From: Trichlorobacter thiogenes
GTDB lineage: Bacteria; Desulfobacterota; Desulfuromonadia; Geobacterales; Pseudopelobacteraceae
Assembly: GCF_900167465.1 (NCBI RefSeq)
Contig: NZ_FUWR01000002.1
Span: 62,001 to 126,000, forward strand
Direction: 5' to 3'
DNA: 64,000 bases
The notes below the pieces were generated by a model, which was given only the letters and a program-made list of their open reading frames with translations, ran no database searches and was not told where the DNA came from. The stretch's first letter is position 1, and each line of letters opens with the position of its first letter. The translations under genes were made by a program, and so were the position numbers. This document shows, one piece after another, positions 1-64,000 of this stretch.

Positions 1-2558
1 ATATACAGCCCCAATTGATTGATGGTGCTGGTAATCAGGTAGAGCAGGCCCACCTTGTCATGGGCGTAGATGTCAATGACGGTGTACTCATCCGACACCT
101 CGTTATCAATCTCGATCCGGGTCGGGAAGTGGCGGGCTGATTTAGCCGGCAGCAGGGTGGGGCGTTGACGTTTGTGCACCAGATCAGAGACCTGTACCGT
201 ACCGTGCAGTACCTCGGCCATGTCTGTTTCCACCTTCTGCCAGCGGGTTTGGTCGGTAATTACAAATCCCTGGGCAGAGTTTACCTGCAGGATGTCCAGG
301 ATCTTGCCGTTTTTGCCGGTGAAGATCTGGGCACCCAGGATGTTGATGCCGTTGGCTGCCATGACGCCGGTTATCTTGGAAAACAGCCCGTAGGTGTCAA
401 AGGTGCAGATGGTAAAGCTGGAAAAACCACTATCCTGCTCATGCTGGACCTGCATGACCAGATCTTTTCCGTTTAACTGCACCAGCAGATGCAGATGGTC
501 TGCAATGGTCTGCAGCGGTGCCGATAGCAGATAGCGGGTGGGCAGGGCGCGTAACTCTTCCTTGGCAGTGGCAGCCGGGATATCGTATTCTACCATCTCC
601 CTGACCTTACGACGTACGCTGCGGACCCGTTCCGTGCCGGCCTCAAGCCTGAAATCACCCCGTTCAAGGATGTTGAACGCCTTTTCGTACAGCTCGTTAA
701 ACAGCATCGCCTTCCAGGTGGTCCAGACATCGGAACCGACCGCCCTGACATCGGCTATGGTCAGCAGAAACAGCATCTTCAGGTTTTCGCTGGTGACCAT
801 CTGACGGGCAAACTGCATGATCATCCGTTCGTCGGCCAGGTCACGGCGTTGGGAAATATGGGCAAAGATCAGGTGGCTGCGTACCAGAAACTCCAGCCGT
901 TCGCTATCCTCTTTGGAGAGCCCCATCCGACGGGCAATGGTGGGGATCATGTCGGCACCCTTGTCGGCGTGGCCGCCTCCTTCTCCCTTGCCGATATCGT
1001 GGAACAGGATCGACAGGATCAGCAGTTCCCGTTTGCCGATCTGGCGGGCTATCTCGCAGGGGAGTGCAAGCTCTTTTTTCAGCTCACCATTCAGGATTTT
1101 TTCAATCTGCTCCACAGCAAACAGGGTGTGAATATCAACCGTGTAGATATGGTACAGGTCGTGCTGGACCTTGCAATAGATATGCTCAAACTCGGGGATG
1201 TACTCATTCAGAAATTCAAGGTGGTGCATCAGACGCAGGGTATCAGCCATCCCTTTTTCAGAACGAAGGATATTCATGAAGGCCTGATTAACTTCACGGT
1301 TGCGGCGAAACTTGTCATTTACCAGATGCAGTGAACGTCTGATTAACCATTTGACGCGGATATTAAGGCTGACGCCATGTTTCTGGGCCAGCTCAAAGAT
1401 CTGCATCAGTACCGCCGGGTTTTTATCAACGACTGATTCGTCTGGGATAATCAACTCACCCTTGAGGACAAAACAACCATGCCCCACCGGACGGCGCACA
1501 AAGTAGCCCAGTATCTTTGCCGCTCCTTCATCTCGCCAGATACAGCGGGAGCTAAGGGTAGAGGAGAAATGTTCAACCCGAGCTGCATGGCGGTAGTAAT
1601 CCCGCATAAAATCTTCCACAGCCAGTACCTTGCCGCGGTCAACATAGCCAAGAAAACCGGCCAGGTGGACCTGCAGGTCAAAGTTCATCTGGTCTGATTT
1701 TCTACGGGTGTGAAAGTGCAGTTCATTACGCATCCGCCAGAGGTGATCAAGGGCAGAGTGGTAGACCTCCATTTCAGCTTCAGAGAGAATGCCCTTGATT
1801 ACCAGCTCTTTGGGGTCTTCAAATTTGTACTTGACCTGGGCCACCCAGAGGGCGGTCTGCAGATCACGTAACCCGCCTTCTCCCTCTTTGATGTTGGGCT
1901 CCAGCAGGTAGATGGTGGCGCCATACTTGTCCCGCCGCCGCCGCATTTCAGCGATCTTTTCCTTAATAAATTTATCGCTGGCCTTGGGCAAAATCTGGGA
2001 ATAGACGGTCTTGTGCAGGATGCCAAAAAGAGGTTGATGACCGGCCAGAAAACGTGAATCAATCAGGGCGGTCTTAATAGTGGTGTCCTGGGCTGCCATT
2101 TCAATACAATCAGCCGGAGTACGCACCGAGTACCCCACATCCAGCCGCAGGTCCCACAGGAAATAGAGTAGCTTCTGGGCAAAGGCCTCCACTACCTCCA
2201 CCGGCACACTGCCATCATGCAGGAACATGATATCCACATCTGAATAGGGGTTGAGTTCGCCACGGCCATAGCCACCCACTGCAGCCAGGGTCAGATGGCC
2301 GGTCAGGCGCTTGCTGTCAGCACCCATCAGGTCAAGAATGCCGTTAAACAGTGTGGAAACCATGGCATCCATGACGGCTGAAAGCTGGTGAACCACCTCG
2401 GTCCCGCTTGCACCGGCTGCGTGGCGTTGACGGATCTCTTCGTGGGAGTCGGTTATGAACCGCTTGCAGGCTTCAAGTATCTCTGATCGGCGTTCATCAA
2501 AGCTGCGTTTGTCTCCGGCAGGAAAGATCTCTGCAGCAGAAATCAGGTGCATAGGCAT
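1..2558 (-). CDS. glnD: [Protein-PII] uridylyltransferase/uridylyl-removing enzyme, C-terminus cut by window edge
   Basis: The minus strand reads as one open frame of about 850 codons without a stop before the window edge. GlnD senses glutamine and adds or removes UMP on the PII protein, controlling nitrogen metabolism. Seen in order: a nucleotidyltransferase motif (GGYGRGELNPYSDVDIMF, near residues 120-140) with the G-G...D-x-D signature, an HD-domain motif (LFHDIGKGEGGGH, near 510), and at the C-terminal side a stretch typical of ACT domains (FTICTFDTYGLFSKITG, then VIDIYAHDKVGLLYLIT). Start chosen at the ATG at 2558 because AAGGA lies about 9 bases upstream; a second ATG at 2552 is too far from it. 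Family length is about 900 residues, so only the second ACT domain end is missing. It lies upstream of and codirectional with no other gene in view except corA behind it. Confidence 0.95.
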   Translation of the reverse strand, partial: MPMHLISAAEIFPAGDKRSFDERRSEILEACKRFITDSHEEIRQRHAAGASGTEVVHQLSAVMDAMVSTLFNGILDLMGADSKRLTGHLTLAAVGGYGRGELNPYSDVDIMFLHDGSVPVEVVEAFAQKLLYFLWDLRLDVGYSVRTPADCIEMAAQDTTIKTALIDSRFLAGHQPLFGILHKTVYSQILPKASDKFIKEKIAEMRRRRDKYGATIYLLEPNIKEGEGGLRDLQTALWVAQVKYKFEDPKELVIKGILSEAEMEVYHSALDHLWRMRNELHFHTRRKSDQMNFDLQVHLAGFLGYVDRGKVLAVEDFMRDYYRHAARVEHFSSTLSSRCIWRDEGAAKILGYFVRRPVGHGCFVLKGELIIPDESVVDKNPAVLMQIFELAQKHGVSLNIRVKWLIRRSLHLVNDKFRRNREVNQAFMNILRSEKGMADTLRLMHHLEFLNEYIPEFEHIYCKVQHDLYHIYTVDIHTLFAVEQIEKILNGELKKELALPCEIARQIGKRELLILSILFHDIGKGEGGGHADKGADMIPTIARRMGLSKEDSERLEFLVRSHLIFAHISQRRDLADERMIMQFARQMVTSENLKMLFLLTIADVRAVGSDVWTTWKAMLFNELYEKAFNILERGDFRLEAGTERVRSVRRKVREMVEYDIPAATAKEELRALPTRYLLSAPLQTIADHLHLLVQLNGKDLVMQVQHEQDSGFSSFTICTFDTYGLFSKITGVMAANGINILGAQIFTGKNGKILDILQVNSAQGFVITDQTRWQKVETDMAEVLHGTVQVSDLVHKRQRPTLLPAKSARHFPTRIEIDNEVSDEYTVIDIYAHDKVGLLYLITSTINQLGLY

Positions 2559-2588
2559 GGGGAGTATTCCTTTTAACAGCGCAGCTGG

Positions 2589-3542
2589 TTATAGCCAGCC
2601 TTTGCGCTTGAAAATATAAAGCGGCAGCACAGCAGAAATGACGATCATACAAAGCGCCAGCGGGTAGCCGAAGCTGAGATCAAGCTCCGGCAGGTATTTA
2701 AAGTTCATACCGTAGATACTGGCGATCAGGGTAGGCGGCAGGAAAATGACCGACATAACGGTGAAAATCTTGATCACCTTGTTCTGTTCAATGCTTAAGA
2801 AGTTAAGGAACAGGTTCTGCAGGTAGTCAAGCCGTTCAAAGTTAAAATTGGCTGTAGTAATCAGGGAGTTTACATCCTTGATCATGATACTGAAATCGCT
2901 CTTGAGGGTGCTGGGCATCTTGCCGCTCTTCAGCAGGGAAGAGAGCACCCGTTGCTTGTCGGTCAGGTTTTCCCGGATGGTGATGTTGGTGGCCTCAAAG
3001 TCTGCCATATAGGAAAGAAACTTTTTCGTATCATCAAAGTTACTGGGGTTAAGCCGCGCAATGCTGGCTATTTCGCGGGAGACCGCCTCCAGGGTGTCGG
3101 CATCGTCTTCAATCCGCATTTCCAGGATACCCCCCATCACTCGGGCTCCATCGGTATAATGGCTGGGGTTAAGCAGCAGTTTGCGATTAAAATCACCAAA
3201 AACCGGCAGTTCAATAAAGCGGATGGTAATAACGAAATTATCTTTCAGGGTGAATGAAACCGACTCGTTGCTGGCGGTCGTCCCTTGCTTTACCAGAAAA
3301 TAGGTGTTGATGGTGATACCAAATTCATCCTCCCAATAGCGGGCAGAAAACTCGATCTCTTCAGTCTCCTGGCGGGTTGGCAGGTCAAGTCCCAGTTTCT
3401 TGTCGAGCTCACTCACCTCTGTCATACTTGGGGAAAGCATATCCACCCAGATCAACTGCTTTGATTCTATGAGATCAATCTCATCACCGCTGATCAGGTG
3501 GCTTGAAATAACACCATTTGCGTTGTAGTAGACCTTGATCAT
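2589..3542 (-). CDS. corA: CorA-type magnesium/cobalt transporter
   Basis: A 317-residue protein of the CorA family, which forms a pentameric inner-membrane channel for Mg2+ (and Co2+/Ni2+). The long soluble N-terminal part is followed by two C-terminal membrane segments. The family signature GMN is present in YGMNFKYLPEL, at the end of the first segment, and the protein ends with the short basic tail KRKGWL that is typical of the family. The ATG at 3542 has AGGAGG about 8 bases upstream. It is only 30 bases upstream of glnD on the same strand, so the two may share a transcript, although a functional link is not obvious. Confidence 0.92.
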   Translation of the reverse strand: MIKVYYNANGVISSHLISGDEIDLIESKQLIWVDMLSPSMTEVSELDKKLGLDLPTRQETEEIEFSARYWEDEFGITINTYFLVKQGTTASNESVSFTLKDNFVITIRFIELPVFGDFNRKLLLNPSHYTDGARVMGGILEMRIEDDADTLEAVSREIASIARLNPSNFDDTKKFLSYMADFEATNITIRENLTDKQRVLSSLLKSGKMPSTLKSDFSIMIKDVNSLITTANFNFERLDYLQNLFLNFLSIEQNKVIKIFTVMSVIFLPPTLIASIYGMNFKYLPELDLSFGYPLALCMIVISAVLPLYIFKRKGWL

Positions 3543-3706
3543 GGCGAAAACCTCCTGAATAGACTCTGTAACAGGCGAAATGCCGAGTGTTTTTGTATAG
3601 TCTCCACGTCAGCGCTTGTCAACTGAAGAGGGGAGGCGCAAGGCAACATTTATGCAACGTTTCCGGCATTCCCTTTTTTGTCCGGCTCTGCTACAGTCTA
3701 CCAATC

Positions 3707-4162
3707 ATGTCTGAAAAGCTCATCTGCGCAAATAAACGGGCCTTCCACGAATACCACATCGAAGAACGGTTGGAAGCTGGAATCGTCCTGGTCGGGACTG
3801 AGGTCAAGTCACTGCGCTCAGGCACCGCCAACCTGGTTGACGCATTTGTGCTGGTGCGTAATGGTGAGGCCTTTCTGCATAACCTGCATATCGCCCCCTA
3901 CAACTTTGGCAACCGGCAGAATCATGACCCGGAACGGAACAGGAAGCTGCTGCTGCATGCAAAAGAGATTGGCAAGCTGCACGATAGAATCCGCCAGGAT
4001 GGTTGTACCGCAGTGCCACTCAGGCTGTATTTTAAAGATGGCAAGGTCAAGGTTGAGGTGGGGATTGCCAAAGGTAAGAAGATGCATGACAAACGTGAGG
4101 ACCTGAAAAAGAAGGATCTGAAGCGGGAGCATGCAAAAGATTTCAAAATTAAGGCCAGATAG
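3707..4162 (+). CDS. smpB: SsrA-binding protein SmpB
   Basis: A 151-residue protein that binds tmRNA and carries it to stalled ribosomes (trans-translation). The OB-fold signature sequence is clear (AGIVLVGTEVKSLRSG, FLHNLHIAPY) and the basic C-terminal tail (KKDLKREHAKDFKIKAR) that enters the ribosome mRNA channel is intact. The frame is open further upstream to 3587, but that extension has no family resemblance; the ATG at 3707 gives the usual SmpB length. No strong ribosome binding site is visible. It lies 31 bases upstream of its RNA partner ssrA, on the same strand. Confidence 0.96.
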   Translation: MSEKLICANKRAFHEYHIEERLEAGIVLVGTEVKSLRSGTANLVDAFVLVRNGEAFLHNLHIAPYNFGNRQNHDPERNRKLLLHAKEIGKLHDRIRQDGCTAVPLRLYFKDGKVKVEVGIAKGKKMHDKREDLKKKDLKREHAKDFKIKAR

Positions 4163-4193
4163 CGTATAGTATAAATATGATCTTTTACAAATT

Positions 4194-4544
4194 GGGGGTG
4201 TAAAGGTTTCGACGGGGGAATGAACTCCTGGGTTGCACCGGGTCGGGGCAGGTGGCCGACCTTAATAAACCTGCATGGCATTAATTGCCGACAATTATAA
4301 CACTCCTGTTGCACTAGCTGCTTAACAGGCGGTCCCGACTGAGATGTCGGTGGTAGGAAGGGACCGTCATTCACTACCGAATTGGATTGCGTAAGCCCGA
4401 TACGCCGTCTGAAATCCAGGGACCGCTGACCTGCTGTCTTGTCTGCTGTACAGCATGTCGGCTAAATTGATCAACAGACTAACGGTGTAGTAGCTCATGA
4501 TGTAGGTCTTTCGGACGTGGGTTCGACTCCCACCACCTCCACCA
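4194..4544 (+). ncRNA. ssrA: transfer-messenger RNA (tmRNA)
   Basis: One-piece tmRNA of about 351 bases. The 5' end GGGGGTG pairs with CACCTCC near the 3' end to form the 7-bp acceptor stem, followed by the discriminator A and encoded CCA. The T arm (GTGGG-TTCGACT-CCCAC) is perfect, and the conserved TTTCGACGGGG follows the 5' end. The tag reading frame runs 4287-4325 from resume codon GCC and encodes ADNYNTPVALAA then TAA; the LAA end is the ClpXP/ClpAP degron. The 3' end is the integration site of the downstream island, which restores a complete gene. Confidence 0.96.
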
Positions 4545-4545
4545 A
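4520..4545. repeat. attL: left attachment-site repeat (3' end of ssrA)
   Basis: 26 bp identical to 13766-13791, covering part of the T arm, the acceptor strand and CCA of tmRNA. In this copy the T-stem is complete, so tmRNA remains functional. Confidence 0.93.
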
Positions 4546-4575
4546 AACTATTGAAATCATTAAGGTTTCAAGCAA

Positions 4576-4645
4576 AATGACCCATAGGAAACAGCCAAGT
4601 GGTACACAAGTACGGTACACACAGGGGTTGTTCCTATGGGTCATT
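4576..4645. promoter_or_regulatory. Inverted repeat over the integrase start codon, with integrase arm-type sites
   Basis: A perfect 15-bp inverted repeat: AATGACCCATAGGAA at 4576-4590 and its complement at 4631-4645. The right arm contains the integrase ATG (4636-4638). Between the arms lies GTGGTACACAAG (4599-4610), repeated exactly at 13656-13667 by the other end of the island, with a further GGTACACAC at about 4615-4623. The shared 12-mer suggests integrase arm binding; the inverted repeat could act as an operator or as an RNA hairpin hiding the start codon. Function is inferred. Confidence 0.6.
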
Positions 4646-6375
4646 CGTTTATGTTCAGGCGTGGCGGTCGCTATTATTTTCGGGTAAGGATACCAGAGCA
4701 GCTTTGGGAGTACTTTGGAGGTAGTAAGGAAATCAGACAATCCCTGAGAACCGGCACCTATGAGCTAGCAAGGTTACAGGTTAAGGTGCTAGCAGCCAGG
4801 GCAGCGGTATCCTTTGATTCAATGGTAAGATACAAGGCAAGTATGAATAACGAACAGCTTAGAGAAATAGCTAACAAGTTCTTGCATGGCACTTTAGCGG
4901 ACAGTGAGGAGTCCCGCAATGCTGGTTTAGGCTTGAGAGCTGAAGGAGACCGCCAGAAAGCCCTAGTGGGCTACAGTGCTGTGTTTGATACCTATTCAAA
5001 AGCCTTATCCCTCCTTGATGTTGCAGCAACCAAAGAGCGTGGGCTTGAGGCAGTACGGCCCCTGGTGCAACAGGTGTGTGAACAGGAAGGCATCACCCTT
5101 GAATATGGATCACCTGAGTATGTGGGGCTGACCCGCGAGCTTGCCAAGCGTGTTTTGGAGGTGTGCAAGGTAGAAGATAGCCGGTTGAATGGGGATCACT
5201 TGAATGCTTATGACAGGGGTCTGATGTATGCAGCACCTGTGAACAGTCAGGTGGTTGCTGATGCGGTAGCTGCTGAAGGTGGGCTACTGTCAGCTGTGGT
5301 TATCGCATACACACAGGAACATATAACCCTTAAGAAGTGGACAGCCAAGACAGAACAAGAGAATACGGCAATACTATCTGTGCTTCTCGAATTACTTGGA
5401 GACAAGCCTGTGACATCAATCAGCCACAGGGAGCTGCAGGGCTTCAGGTCAACCTTGGTAAAACTTCCACCGAATCCCCGAAAGGGTAAAGGAAGAGAGG
5501 GTAAGACTCTTCAGGAGGTAATAGCACTAGGACTCCCACCCATGAGTCAAACCACGGTAAACAAGTACCTTATCCGTATAGCTTCCTTCTTTAAGTGGGC
5601 GCATAGGCACAAGTACATATCAAGTAATGAGTTTGAAGGTTTGACACTGGCTAAACACAAACGAGGGAAGCAATCAGAAGAGAGGAGTATCTACAGCACC
5701 TCTGATCTTGTTCAGCTTCTGCAGTCCCTAGAGTTTGACAAAGCACGCCCAGAACAGTTCTGGATACCTCTGATAAGCCTCTATTCAGGTTTGCGGCTCA
5801 ATGAAGTATGTCAGCTCCACTTAACTGATATTAAAGACCATGAGGGTGTTCCCTGCTTCAGTGTGAACGAAGAGGGTGACAAAGAGGTTAAGACCGCCTC
5901 ATCAGTTCGGCTTGTTCCAGTGCATCCGGTGTTGATTGACTTGGGGTTGCTGGATTATGTGGAGAAGTTACGGCAGCGCGGTAGTGTCAGACTGTGGGGA
6001 CGGTTACAGAAACAGCGGGACGGTTATGGTCAAGCGTTTGGTAAGTGGTATCAGCGTTTCAACCGGAGCAAGATTACCAAAGAGAAGGGCAAGGTGTTCC
6101 ACTCATTCCGTCATACTTTCACCAATGCCTTGAAGCAAGCCGGTGTCAGTGAATCAGTGTCAGCACAACTGATAGGCCACGGGCAGGTCACTATCACCTT
6201 TGGTAGATACGGTAAGGACTATATAGCGTCAGTGTTGCTTGAGTCTGTCCGGTTGGTTGACTATGGTGTATCTGTAGCTGCTGCTTTGGTTGAACTGAAG
6301 GGGCGGATTGTGTGTAATAATACTAGGCTGGGAAAAGGTTCAGCTTCAGGCGTTGCGGTGAAGTTGAAGAAGTAG
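4636..6375 (+). CDS. Tyrosine-type site-specific integrase of the ssrA island
   Basis: A 579-residue tyrosine recombinase that would insert and excise the island at the ssrA 3' end. The N-terminus (residues about 6-50: FRRGGRYYFRVRIPEQL, QSLRTGTYELAR) matches the DUF6538 type of N-terminal domain found in integrases; a core-binding region covers about 220-340. Catalytic-domain residues visible: Arg387 in YSGLRLNEVCQL, a probable Lys419, His489/Arg492 in HSFRHTF, His515 in LIGHG, and the likely nucleophile Tyr525 in FGRYGKDY. It begins 92 bases after the tmRNA 3' end. The ATG at 4636 or the one at 4651 may be used; the first lies in a 15-bp inverted repeat and has a poor ribosome binding site. 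A strong hairpin terminator follows at 6416-6479. Confidence 0.93.
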   Translation: MGHSFMFRRGGRYYFRVRIPEQLWEYFGGSKEIRQSLRTGTYELARLQVKVLAARAAVSFDSMVRYKASMNNEQLREIANKFLHGTLADSEESRNAGLGLRAEGDRQKALVGYSAVFDTYSKALSLLDVAATKERGLEAVRPLVQQVCEQEGITLEYGSPEYVGLTRELAKRVLEVCKVEDSRLNGDHLNAYDRGLMYAAPVNSQVVADAVAAEGGLLSAVVIAYTQEHITLKKWTAKTEQENTAILSVLLELLGDKPVTSISHRELQGFRSTLVKLPPNPRKGKGREGKTLQEVIALGLPPMSQTTVNKYLIRIASFFKWAHRHKYISSNEFEGLTLAKHKRGKQSEERSIYSTSDLVQLLQSLEFDKARPEQFWIPLISLYSGLRLNEVCQLHLTDIKDHEGVPCFSVNEEGDKEVKTASSVRLVPVHPVLIDLGLLDYVEKLRQRGSVRLWGRLQKQRDGYGQAFGKWYQRFNRSKITKEKGKVFHSFRHTFTNALKQAGVSESVSAQLIGHGQVTITFGRYGKDYIASVLLESVRLVDYGVSVAAALVELKGRIVCNNTRLGKGSASGVAVKLKK

Positions 6376-6415
6376 TAGTACGCAATAAAGCATTTGTGAC
6401 TCTGTACCCAAGGTC

Positions 6416-6480
6416 AAACCATAGGGCTACCCTGGATAACTCAAAAATCCTTAGATAGCCCTATGGTTTTAACGATAAGT
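6416..6480. terminator. Bidirectional hairpin terminator between integrase and the leftward operon
   Basis: A perfect 14-bp stem, AAACCATAGGGCTA at 6416-6429 with its complement at 6466-6479, and a smaller inner stem (GGAT/ATCC). It separates the convergent integrase gene and the leftward gene set. A related hairpin sits at 9389-9443. Confidence 0.75.
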
Positions 6481-6505
6481 TACTATTCCCCTACTGTACG
6501 GCCCT

Positions 6506-6838
6506 TCAGTTTCCCCGTGGTCGGTCGCAGACCTTCGGCCTTGCTGGCCTCTTACCCATCCGGTACAGATACAAGGCACACCGCTTAACAGTACACAACC
6601 GTACTTCAGTTACCTGATTGTTACTACACCACAGGCAGTAAGCCCGTATCGTTTTGACTGGGGTGAGTTCAGGTGTGTGGGGGTGGTCGCAGACCTTAGG
6701 CCTCTTACCCATCCTATACGGATACAAACGGCAAGTCTTAATGGTACATTGTTTAACTGATCCGTATTGACCATGACTACAATCAAGACACTTGGCCCGA
6801 ATAGCCTTGATCGGGGTAAGCCGTTTAGTCTCTTCCAT
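6506..6838 (-). CDS. Small protein with two tandem Cys-rich (zinc-finger-like) modules
   Basis: A 110-residue protein made of two copies of one module of roughly 45-50 residues: LTPIKAIRAKCLDCSHGQYG...CTIKTCRLYPYRMGKRP and LTPVKTIRAYCLWCSNNQVT...CTVKRCALYLYRMGKRP. Each module has a CxxC pair followed by C-x4-C, which could bind one zinc ion. Similar single modules occur in small proteins of Geobacter prophages as far as I recall, but no function is known to me. Its ATG overlaps the stop of the upstream gene (TAATG), so it is translationally coupled as the last gene of the leftward set. Each module ends with Tyr-Arg-Met-Gly-Lys-Arg-Pro and then a basic, proline-containing linker. Confidence 0.75.
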   Translation of the reverse strand: MEETKRLTPIKAIRAKCLDCSHGQYGSVKQCTIKTCRLYPYRMGKRPKVCDHPHTPELTPVKTIRAYCLWCSNNQVTEVRLCTVKRCALYLYRMGKRPARPKVCDRPRGN

Positions 6839-8553
6839 TACTCAACACCGTCAAAGCGTTTCAACTCAAGTAGCCCCTCATCAGCCCGTAACTTCCCAGA
6901 GTGTACCGCGTCACGTATCTGCTCTCTGGTCTTGAACTTAGATGGTCCCAGGGTGTTCTTCTGGGTACGCTTTGAGAGTTTACTGTAGTGTTCAATGAGA
7001 GCAGCACTCACTTGAGTTGGTTCTTCTCCCTGGCTTACCCTTCCAAAGAACATACGACCATAGGTGTTCATCCGTAGGGCAGCTTGTGTTCCATCCATAT
7101 CCATAGCTGAAGGTGCCCCAATGACCTTTTGCACCATGTCATAGCCCAACTTCTTCTGCTCAAGGGATAACTGAGCGTTGGCCCTACCTTCAGAGTTGAT
7201 ATGGTCAATCCTTGAGGTGATCCTTGACAGCAGCTCCGTTGCGGTCCCTGACTTCAGGGTGTACCCATACTGACTCATTACCTCCCCACGTAGGGCCTCA
7301 AGGGTCTTGATAGAGCTGGTCATTTCAATGTTACCCCTCAGTCCCACTATGGTGTTGTGGTCTTCATGAATACTATGTTCATCCTTATGGTACGCTGTGG
7401 CCTTATCAACCAGCTTTTCAATCTGTGTATAGTCAAGGTACTTGTTGGAGGTAATGAGCTGTTCTTTCTCGCTAAGCTCCATGTCAGGGTTCAGAATAAC
7501 ATCCACGAACAGACTCTTCAGGGCTGCTTCCTGTTTAGCCTTGAGTGCCTTAGCGTCAGCCTGTTCCCGCCTCTCCTGAATTTTCGCTATCTGGTTGGTT
7601 ACGTGATCAATGGTCTCTCTGAACTTCAGTTCCCCCTTACCGTCAACCATAGTAGCCCACGATTGTTTGGTGTCAGGGTCAGCTACATCAAAGAGTTCAA
7701 GCAGCTTGTAGGCTTTATCAACAGCTTCATGTGTTCCCTCTCTAGGGTCTTCAGCCAGTTGAACCGCAGAGTGAGCTATGTTCTGAATGACAGTCTTGGT
7801 GTACTCATCACGGCTTAGCAGGTTGGTGGGTTTGGCCTTAAAGTCCCAATCATCATTCAAGGCTTTCCGTAGTTGTTCCAAAGAGGTGGTGCTTTTGTCA
7901 CTTCGGGCATACGTGAACAAATGATCCTGTTGTAGGGTACTCATGCTGTTCATGAATGTTTCTTTGGATACCCTGTGAGCTGCTGACTGCATAGCCACAC
8001 TACCTTCAACCTGCGCCTGTTTTAGCCGCTCAGATGCCCCGAAGAGGATCTGAGGGTTATCACCTACAGTTTGGAAGTGGTGCTGATACAGGTCATCAAA
8101 GAACTTCTTATGGGCAACTTGAGGGTCAGGCTGATTCTGGAAGTATTGGTTCTCCTCAAGTTTGGTCATGTATTCTTTGCTGAAGGCAAGACCCTTGGAT
8201 TCACCTATAGTGACATTGTAGGCTTCATTGTAGCCATAGCCACCATTGAACAGACCCTCATGTTCTGTAGCTTGAGGCTTGCCGGTAACAGCATCTGCAA
8301 CAGCCTTCTGCTGATTCTCTTTACCGTATGACTTCTGAACCTGGATGTACCCATTGGTTAAATCTGAAATGTTCTTCATTGAGTCAACAAAGGCCATCAG
8401 GTTTGGGTCAGGTTGTCTCTGGATGTTTCCTGCTGTTACAAAGGGGTCTGTTGCTTGGGCGGTAACTTTACGGTTCGGTGTGGTCCAACTGAAGTATTCC
8501 CGTGGGTCTATCTGCTTACGGGTAGTACGTGCGTTACTGGCAAATTCGGGCAT
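6838..8553 (-). CDS. Large helical protein, possibly related to phage internal virion protein gp15
   Basis: A 571-residue, strongly hydrophilic and mostly helical protein with no signal peptide or membrane segment. A charged coiled-coil stretch lies near residues 325-355 (AKIQERREQADAKALKAK). I do not recognise it firmly. The general pattern (a FNGGYGYNEAYN motif followed by a long helical repeat-like body with many Asp/Gln turns) recalls the internal virion protein gp15 of T7-like phages, part of the DNA ejection machinery, but this is impression, not alignment. It is the largest gene of the leftward set, lies 9 bases after the 52-residue gene and overlaps the Cys-rich gene by one base. A lone structural-type gene in an element without capsid genes would fit a phage satellite. 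Confidence 0.55.
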   Translation of the reverse strand: MPEFASNARTTRKQIDPREYFSWTTPNRKVTAQATDPFVTAGNIQRQPDPNLMAFVDSMKNISDLTNGYIQVQKSYGKENQQKAVADAVTGKPQATEHEGLFNGGYGYNEAYNVTIGESKGLAFSKEYMTKLEENQYFQNQPDPQVAHKKFFDDLYQHHFQTVGDNPQILFGASERLKQAQVEGSVAMQSAAHRVSKETFMNSMSTLQQDHLFTYARSDKSTTSLEQLRKALNDDWDFKAKPTNLLSRDEYTKTVIQNIAHSAVQLAEDPREGTHEAVDKAYKLLELFDVADPDTKQSWATMVDGKGELKFRETIDHVTNQIAKIQERREQADAKALKAKQEAALKSLFVDVILNPDMELSEKEQLITSNKYLDYTQIEKLVDKATAYHKDEHSIHEDHNTIVGLRGNIEMTSSIKTLEALRGEVMSQYGYTLKSGTATELLSRITSRIDHINSEGRANAQLSLEQKKLGYDMVQKVIGAPSAMDMDGTQAALRMNTYGRMFFGRVSQGEEPTQVSAALIEHYSKLSKRTQKNTLGPSKFKTREQIRDAVHSGKLRADEGLLELKRFDGVE

Positions 8554-8562
8554 GTTTGTTCC

Positions 8563-8721
8563 TTACTTTAAGGATTTACCCAGAGCATCAAGAACTTTGC
8601 CTGTTGCATTACTGAGTGATCTTTCAAAAGCCGATAAAATCTGATTACGTCCCCAATTAGTCTGAACTGACAGCTCTTTGCTAAACTCTTTCCGCAGTGT
8701 TTCAATTAACAGCTGATTCAT
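8563..8721 (-). CDS. Small hypothetical protein of the island (52 aa)
   Basis: A 52-residue protein starting MNQLLIETLRKEFSKEL and predicted to be mostly helical. The frame is open to 8757, but the ATG at 8721 is preceded by AGGAAAGGAA about 8 bases upstream, so this shorter start is preferred. It lies 10 bases upstream of the large 571-residue gene and 32 bases after the ribbon-helix-helix gene, in the same leftward set. No known domain recognised; the tight spacing suggests it works with the large downstream protein. Confidence 0.6.
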   Translation of the reverse strand: MNQLLIETLRKEFSKELSVQTNWGRNQILSAFERSLSNATGKVLDALGKSLK

Positions 8722-8753
8722 GCGTGTGGTTCCTTTCCTCTGTGTTGTAATGA

Positions 8754-8999
8754 TCAAGCAAAACCTTGAGCGGCTCTCATAACTTCTACAATCTCACTGC
8801 TTACAGCTTGTTCTGTGGTCAACTGCTTGAGCTGCTGTAGGTAGTACCTCAAGGCACGGCGTACTATAGCACTCTGACTAAGTGAAAAGCCCTGGTCCCT
8901 GAGTAGCTGCTGACAGCCGGTAAGGTCTCGGGCGGTCACACTGTCAAGGTTCACATGGTAGATACTGCCAGAGCCTCTGCTGACTTGCTGTTGTGTCAA
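8754..8999 (-). CDS. Probable ribbon-helix-helix DNA-binding protein
   Basis: About 81 residues. The middle has the order expected for a ribbon-helix-helix (CopG/Arc-type) fold: a short strand (SIYHVNLDS), a helix (DLTGCQQLLRDQG) and a second helix (SQSAIVRRALRYYLQQL). Such proteins are usually dimeric repressors. A GTG at 9006-9008 opens the frame but lies inside the Shine-Dalgarno sequence AAAGGAGG (9008-9015), so the TTG at 8999, 8 bases downstream, is the better start. It heads the group of three closely spaced genes ending with the Cys-rich gene, and may control this group. Confidence 0.65.
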   Translation of the reverse strand: MTQQQVSRGSGSIYHVNLDSVTARDLTGCQQLLRDQGFSLSQSAIVRRALRYYLQQLKQLTTEQAVSSEIVEVMRAAQGFA

Positions 9000-9107
9000 C
9001 TGATTCACCTCCTTTCTATGCAGTTGTGGTGTTGCTATGTTTGAAAAATTTATAAGGACAAGAGAGAAGCTACTTACAGGGGAGCGGTAGTCTTTCCTCT
9101 AGGGTGG

Positions 9108-9332
9108 TCAGGTATTCTCAGCAGCCGGTAGTTTACTTCGCATGATCAAGCGATATACGTCACGTTCGGGGATGATGGAATAAAGACCACCACCCTGTTT
9201 CGGGGTAGTGCGTGCAGCTTTACAATGAGCTGATATTGCGTTCTCAGGTTTCAAATAACCCAACACGGTTGCTACATCTTTGGCTACAAACCAAGGTTCC
9301 CCATCAATCACGATGGTGCGAACCTCAGCCAT
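9108..9332 (-). CDS. Truncated BRO-N (phage antirepressor-type) protein
   Basis: A 74-residue protein that matches the BRO N-terminal domain of phage antirepressors: RTIVIDGEPWFVAKDVATVLGY at the start and YRLIMRSKLPAAENT at the end. In full-length relatives the RSKLPAA motif continues into a further helix and usually a C-terminal domain; here a stop follows after three residues, so the gene seems truncated. The 14 bases around the stop (GGTCAGGTATTCTC, 9107-9120) recur at 9340-9353 just upstream of the start, which may mark the event. No clear ribosome binding site. Confidence 0.65.
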   Translation of the reverse strand: MAEVRTIVIDGEPWFVAKDVATVLGYLKPENAISAHCKAARTTPKQGGGLYSIIPERDVYRLIMRSKLPAAENT

Positions 9333-9388
9333 ACCAAAGGTCAGGTATTCTCGCTAAAAGGTGGTTAGAAGTGTTTGGTAAAGGGCAA

Positions 9389-9443
9389 ACCAAAGGGCTA
9401 CCCTGGATGGATCAGAAATCCTTAAGGTAGCCCTATAGTTTTG
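9389..9443 (-). terminator. Hairpin terminator, related to the one at 6416-6480
   Basis: GGGCTACC at 9395-9402 pairs with GGTAGCCC at 9427-9434, followed (both directions) by A/T-rich tracts. The core AGGGCTACCCTGGAT and the AAATCCTTA part of the loop are shared with the hairpin at 6416-6480. It probably ends transcription of the 9474-9719 gene. Confidence 0.6.
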
Positions 9444-9473
9444 GTGTGGGAGTAGCTGTATTACTGCTCGGAA

Positions 9474-9719
9474 TCAGCAAGCCTGTGAGGGTTGGTTACT
9501 TACGGTATTAATGCATTCATTCAGTAAAGCTCTGATACCAGCCTCAAGCCCTTGCAGCTGATGTGATACCGTAAGTTGTTCCTCAAAGCCACCACAACCA
9601 CAGGATAGTGCAGTATCTTCAATACTCTTGTCAGTGTAGATACCAAAAAGGGCCTCTATGTGTAGCAGTGTATCAATCAGGTGACTACTCATTGACTGTT
9701 GCCTGTCGTTGCTGGTCAT
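9474..9719 (-). CDS. Small hypothetical island protein (81 aa)
   Basis: An 81-residue protein of unknown function, mostly helical (SSHLIDTLLHIEALFGIY, LQGLEAGIRALLNECI), with a CGCGG motif in the middle that has three of its Cys/Gly residues in a row. Frame opens at a TTG at 9767, but the ATG at 9719 has GAGAGGGGAA about 9 bases upstream and is preferred. It is the first leftward gene after the long non-coding repeat region and is followed by its own terminator at 9389-9443. No family recognised. Confidence 0.5.
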   Translation of the reverse strand: MTSNDRQQSMSSHLIDTLLHIEALFGIYTDKSIEDTALSCGCGGFEEQLTVSHQLQGLEAGIRALLNECINTVSNQPSQAC

Positions 9720-10190
9720 GGTGCTGTGTTCCCCTCTCTCCTGGTCAATTGTATTGGTGTTGCTCAACTGAGGGGGGACACTACAGGGAAATATAAAGCC
9801 AAGTCAATAACAAAATAGTAGTAATTACATATAGTTATGTTTCGATAACGGGAATATTTCTAAAGCGAAACATTAGCAGAATACCTCAGTATCACCCTAA
9901 GCAATTGGATTACCTGTAGTAATGGGGAGTACACCTGCAATTTTCATAAACACGACAGATGTATTCACACTAAAGCAGTAGGCTTTTGTTGGGTGTAACA
10001 GTGGTATTGTCCAGCTGATTGGTGTGTAATTGAGGAGCTGCTGCCCTTCAGGTGTACTCCCAGAGTACCACACTGCGGGTTGACTCTTTAGGGTGGTCCC
10101 CTTTCAGGTGGTTTTAATCAGTGGGTGGTACAAGATGCTGAAGGGAAGCACAGCGGGGAGCTGAAGCTGAACCTTTGGTGTAACGTTAAG

Positions 10191-10320
10191 TTCTACTGAA
10201 GCTACTGATACCCTTTAATCAGAAACATGAAAGGAGGAGACTACAGTTACCCTTTAAGTTTAACTTAAACAATCCCTTCATCCTTTCCCTTTCCTCAAGA
10301 GTGAGGGGGTATTCACTAAA
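10191..10320. repeat. Large direct repeat, copy 1
   Basis: About 130 bp, beginning TTCTACTGAAGCTACTGATA, containing AAAGGAGGAGACTACAG and the perfect palindrome GTTTAACTTAAAC, and ending GGTATTCAC. Nearly identical to 10377-10520. Confidence 0.9.
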
Positions 10321-10376
10321 AAGTGGTGTTTACCTTAAGGATATCTTTATGTTGAACTGAAGTAATACACTACAGT

Positions 10377-10520
10377 TTCTACTGAAGCTACTGATACCCA
10401 TTATTCAGAAACATAAAAGGAGGAGACTACAGTTACCCTTTAAGTTTACCCTTAAGTTTAACTTAAACAATCCCTTCATCCTTTCCCTTTCCTCTAAAGT
10501 GGGCAGGTATTCACACAAAA
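10377..10520. repeat. Large direct repeat, copy 2
   Basis: About 144 bp; same order of blocks as 10191-10320, with roughly 12 extra bases from a local duplication of CCCTTAAGTTTA ahead of the palindrome. The 186-base offset places both copies within one non-coding region. Confidence 0.9.
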
Positions 10521-10733
10521 CATGGGTAATCTATAACCGTATCAGCGTGATAGGTGTCATTTCGTATCGGTAATAAAGTGCCACTTTATGAAGCTGACAA
10601 GTAACGGGTGATAGTGAGGTATAGGTTCCATCAAGACAATTCAAAAAACATGCAGCTAGCTATCATATAAATACACTACAGCCACAGTTCCACCACAGCC
10701 CCACAAGTCTTTCTACAGTATCCCCTTAAATAT

Positions 10734-10894
10734 CCTATCAATAGACCATGATTCAATGATAGTAAAAGCGTGATAGGTTGCGCTCATGTAAAATCAGCAG
10801 CTTACGAACAACAAAACCGATGAAAAAAGTAAAACCTTGACAGTCCTTAACCCTATTGATAGGTTTATCACATTAATGCTTAACTTATTGATAG
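10734..10894. promoter_or_regulatory. Putative operator/res-like repeats and promoter before the resolvase
   Basis: CCTATCAATAG at 10734-10744 is the exact complement of CTATTGATAGG at 10853-10863; a related CTTATTGATAG lies at 10884-10894, and GTGATAGGTTG near 10770. A consensus -35 box TTGACA is at 10837-10842, with the second repeat overlapping the expected -10 position. The arrangement fits autorepression by, or a recombination site for, the serine recombinase that starts at 10918. Confidence 0.5.
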
Positions 10895-10917
10895 CAACTA
10901 CACTGGGGGAAACCATC

Positions 10918-11472
10918 ATGGCAAACATCGGCTATGCGCGAGTAAGCACAGAAGGCCAGGAGCTGACCGCACAGCTTGAACAGTTGAAGGGGGCAGGTGT
11001 AGACAAGATATTCAAAGAAAAAGCATCAGGCGTAAAGCAGGACCGCCCACAGTTGGCAGCAATGCTTGACCATCTTCGGGAAGGTGATACTGTAATCGTA
11101 TGCAAGCTGGACAGGATCGCACGCAGCACCAAGCACCTGTTGGAGATCGTAGAGACACTGGAAGCCAGAAAGGTTTCCTTCAAGGTCTTGAACATCAATC
11201 TGGACACCTCCACCCCCACCGGTAAGCTGATGCTTTCCATGCTGGCGGCTATCGGGCAGTTTGAACGTGAAATGATGTTAGAGAGGCAACGGGAAGGGAT
11301 AGAACTGGCAAAGCAGGCAGGCAAGTACAAGGGACGCAAGGCAACAGCACGCGATAAATCAGCAGAAGTACAGGAACTGTTAAAGCAAGGAATGACCAAA
11401 CAGGCTGTGGCTGATACACTGAAGATAGGTGTTGCCAGTGTCTACCGGATAGCCAGGGCTAGTACCAAATAA
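10918..11472 (+). CDS. Serine recombinase (resolvase/invertase family)
   Basis: A 184-residue protein with the full small serine recombinase layout: catalytic domain starting IGYARVSTEGQEL with the nucleophilic Ser10 region, the KLDRIARSTKHLLEIVE active-site helix, the QFEREMMLERQREGI oligomerisation helix, and a C-terminal helix-turn-helix (MTKQAVADTLKIGVASVYRI) of the Hin/Tn3 type. The ATG at 10918 has GGGGGA 7 bases upstream; the frame is open further but the extension is non-conserved. Close inverted repeats upstream may be its target. It could resolve dimers of the element or invert a segment; no inverted flanking pair around a gene was found, which favours resolution or regulation. Confidence 0.9.
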   Translation: MANIGYARVSTEGQELTAQLEQLKGAGVDKIFKEKASGVKQDRPQLAAMLDHLREGDTVIVCKLDRIARSTKHLLEIVETLEARKVSFKVLNINLDTSTPTGKLMLSMLAAIGQFEREMMLERQREGIELAKQAGKYKGRKATARDKSAEVQELLKQGMTKQAVADTLKIGVASVYRIARASTK

Positions 11473-11675
11473 GACAAGGTAGAATTGACAGGCGTATGTG
11501 TGGTTTACCTGTGGGAACTGAAGCTGCTGCTATTGTTCCACCAATGCCAGCCGCCTTTTTTCTTGGCACAGGGTAGTTCGGGGCGGGGTACGGGGTAAAC
11601 AGCTCACGGGAAATTACAAATATGCTCTCACAGATTTCTATAGTATTTTGGTCGCGGTTTATGTGAGGAGGTTCT

Positions 11676-11958
11676 ATGACGTTTTATCCACCTGAATATA
11701 ATAAAGACAACTTTAACTGCCCCTACTGTGGGGTTTATTCAGTTCAAAAGCGGGCAGAGCTTGGCTACAGTCTTCATAGCTCCCGTTACTACACAACCCG
11801 AATGTCGGTTGCATTGTGTACCCATCGCCCTGAGCCTCTTTAAGCTAATCAATATTATTGTGGAAGATAGAATTACAAAACCTAAAGAAGTTGAGGCTCT
11901 TTATGCCTCATTACCTATGGGTGCGCTGGAAGCGATAGAGAAAAGGGATAATAAATAA
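11676..11958 (+). pseudogene. Probable frameshifted remnant of a CxxC-containing protein
   Basis: A frame with a good ribosome binding site (GAGGAGG, 6 bases before the ATG at 11676) encodes MTFYPPEYNKDNFNCPYCGVY... and stops at 11843 after 55 residues. Overlapping it, the +1 frame stays open to 11958 and its later part (FKLINIIVEDRITKPKEVEALY) reads like protein. The N-terminus resembles that of DUF4145-type proteins (a CPxCG knuckle after an F/Y-rich start), which are normally 200 or more residues. The simplest reading is one frameshift plus an internal deletion, but a genuine 55-residue protein cannot be excluded. Confidence 0.4.
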
Positions 11959-12001
11959 ACCCCTTTGGTGGGCACTAGACTTTGCTGGAGGCTGGTGTTG
12001 T

Positions 12002-12670
12002 ATGGAATTACCTGCTGTGGTTGATACCCTGGTGAAACGCTATGAGCACAACGCTTTATTGCGTGCCCTTGTCCAGTTGATCCCTTTAAGCATAGGCTCA
12101 GCGGTTGATACAGCAGTGATTACCAAGGTTCAGTCCATACGGGCTGAGCGTATGAGAGTCTTCTTTGATGAGCTAGCTAATGGGAATCAAGAGCTATCAC
12201 CCGAATTGATAGATAACAATGACTTCCTGCATTGTTTCTTTGCTACTTCAGAGGTAGCCCTAAAGACACACAGGGCGGAGAAGATACGGTACTTTGCAAG
12301 GCTTTTATTGGGGGCAACTGTAGAAGGTCGGTTCTCTAGTGTAGATGAGTATGAGGAGTACCTATATATTCTTGATGAGTTATCGTATCGGGAACTATCA
12401 GTTCTGCTCCTACTTGATGAATATGAGACACGCTTTCCAATATTAGAGGGTGAAAGCGATTGTCAGACGTTTATCCGATTTTGGCCTGAATTTTCTGAGG
12501 AGCTGTCTACACGTTACTCAATACCCGATGATGAAAAGAATACATTTTTGGATCGTTTAGGGAGAAGTGGCTGTTTTGCAACCTTCGTAGGTGTTTACCT
12601 TGGCGGTGTATATGGGCAGGGCAAAACAACACCGAGATTGCAACGGATTAAAACGCTTATACTGAGGTAG
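12002..12670 (+). CDS. Hypothetical island protein upstream of the DUF4062 gene (222 aa)
   Basis: A 222-residue soluble protein I do not recognise. It is mainly helical; a moderately hydrophobic segment near residues 20-40 (ALVQLIPLSIGSAVDTAVI) could be a buried or membrane-associated helix, and a Gly-rich C-terminal part (GCFATFVGVYLGGVYGQG) precedes a basic end. The ATG has GGAGG about 10 bases upstream. It is followed after 47 bases by the DUF4062 gene on the same strand, so the two probably form one unit. Its position at the cargo end of an integrative element suggests an accessory role, possibly a partner or regulator of the DUF4062 protein. Confidence 0.6.
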   Translation: MELPAVVDTLVKRYEHNALLRALVQLIPLSIGSAVDTAVITKVQSIRAERMRVFFDELANGNQELSPELIDNNDFLHCFFATSEVALKTHRAEKIRYFARLLLGATVEGRFSSVDEYEEYLYILDELSYRELSVLLLLDEYETRFPILEGESDCQTFIRFWPEFSEELSTRYSIPDDEKNTFLDRLGRSGCFATFVGVYLGGVYGQGKTTPRLQRIKTLILR

Positions 12671-12717
12671 CTGCATAGCATGTTCCAAGTCCAGATACAC
12701 CTTCAAAGGAGTAATAC

Positions 12718-13566
12718 ATGGCATATCAAGCAACAGTCATTCCTGTGATGATAGCATCGCCCGGGGATGTTGACGCTGAACGTGAAGCTATTCGGGCAGT
12801 TATTCACGATTGGAATGACGTAAACGCCTCTGAATCAAAGGTAGTACTCAATCCCGTTGGGTGGGAAACCCATTCATCTCCAGAGCTAGGCGCGAGACCT
12901 CAAGAGTTAATCAACTCCCGATTACTGGATGATTGTGATGTGTTAATTGGTGTGTTTTGGACACGTCTAGGAACGCCCACTGGCGAGGCTCAGAGCGGGA
13001 CTGTTGAGGAGATTGAACGCCATGTAGCCAAAGGCAGGCCGGTTATGATTTATTTCTCATCAAAGCCAGTAGCCCCGCAAAGTATTGATGCCACTCAGTT
13101 CGCTGAACTACAGGCGTTTAGGGAGAAATTGAAGCCACGGGGGCTTGTTGAGACGTTCGACAACCTAGAACAATTCCGCTCCAAAGTTTCCAAGCAACTT
13201 CAGCTTTGCCTGAATAACAACCCCTATCTGAAGGAGCTAACACAGCCTGTATCCAAAGCGGAGCCTATTAACGTAACCCACCCACCTTTACCTACATCTA
13301 TAAATTTGACTGACGAGGCTTGTACCCTTCTCAGGGCTGCATCAAAAGAAGATTCTGGAGTAATTTTGAAGCGGTTAGATTTTAGTGGCTCCGTATTAGT
13401 GGCCGGTGTTGAAAGCTTTGGTGGAGTAAATGGGCGTGAGGCGGCTAAATGGGAAAATGCATTGAGCGAACTTCAAATTGAAGAATTAGTAGTTAACAGT
13501 GGCAATAATATCATTTTTAAGTTGACCCATAAAGGGTGGCAAGTTGCCGATGCGATAAAAGACTGA
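12718..13566 (+). CDS. DUF4062 (TIR-like) protein, candidate defence effector
   Basis: A 282-residue protein. Residues about 5-115 match the DUF4062 domain: a first strand ending in ASPGDVDAERE (13-23), the GWETHSSPELG stretch, CDVLIGVFWTRLGTPTG (73-89) and SGTVEEIERHVAKGRPVMIYF. This fold is TIR-like and occurs in signalling and immune-type proteins. A linker (about 160-200) leads to a C-terminal part (EACTLLRAA...LKRLDFSG...WENALSELQIEELVV...FKLTHKGWQVAD) that looks like a winged-helix domain. AAGGAG lies 8 bases before the ATG. As the last gene of a tmRNA-integrated island, behind an unknown partner gene, it is a candidate antiviral effector; catalytic activity is not proven by sequence. 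Confidence 0.75.
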   Translation: MAYQATVIPVMIASPGDVDAEREAIRAVIHDWNDVNASESKVVLNPVGWETHSSPELGARPQELINSRLLDDCDVLIGVFWTRLGTPTGEAQSGTVEEIERHVAKGRPVMIYFSSKPVAPQSIDATQFAELQAFREKLKPRGLVETFDNLEQFRSKVSKQLQLCLNNNPYLKELTQPVSKAEPINVTHPPLPTSINLTDEACTLLRAASKEDSGVILKRLDFSGSVLVAGVESFGGVNGREAAKWENALSELQIEELVVNSGNNIIFKLTHKGWQVADAIKD

Positions 13567-13765
13567 GCTTCAACTTCCAGGAAATACTACTGTATCTGCT
13601 TACCCTTCTCACAGTTGGAGAGCATACAGAGTTACTTGCCAAGTGGCACAGAGGGGTGGTACACAAGGGATAAAATTAGAGTTGAGTATCACTATGCTAC
13701 TCTATGGAATTTTGCTAATAAATTTATGCGTGTAGCGTGATTGGATGTTTAACCTTTAGGGCCAC
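13567..13765. other. Right end of the island, non-coding, with arm-type site
   Basis: About 200 bases between the DUF4062 gene and attR. GTGGTACACAAG at 13656-13667 is identical to 4599-4610 beside the integrase gene, and CCAAGTGGCACA just before it (about 13639-13650) resembles the same left-end segment, consistent with integrase arm sites. No gene seen. Confidence 0.6.
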
Positions 13766-13791
13766 GGTTCGACTCCCACCACCTCCACCAA
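13766..13791. repeat. attR: right attachment-site repeat
   Basis: 26 bp identical to 4520-4545. The bases before it (GGGCCAC) no longer pair to form a T-stem, so this copy is only a fragment of the tmRNA gene left by integration. Confidence 0.93.
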
Positions 13792-13821
13792 TTAACAATC
13801 CGCCATGGTGCGGATACGTTC

Positions 13822-13857
13822 AAAAGCCTCCGGTAAATCGGGGGCTTTTGCTTTTTG
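13822..13857 (+). terminator. Rho-independent terminator, originally that of ssrA
   Basis: AAAAGCCTCCG (13822-13832) pairs with CGGGGGCTTTT (13839-13849) with one G-T pair, loop GTAAAT, then CTTTTTG. It lies 31 bases after attR and no other gene ends here, so it is most likely the ssrA terminator pushed 9.3 kb away by the island. Confidence 0.85.
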
Positions 13858-13916
13858 AGGGCACCTTGGCGCTGCTGTTGTTCTCTATGCAGACCGGATC
13901 GAATGGGCGCCTGCGA

Positions 13917-13944
13917 TTGCCAAGCGGACAGACCGCGATATACT
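13917..13944 (+). promoter_or_regulatory. Candidate sigma-70 promoter of glpKD with inverted repeat
   Basis: TTGCCA (13917-13922), 16 bases, TATACT (13939-13944), placing the start about 30 bases before glpK. The spacer contains the inverted repeat GCGG-ACAGA-CCGC, which could be an operator for a glycerol regulator; no regulator gene is in the window. Confidence 0.55.
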
Positions 13945-13980
13945 CCAACCAGCAGATACTTCGTACAGGAGTAATAAGCC

Positions 13981-15471
13981 ATGAGCTTCATTCTTGCACT
14001 TGATCAGGGTACCACCAGTTCCCGTGCCCTGGTGTTTGACCATGACGGCAACGTCCGCGGTCTGGCCCAGAAGGAGTTCCGCCAGATTTTCCCTGAGCCT
14101 GGTCTGGTGGAGCATGATGCCGAGGAGATCTGGGCCTCCCAGCTGGGGGTGGCGGTGGAGGCGGTTGCCCGGGCCGGGCTGAGCGCCGCTGACATCGCGG
14201 CCATCGGCATCACCAACCAGCGGGAGACAACGGTGGTCTGGGATCGCCGGACCGGCAAGCCGATCCACAATGCCATTGTCTGGCAGGACCGGCGTACTGC
14301 TGCGGAGTGTGACCGTATCAAGGGGCTGGGGCTGGAAGCAACCTTTCGGGCCAAGACCGGGCTGGTGCTGGACCCCTATTTCTCCGGCACCAAGCTGGCC
14401 TGGCTGCTGGATCACCTGCCCGGGGCCAGGGCCAGGGCAGAGGCGGGGGAGCTGGCCTTCGGCACCATTGATTCATGGCTGGTCTGGAATCTGACCGGTG
14501 GTGAGCGGCATCTGACCGATGCCAGTAACGCCTCCCGCACATTGCTGTTTAATATCCATGAGGGAAACTGGGATCAGGAACTGCTGCAGCTGCTCCGGAT
14601 TCCGCCTGCAATCCTGCCTGAGGTTGTTTCCTCCAGCCAGGTCTACGGTGAGACCGCTGCCCGTTTCTTTGCTGCACGGGTGCCGATCTCCGGTATTGCC
14701 GGGGACCAGCAGGCCGCGCTGTTCGGCCAGCTTTGCGACCGGCCCGGGATGGTCAAGAACACCTACGGCACCGGCTGTTTCATGCTGATGCAGACCGGTG
14801 AACATCCGGTTCTTTCTGAGCGGAACCTGCTTACCACCGTGGCCTGCCGCCTGGGGAACCGGACCGAATATGCCCTTGAAGGCAGCGTCTTTGTGGCCGG
14901 TGCAGCGGTGCAGTGGCTGCGGGACGGGCTGGGGATTATCCGCAGTGCGGAAGAGGTTGAAGCGCTGGCTGCCTCGGTGCCGGACAGCGGCGGTGTTTAC
15001 CTTGTCCCGGCCTTTGCCGGGTTGGGAGCGCCCCACTGGGACCCCTACGCCCGCGGTACCCTGCTGGGCATCACCCGTGGTACTACTGCCGGTCATATTG
15101 CCCGGGCCACCCTGGAGAGTATCGCCTTCCAGACTGCTGATCTGCTGGAGGCGATGGAGTCGGATGCTGCTACCCCCTTGGCTGAACTGCGGGTGGATGG
15201 CGGTGCTACGGCCAACAATCTATTGATGCAGTTCCAGGCCGACCTGCTGGGGGTGCCGGTGGTGCGGCCCAGGGTGCGGGAAACCACCGCCCTGGGGGCG
15301 GCCTATCTGGCCGGGCTGGCAATCGGCTACTGGCAGGACCGCAAGGAATTGGGGCAGCTCTGGCAGGCGGAGAAGACCTTTACTCCTGCAGCTGATCCGG
15401 CACGGATGGCGGAGTTGCGCCATAACTGGAGCAGGGCGATTGAGCGATCAAAAGGATGGGTACAGCCATGA
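13981..15471 (+). CDS. glpK: Glycerol kinase
   Basis: A 496-residue FGGY-family kinase that phosphorylates glycerol to sn-glycerol-3-phosphate with ATP in the cytoplasm. The N-terminal phosphate-binding motif [14 protein letters not shown], the glycerol-site [14 protein letters not shown], the [12 protein letters not shown] segment and the C-terminal [21 protein letters not shown] motif are all present, and the length is that of the family. ATG at 13981 has AGGAG about 10 bases upstream and a promoter-like sequence just before. Its stop overlaps the glpD start (ATGA), which makes a two-gene operon feeding glycerol into central metabolism. Confidence 0.97.
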
Positions 15472-17024
15472 TGCGTGCTGAACTGCTGCAACAGCTTGAA
15501 GATGGTGCGATCTGGGATATGATCGTGATCGGCGGCGGCGCCACCGGCCTTGGCACGGCAGTGGAGGCGGCCAGCCGCGGTTACCGGACCCTGCTGCTGG
15601 AACAGGGGGATTTTGCCCAGGGAACCTCCAGCCGGAGTACCAAGCTGATCCATGGCGGGGTGCGCTACCTGCAGCAGGGCAACCTGTCGCTGGTGCTGGA
15701 TGCACTGCGGGAACGGGGACTGCTGATCCGCAACGCACCCCATCTGGTACACAACATGTCGTTTGTGGTGCCGCTCTACGACTGGTGGGAAGGGCCGTTT
15801 TACGGTATCGGCCTTAAAATGTACGACCTGCTGGCCGGTAAACTGGGGCTCGGTCCCTCCTGTCTGTTGTCAAAGGAGGAGACCCTGCGCCATATCCCCA
15901 CCGTGGAGCCGAACGGTCTGCGGGGCGGGGTGATTTACCATGACGGCCAGTTTGACGATTCCCGTCTGGCCATCAGTCTGGCCCTGACCCTAGCTGATCT
16001 GGGCGGTGTTGCGCTCAACTATCTGGCGGTGACCAACATCATCCGTACAGACGGGCTGGTGAGCGGGGTGGCGGCGCTGGACAGGGAAACCGACCGGGAG
16101 TTCGTGATCAGGGGCAAGGTGGTCATCAACGCTGCCGGTCCGTTCATCGACACGGTGCGGCGGATGGTTGATCCCACCCTCAAGGAGCTGATCACCCCCA
16201 GCCAGGGAGTGCATCTGGTACTGGACGGCTCGTTTCTGAGCGGTGACAGCGCAATCATGGTGCCCCACACCGATGATGGCCGGGTGCTGTTTGCGGTCCC
16301 CTGGCATGGCCGGACCATTGTCGGTACCACCGATACCCCGATTCCGGCGGCCAGCCTGGAACCACGTCCGCTGCAGGAAGAGATCGATTTCCTGCTTACC
16401 CATGCAGGACGTTATCTGAATCGGCATCCTGAACGCTCTGACGTGCTGAGCATCTTTGCCGGTGTCCGGCCACTGGTCCGTGCCGATGCAGGCAGCGACA
16501 CCGCTTCGCTCTCCCGCGATCACACCCTGCTGGTTGAAAGCAGCGGTCTGGTGACCATTGCCGGTGGCAAGTGGACTACCTACCGCAAGATGGGAGAGGA
16601 TACGGTGACTGCTGCCGCCCAGATCGCCGGGCTGGAGGAACGGCGGTCGCATACCGCCGAGCTGCGAATTCACGGCTGGCAGGAAGGGGTGGCTGCTGAT
16701 CATCCTCTACAGGTCTACGGCAGTGATGCCGCGCTGCTGGAACAGCTGCTGGCGGAGAACCCGGCCTGGCGGGAACCGCTGCACCCGGCATTGCCCTACT
16801 GTGCAGGGGAGGTGGTTTGGGGGACACGCTACGAGCAGGCGCGGACGGTGGAGGATGTTCTGGCGCGCCGCACCAGGGCGTTGCTGCTGGATGCCCGCGC
16901 CAGTATCAGCATGGCGCCGCAGGTTGCGGCGCTGATGGCGTGCGAGCTGGGGCATGATCAGGCCTGGCAGGAAGCGCAGGTGGCGGCATTTACGGAGCTT
17001 GCCAGCGGGTACCTGTTGGCGTGA
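15468..17024 (+). CDS. glpD: FAD-dependent glycerol-3-phosphate dehydrogenase
   Basis: A 518-residue flavoprotein that oxidises glycerol-3-phosphate to dihydroxyacetone phosphate and passes electrons to quinones at the inner membrane. The FAD-binding Rossmann motif [19 protein letters not shown] is near residues 18-36, and the family motifs [20 protein letters not shown] and [12 protein letters not shown]-type end of the catalytic domain are visible, followed by a C-terminal helical domain. The chosen ATG overlaps the glpK stop (ATGA, followed by a second ATG), with AAGGAT about 9 bases upstream; the ORF start 12 bases earlier has no such site. A short gap separates it from the Nudix gene. 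Confidence 0.93.
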
Positions 17025-17054
17025 GGCAGGATGCTGAAAGAGAAGGATAGCCAG

Positions 17055-17594
17055 ATGACGAGAGAGAGTGATGCATCGATCAAATACTGTCCGCAGTGCG
17101 GCAGCCAAGCGCTGACGTGGCCGTCGCCCAAACATTTTACCTGTGCGGACTGCGGCTTTGTACTGTACCTGAATATTGCCGCAGCGGTGGCAGTGATTAT
17201 TGAATGCCAAGGTAAGATACTGCTTGGGGTAAGACGCTATGAACCGAAGAAAGGCATGCTTGATCTGCCAGGCGGGTTCGTTGATCCGGCGGAAACTGCT
17301 GAACAGGCGGTTTGCCGCGAGTTGAAGGAAGAACTTGCAATTGAATTATACGATGAACTGCGCTACCTGTTTTCCTTCCCGAACAAATACCGCTATCGCG
17401 GCATTGAATATGACACGTTGGATCTGATCTATCTGGTACGGCTGAATAAATTTCCGCAGTTTACAGCCGGTGATGATCTGGCAGAGGCGCTGTGGGTAGA
17501 CCGCAACGCTCTGGATTATCAGAAAATAGGTTTTGATTCACTGCGTCAGGCCTTGCGGCGTTACCTTGAAGTATCACCGGTACCTGAAAAATAG
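17055..17594 (+). CDS. Nudix hydrolase with N-terminal zinc ribbon
   Basis: A 179-residue protein. An N-terminal zinc-ribbon (Cys12, Cys15, Cys30, Cys33) is followed by a Nudix domain whose signature is complete: G74-x5-E80-x7-RELKEEL (residues 74-94). This arrangement is like NADH pyrophosphatase NudC and related NUDIX proteins, but the substrate cannot be told from sequence. An upstream ATG at 17031 overlaps no ribosome binding site; the ATG at 17055 has AAGGAT 6 bases before it. The stop codon lies in the stem of a terminator shared with the convergent small gene. Confidence 0.88.
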   Translation: MTRESDASIKYCPQCGSQALTWPSPKHFTCADCGFVLYLNIAAAVAVIIECQGKILLGVRRYEPKKGMLDLPGGFVDPAETAEQAVCRELKEELAIELYDELRYLFSFPNKYRYRGIEYDTLDLIYLVRLNKFPQFTAGDDLAEALWVDRNALDYQKIGFDSLRQALRRYLEVSPVPEK

Positions 17595-17616
17595 CCCTTC
17601 GTCATTTGGCTATTTT
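17587..17616. terminator. Bidirectional terminator overlapping two convergent gene ends
   Basis: AAAATAGCC (17588-17596) pairs with GGCTATTTT (17608-17616). The left arm includes the Nudix stop codon and the right arm codes for the last codons of the opposing small gene; A and T tracts on both sides serve both directions. Confidence 0.7.
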
Positions 17617-17796
17617 CTGCGCTCCAGCCATGTATCTGCTTGATAGGACGGGGACAGGCCTGTAAGTGCTGAAGTTGATTTTAGCATGATACAATCTGTT
17701 AGAAATTGCAGTGACTATCCTCTGAGCTACAGGCTCTAATTCCTGCCACAAACCAAACATAACGATTATCGCTCCCACTAAAACAATCGGTTCCAT
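17602..17796 (-). CDS. Small membrane protein in the lexA transcription unit
   Basis: A 64-residue protein with one N-terminal hydrophobic segment (residues 4-17, IVLVGAIIVMFGLW) followed by a short soluble tail with basic residues. AAGGAGT lies 7 bases before the ATG, which argues that it is translated. It begins 42 bases after the lexA stop on the same strand, with no terminator between, so it should be made together with LexA. In several bacteria small single-pass proteins made in the SOS response inhibit cell division; that role is a guess here. No family recognised. Confidence 0.6.
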   Translation of the reverse strand: MEPIVLVGAIIVMFGLWQELEPVAQRIVTAISNRLYHAKINFSTYRPVPVLSSRYMAGAQKIAK

Positions 17797-17838
17797 TTTT
17801 TTACTCCTTCTTGATTATTGTTTAATTATTTTGAGTTG

Positions 17839-18465
17839 TTACAGGCTTCGGTACACGCCGATGACTTTGCCAACTATGCTTAGTTCGCCGTCTTCCGGAC
17901 GGATAATGATTGGTTCCATAGCAGAATTTGCCGGTTGCAGGCGTATATGGTCCTGCTCGCGGTAGAACCATTTAAGCGTAACCTCGCCATCGATCATGGC
18001 GACCACGGTGTCCTTGTTGCCGGCGGTCTGCTGCGGTCGTATCATTGCAAGATCGCCATCGAATATGCCCGCGTTGATCATTGAATCGCCCCTAACCCGC
18101 AAAAAGAAGCAGCCATCCCCTTTTACCGCCATCGGATCTACAGAGAAGTGCCCTTGAATATCTTCAATAGCAGGGCTGAGGTGTCCTGCACGTACAACCC
18201 CAACGACCGGCAGAGAGACAGAGCGGTTCACTGGTCGTACTAAAGAGATCCCCCGGTTCACGCTTTCCCGCTTGATGTAGCCCTTACGTTCCAGCGCCCC
18301 CAAGTGTTTCATGACCGGCAGTGTGCCGGAGACATTCAGGTGTCTGGCTATCTCGCGCTGGCTGGGCGGAAAGCCGTTGTCGTCCGTGTAGGAAGTAATG
18401 AACTGCAGCACCTGTTTCTGGCGCTGGGTCAGTTCATTTTGGTTTTTGCCTGCATAGGTAGTCAT
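17839..18465 (-). CDS. lexA: LexA-type SOS repressor
   Basis: A 208-residue repressor-protease. The N-terminal winged helix-turn-helix (residues 10-70, with PPSQREIARHLNVSG) is followed by the S24 self-cleavage domain: cleavage site Ala93-Gly94 in VVRAGHLS, catalytic Ser128 in RGDSMI and Lys165 in VTLKWF. RecA-stimulated cleavage would release target genes. The frame is open to a TTG at 18492, but the ATG at 18465 is preferred because it lies at the expected transcription start and in the centre of a perfect palindrome. A promoter with TTGACA at 18495-18500 (minus strand) would give a transcript with almost no leader. Geobacter species are known to carry two lexA genes; this is one of them. 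Confidence 0.9.
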   Translation of the reverse strand: MTTYAGKNQNELTQRQKQVLQFITSYTDDNGFPPSQREIARHLNVSGTLPVMKHLGALERKGYIKRESVNRGISLVRPVNRSVSLPVVGVVRAGHLSPAIEDIQGHFSVDPMAVKGDGCFFLRVRGDSMINAGIFDGDLAMIRPQQTAGNKDTVVAMIDGEVTLKWFYREQDHIRLQPANSAMEPIIIRPEDGELSIVGKVIGVYRSL

Positions 18466-18474
18466 ATGACTACC
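18457..18474. promoter_or_regulatory. LexA operator: perfect 18-bp palindrome over the lexA start codon
   Basis: GGTAGTCATATGACTACC is its own reverse complement. It agrees with the Geobacter LexA motif as I recall it (GGTT-N2-C-N4-G-N3-ACC) at all fixed positions but one (GGTA for GGTT). The central ATG is the lexA start codon, and the -10 region lies just beside it, so bound LexA would block its own promoter. Confidence 0.8.
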
Positions 18475-18500
18475 ATATATGATTTTGAACAAGTGTCAAT
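18473..18500 (-). promoter_or_regulatory. Candidate lexA promoter
   Basis: On the minus strand TTGACA (18500-18495), 16 bases, TATGGT (18478-18473). Transcription would begin around 18466, that is at or next to the ATG, and the -10 box overlaps the operator edge. Confidence 0.5.
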
Positions 18501-18607
18501 AGGAAAAATGACGTGAAGCGTTTGGCAAGGTGCTGAAATTGTTGTGGGCAATTGGTTTTGCAGGGGATGGGGCAGGAGACTTGGTCTGTTGCTTCTAAAC
18601 ATAAGAT

Positions 18608-18636
18608 AAGCCTCTGATGTTCAGGGGCTTTTTCTG
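18608..18636 (+). terminator. Orphan rho-independent terminator before nadK
   Basis: AAGCCTCTGA (18608-18617), loop TGT, TCAGGGGCTT (18621-18630) with one G-T pair, then TTTCTGTTT. No rightward gene ends upstream of it (lexA reads the other way), so it may end an unrecognised short RNA or act as a leader terminator of nadK. Confidence 0.6.
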
Positions 18637-18682
18637 TTTATGTCGGCTGGACAATCCCCGGATGCTGTGGTACAGGAGATGC

Positions 18683-19540
18683 ATGAAACAGGTCGCTATT
18701 TTTGCAAAAGTACATGATCCCCGCTGTCAGGGGGTAGCCAGTGAACTGGTTACCTGGCTTGAAGAGCGCAGATGTCAGCCGTTGGTTGATACCCATCTGG
18801 CACGCCATGTTGGCTATGCCAGGGGCTTGACGGAAAAGCAGATCCGTGACCGGGCTGAGCTGGTGGTGGTACTGGGGGGTGATGGCACCCTGATCTCGGT
18901 TGCCCGTCTGTTCAGCAGCCGTCAGGTGCCGATTGTGGGGGTCAACCTGGGCAGCCTTGGCTTTCTGACCGAGATAACGGTTGAACAGCTGTATCCGGTG
19001 CTTGAGCAGTGTCTGGCCGACAGCCATCGCATTACTGAACGGATGATGCTTGATGTGAGCGTGACCAGGGGTGATCAGGAAATCTCTCGCTGTCAGGTAT
19101 TGAATGATGCGGTGATCAACAAGGGGGCGCTGGCCCGGATCATTGAGCTTGAGGCCAGGGTCAACGATGATTTTCTGACTACCTTCAAGGCTGATGGCCT
19201 GATCATATCCACCCCCACCGGTTCCACCGGCTATTCCCTTTCTGCTGGTGGCCCGATTGTGCAGCCGTTGATGAAGTGCGTGCTGATTACCCCGATCTGT
19301 CCCCATACCCTTACCAACCGGCCAATTGTGCTTTCCTACCAGTCAATAATCAGGATTACGGTCAAATCATCCTTTGATGAGATGGTCTACCTGACCCTGG
19401 ATGGGCAGGTGGGGGTGGAACTGCAGGAAGGTGACTGTATCCAGGTCAGCCGCGCAGATACAACCACCGCTCTGGTGACCTCGCCTGAGAAAGACTATTT
19501 TGCCATCCTGCGTGCCAAATTGAAGTGGGGGGAGCGTTAG
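18683..19540 (+). CDS. nadK: NAD kinase
   Basis: A 285-residue ATP-NAD kinase that makes NADP+. The family motifs are clear: GGDGTL (residues 65-70), NLGSLGFLTE, FKADGLIISTPTGSTGYSLSAGGPI and TNRPIVL. The ORF is open from 18617 but the ATG at 18683 gives the family start and has CAGGAG about 5 bases upstream. It is directly followed, after 6 bases, by recN, an order common in bacteria; nadK-recN thus form an operon. The intergenic side toward lexA holds an orphan terminator. Confidence 0.96.
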   Translation: MKQVAIFAKVHDPRCQGVASELVTWLEERRCQPLVDTHLARHVGYARGLTEKQIRDRAELVVVLGGDGTLISVARLFSSRQVPIVGVNLGSLGFLTEITVEQLYPVLEQCLADSHRITERMMLDVSVTRGDQEISRCQVLNDAVINKGALARIIELEARVNDDFLTTFKADGLIISTPTGSTGYSLSAGGPIVQPLMKCVLITPICPHTLTNRPIVLSYQSIIRITVKSSFDEMVYLTLDGQVGVELQEGDCIQVSRADTTTALVTSPEKDYFAILRAKLKWGER

Positions 19541-19546
19541 CCCCCC

Positions 19547-21214
19547 ATGCTTACCGAACTGTCCATCCGCAATGTTGCCATTATTGACCAGCTGCAGCTT
19601 TCCTTTAAGGCAGGCCTGAACATCCTGAGCGGTGAGACCGGCGCTGGCAAGTCGATTATTATCGATGCCCTGACCCTGGTCTGTGGCGGTCGTGCAGCAA
19701 CCGACCTGATCCGTTCCGGTGAAGATGAGGCAACCGTCGAGGCTCTGTTTGATCTCGGTTCACTGCCATTGCTGCAGTCTCAGTTGCAGGAGTCGGGCAT
19801 TGAGGTGGCTGATGAGTTGTTGGTGAAACGTTGTCTTTCCCGTAACGGCAAAAACCGGGTCTATATCAACGGTTCGCTGGCAACCCTGGCGCAGTTGACC
19901 GGGCTTGGACGGCAACTGGTCACCATCCACGGCCAGCATGAATCCCAGGGGCTGCTGCGGCCTGAGTATCATCTGGTGCTGTTGGATGCCTTTGCCAATA
20001 CCACAGGGCTGAGACAGCAGGTTGCTGTTGCATTTGAACAGTGGAAACAGATTACAGAGCGTCTGGCGCATTTTGATGAGCAGGAGCGGGATACCGCCAG
20101 AAGGATTGACCTGCTGGCCTATCAGGTGGAAGAGATCAGTGCAGCAGAACTGAAGGCTGGTGAAGAGGAAGAGCTTGAGGAACAACAGCGGCTGCTGGCC
20201 AATGCAGAACGGCTGGCCTGCACCACCGGCTCTGCCTATGAGGCGCTCTACGGCGGTGATCAGGCCTTGCTGGGGGAGCTGAAGCGGGTAACCGCTGCCA
20301 TGGCTGAGGCAGCAAAGATTGATATAGCACTTGCCCCTCTGCACAGCATGCTGGATGAGGGCTACCTGCAGCTTGAGGATGCGGCCCTGCAACTGCGGGA
20401 CTATGCTGCACGGATTGAGGCAGAGCCGGAGCAGTTGAAGCAGGTTGATGATCGCCTGGATCTGCTGACCCGTCTGAAACGCAAATACGCACCAACCGTG
20501 GAAGAGGTGATTGCACTGGGGGCCACCCTTGCAGCAGAGCTTGAAGAGCTGCAGGGGCGGAGCAGATCCCGTGATGAGCTGCAGCAGGAGCTGGCTGATC
20601 AGCGCACGACCCTTGAAAAACTGGGGGCGGAACTGAGTAAAAAACGCCGTGCTGCCGCTGTTGAGCTTGAAAAGCAGCTTGCCGCAGAGACCCGTCAGCT
20701 TGCCATGCCCCATGCCGTGATGCAGGTGGCGTTTGAACCGCTTGCTGAGCCGCGGGGCAGCGGTTTTGAAAAGGTAGAGTTTCTGTTTTCACCCAACCCT
20801 GGTGAACCGCCCCGTCCTCTGGGTAAAGTGGCGTCCGGTGGTGAGCTTTCCCGTCTGATGCTGGCCTTTAAACAGGTACTGCCTGAAGGTGAAGCGCCAA
20901 CTATGGTGTTTGATGAGGTGGATACCGGGGTGGGTGGGGCAGTTGCCGGTGTGGTGGGGCGCAAGCTGCGGAACCTGGCAACCGGTCAACAGGTCTTCTG
21001 CGTGACCCATCTACCCCAGGTGGCTGCCTGGGCCATGCAGCATATCCGGGTTGAAAAGCTTGTTGAGAACGGTAGAACAACCACCATAGTGCATGAACTG
21101 GATCAGGACGGCCAGATACAGGAAATCGCCCGGATGCTGGCAGGTGAGCAGATTACCGAGGCTGCCAGAGACCATGCCCGTGAACTGATCGCGCAGGCCG
21201 CAACCGTATCGTAA
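19547..21214 (+). CDS. recN: DNA repair protein RecN
   Basis: A 555-residue SMC-like ATPase used in repair of double-strand breaks. The Walker A motif GETGAGKS is at residues 29-36, the middle is a long coiled coil (roughly 160-370, with KAGEEEELEEQQRLLANAER), and the C-terminal part has the ABC signature (ASGGELSRLMLAFKQ) and Walker B (TMVFDEVDTGVGG). The protein starts at the first ATG 6 bases after nadK, with the nadK stop region providing a G-rich ribosome binding site. RecN genes are often SOS-controlled; no LexA-like palindrome was seen directly before nadK or recN. Confidence 0.96.
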   Translation: MLTELSIRNVAIIDQLQLSFKAGLNILSGETGAGKSIIIDALTLVCGGRAATDLIRSGEDEATVEALFDLGSLPLLQSQLQESGIEVADELLVKRCLSRNGKNRVYINGSLATLAQLTGLGRQLVTIHGQHESQGLLRPEYHLVLLDAFANTTGLRQQVAVAFEQWKQITERLAHFDEQERDTARRIDLLAYQVEEISAAELKAGEEEELEEQQRLLANAERLACTTGSAYEALYGGDQALLGELKRVTAAMAEAAKIDIALAPLHSMLDEGYLQLEDAALQLRDYAARIEAEPEQLKQVDDRLDLLTRLKRKYAPTVEEVIALGATLAAELEELQGRSRSRDELQQELADQRTTLEKLGAELSKKRRAAAVELEKQLAAETRQLAMPHAVMQVAFEPLAEPRGSGFEKVEFLFSPNPGEPPRPLGKVASGGELSRLMLAFKQVLPEGEAPTMVFDEVDTGVGGAVAGVVGRKLRNLATGQQVFCVTHLPQVAAWAMQHIRVEKLVENGRTTTIVHELDQDGQIQEIARMLAGEQITEAARDHARELIAQAATVS

Positions 21215-21235
21215 CAATTTTTTACCGCTACATAC

Positions 21236-21265
21236 TTGACAGTGGATCGCAACCTATGCTTTTAT
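21236..21265 (+). promoter_or_regulatory. Candidate promoter of the aromatic leader/aroF unit
   Basis: TTGACA (21236-21241), 18 bases, TTTTAT (21260-21265). The predicted start is within a base or two of the leader peptide ATG at 21273, so the leader may be translated from a leaderless transcript. TATGCT at 21255-21260 is another -10-like sequence but would be too close. Confidence 0.5.
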
Positions 21266-21272
21266 CCCTTCC

Positions 21273-21368
21273 ATGAACTCCTTCTATCGCTTTGCATCTT
21301 TTTTCGGGTTTTTTTGGTACGGCTTTTATTTTACGCCGTCTGCCCGGGCAAGGGTGTACGCGGTTTAG
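21273..21368 (+). CDS. Aromatic leader peptide controlling the DAHP synthase gene
   Basis: A 31-codon frame, ATG to TAG, encoding MNSFYRFASFFGFFWYGFYF then TPSARARVYAV. It holds 8 Phe, 4 Tyr and 1 Trp, twelve of them within 17 residues (positions 4-20). Such density is the hallmark of transcription-attenuation leaders (as in pheL or trpL). It sits in front of an intrinsic terminator and the gene for the first step of aromatic synthesis. No Shine-Dalgarno is visible, but the promoter position suggests leaderless translation; a 6-codon frame (ATG at 21256) also ends in an ATGA overlap with this start and might couple to it. Confidence 0.85.
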   Translation: MNSFYRFASFFGFFWYGFYFTPSARARVYAV

Positions 21369-21432
21369 GAGCAAAAAACCGATTACACATCCAAAAGCCG
21401 GGGCAGACGGAACAAGTCTCCCCGGCTTTTTT
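21336..21432 (+). promoter_or_regulatory. Attenuator: antiterminator/terminator pair before aroF
   Basis: Terminator: AAAAGCCGGGG (21393-21403) pairs perfectly with CCCCGGCTTTT (21420-21430), followed by TT. Antiterminator: CCGTCTGCCCGG (21336-21347), inside the leader peptide frame just after the last dense aromatic codons, pairs with CCGGGGCAGACGG (21398-21410), which overlaps the left arm of the terminator. A ribosome stalled on Phe/Tyr/Trp codons would leave 21336-21347 free and let transcription continue; normal translation to the TAG would cover it and favour termination. Confidence 0.85.
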
Positions 21433-21508
21433 CGTTTAACGCGGTAGAAACGATACAAGGCCGGGGGACTCCTCCAGGCCTTTTGCTTTTGGGAAAAAGG
21501 AGCGAGAG

Positions 21509-22528
21509 ATGATCATCGTCATGAAGGCAGGCGCAGGCAAGAAAGACAGGGATGAAGTGGTGAAACGGATCAAGGAACTGGGGTACAAACCCCACATTAT
21601 TCACGGCACCACCAGAGACGTGATTGGCGCCATTGGGGACGAACGGGGCAAGCTGGTCTTGCACTCGCTTGAGAACATGCATGGCGTTGAAAGCGTTGTG
21701 CCGATCCTGCAGCCGTACAAACTGGCCTCCAGCGAGGTAAAGCATGAGCCCAGCCAGGTGAAGGTGGGCGACAGTGTGGTGATCGGTGGTGATAAGGTGG
21801 TAGTGATGGCTGGTCCCTGCTCGGTGGAGAGTGAGGAGCAGATTATTGAAAGTGCAAGGTTGGTAAAAGCGGCGGGAGCCACCATGCTGCGCGGTGGCGC
21901 CTTCAAGCCCCGTACTTCGCCCTATTCATTCCAGGGGCTGGAAGAAGAGGGGCTGAAGATGCTGGCCAAGGCCCGTGAGCTGACCGGTCTGCCGTTTGTA
22001 ACCGAGGTGATCAACCCGGAAACGGTGGATCTGGTGGCTGACTATGCCGACATGCTGCAGATCGGCGCCCGCAACTCCCAGAACTTCGCCCTGTTAAAGA
22101 AGGTTGGCCAGTGCGGCAAACCGATCCTGCTCAAGCGTGGTATGGCTATGACTATTCAGGAATTTTTGATGAGCGCTGAATACATCATGAGTGAGGGGAA
22201 CCAGGGGGTGATCCTGTGTGAACGGGGGATTCGTACCTTTGAGACTGCTACCCGTAACACGCTGGATCTTTCAGCCATTCCGGTCCTGAAGATGAAGACC
22301 CACCTGCCGATCGTAATTGATCCATCCCACGGAACCGGCAACTATCACTATGTAGCGCCAATGTGCTATGCCGCTGTGGCAGCCGGTGCGGATGCCCTGA
22401 TTGTGGAGGTACACCCTGATCCTGAGCGGGCCTCCAGCGACGGCCCGCAATCACTGAAGCCAAAGAAGTTTGCTGCTATGATGGAAAAGCTGCGGCTGTT
22501 TGCCGAGGCGGATGGACGTAGTCTGTAG
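21509..22528 (+). CDS. aroF: 3-deoxy-7-phosphoheptulonate (DAHP) synthase, type I beta
   Basis: A 339-residue enzyme joining phosphoenolpyruvate and erythrose-4-phosphate, the first step of the shikimate pathway. The first 70 residues ([20 protein letters not shown]...) form the ferredoxin-like regulatory domain of the type I beta class, followed by the TIM-barrel core with [40 protein letters not shown] and [14 protein letters not shown] stands about 7 bases before the ATG. Upstream are an aromatic-rich leader peptide and attenuator, so aromatic supply is expected to control transcription in addition to feedback on the N-terminal domain. The gene symbol varies between species (aroF/aroG). 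Confidence 0.94.
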
Positions 22529-22537
22529 ATCTGCTGT

Positions 22538-22578
22538 TACGGTAAAGGCTGCTCAGGAATCTGGCAGCCTTTACCGTA
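22538..22578. terminator. Bidirectional terminator between aroF and the GAF/HD-GYP gene
   Basis: A perfect 15-bp stem: TACGGTAAAGGCTGC (22538-22552) with its complement at 22564-22578. It lies between convergent stop codons (22528 and 22580). No long T tract, so efficiency is uncertain. Confidence 0.7.
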
Positions 22579-22579
22579 G

Positions 22580-23827
22580 CTAGCCATGGGCATCCGGGTC
22601 ATCCGGGAACTGGGCACCCAGCTGGCGGATGGCATCAATACTGTCCAGGAAAACCTCCATCAGCTCTGGGTCAAAAAAGGTCCCGGCATCTTTTTTCAGA
22701 GTTTCGAGAACCTCGTCCTGATCCCATGCCTCTTTGTAACAGCGCCGGTTTGAGAGGGCGTCATAGACATCAGCAATGGACACAATCCGTCCAAAGAGTG
22801 GTATCTCTTCCCCTTTTTTTCCCCGTGCTGTGCCATCTTCCTTTTCATAGCCAGGTAGTGGTTTTAGGGTGGCCAGGCTGATATGGCCGGGGTAGCCGTT
22901 GCCATCCCAGCGTTCATGGTGATTCAGGGCAACAGCAGCAGCAGATTCGTCAAACTCTGAGTACAGGTCAGGAAATAGCCGGGCGCCATAGACGGTATGC
23001 AGTTTCATGACATCATACTCTTCCGGGGTAAATTTACCCGGCTTCTTCAGGATATTGTCCGAGATAGCCACCTTACCGACATCATGCAGCATGGCTGCCA
23101 TCCGCAGGATATCCCGGGTCCGGTCAATCTCATCCTGCTCCAGCCCCCTTTTGGCTGCCCAGCCTTCATAGAGTGCCACCGAATAGGCAGCCACCCGATT
23201 GACGTGGGGGCCGGTCTCTTTCGGATCCCGCAGCTCTGCCATCCGGTTCATCCGCAGGATGATTTCGCGGGTCATCTTGGCCCGTTCAATGGCGTTGGCT
23301 GCAGTAACGGCAAAGTAGCTGATGCCACTCTCGTCATTAACGTCAAAAGCGCCAACCGCACCGTTTGATTCCTTGGCGTTGATCAGTTGCAGCACTCCAA
23401 CGGTCTCGCCCCGCATGCTGGTCAGCGGCAGTACCAGTTGCGAGATGGTACGATAGCCGGTCAGGTCGTCAAAGGAGTTGTTAAAGGAGTAGGGCAGGTT
23501 AGGGTCAAGCTGGTAGACGTCCGGGATGTTAAGCTGATTGCCGGTGGCTGCCACGTAGCCAGCAATGGAGGTGTTGTCCACTTTGATGATGATGTTGCTG
23601 TAAACCGATTTCCGGTGTGCAGCCAGTTGGGTGTTGATGGTGTCATTTTGTGAATAACGGGCTGCAAGCCAGTTGCCGTCTTTGATGTAAATGGTACCTG
23701 CATCGCAGTTGGTAAAACGGCGTGCTTCAGACAAGATCTTTTCCAGCAGGAAGTCAATATCCTTGATCTGGGAAATATCCAGTCCAAAATCAAGAAGTTG
23801 TTGTAATGTCTCATTTTGATTTTTCAT
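22580..23827 (-). CDS. GAF domain-containing HD-GYP phosphodiesterase
   Basis: A 415-residue cytoplasmic signalling protein. Residues about 20-180 form a GAF sensor domain (DIDFLLEKILSEARR, LVLPLTSMRGETVGVLQLINAK), followed by an HD-GYP domain of about 200-400 with HDVGK near 250 and HHERWDGNGYPGH near 310. HD-GYP proteins break down cyclic di-GMP; the metal-binding H and D and the GYP triad are intact, so activity is likely. No membrane segment is seen, so the GAF domain probably senses a cytoplasmic ligand. The insert between GYP and the next conserved helix (KEDGTARGKKGEE) is longer than in many relatives. It stands alone, convergent with aroF. Confidence 0.92.
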   Translation of the reverse strand: MKNQNETLQQLLDFGLDISQIKDIDFLLEKILSEARRFTNCDAGTIYIKDGNWLAARYSQNDTINTQLAAHRKSVYSNIIIKVDNTSIAGYVAATGNQLNIPDVYQLDPNLPYSFNNSFDDLTGYRTISQLVLPLTSMRGETVGVLQLINAKESNGAVGAFDVNDESGISYFAVTAANAIERAKMTREIILRMNRMAELRDPKETGPHVNRVAAYSVALYEGWAAKRGLEQDEIDRTRDILRMAAMLHDVGKVAISDNILKKPGKFTPEEYDVMKLHTVYGARLFPDLYSEFDESAAAVALNHHERWDGNGYPGHISLATLKPLPGYEKEDGTARGKKGEEIPLFGRIVSIADVYDALSNRRCYKEAWDQDEVLETLKKDAGTFFDPELMEVFLDSIDAIRQLGAQFPDDPDAHG

Positions 23828-23968
23828 TGCGCCCCCCGCAGATCTGACTGTTGCCTAGCATTGTAACTGAAGAAGAGGGATTGGCAAGGTTCAATTCAGG
23901 ATAAATTTTGATTGCTGCAGCGGCCAGGATGCACTACCATAGATCACTTTTTGGGGAGGTCTTCGCGT

Positions 23969-24430
23969 ATGTCCCGCCTTTTTGTTCTGTTTTTGCTCGT
24001 CATTACATTCGCTTTTACTTCTATCTGTAGCGCAGAACAACGCAATGACCCCCGCGAACAGGCCATGTCTGATAGCCTTGATCTCTGGCGAGAGGGACGT
24101 TTTGAGCTGCTATACGACAGCCTTTCCCACAGAAGTGGCATGACCAGAGAACGATTTGTCCAGAACATGAAAGACGCAGAGATCAAGCCGGTTTGTTGTT
24201 TTAATAAACTGACTGCTTTTCGTCTGATCAGTGAAAAACGGACAACAGCCAAGGTTTTTGCAAAACTGGGGATGGAAGGCAGCCCTGGCATTGATGAAAG
24301 CCAGAGCCGTGAGTTTACTCTGGATCATGAAGAAGGACGCTGGAAGGTGCGGCTGGCTGACATCAAGGGCCTGGCTGGCCTGAAGAAGAAAAAATCCCAC
24401 GTTACCCGCGTGAAGAAATATTACCATTAG
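23969..24430 (+). CDS. Exported hypothetical protein
   Basis: A 153-residue protein with a clear N-terminal signal peptide (MSRLFVLFLLVITFAFTSICSA, probable cleavage before EQRNDPR), so it is periplasmic. The mature part is short, mixed charged, and ends in a Lys-rich tail (GLKKKKSHVTRVKKYYH). A GGGGAGG sequence 9 bases before the ATG supports the start; the frame opens earlier at 23912 without support. It is 31 bases upstream of gcvT, on the same strand, so it may be part of the same transcript. No family recognised; a limited resemblance to DUF4864-type or stress-protein folds is not strong enough to call. Confidence 0.65.
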   Translation: MSRLFVLFLLVITFAFTSICSAEQRNDPREQAMSDSLDLWREGRFELLYDSLSHRSGMTRERFVQNMKDAEIKPVCCFNKLTAFRLISEKRTTAKVFAKLGMEGSPGIDESQSREFTLDHEEGRWKVRLADIKGLAGLKKKKSHVTRVKKYYH

Positions 24431-24461
24431 ATAACTTCCACACAGAATCGAGAACCTATCC

Positions 24462-25562
24462 ATGTCAGACGCAACCACATCATTATCCGTTACACCTCTC
24501 AACCAACAGCACCGCGCTCTGGGTGCCCTGATGGCCCCCTTTGGCGGCTGGGATATGCCGATCCAGTATGAAGGGATTATTGCTGAACATCGCTGGTGTC
24601 GTGAGCAGGCAGCCCTGTTTGATATCTGTCACATGGGGGAGTTTACCTTCAAAGGTGATATCGTTGCAGCCGGGCTTGAGGATCTGTTTACCTTTTCCAT
24701 TACCGCCATCCCGGTTGGTCGCTCCAAGTATGGTTTTCTGCTGAACGAGCAGGGCGGGATCATTGATGACCTGATTGTGTTCCGTATGGCAGAAGATGAA
24801 GTCATGATTGTGGTTAATGCCGCAACCGCCCCCAATGATTTCAAGGTGATTCAATCACGCCTGAAGGGTGGCCAGTTCAACGATATTACCGCTGCCACTG
24901 CCAAGCTTGACCTGCAGGGCCCCCGTTCCCGCGAGGTACTGGTTGATCTGCTGGGTGGTTGGGTGGCTGAAATCCCTTATTTCAAATTTGTACAGCAGAC
25001 CGTGCTGGGGGTGCCTGCCATTGTCAGCCGCACCGGCTACACCGGTGAGCTGGGCTACGAGATCTTCCTGCCGGCTGAAAAGGTGGGCGAGCTGTGGGAG
25101 AAACTGCTGGCGGATGAGCGGGTCAAGCCTGCCGGTCTGGGGGCACGGGACGTGCTGCGCCTGGAAGTGGGCTACTCACTCTATGGCAGTGATATTGATG
25201 AGGCGACCACACCGCTGGAGGCTGATCTGGCTGCCTTTGTCAAGCTGGATAAGCAGTTTGTAGGCAAAGAGGCGCTGCTGAAGCAAAAGGAGCAGGCCCT
25301 GAAGCGGGTCAAGGTAGCCTTTAAGGTTACCTCACGGCGTACTCCTCGCCACGGTTTTGGGATCTTTGATGGAGAAAAGCAGATCGGTGAAGTGACCAGC
25401 GGTGTCTTCTCACCGATGCTGGGTTGCGGTATCGGTCTGGGCTATGTTGAGCCCGGCTATGCAACACTCGGCACCAGCCTGACCATCAAGCAGGATCGGG
25501 CGGTGATGGAGGCTGCAGTCTGTACCGTGCCGTTCTTTACGGAAGGATCAGTACGGGGCTAA
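24462..25562 (+). CDS. gcvT: Glycine cleavage system T protein (aminomethyltransferase)
   Basis: A 366-residue T-protein that transfers the methylene group from aminomethyl-lipoyl H-protein to tetrahydrofolate, releasing ammonia. Recognisable motifs: PFGGWDMPIQYEG, FDICHMGEFTFKGD, LDLQGPRSREVL, VSRTGYTGELGYEIFLP and GLGARDVLRLEVGYSLYG. It is the first gcv gene of an operon gcvT-(DUF3617)-gcvH-gcvPA-gcvPB. The ribosome binding site is weak (GAGAACC, 6 bases away). A glycine riboswitch was looked for before it and not found. Confidence 0.96.
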   Translation: MSDATTSLSVTPLNQQHRALGALMAPFGGWDMPIQYEGIIAEHRWCREQAALFDICHMGEFTFKGDIVAAGLEDLFTFSITAIPVGRSKYGFLLNEQGGIIDDLIVFRMAEDEVMIVVNAATAPNDFKVIQSRLKGGQFNDITAATAKLDLQGPRSREVLVDLLGGWVAEIPYFKFVQQTVLGVPAIVSRTGYTGELGYEIFLPAEKVGELWEKLLADERVKPAGLGARDVLRLEVGYSLYGSDIDEATTPLEADLAAFVKLDKQFVGKEALLKQKEQALKRVKVAFKVTSRRTPRHGFGIFDGEKQIGEVTSGVFSPMLGCGIGLGYVEPGYATLGTSLTIKQDRAVMEAAVCTVPFFTEGSVRG

Positions 25563-25588
25563 AACTGTTTAAGCGAAAGGAGTTGTGT

Positions 25589-26002
25589 ATGAAACGTACC
25601 ATTATTGCTGTACTGGGAGCCATGTTGCTGGTGCCAGCAGGTGCATTTGCTGCTGACAGTATCCGTGAAGGGTATTGGGAGGTTACCTCACAGACCGAGA
25701 TGCCCGGTATGCCGATGAAAATTCCTGCATCAACCATCAAACACTGCTACACCAAAGAGGATGTTAAAGACCAGAAGAAGGTGATTGCACGGGACAAGAA
25801 CTGTACTATGACCGACTACAAGGTGGTCAGCAATAAGGTGACCTGGGCCATGAAATGTACGGGCCAGAGTGCCGGTACCTTTAACGGTGAAACCATCTTC
25901 AGTTCTGATGCCTACAGTTCAACCATGAAGATGAAGTCTCAGGGCCAGAATATGACGGTAAAGGTAAAGGGAAAACGGATTGGTGAGTGCCCTAAAAAGT
26001 AG
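25589..26002 (+). CDS. DUF3617 family periplasmic protein
   Basis: A 137-residue exported protein with a signal peptide (MKRTIIAVLGAMLLVPAGAFA, cleaved before ADS). The mature part fits DUF3617: REGYWEVTSQTEMPGMPMKIP at the start, four conserved Cys (HCYTKED, KNCTMTDY, WAMKCTG, GECPKK) that could form two disulfides, and the SAGTFNGET motif. The family's role is unknown. The frame opens at a TTG 6 bases earlier, but AAAGGAG supports this ATG. It is inserted between gcvT and gcvH within the glycine cleavage operon, which is not the usual layout; a link to glycine metabolism is unproven. Confidence 0.85.
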   Translation: MKRTIIAVLGAMLLVPAGAFAADSIREGYWEVTSQTEMPGMPMKIPASTIKHCYTKEDVKDQKKVIARDKNCTMTDYKVVSNKVTWAMKCTGQSAGTFNGETIFSSDAYSSTMKMKSQGQNMTVKVKGKRIGECPKK

Positions 26003-26046
26003 GTTGTTTAAGCTGTAATTCTATATATCCATTAGAGGAGGAACAG

Positions 26047-26421
26047 ATGTCAGAAATCTATTTTACCAAAGAGCATGAGTGGGTCAAAGTGAGTGGTACC
26101 AGCGCAGTGTGCGGCATCAGTGATCATGCTGCCCATGAACTGGGTGACATTACCTTTGTTGAGCTGCCTGCGGTTGGCAAGCAGGTTAAGCAGTTTGATG
26201 TGCTGGCTGCCATTGAATCAGTCAAGGCTGCCAGTGACATCTATGCCCCGGTTTCCGGTAAGGTGGTCAAGGTAAACAGTGAGCTGGAAGATGCACCGGA
26301 AAAGGTGAATGAGTCGGCAGAGGAAGCGGCCTGGATGGCAGAGCTTGAGTTGAGTGATGCTGCTGAGCTGGCAAACCTGATGACCAAGGCCCAATACGAC
26401 GAATACCTGAAAAGCCTGTAG
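26047..26421 (+). CDS. gcvH: Glycine cleavage system H protein
   Basis: A 124-residue lipoyl carrier that shuttles the aminomethyl group between the P and T proteins. The lipoyl-lysine is Lys60 in AAIESVKAASDIYAP. The typical N-terminal HEWVKV and C-terminal MTKAQYDEYL motifs are present, and the length is standard. AGGAGG is 6 bases before the ATG. It lies 9 bases before gcvPA. Lipoylation would depend on the LipM and LipA proteins encoded about 5 kb downstream. Confidence 0.97.
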   Translation: MSEIYFTKEHEWVKVSGTSAVCGISDHAAHELGDITFVELPAVGKQVKQFDVLAAIESVKAASDIYAPVSGKVVKVNSELEDAPEKVNESAEEAAWMAELELSDAAELANLMTKAQYDEYLKSL

Positions 26422-26430
26422 GGAGATGAT

Positions 26431-27777
26431 ATGAACACCAGTCACTATTGCCCCCATACTCCTGAAGAGATTCAGGAGATGTTGGCTGCCATCGGCGTAT
26501 CCAGCGTTGAGGAACTGTTTGCTCCGATTCCGGCTGCACTGCGCTGCAGCACCTTTAACCTGCCTGTTGGCATGTCAGAATTTGAGACCTATGCCAAACT
26601 GCAGGCCGTTGCTGCTGATAACAGTCAAAACCTGTCCCTGTTCATCGGGGGCGGATTCTATGACCATATCATCCCGGCAGCGGTTGATCATCTCTCCGGT
26701 CGGGCCGAGTTCTACACCGCCTATACTCCCTACCAACCGGAATGCTCCCAGGGTACCCTGCAGGCACTGTTTGAATACCAGACCGCCATCTGTCGTCTGA
26801 CCGGGCTGGATGTCAGTAACGCCTCGCTCTACGATGGTGCCACCGGCCTGGCTGAGGCCGCTTTGATGGCCATGCGGGCCACAAACCGGACCAAGGTGGT
26901 GGTTGATGGCTGTGTCTCTCCCATCGCACGTAAGGTGCTGGCAACCTATCTTTCCAATCAGGATGCAGAGCTGGTGGAGTTGCCACCTCTGGATGGTCTC
27001 CTGAACCGTGAAGAACTGGCAAAACAGCTTGATGCCAACACCGCTGCAGTACTTGTGCAGTATCCCAACGTGTTTGGTGCTGTGGAAGATTTCTCCGGCC
27101 TGGCTGATCAGGCCCATGCTGCTGGTGCCCTGCTGGTAACCGCGGTCTATCCGGTTGCCCTGGGAATCTTGAAGTCACCGGGCGATCTGGGTGCTGACAT
27201 TGCCGTGGGTGATGGCCAGTCACTGGGCAATCCGCTCTCCTTTGGTGGTCCCTCCTTTGGCTTCATTGCTGCCAAGAAGTCACATATCCGTAATATGCCG
27301 GGCCGGATCGTGGGTGAGACCGTTGACAAGAACGGTAAGCGTGGTTTTGTGCTGACCCTGCAGGCCCGTGAACAACATATCAAGCGTCATAAAGCCACCT
27401 CCAACATCTGCAGTAACCAGTCACTCTGCGCCCTGCGCGGTCTGATCTTCCTGGCTGCTATTGGTAAGCAGGGGTTGGCTGATCTGGCCCGTCTGAACCG
27501 GGACAAGGCTGAGTATGCCAAGGCCCGTCTGGCAGAACTGCCTGGCGTGGCGGTGCTGCAAACCGCTCCAACCTTTAACGAGTTCACCATCAGCCTGCCA
27601 AAACCGGCGGAAGCTGTGGTGGCTGCCCTGTTGGATAAAGGGATTGCTGCCGGTATGCCGCTGGGCCAGTTTTATGTTGGTTCAGAAAACATGCTGGTGG
27701 TGACGGTAACCGAGAAACGCAGTAAAAAAGAGATTGATCAGCTGGTGAAGGCGCTGGAGGTGGCACTATGCAACTGA
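26431..27777 (+). CDS. gcvPA: Glycine dehydrogenase (decarboxylating) subunit 1
   Basis: A 448-residue first half of a split P-protein. It decarboxylates glycine together with subunit 2 and loads the aminomethyl group on GcvH. Motifs of the N-terminal half are visible ([68 protein letters not shown]). The split into two subunits is usual for this bacterial group. The ATG has GGGAG 6 bases upstream, and the end overlaps gcvPB by 10 bases, implying coupled translation. Confidence 0.97.
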
Positions 27778-29213
27778 TTTATGAAAAATCCGTCTCTGGT
27801 CGCCGTGGTGTGATGCTGCCGGTTTCTGATGTCCCTGCAGCCACTGACCTGCCGCAAAACCTGCTGCGCTCAGAAACAGCCGGGTTGCCTGAGATGTCAG
27901 AGCTGGATATGGTGCGTCACTTCACCAACCTGTCCCGCCGCAACTTCTCGGTGGATACCAACTTCTATCCCCTGGGTTCCTGCACCATGAAGTACAACGC
28001 CAAGGTGCTGGAAAACGCATCCAACCTGTTTGCTCCGCTGCATCCCTTAACCGCCTTCCTGCCCGGTGGGGCAGAGCTGTGCCAGGGGGCCTTGGGAATG
28101 CTGTATGACCTGGGCCAGATGCTGGCTGACATCACCGGCATGGATGAAGTCACCACCCAGCCGCTGGCAGGCGCCCATGGCGAGATGACCGGTATGCTGC
28201 TGGTTGCGGCCTACCACAAGGCCAAGGGCAACAAGAAGAAATACGTGGTGGTGCCTGACTCATCCCATGGCACCAACCCAGCCTCGGCAGCCATGGTGGG
28301 CTATGAGATCATCACGATCCCTACGGCTCCCTATGGTGACATGGACCTGGAGCTGTTCAAGCAGGCCATGAGTGGTGAAGTGGCAGCGGTCATGATGACC
28401 TGCCCCAACACCCTGGGCCTGTTCAACCCGCACATCAAGGAAATCGCTGATATTGCCCACAGTCATGATGCCTTGATGTACTACGATGGCGCCAACCTGA
28501 ACGCCATCATGGGCAAAGTACGGCCCGGCGATGTGGGCTTTGACGTGGTACACGTCAACCTGCACAAGACCTTTGGTACCCCCCACGGTGGCGGTGGTCC
28601 CGGTTCCGGTCCGGTAGGGGTCAAGAAAAGCCTGATTCCGTTCCTGCCGATGCCCCGCATTATCCATGACGAGGTCAGCGGCAAGCTGCAGATCCAGACC
28701 GATAATCCCTTGAGCATTGGCCGTACCGCCAATTTCTTTGGTAACTTCGGGGTAATGGTCAAGGCCTACACCTACATGATCATGCTGGGACGTGAAGGCC
28801 TGATTCAGGTTTCTGAGCAGGCGGTGCTGAATGCCAACTACATGAAGGAAAAACTGAAGGACTGGTTTGATCTGCCCTACACACAGACCTGCATGCATGA
28901 GGTGGTCTTCTCTGCCTCAAAACAGCTGGCCCAGGGTGTCCATGCCATTGATATTGCCAAGTTCCTGATCGACAAAGGCTATCATCCACCCACGGTCTAC
29001 TTCCCGCTGATCGTGAAAGAGGCGATCATGATCGAGCCGACCGAGACCGAGAGCAAGGCCACCATGGATGCCTTTATCGAGGTGATGATCGAAGCTGCCA
29101 AGCAGGCAGAGGCTGATCCTGATTCCTTTGCCGCCATGCCGGTTACCATGCCGGTCACCCGGCTGGATGAGACCAGGGCGGCCCGTAGCCAGACCGTCTG
29201 CTGTCTGGGGTAG
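27768..29213 (+). CDS. gcvPB: Glycine dehydrogenase (decarboxylating) subunit 2
   Basis: A 481-residue second half of the split P-protein, carrying the pyridoxal phosphate. The cofactor lysine is Lys267 in [18 protein letters not shown], and the [10 protein letters not shown] and [13 protein letters not shown] motifs are intact. It begins inside the last codons of gcvPA, with GGAGG about 8 bases upstream. A hairpin terminator at 29241-29274 closes the operon. Confidence 0.97.
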
Positions 29214-29240
29214 CAGGTTGGTGATGTCTCAAACGAAAAG

Positions 29241-29274
29241 GCCGACCGGGATTGTTTCCGGTCGGCTCTTTTTT
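29241..29274 (+). terminator. Rho-independent terminator of the gcv operon
   Basis: GCCGACCGG (29241-29249) pairs with CCGGTCGGC (29258-29266), followed by TCTTTTTTG, 28 bases after the gcvPB stop. Confidence 0.93.
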
Positions 29275-29296
29275 GTCTGAAAAATGCCTGTTCATG

Positions 29297-29425
29297 TCCA
29301 CGAAGGACACGAAGTTTCACGAAGATTTAAAATGATACAGGAAATAAAGGTGTTACCCAAATGCTGATTACCGGTTTGCTTTAAGCAATCAGTTTTTCTT
29401 TGTGTTACTTCGTGTTCTTCGTGGA
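29297..29425. repeat. Inverted-repeat intergenic element rich in CACGAAG
   Basis: TCCACGAAGGACACGAAG (29297-29314) is repeated as a near-perfect complement at 29408-29425 (17 of 18 bases), with CACGAAG repeated again beside the left arm and CTGATT/AATCAG arms further in. Such CACGAAG-rich elements occur scattered between genes of many environmental bacteria; this looks like one copy of a small dispersed (MITE- or REP-like) element. No gene lies in 29275-29508. Confidence 0.6.
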
Positions 29426-29508
29426 TGGTTGTTTTTTCTAAGACTATACCTGGTTAAATTCTTTGCGATCCTTGCATTCTTTCGCGGCCAATTGCTTGAT
29501 TCAGGTTT

Positions 29509-30480
29509 TTACGGCCTGGTTGCAATAAAGATTGCCCGCAGTGGTGCCGGGTGTCCTTCAATGGTCTTTGACCCATCATCAGGATCAAGATAATCCGCCA
29601 GTGACTCAAAACGCATCCACTCTGTTGCATGCTGTTCCCCATGGCTGGTACGGTTGGTGTTGACGCAGGCAATCTCTGTAAAACCGCAGCGCTGCAACCA
29701 CAGGGTCATCGCAGCAACCGACGGCAAAAACCAGACATTGCGCATCTTGGCGTACCGTCCCGGCGGCATAAAGATCGTACCCTGATCCCCTTCAACAATC
29801 AGCGTCTCCAGGATCAACTGCCCCCCCGGACGAAGGCAGCCCTTCAACTCAAGCAGATGGTCAAGGGGGGAGCGGCGATGATAGAGCACCCCCATGGAGA
29901 AAACGCTGTCAAAGCAGGCCATGTTGGCAGGCAGATCTTCAACACCGATTGGGATGACATGGTGCCGGGGATCCTGCAGGTAACGTTGTATGACCTGAAA
30001 CTGCATCACCGAAACCAGAAACGGCTCAATACCAAGCACAAAATCAGCGCCAACGCCGCGCATCCGCCAGCCATGATAACCGTTGCCGCAGCCCACATCC
30101 AGAACCCTGCGTCCGGCCAGCGGTTGGATGTGGGGCAGAAGACGTTCCCACTTCCAGTCAGATCGCCACTCGGTATCGATCTCAACCCCGAAGAAGCTGT
30201 AGGGGCCTTTACGCCAGGGGTGAAAGGCCTGCAGTTTGTTGATCAGCTCTTTACTGCTGATCCGGCTAAGATCACTGCTGGAGCCGATGGTAACAGAGTC
30301 CAGCAGATCAACGCAGGATGGCTGTAGCTCCGGCAACGCTTCCAGGGCGCTGAGCCACTCCGGCATATCACCGTAACGTTCAAGCAACTGCTGCTTTGAC
30401 AGGATGGTTTGCAGCTGGTCAGCCCATTGTTCCTGCCCCATGGCCGCAAGTTGCGGATAGAGTGAATCGTAGCATTTCAT
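29509..30480 (-). CDS. cmoB: tRNA U34 carboxymethyltransferase CmoB
   Basis: A 323-residue enzyme that transfers the carboxymethyl group of carboxy-S-adenosylmethionine to 5-hydroxyuridine at tRNA position 34. The motifs of the family are clear: [25 protein letters not shown]-type region near 100, the cofactor loop [15 protein letters not shown] near 128, and [13 protein letters not shown], then the C-terminal [15 protein letters not shown]. The ATG at 30480 overlaps the cmoA stop (ATGA); the longer frame to 30513 has no support. cmoA-cmoB therefore form a coupled pair that completes the cmo5U modification. Confidence 0.96.
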
Positions 30481-31211
30481 TTTATTGCGACCAGAGAAAC
30501 AAAATTGAAGCACTGCAGCCAGAGCTCAGAACAGGAAAATCCGGCTGCCTTCAACCGTTTGTGATGAACAGCCAGGGTTTCAGGAATCATCACGTTCTCC
30601 AGTGCTGACCGCTTCTGGCTGATCTCCAGATCACTGTAGCCGTTGGCCCGTTTAAAGTCGTGATGCAGCCCTACATGAAAGTTCTGCCGCTCCGGCTCGC
30701 TGAATGCAATCTTCTCCGAGAGGATCAGGATACCGCCCGGATTAAGTCCGCCGTAGATCCGTTGCATCAGTGCCAGTCGTTGTGGTGGTGGGATGAACTG
30801 CAGGGTGAAGTTAAGCACCACGACTGAGGCGTTCTCAATGGTTACATCCTGGATATCGCTACAGATTATTGTCACTGGAATGGACGCCACGGTATCAAGG
30901 GCCAGCAGCTCACGGGCGCGTTCAAGCATTGCCGGAGAGTTATCCACCGCAATAATGTCACAGTCCGGCGTACTGATCCGTTGGCGCATGGCCAGGCTTG
31001 CCGCCCCAAGTGAACAGCCGAGATCATAGCAATGGCTTCCGGCCTGGGCATATTTCGCAGCAAGGATGCCGATATTGGATATAATCATGCCGTAGCCCGG
31101 CACTGAGCGCTGTATCATGTCGGGAAACACCGCGACAACCCGCTCATCAAATTGAAAATCGATTATTTCCTGGAGGGGGGCCGCATAGAGGGCATCGGTT
31201 TTTCTGGTCAC
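30477..31211 (-). CDS. cmoA: Carboxy-S-adenosylmethionine synthase CmoA
   Basis: A 244-residue enzyme that makes carboxy-S-adenosylmethionine from SAM and prephenate, the cofactor of CmoB. Characteristic: [21 protein letters not shown], the SAM loop [31 protein letters not shown] and [21 protein letters not shown]. The frame opens upstream to a TTG at 31352, but the extra 47 residues have no counterpart in the family; the GTG at 31211 ([11 protein letters not shown]) gives the normal length, with GGAAAG about 12 bases upstream. This start is the least certain point. It overlaps cmoB by four bases. Confidence 0.92.
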
Positions 31212-31492
31212 AGTTTCTGCTTTCTTTCCGTAATTGGTTTCTACCGTTTTTAGCCGTGTACGGTTTGTATCATCGTAACGGTGGCGGAAGCAGACCAAAT
31301 CATCTCCATATTTTTCAACCAGAGTCTTGGTCTCTTTTGTGCCCGGTTTCAACTACAGCCGCGTGATCAATAATCACCTCAAATATGGCGGAGGCGTGGG
31401 CTGTTATGGTATACATTCGGCTCCTGGATTCTTCAAATACAATTTCTGTATTCCGCTGAATTTGTAACAGACACAAGGATTGGACAGTATCG

Positions 31493-32320
31493 ATGCACAG
31501 ACAAGCTGAACCTGGTGTAATCTGGCGGGTCATTGATACCGGTCCCTGCTGCGGCAGGGAGAACATGGCGATTGATGAGGCGCTTTTTCGTTGTTTTGAT
31601 CCAGCGGTATCCCAACCGGTGCTGCGGTTGTATGGCTGGCAGCCGCCTGCGTTGTCGCTGGGGCGGTTTCAGAAGGCTGGGGATGATCTGGGTCTGACCC
31701 GCTGCAGGGCTGATAACCTGACGATTGTGCGCAGGATTACCGGTGGCGGGGCGATCTGGCATGCCGATGAACTGACCTACAGCCTGGTCTGTTCACCAGC
31801 GCAGATCCCGCCTGCTGCTTCCGTAAAAGAGTCCTTCCGGGTGCTGACCTCGTTTCTGTTGAGCTTTTACCGTACCTTGGGCTTGCAGGCTGACTACGCC
31901 GTTGATCTGGCCCCGGCAGGCAGCAGGCTGGGGCAGCGCACGCCGCTCTGTTTTGCCGGCAAGGAAAGCTACGATATCATGCTGCATGGCCGCAAGATCG
32001 GTGGTAATGCCCAGCGCCGTTCGCGGGAGATCATCTTTCAGCATGGCTCGATACCACTGCAGAACCGGGTAGAGCAGGGGCTGCAGTACCTGAAGATCAG
32101 GCCGCAGGGGCTTGAACAGGCTACCACCTGTCTGGCTGATGAGGGGATTGCGGTGGGGTATGATCAACTGAAACAGGCTCTGCAGCAGCAGTTTGCAGGG
32201 CAGTTGGGTGCAACGCTACAATCAGGAGGACTGACAGAGCAGGAGCGTGATTTGTCAGAGAAATTGATGCAAGAAAAATATCGAACGGATCATTGGAATC
32301 TGGAAGGTGAAGAACCATGA
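31493..32320 (+). CDS. Octanoyl/lipoyl transferase (LipM-type, biotin/lipoate A/B ligase family)
   Basis: A 275-residue member of the lipoate ligase/transferase family. The RRITGGGAIWH motif (80-90) forms the acyl-binding pocket, and Lys168 lies in HGRKIGGNAQ. The presence of Cys153 in PLCFAGKESYD, at the position of the thioester cysteine of LipM, suggests it takes octanoyl from ACP rather than using ATP and free lipoate. It overlaps lipA by four bases (ATGA), which supports a role in de novo lipoate synthesis. AAGGA is 13 bases before the ATG, a rather long spacing. A lipoate ligase LplA role cannot be ruled out. Confidence 0.88.
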   Translation: MHRQAEPGVIWRVIDTGPCCGRENMAIDEALFRCFDPAVSQPVLRLYGWQPPALSLGRFQKAGDDLGLTRCRADNLTIVRRITGGGAIWHADELTYSLVCSPAQIPPAASVKESFRVLTSFLLSFYRTLGLQADYAVDLAPAGSRLGQRTPLCFAGKESYDIMLHGRKIGGNAQRRSREIIFQHGSIPLQNRVEQGLQYLKIRPQGLEQATTCLADEGIAVGYDQLKQALQQQFAGQLGATLQSGGLTEQERDLSEKLMQEKYRTDHWNLEGEEP

Positions 32321-33162
32321 AAATTCAACGCAAGCCGGAATGGCTGCGCAAAAAGGTACCGCAGGGAGAGCAGGCTGCCATGCGGGGCCTGCTGTCGGAA
32401 CTGAAACTGAACACGGTCTGCCAGCAGGCGCTCTGTCCCAATATATCCGAGTGTTTTGGCTGCGGCCAAGCCACTTTTCTGATTTTGGGCAGGGACTGCA
32501 CCCGCCAGTGCAGCTTCTGTAATGTGGATAAGGCGCCCAGCCCCCAGGCACCGGATGCTGATGAACCGCGTCGCCTGGCAGAGGCGGTGCTGCGTCTGAA
32601 GCTCTCCCATGTGGTCATAACCAGCCCCACCCGTGATGACCTTGTCGATGGCGGTGCTGCCCATTATGCAGCAACGGTGGCTGCGGTGCGGGAGCTATCA
32701 CCAGCTACGGCAATAGAGCTGCTGGTGCCTGATTTTGGCGGTGATCATATCTGTCTGGCAACGGTGCTGGCTGCGCAACCAGCCATTCTGGCCCATAATC
32801 TGGAGACCGTGCCCCGCCTGTATGAAGTGCGTAAAGGGGCTGATTATCAGCGTTCGCTTGACCTGCTGCAGCAGGCAGCGCTGGGTGCGCCATCCATCCC
32901 CACTAAATCAGGCATCATGCTTGGCCTGGGGGAAGAGCTGGATGAGGTGCGGGCGACCATGCAGGATCTGCGCAAGGTGGGCTGTAGCTACTTAAGCCTT
33001 GGCCAGTATCTGGCCCCCAGCAAACGGCATCAGCCGGTGGTGGCCTATATTCCGCCCCAGCAGTTTGATCAGCTGCGGGATGAGGCGCTGGCACTGGGAT
33101 TCAGGCATGTGGAGAGCGGTCCCTATGTACGCAGCTCATATCATGCTGCAGATTATCAGTAG
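32317..33162 (+). CDS. lipA: Lipoyl synthase
   Basis: A 281-residue radical-SAM enzyme that inserts two sulfur atoms into protein-bound octanoyl groups. Both iron-sulfur cluster motifs are present: the auxiliary cluster C35-x4-C40-x5-C46 and the radical-SAM C61-x3-C65-x2-C68 (CTRQCSFC). Other family landmarks are TVPRLYEVRKGADYQRSL, KSGIMLGLGE and SSYHA near the C-terminus. It follows the octanoyltransferase by an ATGA overlap. Its main client here is probably the GcvH protein and 2-oxoacid dehydrogenases. Confidence 0.97.
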   Translation: MKIQRKPEWLRKKVPQGEQAAMRGLLSELKLNTVCQQALCPNISECFGCGQATFLILGRDCTRQCSFCNVDKAPSPQAPDADEPRRLAEAVLRLKLSHVVITSPTRDDLVDGGAAHYAATVAAVRELSPATAIELLVPDFGGDHICLATVLAAQPAILAHNLETVPRLYEVRKGADYQRSLDLLQQAALGAPSIPTKSGIMLGLGEELDEVRATMQDLRKVGCSYLSLGQYLAPSKRHQPVVAYIPPQQFDQLRDEALALGFRHVESGPYVRSSYHAADYQ

Positions 33163-33179
33163 TGTGACAACTCAGTTGT

Positions 33180-34118
33180 ATGAGTAGATTAGTCAATCAG
33201 ACCGCCATCATCGGTGCCGGGGCGCTGGGTGCAACCTATGGCAGCCTGCTTTATGCCATGGATCCGGCATCAGTCTGCCTGATTGCATCGGATGAACGCT
33301 ATAACCGGTTGCAGCAGGATGGCGTCACGGTCAATGGCATTACCTCTCGCATCACGGTGCTGCGCCCGGAAGAGGCAACCCCTGTTGATCTTCTGATCGT
33401 GGCGGTCAAGTATCATCACCTTGATCAGGCCATAGCTGAGATAAAACAGGCTGTTGGACCTGCCACCATCATCCTCTCGGTGATGAATGGCATTGACAGC
33501 GAAGAACGCATCGGTGCGGTCTATGGCATGGACAAACTTCTCTATGGCCTGACCCTGGGGATTGATGCGGTCAGGGAACACAACGCTGTAACCTACAGTA
33601 ATCTGGGACGTGTGCTTTTCGGAGAAAGGCAGAACAGCACACTGACTGATCGGGTCAAACAGGTTCGTGATCTTTTTACCAGGGCTGCAATAGCCCATGA
33701 GATCCCGCTGGATATGCTGCGCAGCCTCTGGTTCAAGTATATGATCAACGTGGGGGTAAATCAGGTCTCTGCTGTGATGGGCCTGACCTACGGCGCTATC
33801 CGTGCCTCAAGCGAGGCAAAGCAACTGATGGATGCAGCCATGGGTGAGGTGATCAGCCTTGCCCAAGCCATGCAGATAGATCTTGCTGAACAGGATATTG
33901 CGGCATGGTACAAGGTTCTTGAAACCCTGGGGGATGCCAGCAAGACCTCTATGCTGCAGGATGTGGAGGCTGGCCGCAAGACCGAGGTGGAGATGCTGGC
34001 AGGAACCGCCATCGCTCTGGGCAGGCAGCACGGTATCCCAACTCCGGTGAATCAACGGCTCTTTGATGAGCTACAGCGGATTGAGGCGGGCTACCTGAAG
34101 CATTCCCCGATGATGTAA
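33180..34118 (+). CDS. panE: Ketopantoate reductase family protein
   Basis: A 312-residue NADPH-dependent 2-dehydropantoate 2-reductase (ketopantoate to pantoate in coenzyme A synthesis). The N-terminal dinucleotide motif IGAGALGATYGS is at residues 11-22, and the family motifs VAVKYHHLDQAI, NGIDSEERI, LRSLWFKYMINVGVNQVSAV (with catalytic Lys and Asn) and PTPVNQRLFDELQ are visible. The start codon has no strong ribosome binding site. It begins 17 bases after lipA on the same strand, so it may be read together with it. The symbol is by family; paralogues with other roles exist. Confidence 0.88.
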   Translation: MSRLVNQTAIIGAGALGATYGSLLYAMDPASVCLIASDERYNRLQQDGVTVNGITSRITVLRPEEATPVDLLIVAVKYHHLDQAIAEIKQAVGPATIILSVMNGIDSEERIGAVYGMDKLLYGLTLGIDAVREHNAVTYSNLGRVLFGERQNSTLTDRVKQVRDLFTRAAIAHEIPLDMLRSLWFKYMINVGVNQVSAVMGLTYGAIRASSEAKQLMDAAMGEVISLAQAMQIDLAEQDIAAWYKVLETLGDASKTSMLQDVEAGRKTEVEMLAGTAIALGRQHGIPTPVNQRLFDELQRIEAGYLKHSPMM

Positions 34119-34198
34119 AGCGGTCTGATTGAGAGGGACGCTTACGGATTACAGTTGTTTGAATACTATGGCTACATTTTTGCGCGAAAGGATATCCC

Positions 34199-36976
34199 AT
34201 GGCTAAAAGGAAATCTGCCGGTGGTGGTATTGCGATTGTAGGACTTATCATTATAGCTTTACTGGCAAAATACTGGTATTTAGTCGTTGCTGGTGGCGTC
34301 GTTGTCTTGGCGGCTTGGGGCATTGCAAAAATAATCCAAAATCAGTCAACGCCTAAAACATCTGTGAAAAGGTCTGAAGCCAGAAACGAGATCGTCTCAG
34401 GGAAAGTGATTGAGACTCCTAGACAAAATGCTAAATGTGCATTTTGTAATACCGTCGGTTTGCATCCGATTCTTAAAATTACTGAAAAAACAATTGATTG
34501 CAAGTGCTTCGCCTGCGGTAAAAACTTCTTTGTATTTAAAACAGATAGTAATCAAATCAATACAAACACCCTGTCTGTCATGGTACCAGACATTTCAAGG
34601 TATGAACCAATTCAAAGAAATTCTGTAACTACTGAAAACCAGCCATCCCCTAAAACGCCAGAGCCCCCTCCTGAAACGAAAAATTTAACAGTTCCTACCG
34701 TATTTACAGAGGCACCTAAACAAAATACAAAATGTGCATTTTGTAATGCCGTCGGCTTGCATCAGATTCTTAAAATCACTGAAAAAACAATCGATTGCAA
34801 GTGCTTTGTCTGCGGCAAAAACTTCTTTATCTTCAAAACAGATAGTGGTCGAATCTTCACCGATTCTCCAGATCCAAGTCGTACCGTTTCTTCTGAGACA
34901 ATTTGGGTGCCTTATGGAAGAACGTTTCAACATGCAGGATATACTATTCCCGGTGGACTCATTTACTTGGGTACTGGTTTGAAATCGATTCAGGGGTGGG
35001 GCGAAGAGCCAGCTCTGATTGACCCCACTCTCGCTGTTGACAGTACCCATCCTGACAGGGAAGGCTTGAATATGAGTTATTGGCCTTCTTATTCACAGAT
35101 TTCACCGGCATCACGTGCTGGTTTTCTTGAATGGCTTTCCAGTGGACGGAAAGATCCAAAAATCTGTATTGGTTATGTATTTATCTATTTCTATGGTCTG
35201 GAAAGACGCGCCTTGGCTGATGCTAAAGAGTCCGTTGCTGCGCGTAATGATCTGCCTGTAATTATGGAGGAAGTGAAACGTCTTCTGTCCATATACGGGG
35301 GCAATAATTCTTTTAAGGGGTATGCCAGCAGGTTTATGGATCTCTTGCAGGTCTTACAAACTTCCGTGCCACTCTATCGTGCCTCCCCGCAGATTGAGTA
35401 TGTTCCCTGGGAGATCCCATTGACCCTCAAGGTTGCTCTTGGCCAAATAGCACGTGACGGCATCCCCCTGCCAGCTGAATGGGCACTGGCATGGGCGGCG
35501 AATGATCCGTCAATGCCTCGCAGAATGCCGCTCCAACGTTGTCCTGAGGAATTCGGTGAGCTGTTTAAAATACGCTATGTTAATACATTCGGCGAAGGTC
35601 TTAAGCTGAAAGTGAACAAGACTCTCATCAAGGCTGGTTATCGTCCGGCAAGCTCTTCTTTTGGCGGCTATGTTGAGACTTCAGTGTCAGACCTCCCGGA
35701 CATTACTCGTCTTACCGGCCCATCTTCAAAAATAAGTGACATTGTAACCATCTGCACTGACGAACTTGAAGGGTACAGCCGCTATCTTGGTAGGAATCCT
35801 GATGGTAGAAGTTCGATAGAAGCAACCTCATATCTCCCCCACCAGCTTTTAAATAAATATGCAGGCAAAGAATTTCAAAATCTTTACCGTTGGCTGGCTA
35901 GAACATTTTTTTTGGATGCTCCTTTGCCAGTATCCTTCTCCACTCTACTGGAGCAGATACCATCAATCAAGCCGGATGGCTTCGGCAAGAAAGAGGCAAC
36001 AGCCGTTGCCAGTCTGCTTGGCAAGATGAATATTGGCATCGAGCCGGACCCTCGTTTTGTCAATTTTATCCCGAAACCAGAACAGCAGGTTGTTCTCTTT
36101 AGGATCAGCGATAATGCTCCAAATTCGTCCTCAGCAGAATACTCTGCTGCAACCGTGGTGTTACATCTCGCTTCTGCTGTAGCTGCTGCAGATGGAACGG
36201 TGGATGTAAATGAAGAACGCCATCTTCTGGAACATCTTGAATCGTGGCTTCATTTGTCCGCTGATGAAAAATCACGGTTACAGGCACATACCCAGTGGCT
36301 TCTGTCGTCTTTTCCCGGCATGAATGGCGTCAAAAAACGGATTGAGCTGCTTAAACAGGATCAGCGGGAGTCGCTAGGGCGATTCCTTGTCGGTGTTGCA
36401 CAGTCTGACGGTTACATTGATCCGGCTGAACTGAAAATGCTTACGAAGATTTATGAACTGCTTGGATTGGATACCCAGAGTCTCTATAGCCATGCCCATG
36501 CCGCCGCCGTTGGGCCGGTCACCGTTCAGGCCGCTGATTTTACAAAGCCACAAGGATATGTCATCCCGTCGCCACCGCAAAAAACAGTTGAGGGAATCTC
36601 TTTGGATATGGACAGCATCAGGGCAAAACTTGCGGAAACTGTCGCCGTTTCTGACATGCTAAAAAATATTTTTACTGAAGAGAGTTTGACGCAGCCACCG
36701 GCGACTGCTTCTAAGTCGATTGTTTCAGATGTTACCATTGCCGGGCTTGATACTGAATCATTTGCATTCATGCAGGTGCTGGCTTCTAAGTTGGTTTGGG
36801 CGCGAGATGAGTTGGAAAAGCTGGCTGCTGACTACAACCTGATGTTGGATGGTACTCTTGATAGTATCAATGATGCTTCTTTTGACCATTTTGGCGGACC
36901 GTTTTTTGAAGGTGACGACCCCATTGAAATTGATCCTGAGATGGTGAATAGATTGGAAGGTGTTGGGGCTGTCTAA
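34199..36976 (+). CDS. Membrane-anchored zinc-ribbon/TerB_N-TerB-TerB_C protein
   Basis: A 925-residue protein. Residues 11-47 hold one or two hydrophobic segments (IAIVGLIIIALLAKYWYLVV, VVVLAAWGIAKI), so it is probably membrane-anchored. Two near-identical zinc ribbons follow (Cys80, 83, 101, 103, 106 and Cys179, 182, 200, 202, 205), then a TerB_N region (about 235-440: IPGGLIYLGTGL, MSYWPSYSQISPASRAGFLEWLSSGR), a TerB domain (about 652-765, with AAADGTVDVNE and SDGYIDPAE) and a TerB_C region (about 800-920, ending ...DGTLDSINDASFDHFGG). TerB_N/TerB_C proteins are known to occur beside helicases and ATPases in predicted stress or DNA-processing systems. It heads a four-gene unit; AAAGGAT lies 6 bases before the ATG. 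Sequence is AT-richer than its neighbours. Confidence 0.85.
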   Translation: MAKRKSAGGGIAIVGLIIIALLAKYWYLVVAGGVVVLAAWGIAKIIQNQSTPKTSVKRSEARNEIVSGKVIETPRQNAKCAFCNTVGLHPILKITEKTIDCKCFACGKNFFVFKTDSNQINTNTLSVMVPDISRYEPIQRNSVTTENQPSPKTPEPPPETKNLTVPTVFTEAPKQNTKCAFCNAVGLHQILKITEKTIDCKCFVCGKNFFIFKTDSGRIFTDSPDPSRTVSSETIWVPYGRTFQHAGYTIPGGLIYLGTGLKSIQGWGEEPALIDPTLAVDSTHPDREGLNMSYWPSYSQISPASRAGFLEWLSSGRKDPKICIGYVFIYFYGLERRALADAKESVAARNDLPVIMEEVKRLLSIYGGNNSFKGYASRFMDLLQVLQTSVPLYRASPQIEYVPWEIPLTLKVALGQIARDGIPLPAEWALAWAANDPSMPRRMPLQRCPEEFGELFKIRYVNTFGEGLKLKVNKTLIKAGYRPASSSFGGYVETSVSDLPDITRLTGPSSKISDIVTICTDELEGYSRYLGRNPDGRSSIEATSYLPHQLLNKYAGKEFQNLYRWLARTFFLDAPLPVSFSTLLEQIPSIKPDGFGKKEATAVASLLGKMNIGIEPDPRFVNFIPKPEQQVVLFRISDNAPNSSSAEYSAATVVLHLASAVAAADGTVDVNEERHLLEHLESWLHLSADEKSRLQAHTQWLLSSFPGMNGVKKRIELLKQDQRESLGRFLVGVAQSDGYIDPAELKMLTKIYELLGLDTQSLYSHAHAAAVGPVTVQAADFTKPQGYVIPSPPQKTVEGISLDMDSIRAKLAETVAVSDMLKNIFTEESLTQPPATASKSIVSDVTIAGLDTESFAFMQVLASKLVWARDELEKLAADYNLMLDGTLDSINDASFDHFGGPFFEGDDPIEIDPEMVNRLEGVGAV

Positions 36977-37038
36977 TGTCTTGAATACACATAAATCTCT
37001 CATTGACTCTGCACCAACCAATGGAAGGAACTGAAACC

Positions 37039-37881
37039 ATGCAAATCCAACCGGCACTTTTTGAAACCCACCAGATCCGTCGCATCTATGATGAGGAAAC
37101 CGAAATCTGGTGGTTTTCGGTGGTGGATATCATTCAGGTGCTGACTCAGCAATCTGATTATCAAACTGCTCGAAAGTATTGGAATAAGCTAAAAGAGAGG
37201 CTTGGTAGGGAAGGAAATCAGTCGGTGACAAATTGTCACCGACTGAAATTACCTGCTGCTGATGGCAAAAACTATCTTACGGATGTTGCTACCGCCGAAA
37301 CCTTGTTGCGTCTGGTGCAGTCTGTTCCTAGCCCGAAAGCTGAGCCGATCAAGCTCTGGTTGGCCAAGGTCGGTTACGAGCGTATGCAGGAGCTGGCTGA
37401 TCCAGCATTGTCTTTGAACCGCGCCCGTGAAACCTGGCAGAAGCACGGGCGCAGTGAAAAGTGGATTCAACAGCGTATGACCGGTCAGGAAACACGTAAC
37501 AAGCTGACTGATTACTGGGCAAACCATGACATCAAGAAGGGTGAGGAGTTTGCGATTCTTACCAACATCATTCATCAGGAGTGGTCAGGGGTGAGTGTGA
37601 AAGACCACAAAGAGATGAAAGGCTTGCAGAGTCAGAATCTGCGCGACCACATGAACGAAGCTGAATTGATTTTTACTGCGTTGGCGGAATTATCAACCCG
37701 CCAGATCGCTGAAACAGATGACGCAACCGGTCTGGTTGAAAACAAGGTAGCGGCCACAAAGGGTGGGGCAATTGCCAAGCAGGCACGTAAGGCTCTGGAG
37801 GCTAAGACCGGCAAAAGTGTGGTGACGGGTGATAGCTTTCTACCGTCTGGCAAAACATCGCGCAGCAAGAAGGTAAAGTAA
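37039..37881 (+). CDS. BRO family / DinD-like protein
   Basis: A 280-residue protein. The N-terminal 100 residues (HQIRRIYDEETEIWWFSVVDIIQVL...KYWNKLKERL) form a BRO-N-like DNA-binding domain, followed by the DNA-damage-inducible protein D type C-terminal half (ETRNKLTDYW, QEWSGVSVKDHKEMKGLQSQNLRDHM). DinD-type proteins are induced by SOS in E. coli; no LexA-type box was found upstream here. The frame opens at 37003 (TTG), but the ATG at 37039 with AAGGAA about 9 bases upstream fits better. It lies between the TerB gene and the BrxD-like ATPase, all reading the same way, and may be the regulator of that set. Confidence 0.8.
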   Translation: MQIQPALFETHQIRRIYDEETEIWWFSVVDIIQVLTQQSDYQTARKYWNKLKERLGREGNQSVTNCHRLKLPAADGKNYLTDVATAETLLRLVQSVPSPKAEPIKLWLAKVGYERMQELADPALSLNRARETWQKHGRSEKWIQQRMTGQETRNKLTDYWANHDIKKGEEFAILTNIIHQEWSGVSVKDHKEMKGLQSQNLRDHMNEAELIFTALAELSTRQIAETDDATGLVENKVAATKGGAIAKQARKALEAKTGKSVVTGDSFLPSGKTSRSKKVK

Positions 37882-37937
37882 GTTGTGGGGCGGCTGACGC
37901 CTCGATACCGAATAAATATTGCTAAGGAGATAACGGC

Positions 37938-39284
37938 ATGACTACCCCAATCCGTCCCAAAGACCGGGATGCTGTCATTCAATCATTACGTGCGGGTGTG
38001 GTACCCCGTACCGGCCAGCACCTTATCCAGGTTGGGCGGGTAAATGAGATTGCTGCCCTTATTAAAGACATTGAACGGATCGCAGATAATGGTTCTGGTA
38101 TCCGTTTTGTCATCGGAGAATACGGCTCCGGCAAGACGTTCTTTCTGAATCTTATCAGGGCAATTGCCCTTGAGAAACGGCTGGTTACTGCCCATGCGGA
38201 CTTGAACCCTGACAGACGTCTTCACGCTACCGGTGGGCAGGCGCGCTCACTGTATGCGGAGATGATGCGCAATATTTCAACCCGTTCAAAGCCGGACGGT
38301 GGAGCAATGCAATCTATTGTGGAACGGTTTGTTACGGAGGCGCTTAAAGAGTCTAAAGCCACCGGTAAAAATGCAGAGGCAGTTATTCATGAAAAACTGG
38401 AGTTTCTTTCTGAAATGGTGGGAGGCTATGATTTCGCCCATGTTATCGCCGCATACTGGAAAGGACACGACGCAGGGAACGAGCAGTTAAAAGCGGATGC
38501 AATCCGTTGGCTTCGTGCAGAGTTCACTACTAAAACCGATGCTCGTAATGCACTTGGCGTGCGGACCATCATTGATGACGGTACTTTTTATGACCACCTA
38601 AAGTTGATGTCCAGGTTTGTGAGGCTTGCCGGATTTGAGGGGATGCTGATCTGTCTGGATGAACTGGTAAACCTGTATAAATTATCGAATGTTCAAGCCC
38701 GAAATTCAAACTATGAGCAGATTTTGCGGATACTGAACGATTCCTTGCAGGGTACTGCTGTTGGGCTTGGTTTTATCATGGGCGGGACACCAGACTTTCT
38801 TATGGATACGCGACGGGGGCTTTACAGCTATTCGGCGCTTCAATCCCGTCTTGCTGAAAATACCTTTGCCGTTAAAGGATTGGTAGATTACAGCGGACCT
38901 GTTTTGCGTCTGAGCAATTTGAGCCCTGAAGATTTCTATATCCTGCTGGGAAAAATCAGGCATGTCTTTGCCTATGGAAAAACCGACGACTACCTTATTC
39001 CTGATGAAGTCCTCAAAGCCTTTATGGAGCATTGCTCCAAAAAAATCGGAGATGCCTATTTCAGGACTCCGCGCAATACAATTACCAGTTTTGTCAACCT
39101 CCTTTCGGTTCTGGAGCAAAACCGTCAAATAACGTGGCAGGATATTCTTGGAACAGTGGATATCAGGCCGGATGTCAATCCTGATTTGGACTTTACTCCT
39201 GAAGAGACGGTAGCTGCCAGTTCACAGGCGTCTCTGATAATGCCTGCTGATGACGAGGATAGTCTTGCATCCTTCAAACTCTGA
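37938..39284 (+). CDS. BrxD-like ATP-binding protein (DUF2791 family)
   Basis: A 448-residue P-loop ATPase of the BrxD/DUF2791 type. Walker A is GEYGSGKT (60-67) and Walker B is MLICLDE (236-242); a conserved entry motif VGRVNEIAALIKDIE (32-46) precedes them, and FYILLGKIRHVFAYG with TPRNTITSFVNLLSVLE lies near the C-terminal side. BrxD is the ATPase of BREX type 2 systems and is paired there with the helicase BrxHI; the same pairing follows here. AAGGAGA is 8 bases before the ATG, and the end overlaps the helicase gene by about 35 bases. AT-rich codon choice suggests a different origin from flanking genes. Confidence 0.85.
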   Translation: MTTPIRPKDRDAVIQSLRAGVVPRTGQHLIQVGRVNEIAALIKDIERIADNGSGIRFVIGEYGSGKTFFLNLIRAIALEKRLVTAHADLNPDRRLHATGGQARSLYAEMMRNISTRSKPDGGAMQSIVERFVTEALKESKATGKNAEAVIHEKLEFLSEMVGGYDFAHVIAAYWKGHDAGNEQLKADAIRWLRAEFTTKTDARNALGVRTIIDDGTFYDHLKLMSRFVRLAGFEGMLICLDELVNLYKLSNVQARNSNYEQILRILNDSLQGTAVGLGFIMGGTPDFLMDTRRGLYSYSALQSRLAENTFAVKGLVDYSGPVLRLSNLSPEDFYILLGKIRHVFAYGKTDDYLIPDEVLKAFMEHCSKKIGDAYFRTPRNTITSFVNLLSVLEQNRQITWQDILGTVDIRPDVNPDLDFTPEETVAASSQASLIMPADDEDSLASFKL

Positions 39285-41475
39285 GGAATCACAAGCTTTT
39301 TTTCTGCTCGATGAAAAGATCCGTCGATGGGTCTGGGAGCAGGGATGGACGGTCTTGCGGGATGCACAGGAACGGGCAGTTGCCCCGATTCTTGCCGGTG
39401 ATACTGATGTAATTATTGCGGCGGCAACGGCAGCAGGTAAAACTGAAGCCGCGTTTCTCCCCATCTGCTCAAAACTACTGTCAAAGGAAAACCAGAATTC
39501 CTGTGTTGTCTACCTTAGTCCTCTGAAGGCGCTTATTAATGATCAGTTTTCCCGAATGGAACAGTTGTGCGAGCGCCTGGATATCGCCGTGCATCCATGG
39601 CATGGCGATATCTCTGGTAGCAAAAAAAGCAGATTTCTTAAGAAGCCAAACGGTATTCTCCTGATTACCCCTGAATCTGTCGAATCACTCTTCGTTAATC
39701 ATGGTAACGCCATTCCCCAGCTTTTTGAAAATCTTCTGTACATTGTCGTCGATGAACTTCATTCCTTCATTGGTTCTGAGCGGGGCCAGCAGTTACAATC
39801 GCTGCTTCATCGGATTGAATGTGCTATCAAGCGGAAAGTCCCGCGCATTGGATTGAGCGCAACCATTGGCGATATGCAACTTGCATCACAATTTTTGAGA
39901 CCTGATGGCGTTAGTGAGACAGAAATGATTGTTTCAACGACCACTGGTCAGGAACTTCAGTTGCTTCTGAAGGGATATCTTCAGAAGCAACCGCCCTTGG
40001 TGCTGGCAGGAGAGGCCGAAGCAGACCTACAGCCGGATGGTAGTTTGCTTGATATAGGTGACAATCTTTTTAAAACTCTGCGCGGAAGCAGCAATCTGAT
40101 TTTTGCCAATAGTCGAAATAGAGTGGAGTTCTTTGCCGACCTACTGCGGAAACGGTGTGTGGAACAGCAACTACCAAATGAATTTTGGCCACATCATGGC
40201 AGCCTCTCAAAAGAACTGCGTGAAGATGCGGAAGCGGCAATTAAAGATAAGTCTTGCCCAGTCAGTATTGTTTGTACCTCTACTTTGGAGATGGGAATAG
40301 ATATCGGTTCTGTGGCAAGCATTGCTCAGGTGGGTGTGCCACCCTCCGTTGCAAGTATGCGTCAGCGTCTTGGTCGTTCTGGAAGAAGGGATGGCGCCCC
40401 GGCTGTTCTGAGGATGTATATTCAGGAGGATGCATTAACAGAAAAATCTGACCTTGCTGACTGTCTTCGTGCCGGTCTGGTACAGACCGTTGCCATGGTC
40501 AGGCTCTTGCTGGAAAAATGGTATGAACCACCTCCTGCTGGTGGCCTGCATTTGTCAACTCTTGTTCAGCAGATGCTGTCATTGATTGCCCAGTGTGGCG
40601 GGGTTACTGCTGTGCAGGCGTACAATGTCCTGTGTAAAAATGGTCCCTTTTCACTTGTTGGTCAGCAGATGTTTACTGCGTTTTTGAGAAACCTAGGTGA
40701 ACAGCGTCTTATCATGCAGGCAAGCGATGGTTTGCTCTTGCATGGGCAGATCGGAGAACGAATCGTTAATCACTATTCGTTTTATACTGCATTCTCAACT
40801 GTAGAGGAGTACCGCTTGGTGTCTGGCGACAGGACGCTTGGTACACTTCCGATTGATCGGCCTGTTACCGAGGGTTCTTTGCTGATCTTTGGAGGCAGGA
40901 GATGGCTTGTTGAAGAAGTGGATTCAGCCAAGAAGGTCATTGTATTGAAGCCATCAAAAGGCGGGGCACCCCCAGTTTTTGGCGGGCAGGCCGGATGGGT
41001 TCATGATCGGATCAGGCAGGAAATGTTTGTTGTTTACTCAGAAAGCCACGTCCCGACTTTTCTTGATGCCAAGGCAAAGACGCTTTTGGCGGAAGCACGG
41101 GTAAACTTCAGTCGTTTCAGTCTGGAGAGTAAGAGGATAGTGACGCAAGGCAGCACAGCGCATCTTTTCTGCTGGATGGGCGACAGGGTGCTGGACACCC
41201 TGGCGGCCATGCTCAGGTCAAAGGGGATTAAGGCCACAAATGAAGGGATTGCAATTGCTGTGTTCAATGCATCACCGGTTGAAATTCAAGACGCTTTGCG
41301 GGTTTTGCTAGCGGAAGGGAAACCTGATACTTACGAGCTGGCAAGATCAGTAGAAAACAAGGTGTGCCAAAAATACGATCTATTCTTGTCTGATGACTTA
41401 CTTAGTAGAGATTATGCCGCTTCAAAGCTTGATGCCGAAGGTGCGTATAACGCCTTGAAAAATATGCTGAATTAG
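39250..41475 (+). CDS. Lhr-like superfamily 2 helicase (BrxHI-type)
   Basis: A 741-residue DEAD/DEAH helicase. Motifs in order: Q-like entry (WTVLRDAQERAVAPI), Walker A ATAAGKTEA (59-67), Ia (LSPLKALINDQ), motif II DELH (168-171), motif III SAT (203-205), and motif VI QRLGRSGRRDG, then a winged-helix-like C-terminal part. This is the Lhr/BrxHI pattern. The start is uncertain: ATG at 39250 lies inside the end of the ATPase gene, and a TTG at 39265 with GAGG just before it is an alternative. It is the last gene of the TerB-BRO-BrxD-helicase unit, with 157 non-coding bases before the next gene. Confidence 0.88.
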   Translation: MTRIVLHPSNSEESQAFFLLDEKIRRWVWEQGWTVLRDAQERAVAPILAGDTDVIIAAATAAGKTEAAFLPICSKLLSKENQNSCVVYLSPLKALINDQFSRMEQLCERLDIAVHPWHGDISGSKKSRFLKKPNGILLITPESVESLFVNHGNAIPQLFENLLYIVVDELHSFIGSERGQQLQSLLHRIECAIKRKVPRIGLSATIGDMQLASQFLRPDGVSETEMIVSTTTGQELQLLLKGYLQKQPPLVLAGEAEADLQPDGSLLDIGDNLFKTLRGSSNLIFANSRNRVEFFADLLRKRCVEQQLPNEFWPHHGSLSKELREDAEAAIKDKSCPVSIVCTSTLEMGIDIGSVASIAQVGVPPSVASMRQRLGRSGRRDGAPAVLRMYIQEDALTEKSDLADCLRAGLVQTVAMVRLLLEKWYEPPPAGGLHLSTLVQQMLSLIAQCGGVTAVQAYNVLCKNGPFSLVGQQMFTAFLRNLGEQRLIMQASDGLLLHGQIGERIVNHYSFYTAFSTVEEYRLVSGDRTLGTLPIDRPVTEGSLLIFGGRRWLVEEVDSAKKVIVLKPSKGGAPPVFGGQAGWVHDRIRQEMFVVYSESHVPTFLDAKAKTLLAEARVNFSRFSLESKRIVTQGSTAHLFCWMGDRVLDTLAAMLRSKGIKATNEGIAIAVFNASPVEIQDALRVLLAEGKPDTYELARSVENKVCQKYDLFLSDDLLSRDYAASKLDAEGAYNALKNMLN

Positions 41476-41632
41476 GAATGTGTAGAGAAGTTTTGTTGCC
41501 AACTTCTATGGAAACACAAGACGGATTTAGGTAATGAAAAGTCAATAATCCTGTGCCTTAATTAATCCTGGAGTTCACGATATATTGTGTTGTTTTTAGG
41601 ATGATTTAGTCCGATTTTAAAGGAGTTTTATA

Positions 41633-43567
41633 ATGAGGCAGTCTTTCGTAACAAGCGGTGTCTGTAATCTGTTGATGCTTTCTGCTCTTGCCAGCCCGGC
41701 CATGGCCGGGGGAGCTTTAAAGCAGTATGATCTGAAGGATTTTTTCGGCAAGCCGGAGCGTTCTGTTTTCAGGCTTTCCGATGACGGGAAAACCCTCGGG
41801 TTTATGCAGCCGTACCAGCGTCGTCAGAATCTGCATGTGGTTGCCCTGCCTCCTGATGGCAAGGCGCCTGACTTTGCCACGGCAAAGCGAATTACGGCTG
41901 AAACAGAGCGGGATATTGCAGGCTTTTTCTGGAAGGGGAATGATACCATTCTCTATGTGAAGGATTTTGGCGGGGATGAAAATTATCATCTGCTGTCGGT
42001 GGATCTGAAAAGCGGCACCGTCAAGGATCTTACCCCCTTTCCCAAGATCCGTGCGTCGATTGTGGATGACCTGCTGGATGATCCTGAGCATGTGTTGGTG
42101 CAGCACAATAAGCGGGATCCGCAGTTTTTTGACGTGTACCGGGTTAATGTCAAAACCGGTGATGCCCGCCTGGTGGCAGAGAACCCCGGCAATATCACCG
42201 GCTGGATCACTGACCATACTGGCCGTGTCCGGATGGCCTCAACATCAGATGGCGTCAATACCAGCCTTTTATATCGCGCTACTGAAAAGGATGCCTTCAA
42301 GACTATCCTGACCACAGACTTCCGTACCTCGGTCTCGCCCCTGTTTTTCACCTTTGATAACAAAGCACTGTATGCCCTTTCAAACCGTGACCGTGACAAG
42401 ACCGCGCTGGTAGTGCTTGATCCGAACAACGCTACGGAATCACAACCGCTTTTTGAACATCCAGAGGTTGATCTTGGCGGAGTATCCTATTCCCACAAGC
42501 GTAAACTGCTTACACAGGCAAGTTTCACCACCTGGAAGAGCCAACGCCATTTCTTTGATGCTGAAACCAGATCAATCTACGACAGCCTTCAGAAAAAACT
42601 GCCCGGCTATGAGATCTCTCTGCAAAGTGAAAACCTGGCTGAAGATACCTTTGTTGTGGCAGCCTACAATGACCGTACCCAGGGTGCCCGCTATGTCTAC
42701 TCGCTTAAAGCCGATACCCTGACCAGCCTGGGTGAGATCAATCCCCGGATCAATCCGGCTGATATGGCCAGTATGAAGCCGATAACCTACAAGACACGGG
42801 ATGGCCTGACCATTAACGGTTATCTGACGCTGCCGGTGAACCGTGAGGCCAGGAACCTGCCGGTGATTGTCAATCCCCACGGCGGGCCGTGGGTTCGGGA
42901 TTCATGGGGCTATAACCCGGAAATCCAGTTTCTGGCCAATCGCGGTTTTGCGGTGTTCCAGATGAACTATCGCGGCTCAACCGGCTACGGCAGGGCCTTC
43001 TGGGAGAAGAGCTTCAAGCAGTGGGGCAGGAGCATGCAGGATGATATTACGGACGGCGTTGCCTGGCTGATCAAGGAGGGGATTGCCGATCCCAAGCGGG
43101 TGGGGATCTATGGTGGCAGCTACGGCGGCTATGCCACCCTGGCCGGAGTGACCTTTACCCCTGATCTGTATGCTGCAGCGGTTGATTATGTTGGGGTTGC
43201 CAACCTGTTTACCTTTATGGAAACCATTCCTCCCTACTGGAAACCGTATCTGGCTATGATGTATGAGATGGTGGGGGATCCGGTAAAGGACAAAGCTGCG
43301 CTGACGGCTAGCTCTCCGGTCTTTCATGCAGGAAGAATCAAGACGCCGCTGTTTATTGCCCAGGGGGCAAATGATCCCCGAGTGAATAAGGATGAGTCTG
43401 ACCAGATGGTGGCTGCCCTGAAGAAGCGTGGCGTTGAGGTGCAGTATCTGGTGAAGGATAACGAAGGACATGGCTTCCATAATGAGGAAAACCAGTTTGA
43501 GTTTTACGGGGCCATGGAGGCGTTTTTCAGGAAACATCTGATACAAGGGCACGATGCACAAAAATGA
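41633..43567 (+). CDS. Exported S9 family prolyl oligopeptidase-type peptidase
   Basis: A 644-residue exported serine peptidase. A signal peptide (about 1-25, ending SPAMA) indicates the periplasm. An N-terminal beta-propeller-like part (about 30-370, with repeated SVDLKSG, YRVNVKTG, LVVLDPN strands) precedes an alpha/beta hydrolase domain with GIYGGSYGGYATLAG (nucleophile Ser496), a probable Asp in GANDPRVN and a probable His in EGHGFHNEEN. The type fits dipeptidyl aminopeptidase/acylaminoacyl-peptidase. AAAGGAG is 7 bases before the ATG. It follows the TerB-helicase unit but has normal base use for the host. Confidence 0.92.
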   Translation: MRQSFVTSGVCNLLMLSALASPAMAGGALKQYDLKDFFGKPERSVFRLSDDGKTLGFMQPYQRRQNLHVVALPPDGKAPDFATAKRITAETERDIAGFFWKGNDTILYVKDFGGDENYHLLSVDLKSGTVKDLTPFPKIRASIVDDLLDDPEHVLVQHNKRDPQFFDVYRVNVKTGDARLVAENPGNITGWITDHTGRVRMASTSDGVNTSLLYRATEKDAFKTILTTDFRTSVSPLFFTFDNKALYALSNRDRDKTALVVLDPNNATESQPLFEHPEVDLGGVSYSHKRKLLTQASFTTWKSQRHFFDAETRSIYDSLQKKLPGYEISLQSENLAEDTFVVAAYNDRTQGARYVYSLKADTLTSLGEINPRINPADMASMKPITYKTRDGLTINGYLTLPVNREARNLPVIVNPHGGPWVRDSWGYNPEIQFLANRGFAVFQMNYRGSTGYGRAFWEKSFKQWGRSMQDDITDGVAWLIKEGIADPKRVGIYGGSYGGYATLAGVTFTPDLYAAAVDYVGVANLFTFMETIPPYWKPYLAMMYEMVGDPVKDKAALTASSPVFHAGRIKTPLFIAQGANDPRVNKDESDQMVAALKKRGVEVQYLVKDNEGHGFHNEENQFEFYGAMEAFFRKHLIQGHDAQK

Positions 43568-43601
43568 TGTTCTGTGAATCTGAAGTAATGAGGATATCGG
43601 T

Positions 43602-44966
43602 ATGAGTCATCATCCACAGGTACCGCAGCACTTTCGTGGGCGCTGGTCCAGCCGGCTGGGGTTCATCATGGCTGCCGCCGGTTCTGCTGTCGGTCTTGGC
43701 AATATCTGGAAATTCCCCTACATCACCGGAATGCACGGCGGTGGCGCCTTTGTGCTGTTCTACCTCTTTTGTATTGTTGCCATTGGTCTGCCGCTGATGA
43801 TGGCTGAGATGGTCATCGGCAGGCATACCCGCAAAGATCCGGTGGGGGCCTTTAAACGGCTGAAAGGTGGCGGCTGGACACTGGTGGGCTGGATGGGGGT
43901 AGTGGCCGGTTTTGTCATTCTATCGTACTACTGTGTGGTGGCCGGCTGGGCTGTGGATTATCTCTGGCTGGCGTTGAAGGGAACCTTCTCCCATCACCAT
44001 GCCGATCAGGTCCCACAGTTGTTTGGCGACCTGCTAACAAGCGATCTCAGCCAACTGTTCTGGCAGGCCATCTTCATGGTTACCACGGTGATGATCGTAA
44101 TTGGTGGGGTTAAGGGCGGTCTGGAACGGGCCAACAAAATTATGATGCCGATTCTGTTTCTAATTCTGCTTGCGCTGGCCGGTTATGGTCTGATCTCGCC
44201 AGGTGGTGCCAAGGCGTTTCAGTTTCTGTTTGCGCCGGATTGGAGCAAATTGAATCCACCTGCCATGCTGGAGGCGTTGGGGCATGCCTTTTTCAGCCTC
44301 AGCCTCGGGATGGGGGCAATGCTGACCTATGGCAGCTATGCGGATGAAGATATAAACATCCCCAAGGTAGCCATTACCGTTTCTGTTATGGATACCCTGG
44401 TGGCGCTACTGGCTGGTCTGGCAATCTTTCCGATTGTCTTCAGCTATGGCATGGCCCCTGCGGCCGGTCCTGGCCTGGTTTTTAAGACGTTGCCCATTCT
44501 GTTCAGCCAGATGCCGGGTGGTACCTTGATCGCCATTCTGTTTTTCCTGCTGCTGGTGTTTGCCGCCCTTACCTCGGCCATCTCCCTGCTGGAAGTTGTG
44601 GTGGCCTACTACTGTGATGAGCTTAAATGGGATCGCAGCAAGGCAACTCTGATTGCAGGGGCGCTGATCTTTGTGCTGGGTGTTCCCTCGGCACTTTCCA
44701 ACAATATGCTGAAGGATTGGCACCTGATCGGTTCGCGCAATTTCTTGGATTCAATGGATTTTATGTCAACCAACTATCTCTTGCCGTTGGGAGGACTGTT
44801 GATCACCCTGTTTGCAGGCTGGATACTGACCCCTAAAGTTGGCAGGGAAGAGCTGTTAAAGGGTGGGGGATCCCAACGGTTTTACCGGATCTGGTTTTTC
44901 CTTATCCGGTATGTGTCGCCGATTTTAGTGGCGTTGGTATTGTTGAATAAGATCGGCCTGTTTTGA
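43602..44966 (+). CDS. SNF family sodium-dependent transporter
   Basis: A 454-residue inner-membrane symporter of the neurotransmitter:sodium symporter family (LeuT-like), importing amino acids or similar compounds with Na+. The first helix carries the signature RLGFIMAAAGSAVGLGNIWKFPY split by an unwound region, and about 11-12 hydrophobic segments follow. Eleven-to-twelve-helix bacterial members of this size are common. GAGG is 8 bases before the ATG. The substrate is unknown; an amino acid would fit the neighbouring exported peptidase, which is a loose inference. It is 34 bases after that peptidase. Confidence 0.92.
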   Translation: MSHHPQVPQHFRGRWSSRLGFIMAAAGSAVGLGNIWKFPYITGMHGGGAFVLFYLFCIVAIGLPLMMAEMVIGRHTRKDPVGAFKRLKGGGWTLVGWMGVVAGFVILSYYCVVAGWAVDYLWLALKGTFSHHHADQVPQLFGDLLTSDLSQLFWQAIFMVTTVMIVIGGVKGGLERANKIMMPILFLILLALAGYGLISPGGAKAFQFLFAPDWSKLNPPAMLEALGHAFFSLSLGMGAMLTYGSYADEDINIPKVAITVSVMDTLVALLAGLAIFPIVFSYGMAPAAGPGLVFKTLPILFSQMPGGTLIAILFFLLLVFAALTSAISLLEVVVAYYCDELKWDRSKATLIAGALIFVLGVPSALSNNMLKDWHLIGSRNFLDSMDFMSTNYLLPLGGLLITLFAGWILTPKVGREELLKGGGSQRFYRIWFFLIRYVSPILVALVLLNKIGLF

Positions 44967-45028
44967 GCGGATATGCAGTAGTAATATCGTGTTGTTAGCA
45001 GGATAGCGGTTGATTGATGGAGCCCCAC

Positions 45029-46102
45029 ATGCAAAAGATAAAAATTCTGTTTTTGGTGCTGTCTGTTCTGCTGTTATCTGCCTTCAGTCTGCAGGCAGCC
45101 GAGCAGCCCGCTTTTGTTGGCAGGTATTACCTGCAGGGGGTGAGGGAGGTCGGTTCAGAGCTTTTGCTGCGTACTAACGGTAGCTACGCCTGGATGCTGG
45201 CATATGGTAATCAGGATCATAGCTCTGAAGGACGTTGGACCCGGCAGGGTGACAGCATTGTGTTAACGGCAGCAGTACCTTCAACCACAGGCCCCTTATT
45301 TCAGTTGGACACGAAGAAACCGACTGAACCCTGGAATTTTGAAGCGGAAAAGGCGTTGCAGGAACAGTTGTATGCAGGGCAGCGGGAAGCGGTGCTGAAG
45401 GCCTGCCCTTTTCTTGATACTGCTGAGTATGCGTCTGCACCAAAAATGATTGGCGTACCGGAATCATCAAAGGCAGAGCGTCAGCAACAGGCTGATGCGG
45501 CACTACTCAAGCTGCATAAGGCAACAAAGGCTGTAGAGCTGGCTGCTGCGAACGCTGTGAAGCACAATTCTCAAACAGCAATGCAGAAGGCGGTTGAAGC
45601 CATGGACCGGTTTCAGGAGGCCTGGCTGACAGCAAAAGAGACCAATGGGGATGCTGGAAGGCCAGCGCTTAAGCGTCCGGTTCTACACTGGCCAAAGAGT
45701 TGCCAAATGCCGCAGGAACCGGATGTGCAGCAGGATCGTCCTGCTTCCTGGTCACGGCAGGGAGTCGGTGTTGTGGTGCGTGACAGCAGCAGTGGATCTC
45801 CCCTCTACCGTCTGAAGATAGGCTTTGTTTTGGCTGATGGTGCCAGACGTGCTGCTGTTTCATCCGGGGCTGTCGCTGTTGTCAGGCTTGGAGCTCAGGA
45901 AAAGGTAATTGCCCTTGAGCTTAAGGCAGGCCCTGGACAGCTTGAGACCTTGACCCTGCCTCCTGGCACCGTTTCTGGTAGCATCTATCAGCTGCTGGTT
46001 GATGCATCTCGGCTTGTACAACCTTTTTTCCGTGAGTTACGTCTGGAAATTGAAGGTAATGCCTTGGTATGGCCTGAAACCGGCGGACGGTATCAACGTT
46101 GA
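45029..46102 (+). CDS. Exported hypothetical protein
   Basis: A 357-residue protein with a signal peptide (KIKILFLVLSVLLLSAFSLQAA). The mature protein begins with a compact beta-rich region (GRYYLQGVREVGSELLLRTNGSYAWM...SEGRWTRQGDSIVL), which is like a small lipocalin-type or surface domain, followed by an Ala/Gln-rich, helical, coiled-coil-like segment (about 145-205) and a beta-rich C-terminal part. No known family recognised. The start at 45029 has GGAG 6 bases upstream; the ORF's earlier Met codons lack one. Downstream 180 bases hold no gene. Confidence 0.6.
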   Translation: MQKIKILFLVLSVLLLSAFSLQAAEQPAFVGRYYLQGVREVGSELLLRTNGSYAWMLAYGNQDHSSEGRWTRQGDSIVLTAAVPSTTGPLFQLDTKKPTEPWNFEAEKALQEQLYAGQREAVLKACPFLDTAEYASAPKMIGVPESSKAERQQQADAALLKLHKATKAVELAAANAVKHNSQTAMQKAVEAMDRFQEAWLTAKETNGDAGRPALKRPVLHWPKSCQMPQEPDVQQDRPASWSRQGVGVVVRDSSSGSPLYRLKIGFVLADGARRAAVSSGAVAVVRLGAQEKVIALELKAGPGQLETLTLPPGTVSGSIYQLLVDASRLVQPFFRELRLEIEGNALVWPETGGRYQR

Positions 46103-46284
46103 TATCGCACTGTAGCCAGGTCTGTCCCGGCAAGTAGATGCTGCTGTTTTTTTATCCCCCACCTTGCCAGACACCAATTCCCTGATATAGTTCACCAAAT
46201 AGTGCGTAACAGCTGTTCACAACTTCCTGAACCTTTTTGCGGAGCTGATCTCAAGCTGCAGGAAACACAAGCGGGCATACTTGT

Positions 46285-46659
46285 ATGATGCATAAGACTG
46301 ATAATCAGAGCGTTGGCAGCCTTACTAAAACCGCAGAGTTGGACTGTGCTGCTGTCCAAAGCGGTGTTTTTGAGTCGGAACAGGCTGTTACCGATATCAG
46401 GCATGAGCTTGTCAACGCTAACCACGCCATTCTGCTTGGCGCAAACCTGCTATCACGTTACTGGGATGACATTATTTCAAGTCTGGATCAGTATGATGGC
46501 CGCTGTGATGATGATCTGTTTTCCAGCGATGACTGCCTTGAAGCCAGAAAAAACGGAGCAATGGTGATTGCAAGTATTGTTGCGTCAGCCCGCAAAATTG
46601 AAGCCCGACTCGCCGGATTAAAAGAGGGCGTTAAGCATAGCGCCGGTAACACCGCATAA
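46285..46659 (+). CDS. Stand-alone histidine-kinase-like dimerisation protein
   Basis: A 124-residue protein that looks like the dimerisation/phosphoacceptor helix of a histidine kinase without catalytic domain. Residues 33-60 (QAVTDIRHELVNANHAILLG) carry a potential H-box with His40 in RHELVN, and the helix continues as ...LLSRYWDDIISSLDQY. No ATP-binding N- or G-box follows. It lies 11 bases before the sigma-54 response regulator, on the same strand, so it may be a phospho-relay partner or a decoy. Truncation of a once larger gene is possible, though no remnant of a catalytic domain is visible nearby. The ribosome binding site is poor and two adjacent ATG codons begin the frame. Confidence 0.55.
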   Translation: MMHKTDNQSVGSLTKTAELDCAAVQSGVFESEQAVTDIRHELVNANHAILLGANLLSRYWDDIISSLDQYDGRCDDDLFSSDDCLEARKNGAMVIASIVASARKIEARLAGLKEGVKHSAGNTA

Positions 46660-46670
46660 AGGGGGTAGGT

Positions 46671-48086
46671 GTGGAAAACAGTTGTGCCCTGAAAGGCCCT
46701 GTGCTGGTTGTTGATGATGATGAACAGGTTGCCAATATGGTGGCATTAACCCTGCAGTCGGAAGGGATTGCAGATCTACGCAAGGTAACCGATAGCCGTC
46801 AGGTAATGGATATCCTGAAGCAGGACGGTGCCTCACTGATACTTCTGGATATGATGATGCCGAATCTCAGCGGACGGGATCTGCTGCCTTTGATCAAACA
46901 GGAATATCCCTATCTGCCGGTTGTAATGGTGACCGGCCTTTCTGATGTTGAAACCGTTGTAGAATGTATGAAGGCTGGCGCCTACGATTATCTGCTGAAA
47001 CCGGTTGAACCCAGCAGATTGATCGCCTGTGTTAAAAATGCGCAGCATGTTAATGACCTGCGAAATGAGATCAGTATTCTGAAGCAATATCTGCTTACCG
47101 ATCGACTGAAGCAGCCCGAGGCCTTTACGGAGATCAAGACCTGCAGTAAGAAGATGCGTTCAATTTTTCAGTATGCTGAGGCGGTTTCAGGCTCTCGTCA
47201 GCCGGTCCTGATAGCTGGAGAAACCGGTGTTGGCAAAGAGTTGATGGCCCGTGCCATCCATCAGCTAAGCGGGGTCAAGGGCAGTTTTGTGGCGGTCAAT
47301 GTGGCTGGTCTGGATGACGCTATGTTTTCGGACGCCCTGTTTGGCCATGTAAAAGGGGCATTTACCGGTGCCGACCAGGTACGGGAAGGCCTGATCAGGA
47401 AGGCTGCAGGGGGAACGCTGTTTCTGGACGAGATCGGTGACCTGCACGGTGCCTCTCAAATCAAACTGCTGCGGCTGTTGCAGGAAGGTGACTATTTTCC
47501 TGTTGGTTCCGATTCCGTTAAAAAGAGTGATGCCCGGATCGTTGCGGCAACCAATCATAATCTGCAGGAATCGATGAGAGCGGGGCGGTTCAGAAGCGAC
47601 CTCTATTACCGGCTTTGTGCCCATACCATTGAACTGCCGCCGTTGCGGGAGCGCCCTGAGGATATACCGCTGCTTACCATTCACCTTGTTGAAGAAACGG
47701 CCCGTGTCTACGGAAAACAACCTCCTTTACTCAGTGCAGAGCTGATACCTCATCTTCGTGCCCAGGCATATCCAGGTAATATCAGGGAGTTGCGGGGACT
47801 GGTGCTGGATGCCATGGCCCGCCATCAGGAGGGGCTGCTCACCTGTGAGCATTTCAGGCTATCCAAAGAAACGTGTCGTAACAGTGTTCAGGTAGGTAAC
47901 AGTAACCATCTGTTATCATTGTTTGGTCACTTTCCTTCGTTCCATGAGATAGAGGACTACCTTATTGATGAAGCGCTTACCTTAAGTAGTGGCAACCACA
48001 ATCTGGCTGCATCTCTGCTTGGCGTCACGCGTCAAACCATCACCAATCGCCTTAAAGCCCGTGCTAATGGCAAAACTACCGCCTGA
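46671..48086 (+). CDS. Sigma-54-dependent response regulator (NtrC family)
   Basis: A 471-residue regulator that activates sigma-54 promoters when phosphorylated. Order: receiver domain (1-125, phosphoacceptor Asp60 in LILLDMMMP), AAA+ domain with Walker A GETGVGKE (183-190) and the sigma-54 contact loop GAFTGA (229-234), and a C-terminal Fis-type helix-turn-helix ([21 protein letters not shown]). Start is GTG with a GGGGGTAGGT sequence just upstream. The preceding gene is a histidine-kinase-like protein of the same unit. The 340-base region after it leads to the chemotaxis operon, whose control by this regulator is plausible but no clear sigma-54 promoter was found. Confidence 0.95.
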
Positions 48087-48425
48087 AACGCGCTTGTTGT
48101 AATGGCTATTCCGCTTCGTTGGCCAGACGCTAATCGTTGACCCACCTTAAGTAAAAAACTTACCCCAATGTAAAAATTTTTACCGGCCGATCTAACTCTG
48201 TGTTCCTGCAGTATTCCTTTGCAAAGAGCCTGTCTGCGAAGTCACCCGCCATATAAATATTTGGCTGATATTCTGTTGTCTGTTTTATTTAGTTTAATAA
48301 AACAAGGTGATTAGCTCTGTGTTGCTCCTCGGCATGCTTTCTGTAATAGAAACTCTCACCCGTAGCGGATGTCGTGATGCAGGAATCTGGCAATGTAACG
48401 GTGAACAGATCACCGGGAGGACAGT
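48087..48425. other. Intergenic control region before the chemosensory operon
   Basis: 339 bases with no gene. Notable are the perfect 14-bp palindrome GTAAAAATTTTTAC (48170-48183) and TAAGT-AAAAA-ACTTA (48148-48162) just before it. The remainder is AT-rich. No -24/-12 sigma-54 box (GG-N10-GC) with good match could be assigned. The two palindromes are candidate regulator sites for the operon beginning at 48426. Confidence 0.45.
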
Positions 48426-48752
48426 ATGAAAACAGAGCATACAGGTATTGCCACCAACCTTTCAGGTGACTGGACCATGAACGGTATTCCCCAACAGGTA
48501 CAATCCTTAATGGCGATCTCCAACGGCGTGGGCGGTGTCGTACCCCAAAACAACCGATTGGTGGTTGATTGCTCAGGTATCAAGGCGATCGACATAAGTG
48601 GTTTGCAGCTGCTGTATGTCTGGGTGCAGTGTCTGCAGATAAAAGGCTTGCGTGCTGAACTGGTTAATCTGTCAGACGGCATGCGTTCAACGGTGCATAA
48701 GGTTGGCTTGCATAAGCTGTTTGAGGCTTCGCAGGATGTGGCCCTGTCATAG
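48426..48752 (+). CDS. STAS domain protein (anti-anti-sigma/chemotaxis-associated)
   Basis: A 108-residue single STAS domain. The conserved strand-turn LVVDCSGIKAIDISGLQLLYVW (about 45-66) contains Ser58 in the DxSGL position, the residue that is usually phosphorylated in anti-anti-sigma factors. GGGAGGACAG is 5 bases before the ATG. It is the first gene of the chemosensory operon, 30 bases before cheA. STAS proteins at the start of such clusters are seen in other chemosensory systems; here it might be a partner in signal output or a target of the kinase set. Its exact role is unknown. Confidence 0.85.
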   Translation: MKTEHTGIATNLSGDWTMNGIPQQVQSLMAISNGVGGVVPQNNRLVVDCSGIKAIDISGLQLLYVWVQCLQIKGLRAELVNLSDGMRSTVHKVGLHKLFEASQDVALS

Positions 48753-48782
48753 GTGCTACCACTGATGCATGAGAGGGGCGCC

Positions 48783-50840
48783 ATGTCTGCAGACCTTTCA
48801 CAATTTTTTCAGGTATTTTTTGAGGAAAGTACCGAGCATCTGGCAGAAATGGAGCGGATACTGCTTTCCATTGATCCCCATGCGCCGGATGAAGAGGAGT
48901 TGCACGCCGTATTCCGGGCTGCCCATTCCATAAAAGGCGGTGCGGCAACCTTTGGTTTTGGAGACATGGCCGCCACCACCCATACCCTTGAATCCCTGTT
49001 GGATCGGGTGCGTCATCATGAGTTGGGCCTTACTGCTGAAATGGTGGATGCCTTTTTAGAAACCAAGGATGCCATTGCCATGTTACTGGCCGGGCATCGC
49101 GATAAGACTCCGGTGGATGAAGCTGTTGTTGCGTCAGCCTGCAACAAACTCAAGAGTATTGAGGGTGGTGAGTCCCATTCGTCACCAGAGCCGGTTACAG
49201 ACAGTGCTGAGGCACCTGCTACGGACAGTCCTGATGCTACTACAGAATACCGGATTGTTTTTACACCGCCAGCTGATCTGTTTAAGCGGGGGGTGCGGGT
49301 TGAGCCGCTCTTTGATGAGTTGGCAAGCCTGGGGGAACTGTCGGTAACGGCAGAGGTGGCGGTTCCTGATGGTTTTGATGGCTATGATCCTGAACAATGT
49401 TACCTGTGCTGGAATATGACCCTGAACAGTACGGCCCAGCTGGAAGAGCTGCGCGATATCTTCATGTTTGTGGCAGACGAAGATGAGATAGTAATACAGC
49501 TTGTTAAGCCTGCTGACCTTCACCACGATCCCCCCACCGTACCTGAAACCAATTTGAAAAATAGCGAGAGCAGCAGAAATCCAGCTCCTGAATCACCGGG
49601 CAGACGTCTCTATGACCGGGACGAAACCGCTCCCAACGCCTTTGGGCGCAGGCCGGTTGATGGAACCGAGTCTTCATCCATCCGGGTAGGTGTCTCCAAG
49701 GTGGACCAACTGATCAATCAGATGGGCGAGCTGGTCATTACCCAGGCCATGCTGGCCCAGACCGCTCAACAGTTTGATCCGGTCCTGTACGAAAGCCTGC
49801 ATCGCGGCATGGAGCTTCTCCAGCGTAACACCCGTGATCTGCAGGAAAGTGTCATGTCGATCCGTATGATGCCGATCAGTTTTATCTTCAGCCGCTTTCC
49901 CCGGCTGGTGCATGATCTGGCAGCCAAGCTGGGTAAGCAGGCGGAGCTGAAGCTGGTGGGTGAAACCACTGAACTGGACAAAGGTTTGATCGAAAAACTG
50001 GCCGATCCCTTGACCCACCTGGTACGCAACAGCCTTGACCACGGCATAGAATCCCCTGAAGAGCGCAGACAGGCAGGTAAACAGCCAAACGGTACCATTA
50101 CCCTGCGTGCGGCCCAGACCGGAGGACGGATTGTGATTGAGGTGATTGATGACGGTGCCGGACTCAATCGTACCAGGATACTGCAGAAGGCATCTGAGAA
50201 CGGCCTGGCAGTGTCAGATGAGATGAGCGACGAAGAGGTCTGGCAGCTGATCTTTGCCCCCGGCTTCTCCACGGCTGAAAAGGTTACCGATGTCTCTGGC
50301 CGTGGAGTGGGTATGGATGTGGTGATGAAAAATGTTCAGGCCATGGGTGGCCGCGTCTCCATTTCATCAGAATCCGGCAGGGGCAGTCGCGTACTGGTAT
50401 CCCTGCCGTTGACCCTGGCTATCCTGGATGGGCTCTCGGTGCGGGTGGGGAGCGAGACCTTTATTGTGCCGCTCAACTCGATCATCGAGTCACTCCAGCC
50501 GCAGCTTGATGATATCAATGCGGTGAGCGGCAACACCACCGTTCGGGTGCGGGGAGAGTATCTGCCTCTGCTGCGCCTGAATGAAATCTACAGCATCAAG
50601 GGTGCTGTAGATCAGCCTGAACAGGCGGTGGTGATGATTGTGGATGCTGAAGGTGAGCAGGTGGCGTTGTTGGTAGATGAACTGCTGAATCAGCACCAGG
50701 TGGTGATCAAGAGTCTGGAGACAAACTATCGCAAGGTGGATGGCACAGCCGGAGCCACCATCATGGGAGACGGTCATGTCGCCCTGATCCTTGATGTGGG
50801 TGATTTGGTTCACCTGTGGCGTAAAGCCCCGCAAATCTAA
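48783..50840 (+). CDS. cheA: Chemotaxis histidine kinase CheA
   Basis: A 685-residue chemosensory kinase. Order: HPt domain with phosphorylated His48 (FRAAHSIKGGAATFGFG), a probable response-regulator binding region, dimerisation helices, an HATPase domain (LVRNSLDHGIESPEERRQ near 410, DDGAGL near 456, GVGMDVV), and a C-terminal CheW-like domain from about 545. The start with GAGAGGGG about 6 bases upstream is preferred over the ORF opening at 48753. It forms the signalling core with the CheW and the large receptor encoded next. The long linker (about 130-285) is rich in Ser, Glu and Pro. Confidence 0.96.
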   Translation: MSADLSQFFQVFFEESTEHLAEMERILLSIDPHAPDEEELHAVFRAAHSIKGGAATFGFGDMAATTHTLESLLDRVRHHELGLTAEMVDAFLETKDAIAMLLAGHRDKTPVDEAVVASACNKLKSIEGGESHSSPEPVTDSAEAPATDSPDATTEYRIVFTPPADLFKRGVRVEPLFDELASLGELSVTAEVAVPDGFDGYDPEQCYLCWNMTLNSTAQLEELRDIFMFVADEDEIVIQLVKPADLHHDPPTVPETNLKNSESSRNPAPESPGRRLYDRDETAPNAFGRRPVDGTESSSIRVGVSKVDQLINQMGELVITQAMLAQTAQQFDPVLYESLHRGMELLQRNTRDLQESVMSIRMMPISFIFSRFPRLVHDLAAKLGKQAELKLVGETTELDKGLIEKLADPLTHLVRNSLDHGIESPEERRQAGKQPNGTITLRAAQTGGRIVIEVIDDGAGLNRTRILQKASENGLAVSDEMSDEEVWQLIFAPGFSTAEKVTDVSGRGVGMDVVMKNVQAMGGRVSISSESGRGSRVLVSLPLTLAILDGLSVRVGSETFIVPLNSIIESLQPQLDDINAVSGNTTVRVRGEYLPLLRLNEIYSIKGAVDQPEQAVVMIVDAEGEQVALLVDELLNQHQVVIKSLETNYRKVDGTAGATIMGDGHVALILDVGDLVHLWRKAPQI

Positions 50841-50857
50841 AGGAGGGTCCCAGAGTC

Positions 50858-51364
50858 ATGGAAGAAATGACCAGCACAATGGCAGAGGACGGCGCCAGGG
50901 AGTATCTGACCTTTACCCTGGGCAAAGAGGAGTACGGCATGGATATCCTCAAGGTGCAGGAGATCCGTGGCTATGACGCAGTAACCAGCATCGCCAACGC
51001 TCCGCAGTTCCTGAAAGGGGTGATTAACCTGCGAGGGGTGATTGTGCCGATTATCGATATGCGGATCAAATTTAACCTGGGCACGGTGGCCTATGACGAG
51101 TTCACGGTGGTGATCATCATCAATGTCCTGGGACGGGTGATCGGCATGGTGGTGGACGGGGTCTCTGACGTGGTCAGCCTGCTGCCTGATCAGATCAAAC
51201 CGCCACCTGAGTTCGGCACCGGCATTGATACCCAGTACATCACCGGTATCGGCACCACAAACGGACAGATGCTGATCCTGGCCGATATAGAAAAGCTGAT
51301 GGGTGGCGCAGATATGCAGTTAGTGGAGAATTCCGCAGAGAATCATCTGGATCTGGCAGCCTGA
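50858..51364 (+). CDS. cheW: Chemotaxis coupling protein CheW
   Basis: A 168-residue single CheW domain with the typical LTFTLGKEEYGMDILKVQEI start, VINLRGVIVPIIDMR and GVSDVVSLLPDQI motifs. It links the receptor to CheA. AAAGGAGG precedes the ATG by about 8 bases, and the gene lies 17 bases after cheA. The C-terminal tail after residue 150 is longer and more acidic than usual. Confidence 0.96.
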   Translation: MEEMTSTMAEDGAREYLTFTLGKEEYGMDILKVQEIRGYDAVTSIANAPQFLKGVINLRGVIVPIIDMRIKFNLGTVAYDEFTVVIIINVLGRVIGMVVDGVSDVVSLLPDQIKPPPEFGTGIDTQYITGIGTTNGQMLILADIEKLMGGADMQLVENSAENHLDLAA

Positions 51365-51408
51365 GCAGACCCTGGCGTGCTGTGTGAGCGACTAAGGAGG
51401 GATTGATC

Positions 51409-54400
51409 ATGTTTAAGCAGATGAAGCTTGGAACCAAGATACTGACAGGTTTTGCAGTGGTAACGCTGATTGCTGCTGTTATGGGGGTAGTCGGCTACTA
51501 CGGTTTAAACGAAGTGTCAAAGAACATGTATGAAGTTGCTGAGGTACGGCTTCCAAGCGTTCAGACGCTGCTGATCATGAAGGAGGCTCAGTATAGCATT
51601 CTGGCTGGCGAACGGGGGCTGATCAATCGTAGGATGATGGATCCGGCTGTGCGTAAGGCGCAGTACGATCATATTGAGTTGTCCTGGAAAGAAGCAGCAG
51701 AGGCCTGGAAGATCTATGAGCCTCTGCCCCAGACCGTTGAAGAGGCAGCACTCTGGAAGGAGTTTGTTCCAAAGTGGGATGCCTGGAAAAAAGCCAGCCA
51801 ACAGGTGGTGGAGCTGTCCCGTGAAAAGGACAGCCTGCTGGCAGCCGGTGCCGATCTGAAAGATAAGCGGGTCGATGCTCTTGATAACAGAGTCTTTGAA
51901 GCATCCCTGGCTTCTCGCAAGAAGTTTTTAGAGGTGGAGACATTGTTGGGCAAGCTGGCCAGGTTGAATGAAAAGCTTGGACGTGAAGCTGGCAAGACAG
52001 GTGAAAAGGTGGCCACTCATGCCAGGATACAGCTGGTTGTTGCCCTGGTGGTGGCAATCCTGTTGTCGCTGATGATTGGCTTCTACCTTAAGCGTAACAT
52101 CGCTGCCATTCTCAAAGGGCTGCTGGATGAATCAAACCGTCTGACTGAAGCAGCGGTGGCTGGCAAGCTGGCTACCCGTGGCAGTGTGGAAAAAGTCAAT
52201 TTTGAGTTTCGTGGCATTGTGGAAGGGGTTAACCAGACCCTTGATGCAGTGATCGGCCCCCTGAATGTGGCTGCCGAGTATGTGGACCGGATCTCCAAAG
52301 GGGATATTCCCCCCAGGATTGCCGATAACTACAACGGCGATTTCAATGAGATCAAGAACAACCTGAACGGTTGTATTGACGCGGTCAACGCCCTGGTGGC
52401 CGATGCCAATATGCTGTCTGATGCAGCGGTGGCTGGCAAGCTGGCTACCCGTGCCAATGCCTCGAAGCATCACGGTGACTTCCAGAAAATTGTAGAAGGA
52501 GTTAATCAGACCCTTGATGCGGTGATAGGACCACTGAATGTGGCTGCTGAATATGTGGACCGTATTTCAAAGGGGGATATCCCTCCTCGCATCACCGATA
52601 GTTATGAAGGTGACTTCAATGAGGTGAAAAACAATCTGAACAGTTGTATCGATGCCCTGAACGGCCTGATTGCCGCCCGCGAAGAGATGAGTCGGCAGCA
52701 CGATCTTGGGATGATCGATGAAGTTATGCCGGTGGAGCAGTTCCAGGGGGCCTATGCACAAATGGCCGAAGGGATCAATACGCTGGTCAAGTCGCATATA
52801 GCTGTAAAGATGCGGGTGGTGGAAGTTGTTGGAAAATATGCCGACGGCGATCTCACGGTGGATATGGATCGTCTGCCAGGCAAAAAAGCGTTGATCACTG
52901 AGGCCATTGATAATGTTAAGAGAAATATGCTGTCGCTTAATCAGGAAATCATGATGCTGGTGGATGCCGCTAAAGGTGGCCGTCTGGCGACTCGCGGAAA
53001 TGCGTCAAAGTTTAATAACAGTTTCAGGGAGATGGTTGAAGGAATCAATGCAACTCTTGATGCCGTGATTGGTCCCCTGAATGTGGCTGCCGAGTATGTA
53101 GACCGGATCTCCAAGGGGGATGTCCCGCCACGTATTACCGATAGCTATAACGGTGATTTCAACGAGATCAAGAATAACCTGAATACCTGTATTGATGCGG
53201 TCAATCTATTGGTGGCCGATGCCAATATGCTTTCCGATGCAGCGGTTGCCGGTAGATTAAACACCCGTGCCGATGCCTCACAGCATCAGGGGGATTTCAG
53301 GAAGGTTGTTGCCGGGGTAAACGATACCATCGACCGCCTGGTGGCGTTGCTGGATAATATGGCAGCCCCGGCCATGATCATCGATAAGGATTTCTCAATT
53401 CTGTACATGAATGAAATGGGCGCCAAGGTGGGTGGTAAGACGCAGCAGCAATGCCTTGGCATCAAGTGCTATGACCATTTCAAGACATCTGATTGCCGTA
53501 CTGAACGCTGCGCCTGCAACCGTGCAATCAGCTCTGGACAGGCTAGTAGCAGTGAGACCTCTGCCCATCCTATGGCTGGCCTTGATCTTGACATCAGCTA
53601 TACCGGTGTGCCGATCAAAGACCGTCAGGGTATGGTAATTGGGGCTTTTGAGGTGGTGACTGACCAGACCGCAATAAAAAAAGCAGCCAGAATTGCCGAT
53701 AAACAGGCTCAATTCCAGACGGAAGAGGTTGGTAAGCTGCTGGTTAATCTTGAAAAAATGGCGCTTGGCAATCTTTCCGTTGATACGGCTGTTGCTGCAA
53801 GTGACGAAGATACCCAAGGCATTGCCCGGAATTTTGAAAAGATCAATTGTGCAATCAATCAGAACATAGACGCTCTTAACGCCATTACCTCCAGCGCCAG
53901 GCAGGTTGCTTTGGGTGATCTTGCTGTGGAGTTGACGCCCCGTTCTGAGCAGGATCAGCTGATGCTGGCCCTGAAGAATATGGTGATCCAGTTGAAAGAG
54001 CTGGCCCGCAGCGCCGAGCAGATAGCTGCAGGTGATCTGACCGTGACCGTCAAACCGGCCTCAGAGCGGGATGTTATGGGTAACGCCTTTGCAACCATGG
54101 TTACCAACCTGCGTGAGATTGTGGGCAATGTCAGCTCCGGCTCCGATGCCATTGCCACCGCTTCCCAGCAGATCGCCACCGGCAATGCCAATATGGCCCA
54201 ACGGACCGAAGAACAGGCATCGTCGCTGGAAGAGACCGCTTCCAGTATGGAAGAGATGACCTCTACGGTGAAGCAGAATGCTGAAAATGCCCAGCAGGCG
54301 AACCAGCTGGCTATTGATGCCAGTCAGGTGGCGGTCAAGGGCGGGTCGGTGATCAATAAGGTGGTCACCACCATGGATTCCATCACTGACAGCTCTAAAA

Positions 54401-55086
54401 AGATTGCTGACATCATCGGTGTGATCGACGGCATCGCCTTCCAGACCAATATCCTGGCCTTGAATGCAGCGGTTGAGGCGGCCCGTGCCGGTGAACAGGG
54501 CAGGGGATTTGCCGTGGTGGCCGGTGAGGTGCGTAACCTTGCGCAACGTAGCGCTGCCGCTGCCAAGGAGATCAAGGCGCTGATCAGTGATTCAGTGGAT
54601 AAGGTCAATGACGGCAGTAAACTGGTGGGTGAGGCAGGCCAGACCATGCAGGAAATTGTTACCAGTATCAAGCGGGTAACCGATATCATGGCCGAAATAT
54701 CTGCTGCTTCAGTGGAACAGAGTAGCGGGATTGAACAGGTTAACACTGCCATCAGCCAGATGGATGAGATCACCCAGCAGAACTCATCTGTTGTACAGCA
54801 GGCTGCCTCTGCTGCCGCAGCATTGCAGGAGCAGGCCCAGATGCTGGTTGAGGCGGTTAATCGCTTCAGGTTGGAGGAGTCACCCAGAGTAAGGGCGCAG
54901 GAACAACTGTCACATGTAGCGGTACTGCCGAAGCAGTTTGCGCAACGGGAGCAGACCAGGCAGGCCAACGGCTATCACAAGCCTGAAAAGGCCAATGGCT
55001 ACCATAAAGCTCCGGCAAGCGAGGTAACTTCGGCTTCTACGATGAGTAAGGCGGTTGGCCATGATGCGGATTGGAACGAGTTTTAG
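51409..55086 (+). CDS. Very large methyl-accepting chemotaxis protein with repeated HAMP-type modules
   Basis: A 1225-residue receptor. A membrane segment (11-32) is followed by a periplasmic four-helix-bundle-like region, a second segment (207-227), and then three near-identical repeats (about 244-336, 337-420, 517-620), each with [29 protein letters not shown] and GDIPPRI motifs, typical of poly-HAMP regions. A PAS-like domain with five Cys (682, 687, 696, 701, 703) lies at about 645-760, then more HAMP units and the signalling tip [19 protein letters not shown] (1023-1041). It sits between cheW and cheR. AAGGAGG is 8 bases before the ATG at 51409. The Cys-rich PAS could bind metal or heme or sense redox state. 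Confidence 0.94.
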
Positions 55087-55130
55087 GCACTTTGAACGGC
55101 AGAGTGCTTGCCAGGCAGGAGGGTAAGCCA

Positions 55131-56036
55131 ATGACCTCTGATAGCAGAATTACATCTGACAGGGTGTCTGATACCCATGAGTTCAAGTTCACCCTGGCTG
55201 ATTTCAGGCAGATTTGCAGGCTGATCTATGAACGAGCAGGCATCAGGCTCTCAGACACAAAGACCTCAATGGTCTACAGCCGGCTTTCGCGGCGTCTGCG
55301 CGCACTTGGACTGGCTAGCTTTGCCGAATACCTACAACTGCTGGAACAGGGTAATGAGGCAGAGTGGACTATTTTTGTCGGTTCGCTGACCACCCACCTG
55401 ACCTCTTTTTACCGGGAGTCGCACCATTTTCCGATCATGGTTGAACATGTGGCTGCCCGGGCCCGTGGCGGCAAGGCGTTGCTCTGGAGCTGTGCCACCT
55501 CCACCGGCGAAGAACCGTATACCATGGCCATTGCCGTGGCTGAGCATTTTGAGTCTTTTCATCCACCGGTCCGTATTCTGGCAACCGATGTGGACACCGG
55601 TGTACTGGAAATGGCCTCTGAAGGGGTCTATCCCTTTGACCGGGTGCGTGATCTGCCGGAAAAAACAGTTAAAAAGTACTTCCTGAAGGGGAGCGGTGAG
55701 CATACCGGTTTTGTACGGATCAGGCCAGAGCTGCAGCAGATGATCAGGTTTCAGCAGCTGAATCTGCTGAGTCCTGTCTGGCCGATGAAGGAACAGTATG
55801 ACGCTATCTTTTGCCGTAACGTAATGATCTATTTTGACCGGCCAACCCAACAGAAGGTGTTGAACAAATGTCTGCGTCATCTGAAACCGGACGGCCTCTT
55901 CTTTACCGGTCATTCCGAAAATCTAAACTATGCCGCTGATCTGTTTCAATCCTGCGGAAATACCGTGTACCGTCCGCGGGTAACAGAGGCGCAATCTGTC
56001 AGGGGTACCCAATGTTTCAGGGAGTGTTCGGCATGA
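55131..56036 (+). CDS. cheR: Chemotaxis protein methyltransferase CheR
   Basis: A 301-residue SAM-dependent enzyme that methylates receptor glutamates. The order ICRLIYERAGIRL, TSFYRESHHF, LLWSCATSTGEEPYTMA (SAM binding), LATDVDTGVLEMA and IFCRNVMIYFD is standard. The ORF opens at 55071, but the ATG at 55131 has CAGGAGG about 9 bases before it. The stop overlaps the next gene's ATG (ATGA). Together with CheB it would control adaptation. Confidence 0.95.
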   Translation: MTSDSRITSDRVSDTHEFKFTLADFRQICRLIYERAGIRLSDTKTSMVYSRLSRRLRALGLASFAEYLQLLEQGNEAEWTIFVGSLTTHLTSFYRESHHFPIMVEHVAARARGGKALLWSCATSTGEEPYTMAIAVAEHFESFHPPVRILATDVDTGVLEMASEGVYPFDRVRDLPEKTVKKYFLKGSGEHTGFVRIRPELQQMIRFQQLNLLSPVWPMKEQYDAIFCRNVMIYFDRPTQQKVLNKCLRHLKPDGLFFTGHSENLNYAADLFQSCGNTVYRPRVTEAQSVRGTQCFRECSA

Positions 56037-56881
56037 GAAGCTCAATTCGTCGGAAAGTGCCTGCGGAGATTGCAGATAACCGATTGCGTCATCTGAATCA
56101 GACCCTTGTGAGGCAGGTAGAGCAGGAGACTGAAAAGCGGCTGCTTCAGGAACGTCTGCTGATTCAGCAGTCCCGTATGGCTGCCATGGGAGAAATGATC
56201 GGGGTTATTGCCCACCAGTGGCGGCAACCGCTAAATGCGCTGGCAGTTATGATTCAGAATATTCAGGAGGCCTATGAGTTTGGGGAACTGGATCAGGGCT
56301 TTCTTGAAGATATGGTTCATAGATCCATGCAGCAGATTCATACGATGTCTAAAACCATAGATGATTTTGGAAATTTTCAGCGGTCCGGCATGCCCCATGC
56401 GGCATTTGATGCAGCCAGGGCGATTAACGATGTTCTTATCCTGTTATCTGGCCTGTTTGCTACCCACTCAATTGATGTTGTCTTTGCCTGTAAGCCGGAT
56501 GCAGAGCATCAGGCTACGATCATGGGCTGCCGGAATGAGTTTAAGCAGGCGATCTTTAACCTGTTGAAGAATGCCTATGACGCCATCCTGGAACGCCGTG
56601 ATCAGGGGGAACTAATCCCCCGTGGCAAGATCTTGATAGAGATTACCGGTTCGGCTGGACGCGTGGTTATTGCTGTATCAGATAATGGCGGTGGTATTCC
56701 GGCAGAGATTGTGGACCGGATCTTTGACCCCTATTTCAGTACCAAAGATCAGGGAAAAGGAAGCGGTGTGGGGCTGTACATGGCCAAGCTGATTATTGAA
56801 AACAGTATGAAAGGGTGTCTGTACGCCAACAACCTGCAGGGCGGTGCACTGTTTACCGTAGAGCTTGCCGCAGCGGGATAG
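56033..56881 (+). CDS. Soluble sensor histidine kinase
   Basis: A 282-residue cytoplasmic histidine kinase without a membrane segment. A coiled-coil N-terminus (LNQTLVRQVEQETEKRLLQ) leads into the H-box AHQWRQPLNALAVM with the phosphorylated His, and an HATPase domain with NLLKNAYDAI (N-box), DNGGGIP and GKGSGVGLYMAK. The ATG overlaps the cheR stop (ATGA). It is 9 bases before the REC-HD-GYP gene, so the likely partner is that regulator. No sensor domain is present, so it may receive its signal through a bound protein such as the chemoreceptor or STAS protein. Confidence 0.9.
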   Translation: MRSSIRRKVPAEIADNRLRHLNQTLVRQVEQETEKRLLQERLLIQQSRMAAMGEMIGVIAHQWRQPLNALAVMIQNIQEAYEFGELDQGFLEDMVHRSMQQIHTMSKTIDDFGNFQRSGMPHAAFDAARAINDVLILLSGLFATHSIDVVFACKPDAEHQATIMGCRNEFKQAIFNLLKNAYDAILERRDQGELIPRGKILIEITGSAGRVVIAVSDNGGGIPAEIVDRIFDPYFSTKDQGKGSGVGLYMAKLIIENSMKGCLYANNLQGGALFTVELAAAG

Positions 56882-56890
56882 GAGTCGGCC

Positions 56891-58489
56891 ATGCGAGAAC
56901 GGGCAAGGGATCTATCGCTTCTCTATGTTGAAGATGATGACAACGTGCGTAGTGGTGTTGAGTGTTTTCTGAAAAAGCGCTTTGAACAGGTGTGGCTTGC
57001 CAAAAACGGCAGCGATGGCCTTGACCTCTATCAGCAAACCGCTCCTGACATTGTGATCACCGATATCATGATGCCGGTAATGGATGGCATTTCCATGGCA
57101 AGAAATATCCTTGCAGAGGATCATGATGCCCGTATCATCATCACCACAGCCTATAATGATGCTGATTACCTGCTTGAGTCGCTTAATCTGGGAGTCAGCC
57201 ACTATGTGCTGAAGCCGATTGAGCATACCAAACTGCATCAGGCAATTATGACCTGTGCCGATACTATTCGCAGCAAGAAGCGGGTTACTGAACATCATAA
57301 CCGTATTGCTGATGCCTACCGCACGATTAATTCTCTGATTGATTTTGGAGAAAAGTCTACCGAGCCGGGTGTTGCTGAATTGGGCGGTACCACCAGCCTG
57401 GATACCATGGTAAACGCTCTGTTAAGTAGTGAATATCACGATGAACTGCCAGGTCCGTCTATTGTGATACTGACTGTCAACAGGCCTGATGCAGGTCAGG
57501 CCGAATGGTACTGGTATGAATCATCTCCCTGCGGTTCTTTTGGCAAGTATCACTATCTTGATTCTCCCAAGCTGGCACCGCAGGATACTACCAGTGAGCA
57601 TTCACTCTATTTTGTGAATTGCGGTGATGAACTGCCGGAAGACACGCAACTAAAGGCGTTTACAGAGCATTTCGCCAAGCGGGGTGAGCGGTATAAAAAT
57701 CTTGTCTGGTATCGCAATGGTGCCTTTGTTGTCTGTGCGCTTAACTATCCCCGTCGTGTCACTGCCCATGATGCCACCGTGGTGAAAGGTCTGGCTGTTC
57801 AGACGCTCTTTATTGAAAATCTTGCCAACCAGTGGTTTCAGGCCGAAAGCGCCTTTGCCTACACCATCAACGCCCTGGCCCGTGCTGCTGAAGCAAATGA
57901 TGAAGATACCGGCAATCATATTGTCAGAGTCGGGGAATACTGTGCCGTGCTTGCGCGGAGTATGGGTTTCAACGCTGAAAAAGCACGCTCACTGGCATTA
58001 AAAAGCCAACTCCATGACGTGGGCAAGATTTACGTGCCTTCAGCCCTGTTGAGAAAACCGACACGCTTTACCCCGGAAGAGATGGAAATAATCCGCAAGC
58101 ACACCATCTATGGTGCAAGTATCATCGGTCCCCACCCCCGTCTGGAAATGGCCTACAAGATGGCCTTGTATCATCATGAACATTGGGATGGCAGCGGCTA
58201 CCCCTATGGACTTGCGGGAGAGGCTATTCCAATCGAGGCCCGCATTGTTGCGCTGGCCGATACCTATGACGCCTTGAGAAACAAGCGCAGTTACAAACCG
58301 GCTTTTGATCATAGTACCACCTGCCGGATCATTGAGTCAGGAGATGGTCGTACCATGCCGCAGCATTTTGACCCTGCGGTACTGATGGCTTTTAGCGAAC
58401 TAAAACCGGTCTTCTCAGAAATTTATAAACAGTTTCTGAATGTCTGCCCGCTTCAAATGTCGTATCAGGAGGGCTGTTATGCCCTGTAA
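56891..58489 (+). CDS. Response regulator with HD-GYP output domain
   Basis: A 532-residue protein. An N-terminal receiver domain (phosphoacceptor Asp58 in [12 protein letters not shown]) is followed by a middle region of about 130-310 without clear family, and an HD-GYP domain with HDVGK near 375 and [10 protein letters not shown] near 430. HD-GYP enzymes cleave cyclic di-GMP; all key residues are visible. Phosphorylation by the kinase upstream would thus set c-di-GMP level. Its end overlaps cheB by 11 bases. The middle region resembles a degenerate sensory domain but I cannot name it. Confidence 0.92.
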
Positions 58490-59567
58490 GGTGTTGATTA
58501 TTGATGACTCAGCCCTGATCAGGAACCTGCTGAGCACCTTGATTGATGCCCAGCCGGACATGACAGTGGTGGGGACCGCTGCTGATCCCTATATCGCCAG
58601 AGAGCGGATCAAGGCGCTTAACCCGGATGTGTTGACTCTGGATGTGGAGATGCCGCGCATGGACGGGCTGTCCTTTCTGGAAAAACTGATGCGACTGCGT
58701 CCGATGCCGGTGGTGATGGTTTCATCTCTGACCGAGCGCAGTTCAGAGACAACGCTGCGGGCGCTGGAACTTGGCGCGGTGGACTATGTGAGCAAGCCCA
58801 AAATAGACATCATTAACGGTATCCATGAAAGTGGTCAGGAAATTGTTGAAAAAATAAGGGCAGCGTCTGGAGCACGACTAAAGAGTCTGGTTCGTAGGCC
58901 TGCTCAGCTGCAGGTTGAAAAGAAACTTACCGCTGACGTGGTGCTGCCTTCTATCAGTAATCGGCTGCAGACCACCGAGAAGGTGGTTATTGTTGGTGCC
59001 TCCACCGGGGGGACAGAGGCGATCAAAGACGTTCTGATCTCGATGCCCGCCGATGCCCCCGGTATCCTGATTACCCAACATATGCCTGCTGCCTTTACCA
59101 GTGCCTTTGCCCGCCGGCTTGACGGCCTCTGTCGCATTGCCGTTAAGGAGGCACTGGATGGTGAACGGGTCCTGCCCGGCCATGCCTACATTGCGCCGGG
59201 TGACCGCCACCTTCTGCTGGATCGCTCTGGTGCCAACTATATCACCAGGTTGGCTGACGGTCCTCCGGTCTGCCGCCATCGCCCTTCAGTTGATGTCCTT
59301 TTTCGTTCTGCTGCCAACTGTGCCGGTAAAAACGCCATTGGAGTGATCCTGACCGGCATGGGAGATGACGGTGCAACAGGTATGCTGGAGATGAAGCAGG
59401 CTGGTGCCCACACCCTGGCGCAGGATGAGGAAAGCTGTGTTGTGTTCGGGATGCCCAAGGAGGCGATTATTCGGGGTGGGGTGGATGAGATTGTCAGCTT
59501 GTCCGCAATACCAGACAGAATCGTTGCACTGGTGTCTGGTCAGGGAGTGCGGGCAATCAGGGTTTGA
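58479..59567 (+). CDS. cheB: Chemotaxis methylesterase CheB
   Basis: A 362-residue two-domain protein: receiver (Asp55 in [12 protein letters not shown]) and a C-terminal methylesterase/deamidase domain with catalytic Ser in [10 protein letters not shown] (near 173), His in [12 protein letters not shown] (near 200) and Asp in [10 protein letters not shown] (near 296). It removes methyl groups from the receptor. The ATG at 58479, with AGGAGG 7 bases upstream, lies inside the preceding gene; the ORF opening at 58440 has no ribosome binding site. Confidence 0.96.
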
Positions 59568-59609
59568 TGAGCAGTGTCGCTACGCTGTTTGACAGAAAGG
59601 AGCATGGTC

Positions 59610-59975
59610 ATGGCAAAGACAATTATGACGGTTGATGATTCAGCAAGTATCAGGCAGATGGTGGTCTTCACGCTTAAGCAGGGGGGGTATGACGTGATTG
59701 AGGCCGGTGATGGCAGGGAGGCGCTCTCCAAGCTGAATGGGGCAAAGCCGGATATGATCATTACTGACCTGAACATGCCCAATCTCGATGGAATCGGCTT
59801 GATCCGGGCGGTGCGAAGTGATGCAACGCGCCGTTTTTTGCCGATTGTCATGCTCACCACCGAGTCACAGGATGCACGCAAGCAGGAGGGTAAGGCTGCC
59901 GGCGCCACCGGCTGGATTGTCAAGCCGTTTATGCCGGAACAACTGCTTTCGGTGGTCAGGCGGGTGTTGGGGTAG
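59610..59975 (+). CDS. cheY: Chemotaxis response regulator CheY
   Basis: A 121-residue single receiver domain. Asp10 and Asp53 (IITDLNMPNLDG) and a Lys in GWIVKPF form the acidic pocket and active lysine. It carries the phosphoryl signal from CheA. Two in-frame ATG codons lie close (59604 and 59610); AAAGGAG is 7 bases before the second, which is chosen. It is the last gene of the operon, followed by a terminator shared with hup. Confidence 0.93.
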   Translation: MAKTIMTVDDSASIRQMVVFTLKQGGYDVIEAGDGREALSKLNGAKPDMIITDLNMPNLDGIGLIRAVRSDATRRFLPIVMLTTESQDARKQEGKAAGATGWIVKPFMPEQLLSVVRRVLG

Positions 59976-60010
59976 CCAGGGTTTCGCCTGTAAAAACTGC
60001 AGAAAAAGAA

Positions 60011-60037
60011 AAAGCCCCGAAAAACGGGGCTTTTTTT
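60011..60037. terminator. Bidirectional terminator between cheY and the HU gene
   Basis: AAAGCCCCG (60011-60019) pairs with CGGGGCTTT (60025-60033), followed by further T residues, with A-rich DNA on the other side so that it can end the HU transcript too. Confidence 0.92.
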
Positions 60038-60054
60038 ACGACATCTAAACAGGC

Positions 60055-60345
60055 TTATTTCTTCTTGGCTGCCTTGATCTTTAGATCTTTCAGGCCTTTG
60101 CCGGGAGAGAACTTTGCCGAGGTCTTGGCAGCGATCTTGATTTCCTTGCCGGTCTGGGGGTTGCGGCCGGTACGGGCTTTACGGGAGATGGTGCTGAAAG
60201 TGCCGAAGCCTACCAGTGTTACCTTGTCGCCAGCTTTCAACGCTGTTTCGGTAGCTACCATAAAAGCTGCCAGTGCCTTCTCTGCCTGTGCCTTGGTGAT
60301 GCCTGCATCGGTTGCCATCTTTGCTACGAGATCTGCCTTCTTCAT
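60055..60345 (-). CDS. hup: HU family DNA-binding protein
   Basis: A 96-residue nucleoid protein. The HU signature GFGTFSTISRKARTGRNPQTG is near residues 45-65, and a Lys-rich end (KDLKIKAAKKK) replaces the usual shorter end. HU bends and compacts DNA as a dimer. A GGGGG sequence lies 8-10 bases before the ATG. A possible promoter with TATCAT (60417-60412, minus strand) lies about 65 bases upstream. Which HU subtype this is cannot be told. Confidence 0.95.
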   Translation of the reverse strand: MKKADLVAKMATDAGITKAQAEKALAAFMVATETALKAGDKVTLVGFGTFSTISRKARTGRNPQTGKEIKIAAKTSAKFSPGKGLKDLKIKAAKKK

Positions 60346-60540
60346 CTGGGTACCCCCTTGGATTGGTTACAGTACAGGACGTCTCCTGCACCGGTTACTG
60401 CTTGAAGTAAGATGATAGCACCAGTTTTCCGGTCTGCAAGCGGTCAACCCATTTTTTTTGTAAATAACCTTAAAAAATCGGATTGGTCTGTTGGCTGCCA
60501 GTCTTGTTTGGTGCTGCAGCCCTGTCAGGCCAAGAAATAG

Positions 60541-60607
60541 TTGACACTGTTTCAGGCTGGCAGTAAGTATGAAAGGCAACGGCGGCCATGGGCCGCCTCT
60601 TTTTTCA
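60541..60607 (+). promoter_or_regulatory. ilvE promoter and leader hairpin
   Basis: TTGACA (60541-60546), 17 bases, TAAGTA (60564-60569). A few bases after the expected start comes GGCGGCC-ATG-GGCCGCC (60581-60597) followed by TCTTTTTT, which looks like an intrinsic terminator in the 5' leader. The ribosome binding site of ilvE follows 12 bases later, so transcription or translation of ilvE may be limited here. No leader peptide rich in Leu/Ile/Val was found. Confidence 0.6.
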
Positions 60608-60630
60608 GATATTTTTGCAGGAGGTGTCAG

Positions 60631-61710
60631 ATGCAGATTGAAGTACTTCCCTTAGCCCCTGAAAAGATGAAACAGAAGGTGGCTGATGAGACACAACTTG
60701 GCTTTGGCAAGCTGTTTACTGACCGGATGTTGCTGGTCGAATGGACTACCGACAAAGGCTGGCACAATGCCCGGATCAAGCCGTACGAACCGTTTGTTCT
60801 CGACCCGGCCACAACGGTATTGCACTATGCCCAGGAGATTTTTGAAGGGCTGAAGGCCTACAAATGGGAGGATGGCCGGATAGCGCTGTTCCGTCCTGAG
60901 ATGAACGCCCGGCGTTTCAATCAATCAGCCAGCCGGATGTGCATGCCGGAAGTTCCTGAAGAACTGTTTCTGGACGGTATCGACAAACTGGTTGAGCTGG
61001 AAAAGGACTGGATTCCTTCCGCCCCCGGCACTGCGCTGTATATCCGTCCAGCCATGATAGCGGTTGATCCCTATCTTGGGGTCAAGCCTGGCGACCACTA
61101 TTACTTCTTTGTGATCCTTTCTCCGGTGGGAGCCTACTATGCAGCCGGTTTCAACCCGGTCAGCATCCTGGTGGAAGACAAATACGTTCGTTCTGTGGCA
61201 GGCGGCACCGGTGATGCCAAGACCGGCGGCAACTATGCCTCTTCTCTGAAGGCCGGTCTGGAGGCCAAGCAGAAAGGGTACGATCAGGTGCTCTGGCTGG
61301 ATGGCAAGGAGCGGCGCTATATTGAGGAAGTGGGTGCCATGAACATGTTCTTCGCCTATGGCAACCACATTGTCACCGCCCCACTGACCGGTTCGATCCT
61401 GTCCGGTATTACCCGCGAATCAGTGCTGCGGTTGGCTGTTGAGCTTGGTTGTACGGTTGAAGAACGGCTGATTGATGTGGATGAGCTGTTTGACGATCTG
61501 CGCAACGGCAAGGTGACCGAGGCCTTTGGCAGTGGCACCGCTGCGGTGGTGACCCCGGTGGGCAAGCTTGGCTACAAGGATGAGGCGCTGCAGGTCGGTG
61601 ATGGTGGGGTTGGTGCCCTTACCCAAAAACTGTATGATGCCTTGACTGATATCCAGACCGGCAAGCAGGCTGATCGCTTTGGCTGGATCAGGATTGTTGA
61701 CGCAGGCTAA
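60631..61710 (+). CDS. ilvE: Branched-chain amino acid aminotransferase
   Basis: A 359-residue class IV aminotransferase, catalysing the last step of Leu, Ile and Val synthesis. It is of the longer BCAT2-like type. The cofactor lysine is Lys197 in GDAKTGGNYASS; other family motifs are HYAQEIFEGLKAYKWEDG, FRPEMNARRFNQSA and DGKERRYIEEVGAMNMFF. GGAGG is 7 bases before the ATG. Followed by a hairpin terminator at 61738-61771. Confidence 0.95.
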   Translation: MQIEVLPLAPEKMKQKVADETQLGFGKLFTDRMLLVEWTTDKGWHNARIKPYEPFVLDPATTVLHYAQEIFEGLKAYKWEDGRIALFRPEMNARRFNQSASRMCMPEVPEELFLDGIDKLVELEKDWIPSAPGTALYIRPAMIAVDPYLGVKPGDHYYFFVILSPVGAYYAAGFNPVSILVEDKYVRSVAGGTGDAKTGGNYASSLKAGLEAKQKGYDQVLWLDGKERRYIEEVGAMNMFFAYGNHIVTAPLTGSILSGITRESVLRLAVELGCTVEERLIDVDELFDDLRNGKVTEAFGSGTAAVVTPVGKLGYKDEALQVGDGGVGALTQKLYDALTDIQTGKQADRFGWIRIVDAG

Positions 61711-61737
61711 CCGTATGGTTGGTTGAATACACTGCGC

Positions 61738-61771
61738 GGGGCATTAACCATCTGGTTTTTGCCCCGTTTCT
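61738..61771 (+). terminator. Hairpin terminator after ilvE
   Basis: GGGGCA and TGCCCC enclose an inner AACCA/TGGTT stem, followed by GTTTCTTTT. It is 28 bases after the ilvE stop and 16 before the next gene. Confidence 0.75.
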
Positions 61772-61786
61772 TTTGGAGGGAGTCCT

Positions 61787-62185
61787 ATGGAGACTGCAGA
61801 GTTGACGCTGCGGACCAGGCAACGAACCGAGTTGCATCCTATTACTGGTCAACTGCATGATCTGATCAGGCAACGTAGCTGGCAGGATGGTGTGTTAACC
61901 GTCTTTGTACCCCATACCACCGCCGGAATTACCATCAATGAGAATGCAGACCCGGATGTGGCCCGTGACATGACCTGGTTCATGGAACAGTTGGTACCGA
62001 ACGTCTCCGGCTTCCGCCATGCAGAGGGTAATTCAGATGCCCATATCAAGGCCAGCCTGTTCGGCTCTTCGGTGCAGATAATTGTGCGTGGTGGTATACT
62101 TTGGCTGGGAACCTGGCAAGGGATCTACTTCTGTGAGTTTGATGGACCGCGCAGTCGGAATGTGCAGCTGGCGTTTCAGGGATAG
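61787..62185 (+). CDS. YjbQ family (UPF0047) protein
   Basis: A 132-residue protein of the YjbQ/UPF0047 family, some members of which have thiamine phosphate synthase-like activity. Recognisable: VFVPHTTAGITINENADPDVARD, NSDAHIKASLFGSS and WQGIYFCEFDGPR. These contain conserved His residues of the active site. GGAGGG is 6 bases before the ATG. It lies 9 bases upstream of a small exported protein gene on the same strand. Physiological role is not established. Confidence 0.9.
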   Translation: METAELTLRTRQRTELHPITGQLHDLIRQRSWQDGVLTVFVPHTTAGITINENADPDVARDMTWFMEQLVPNVSGFRHAEGNSDAHIKASLFGSSVQIIVRGGILWLGTWQGIYFCEFDGPRSRNVQLAFQG

Positions 62186-62194
62186 GAGGAACCG

Positions 62195-62491
62195 ATGAAA
62201 ACAATCATACTGGCACTGTTACTGGTGATTCTAACAGCTCAGGCCTGGGCAGATGGTGATTATCGTGGAGATGAACGCTGCCCGAGGCCTACGGACTGGT
62301 CAAACTATTCAGAACCGTATTACCCTCGGGAGCACCCCCATGAGTATCCCACCTTTTACAAGGCTGACCGGCCCGGCTGGTCTTGCTCATACCAGCGTGA
62401 GGATGGCGTGGTTGTGCAGTATGGTGACAGCCGTACGCCGCAGGAACAGTGGTTAGCAATCTTTGGCGGTGGTAGCGGAGACCAGAATTAA
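62195..62491 (+). CDS. Small exported hypothetical protein
   Basis: A 98-residue protein with a signal peptide (MKTIILALLLVILTAQAWA, cleaved before DGD). The mature 79 residues are rich in Tyr, Pro and Glu and carry two Cys (DERCPRPTDW and GWSCSYQRE) that may form a disulfide. AGGAGG is 6 bases before the ATG. It is co-directional with the YjbQ gene. No family known to me. Confidence 0.6.
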   Translation: MKTIILALLLVILTAQAWADGDYRGDERCPRPTDWSNYSEPYYPREHPHEYPTFYKADRPGWSCSYQREDGVVVQYGDSRTPQEQWLAIFGGGSGDQN

Positions 62492-62518
62492 ATCTGGTTA
62501 AAGCTGTTACAATAGCGA

Positions 62519-63829
62519 TCAGAATTTGACTCTGACCCCCAGTGTGCCGACGTTGATGTCGTAGACCGGCGTGCGATCCCCCATCTGAAGGGTATAGATC
62601 CGGTACTGCAGGTATAGTTCTGTGGCTATCTTTTTAAACTCCTGCACCACCGCCGCACCGACTGAACTGCCCTTGTCCCCCGGTGCAGACCCGTTTTCTG
62701 AACGGGACAGGTCAACACCAAAGGCGGTGCTGCCCTGGCTGGTCAGGTTGGCCAGCCAGCCCAGTTTTGCATAATAGCTGAAGGCATTCCGCTCGCCCTT
62801 TTTCTCCAACATACCGCTGGAAAGGGTCAGGTTCAGTCCGCTTGCCGTATGGAGCAGCGAGAAGGAACCATCATACTGCAGACCGCTGCCCTCAAGCCGT
62901 GGATTTGCCAGGCCAAAACTGGCCGCCCCTTCAAAACCATACCCTTCTCCCCCCCAAAACAACCCCAGATCTGAGCGCTGACCAGAGACGAGCGATCCGG
63001 CCAGATGAAAACCGTACAGGGTAGGGCTGTCATAGCGCAGCCTGGATTTGACATTCAGGCCGTCATAATCAGTAAAGACATCGGCCAGGCTGGTGCTGGT
63101 CAGTTGACCGTCTTTTTTACGAAACTTTAGACCGCCAGCGATGTCTGCCACTGAAGAGTAGAGCACAATATCGGTTTTGGAGAGGTCAGAACCGGCGGTG
63201 AAGTAGGAAGCGGTATAGCCCTTACCCAAAGAAAGTTTGCCATAGCGTTTGCTGGCCAGCGAAATATCAGCCCAGCGTGAGTTCAGGTAGGTGCCAGGCG
63301 CCTGGTTGTCCTGGGAAACCTTTGAGGATTCATCTGCCGTAAAGGCCATTTCCAGTCTGGTGCCCAGGGTCAGGTCCGGGCTGATCGCTGCAGTACCCAC
63401 CAGCCTGAAACGAGAGTTGGAGACATTGTTGTCAACATGGTAGATCGTGGTTCCGGCACCGTCTGACACAACGTTGATGGCCCGGTTGATCTGCCCGGAA
63501 AGGGCCAGCTTGATCTTGTCGTTGCCCGAGGCAATAACAGCAGGGAGAGGCTGTTGGAGAGCCAGCTCTGGTTTGAGGGGGGGCGACTGTACAGATGGTT
63601 GGGCAGCTGCTTTCTGCAACAGGGTGCTGACCTGCAGCTGCAGCTTTTGCAGCTGATCAGCCTGACTTTGAATCTGTACAGACTGCTGTTGCAGTAGCTG
63701 TTGTTGCTGATGGATGGTCTCCTGCAGCTGTCTGAGCAGCTGCGTATCTATCTCAGCGGCGTGAACGGTATTGGTGTTTGAACAGAAAACAAGTGCGGTT
63801 ACCAGGCAGGCGATCAGGGCGGTCCGCAT
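62519..63829 (-). CDS. Outer-membrane porin-type beta-barrel protein
   Basis: A 436-residue exported protein. A signal peptide (about 1-25, ending NTVHA-AEI) is followed by a Gln-rich coiled coil (about 28-75: LLRQLQETIHQQQQ...), a Pro-rich linker, and a barrel beginning IKLALSGQINRAINVV and ending in Phe (GTLGVRVKF), the usual end of outer-membrane proteins. The coiled coil with a barrel after it is common in porins of this bacterial group. AAGGAG 7-8 bases before the ATG at 63829 supports the start; TTG at 63832 is the alternative. Substrate is unknown. It starts within the stop of the next gene upstream (TGATG). Confidence 0.88.
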   Translation of the reverse strand: MRTALIACLVTALVFCSNTNTVHAAEIDTQLLRQLQETIHQQQQLLQQQSVQIQSQADQLQKLQLQVSTLLQKAAAQPSVQSPPLKPELALQQPLPAVIASGNDKIKLALSGQINRAINVVSDGAGTTIYHVDNNVSNSRFRLVGTAAISPDLTLGTRLEMAFTADESSKVSQDNQAPGTYLNSRWADISLASKRYGKLSLGKGYTASYFTAGSDLSKTDIVLYSSVADIAGGLKFRKKDGQLTSTSLADVFTDYDGLNVKSRLRYDSPTLYGFHLAGSLVSGQRSDLGLFWGGEGYGFEGAASFGLANPRLEGSGLQYDGSFSLLHTASGLNLTLSSGMLEKKGERNAFSYYAKLGWLANLTSQGSTAFGVDLSRSENGSAPGDKGSSVGAAVVQEFKKIATELYLQYRIYTLQMGDRTPVYDINVGTLGVRVKF

Positions 63830-64000
63830 CAATCGACTCCTTGTGTTGTGCTGCTATTGGAAGAACGGTCTGCCAGAAGTTTATAATATTTCCGGTCGGC
63901 CTCCAGCAGGTGTTCATGCACCACCCTGATTGCCAGGAAATCAACCAGTTCAGCTGTTGAGATATCCTTCTTTTCAGCAACCTGACGCAGGGCGATGATC
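63829..64000 (-). CDS. C-terminus of an unidentified protein, cut by the right window edge
   Basis: The minus strand keeps an open frame to the window edge, with a TGA at 63831-63829 overlapping the porin ATG. The visible 56 residues (IIALRQVAEKKDISTAELVD...HEHLLEADRKYYKLLADR...) are helical and charged and do not identify a family. Coupling with the porin gene (TGATG) suggests an operon. Confidence 0.7.
   Translation of the reverse strand, partial: IIALRQVAEKKDISTAELVDFLAIRVVHEHLLEADRKYYKLLADRSSNSSTTQGVD

Follow-up and report, generated by a model that had tools for sequence, protein, structure and literature searches.

The gene for a type I-beta DAHP synthase in Trichlorobacter thiogenes is preceded by what is very probably a ribosome-mediated transcription attenuator that controls the first step of aromatic amino-acid synthesis. 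Within the 64,000-nucleotide stretch of DNA that we analysed (contig NZ_FUWR01000002.1, positions 62,001 to 126,000; hereafter the window), and in the corresponding sequences of relatives, we could read the codons of a short leader, its alternative helices and their covariation, the spacing of its promoter, and its association with the gene. The mechanism is classical attenuation.

The attenuator region lies behind recN (19547-21214) and begins with a -35 hexamer, TTGACA, that is read in the sequence at 21236-21241 on the plus strand and is kept as TTGAC[A/T] in relatives. A predicted extended -10-like element (TGc-TTTTAT, 21257-21265, plus strand; 18-nt spacer), backed by the relatives' consensus anchored on TTGACA, ends 7 nt 5′ of the ATG of the leader peptide ORF (21273-21368, plus strand), and this ATG is the predicted transcription start. 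The pairing arms that follow are all on the plus strand. Arm 1 (21316-21323), the tip of a protector hairpin inside the control codons, folds with arm 2 (21336-21347), which covers codons P-S-A-R and is the left arm of an antiterminator. The right arm of the antiterminator, arm 3 (21398-21410), shares bases with the left arm (21393-21403) of an intrinsic terminator, T1 (21393-21432; right arm 21420-21430, U-run 21427-21432). A second conserved hairpin with a T-rich tail (arms 5 and 6, 21457-21482) comes next, and its left arm (21457-21466) is complementary to arm 4 (21420-21429) too. The gene itself has a Shine-Dalgarno (SD) sequence, AGGAG, read at 21498-21502 on the plus strand, and encodes a type I-beta DAHP synthase (PRK08673/TIGR01361; 21509-22528, plus strand) that scores 511 bits with NCBIfam NF006421 and 400 bits with TIGR01361, both above cut-off. 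It appears to stand alone as a single-gene unit because the next gene (22580-23827), which is HD-domain phosphodiesterase-like with a best NCBIfam match under cut-off, is on the opposite, minus strand and convergent with it. Elsewhere in the window there is a tmRNA gene (4194-4544; Rfam RF00023, 150 bits). We note that a simple promoter and terminator scanner called none of the attenuator's elements in 21100-22700; its rules demand an A at position 2 of the -10 element, which TTTTAT fails, and an ungapped stem closing a loop of 3-8 nt, whereas 16 nt separate the arms of the 11-bp T1 stem.

A conserved run of aromatic codons in the leader

The leader ORF encodes MNSFYRFASFFGFFWYGFYFTPSARARVYAV, with eight Phe, four Tyr and one Trp among its 31 codons, so that both the counts and the coordinates given for this frame in the initial annotation are correct. 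Among the 461 ATG ORFs of 15-60 amino acids in the window it is the sole one with at least eight F/Y/W in any 14 codons (its best stretch has ten, the runner-up six), and 13 F/Y/W were reached by 4 of 83,018 open-frame letter shuffles. The expectation that the aromatic codons would be conserved is borne out by the best 80 loci from a DAHP synthase scan of public genomes, 79 of which have the leader (80 of 81 loci with the window included). The exception, L036, lacks the leader, and upstream of position 3001 at this locus the DAHP synthase gene is, by eye, preceded directly by a response-regulator-like gene. Across the 80 leaders the Trp codon is always TGG, and an aromatic residue directly precedes it in 97%. 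Counted from this Trp, aromatic residues occupy positions -3 to +1 and +3 to +5 in 79-100% of leaders (+3 to +5 in 90-100%). The aromatic class is kept while the codons vary, TTT, TTC, TAT and TAC exchanging with one another. The invariance of the Trp codon may partly reflect a constraint on the RNA, because this codon also sits in the protector hairpin. Across many loci of the host's class the peptide pattern FW[YFC]G[FY] recurs. After the aromatic run, nucleotides resembling CCGTCTGCCCGG translate to PSAR in the window but to SRLPG in L009 and to TGLPG in L157; the nucleotides of arm 2 are thus kept though the frame shifts, indicating that conservation there is of the RNA and not of the peptide.

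Mutually exclusive helices in the leader RNA

The leader region folds with a z of -5.1 against 200 dinucleotide shuffles. An inverted-repeat search of the window recovered the perfect 11-bp terminator stem reported initially (21393-21403 with 21420-21430; 11 nt, 100%) as well as alternative arms at 21336-21349 and 21397-21410 (14 nt, 93%), and the exclusive pairing that had been proposed, 21336-21347 with 21398-21410, comprises 12 bp with one bulged G. In an alignment of 40 of the 80 leaders picked for diversity (A1), RNAalifold selects the antiterminator (2:3) without prompting. Its 12 pairs are formed in 91.2% of 478 cells, seven of them are changed on both sides, and no slid register exceeds 50.4% paired. 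The covariation that the initial annotation had proposed to look for is therefore present: these changes are compensatory, and none of 500 shuffles equals the antiterminator on four of five measures, the fifth, further pair types, being reached by 2 of 500. For T1, 81.7% of 596 cells are paired with 26 double-change cells (0/500 shuffles), a count flattered by the exclusion from A1 of nine Geomonas/Citrifermentans-type loci; its number of pairs with a double change was reached by 17 of 500 shuffles, and its register is not unique, a one-column slide still giving 70.2% paired and 21 double-change cells. In the same 40 sequences the tip helix of the protector (1:2) is paired in 92.5% of cells, its outer helices in 43.2% and 50.6%, and the full protector stem in 59.3% of 1211 cells, a value attained by 38 of 500 shuffles.

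The nine Geomonas/Citrifermentans-type loci (L011, L014, L017, L022, L025, L027, L031, L034 and L042) keep the leader and arms 2 and 3. The run of four T after T1 is missing in eight of them (L027 has four), and three to four T stand behind the second hairpin in eight (L034 has two); termination may have shifted to the second hairpin at these loci.

Predicted switching of the leader

In the attenuator proposed here, the leader peptide would be translated while transcription goes on. When charged tRNA-Phe, -Tyr or -Trp is scarce, the ribosome would stall at the aromatic codons (roughly 13-18 in the window) and leave arm 2 free, so that 2:3 would pair, T1 would be blocked and the DAHP synthase gene would be transcribed. 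When all three are plentiful, the ribosome would proceed and cover arm 2, which would then fold with arm 1, and arms 3 and 4 would form T1, at which transcription would stop. Stalling, the set of amino acids that count, termination and the leaderless start discussed below are the steps that we infer; a response to each of Phe, Tyr and Trp would be expected from the leader codons only. Geobacter relatives can be grown and engineered, so these predictions are testable.

We simulated the switch by masked folding, an equilibrium calculation in which the RNA is masked to 13 nt beyond the start of the A-site codon, the footprint being an assumed one. For the window, 2:3 has a P of 0.56-0.97 with the A-site at codons 13-18 and T1 a P of at least 0.81 with the A-site elsewhere, such that antitermination is predicted solely for stalls at codons 13-18. 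With the RNA ending after arm 3, 2:3 is lost in all 40 sequences once the A-site passes W+3 or W+4, which is where the aromatic run of the leaders ends. With T1 complete and the ribosome stalled at the Trp codon, the mean P over the 40 sequences is 0.26 for 2:3 versus 0.41 for T1; since equilibrium thus favours T1 in many relatives despite the stall, the switch there must be kinetic.

These data also bear on whether the leader peptide is an ancestral one that no longer regulates in this genome, where the element would act as a constitutive premature terminator or a stability element. Such a loss would fit with the absence of a leader at L036 and the eroded U-run of T1 in eight relatives, but the parts are intact in the window (a 2:3 helix of 12 bp, T1 with 11 bp and six T), where the simulation also switches more sharply than in the average relative, and we regard loss of regulation as very improbable.

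Leaders of this kind are widespread and precede different first-step enzymes

A covariance model built from the leader (R1) has one significant site in the genome of T. thiogenes (E 7.9e-28; next E 0.67) and matches 240 of 277 genomes, and 77 of 82 genera, of the host's class; the 37 class genomes in which R1 gave no match include incomplete ones. At all 69 class loci that we read from the 240 R1-positive genomes a DAHP synthase gene lies downstream on the same strand as the leader, at a spacing of 220-295 nt in 67 cases (about 332 nt in L121, and 341 nt in L118, where the alignment begins inside the protein). At a per-genome E of 0.01, R1 has matches in 79 of the 395 genomes of the host's phylum, with class members counted in. 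We fetched the 17 best-scoring R1 loci outside the class, and a first-step enzyme comes next in 16. Nine of these enzymes are I-beta DAHP synthases; the frame is split in L175, L156 and L163 stay under NCBIfam cut-offs, and tblastn alone identifies the other six. Three are I-alpha, assigned by HMM in L164 and L172 and from a near-identical start in L169, and the remaining four are ADH synthases by HMM. The gene at the seventeenth locus, L159, had no NCBIfam match at 1e-20 and is not a first-step enzyme; by eye it resembles an ABC substrate-binding protein. The R1 match there (E 2.1e-7) falls on a Tyr-containing short ORF with antiterminator-like arms, and is either due to chance or marks another attenuator.

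A family search that did not depend on the leader found ADH synthase (TIGR01949) in 93 of 297 phylum genomes, with 76 above cut-off. Of the 30 loci that score best in it, some of them near-identical, 26 carry an aromatic ORF (at least seven aromatic residues in 14) upstream, and 24 of these 26 have a terminator by a crude rule, as compared with 0/30 aromatic ORFs on the reverse strand and 2/238 in other windows. These controls, together with the shuffles described above (4 of 83,018), rule out a chance ORF. For the type I-alpha DAHP synthase an aromatic leader was found at 3 of 30 loci, against 1 of 30 on the reverse strand. L234 was entered as a miss though its genome has a weak R1 match before the gene (E 0.003). 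The gene-finding rule chose a doubtful frame at L186 in the ADH synthase set and at L206, L220, L227, L230 and perhaps more loci in the I-alpha set, and the numbers of genes counted as lacking a leader are therefore upper bounds in both sets. We examined alternative pairing of the terminator's left arm in 29 leaders with a terminator hairpin, 26 from ADH synthase loci (including L197, just below the seven-residue bar) and three from I-alpha loci. A pairing with z < -2 against letter shuffles was present in 23 of the 29, though in four of these (L194, L195, L196 and L205) the best pairing starts past the leader stop; the other six leaders showed none below that z.

The leaders before ADH synthase differ in sequence yet retain the aromatic run, and this variety suggests sub-families or several origins. 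Leader peptides ending in CASTFK, GLPTVS and ACGREL are seen among L176-L205. Because leaders stand before ADH synthase and the I-alpha enzyme as well, control appears to go with the reaction rather than with a single gene family; if this is so, control is attached to the metabolic step and not to the gene, for ADH synthase as for both types of DAHP synthase. T. thiogenes itself has three DAHP synthases, and of the five genes that we examined in its genome the one at 21509-22528 has an aromatic leader. No such leader was found before the second I-beta DAHP synthase gene (L002, by eye), the I-alpha gene (L214), the best match to trpE (L236) or the prephenate dehydratase gene (L238).

A strong, conserved RNA structure is also what one would expect if the leader RNA sensed its signal otherwise, as a T-box, a riboswitch or the target of an RNA-binding protein such as TRAP, with the aromatic ORF being incidental. 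The distance from the ATG to arm 2 speaks on both sides: 67 of 78 distances are in one frame (57 at 64 nt and 10 at 61 nt; two not located), whereas 11 of 78 lie off this main frame, found with a search pattern that itself tolerates one-base slack. Against an incidental ORF, aromatic identity is kept as codons change, and the aromatic run persists in the divergent leaders before ADH synthase. Rfam scans exclude a T-box, a riboswitch and a known Rfam leader: at gathering scores the window holds the tmRNA and no leader, and ten related loci scanned at E 0.5 gave no relevant match (one tRNA, and three weak, unrelated matches that fall short of gathering scores). A different sensor is thus hardly credible, and we favour the ribosome-mediated attenuator.

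A probable leaderless start of the leader in Geobacterales

In Geobacterales, all 80 leaders have TTGAC[A/T] 35-38 nt 5′ of their ATG, in agreement with the earlier suggestion, made from the promoter position in the window, that translation is leaderless; a C or T directly precedes the ATG in 79 of 80. We also applied one start-codon rule to all groups (L054 of Geobacterales and L126 of the other orders were skipped). Under this uniform rule TTGACA stands 34-39 nt before the ATG in 77 of 79 Geobacterales leaders and an SD-like motif in 1 of 79, with 7/8 and 0/8, respectively, at eight further Geobacterales loci; for the other orders of the class the figures are 0/30 and 16/30. With TTGACA 34-39 nt before the AUG and almost no SD, initiation at the Geobacterales leader is probably leaderless. 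In a DAHP synthase tree with a midpoint root, an unsettled bootstrap and groups labelled by order, a 100/100 branch splits Geobacterales from the other orders, and L036 falls inside the Geobacterales side. We infer that the leader turned leaderless once, at the base of Geobacterales, and the direction from SD-led to leaderless is indicated by the presence of an SD at 10 of 17 loci outside the class, as counted by a rule favouring SD. The SD-led and leaderless versions of one attenuator would constitute a natural experiment on initiation and attenuator response.

Relation to known attenuators

The pheL-pheA and trp attenuators of enterobacteria serve branch-specific genes and have SD-led leaders. 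Attenuation of aroF in C. glutamicum reportedly goes back to a study by Neshat et al. in 2014, and that of aroF in E. coli is said to have been proposed by Camakaris in 1980. The enterobacterial systems, which are named in PMC11802643, have the same 1:2, 2:3 and 3:4 logic as the attenuator described here; unlike them, the latter would read three amino acids with a single leader, at the first step that all three share. A close likeness is the aroR leader upstream of aroF in C. glutamicum, where an aromatic-codon leader peptide (Phe-Tyr-Phe) before a DAHP synthase gene mediates ribosome-dependent attenuation (PMC11802643, PMC4046766). That host is an actinobacterium and the excerpts of these sources leave Trp unmentioned, whereas the leader of T. 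thiogenes has eight Phe, four Tyr and one invariant Trp and, as far as those excerpts allow a comparison, differs in being conserved as an RNA throughout a class. For D. vulgaris a putative attenuator before aroA′ > aroB′ was taken from a prediction database in 2005 (PMC1173090 Table 7), and the same table has putative attenuators before aroA-I-beta and aroA-I-alpha operons, e.g. aroA-I-beta in Thermus. The D. vulgaris element stands before an ADH-synthase-type first step, like the ADH synthase leaders reported here; the portions of that source available to us cover one species and give no leader peptide, codons or structure, and the aromatic leader at 26 of the 30 best-scoring ADH synthase loci goes beyond that listing. 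In E. coli and Shewanella an attenuator sensing tRNA-Tyr has been proposed for aroF (PMC2659441, PMC8632094), which is likewise attenuation of a DAHP synthase gene, though by its description in these partial sources the enzyme is a Tyr-sensitive, gammaproteobacterial one. The uORFC-13-1 motif upstream of aroF in Acholeplasma has a predicted uORF that codes for Phe, together with a terminator, before a DAHP synthase; according to the excerpt it belongs to another lineage, with an RBS, at least one Phe residue and 24 sequences (PMC8632094).

The initial annotation held that control of this kind is not commonly described. This stands for the Geobacter group, for whose relatives no description of the attenuator appears in the open literature among the matches listed (mostly titles or the start of abstracts), but not elsewhere, where there are precedents including aroR-aroF of C. 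glutamicum. Those matches likewise yielded no description of the class-wide element, the aromatic leaders of ADH synthase, a leaderless start within the group or the tandem arrangement described below. If our reading is true, aromatic-codon attenuation at the shared first step is general in a large bacterial lineage and not an isolated case.

The trpL attenuator of S. meliloti offers a parallel for the start of the leader, as its attenuator RNA, rnTrpL, begins at the ATG of the leader ORF (PMC7298713). According to the part of that source available, the leaderless start is reported there, whereas here it is deduced, and trpL responds to Trp only, before trpE(G) in an alphaproteobacterium, as opposed to three amino acids and a DAHP synthase. 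By analogy with rnTrpL and peTrpL, the terminated leader RNA or the peptide might act in trans besides controlling the gene in cis, a proposal compatible with the attenuator and not exclusive of it. Termination would release a small leaderless mRNA resembling rnTrpL, as the excerpt describes it (PMC7298713), and FW[YFC]G[FY] is found in many class loci. The peptide after the aromatic run, however, shifts frame (L009, L157), and cis control suffices to explain the conservation of the codons; we consider action in trans unlikely.

A second hairpin and a possible cascade

The second hairpin (21457-21482) is paired in 95.3% of 400 cells of A1 with 24 double-change cells (0/500 shuffles), and its number of pairs with a double change is equalled in 28 of 500 shuffles. 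In 59 of the 76 leaders (of 80) where it was located, at least four T fall within the 8 nt that follow. Arm 5 is complementary to arm 4 over 10 nt at 90% by the inverted-repeat search of the window, and in A1 this 4:5 helix is paired in 96.0% of 400 cells with four double-change cells (0/500 shuffles), as compared with six when it is slid by one column.

The attenuator may accordingly be a domino in which one stall flips two serial gates, with the leaderless leader ORF of Geobacterales derived from an SD-led one, a reading that we put forward tentatively. Under starvation 2:3 and 4:5 would form and two successive terminators would open; under plenty 3:4 and 5:6 would form and both would close. 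For the window the simulation gives 2:3 and 4:5 at a P of about 1 through the second hairpin with the ribosome stalled at Trp, and 3:4 and 5:6 with the ribosome at the stop codon. In the stalled state of the 40 sequences, 4:5 exceeds 0.5 in 35 before arm 6 is made and in 12 after. With equilibrium folding to the end of 5:6, a switch of more than 0.3 is seen in 25 of 80 leaders, and in two of the nine of the Geomonas type. The 4:5 helix may also be a by-product of two similar hairpins, because arms 3 and 5 are near repeats; pairing of a leader's own arms 4 and 5 beats foreign pairing in 25 of 40 only, with a mean difference of 0.4 kcal. In L055 arms 4 and 5 co-vary while arm 6 is unchanged, and in L082 4:5 is retained and arm 6 lost. 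Of 30 distant class loci 18 surpass 98% of shuffles, a count that, like the near repeats, the comparison with foreign arms and the 25 of 80 switching leaders, speaks against the 4:5 switch as a general rule; the second hairpin is present, by eye, in about 24 of these 30.
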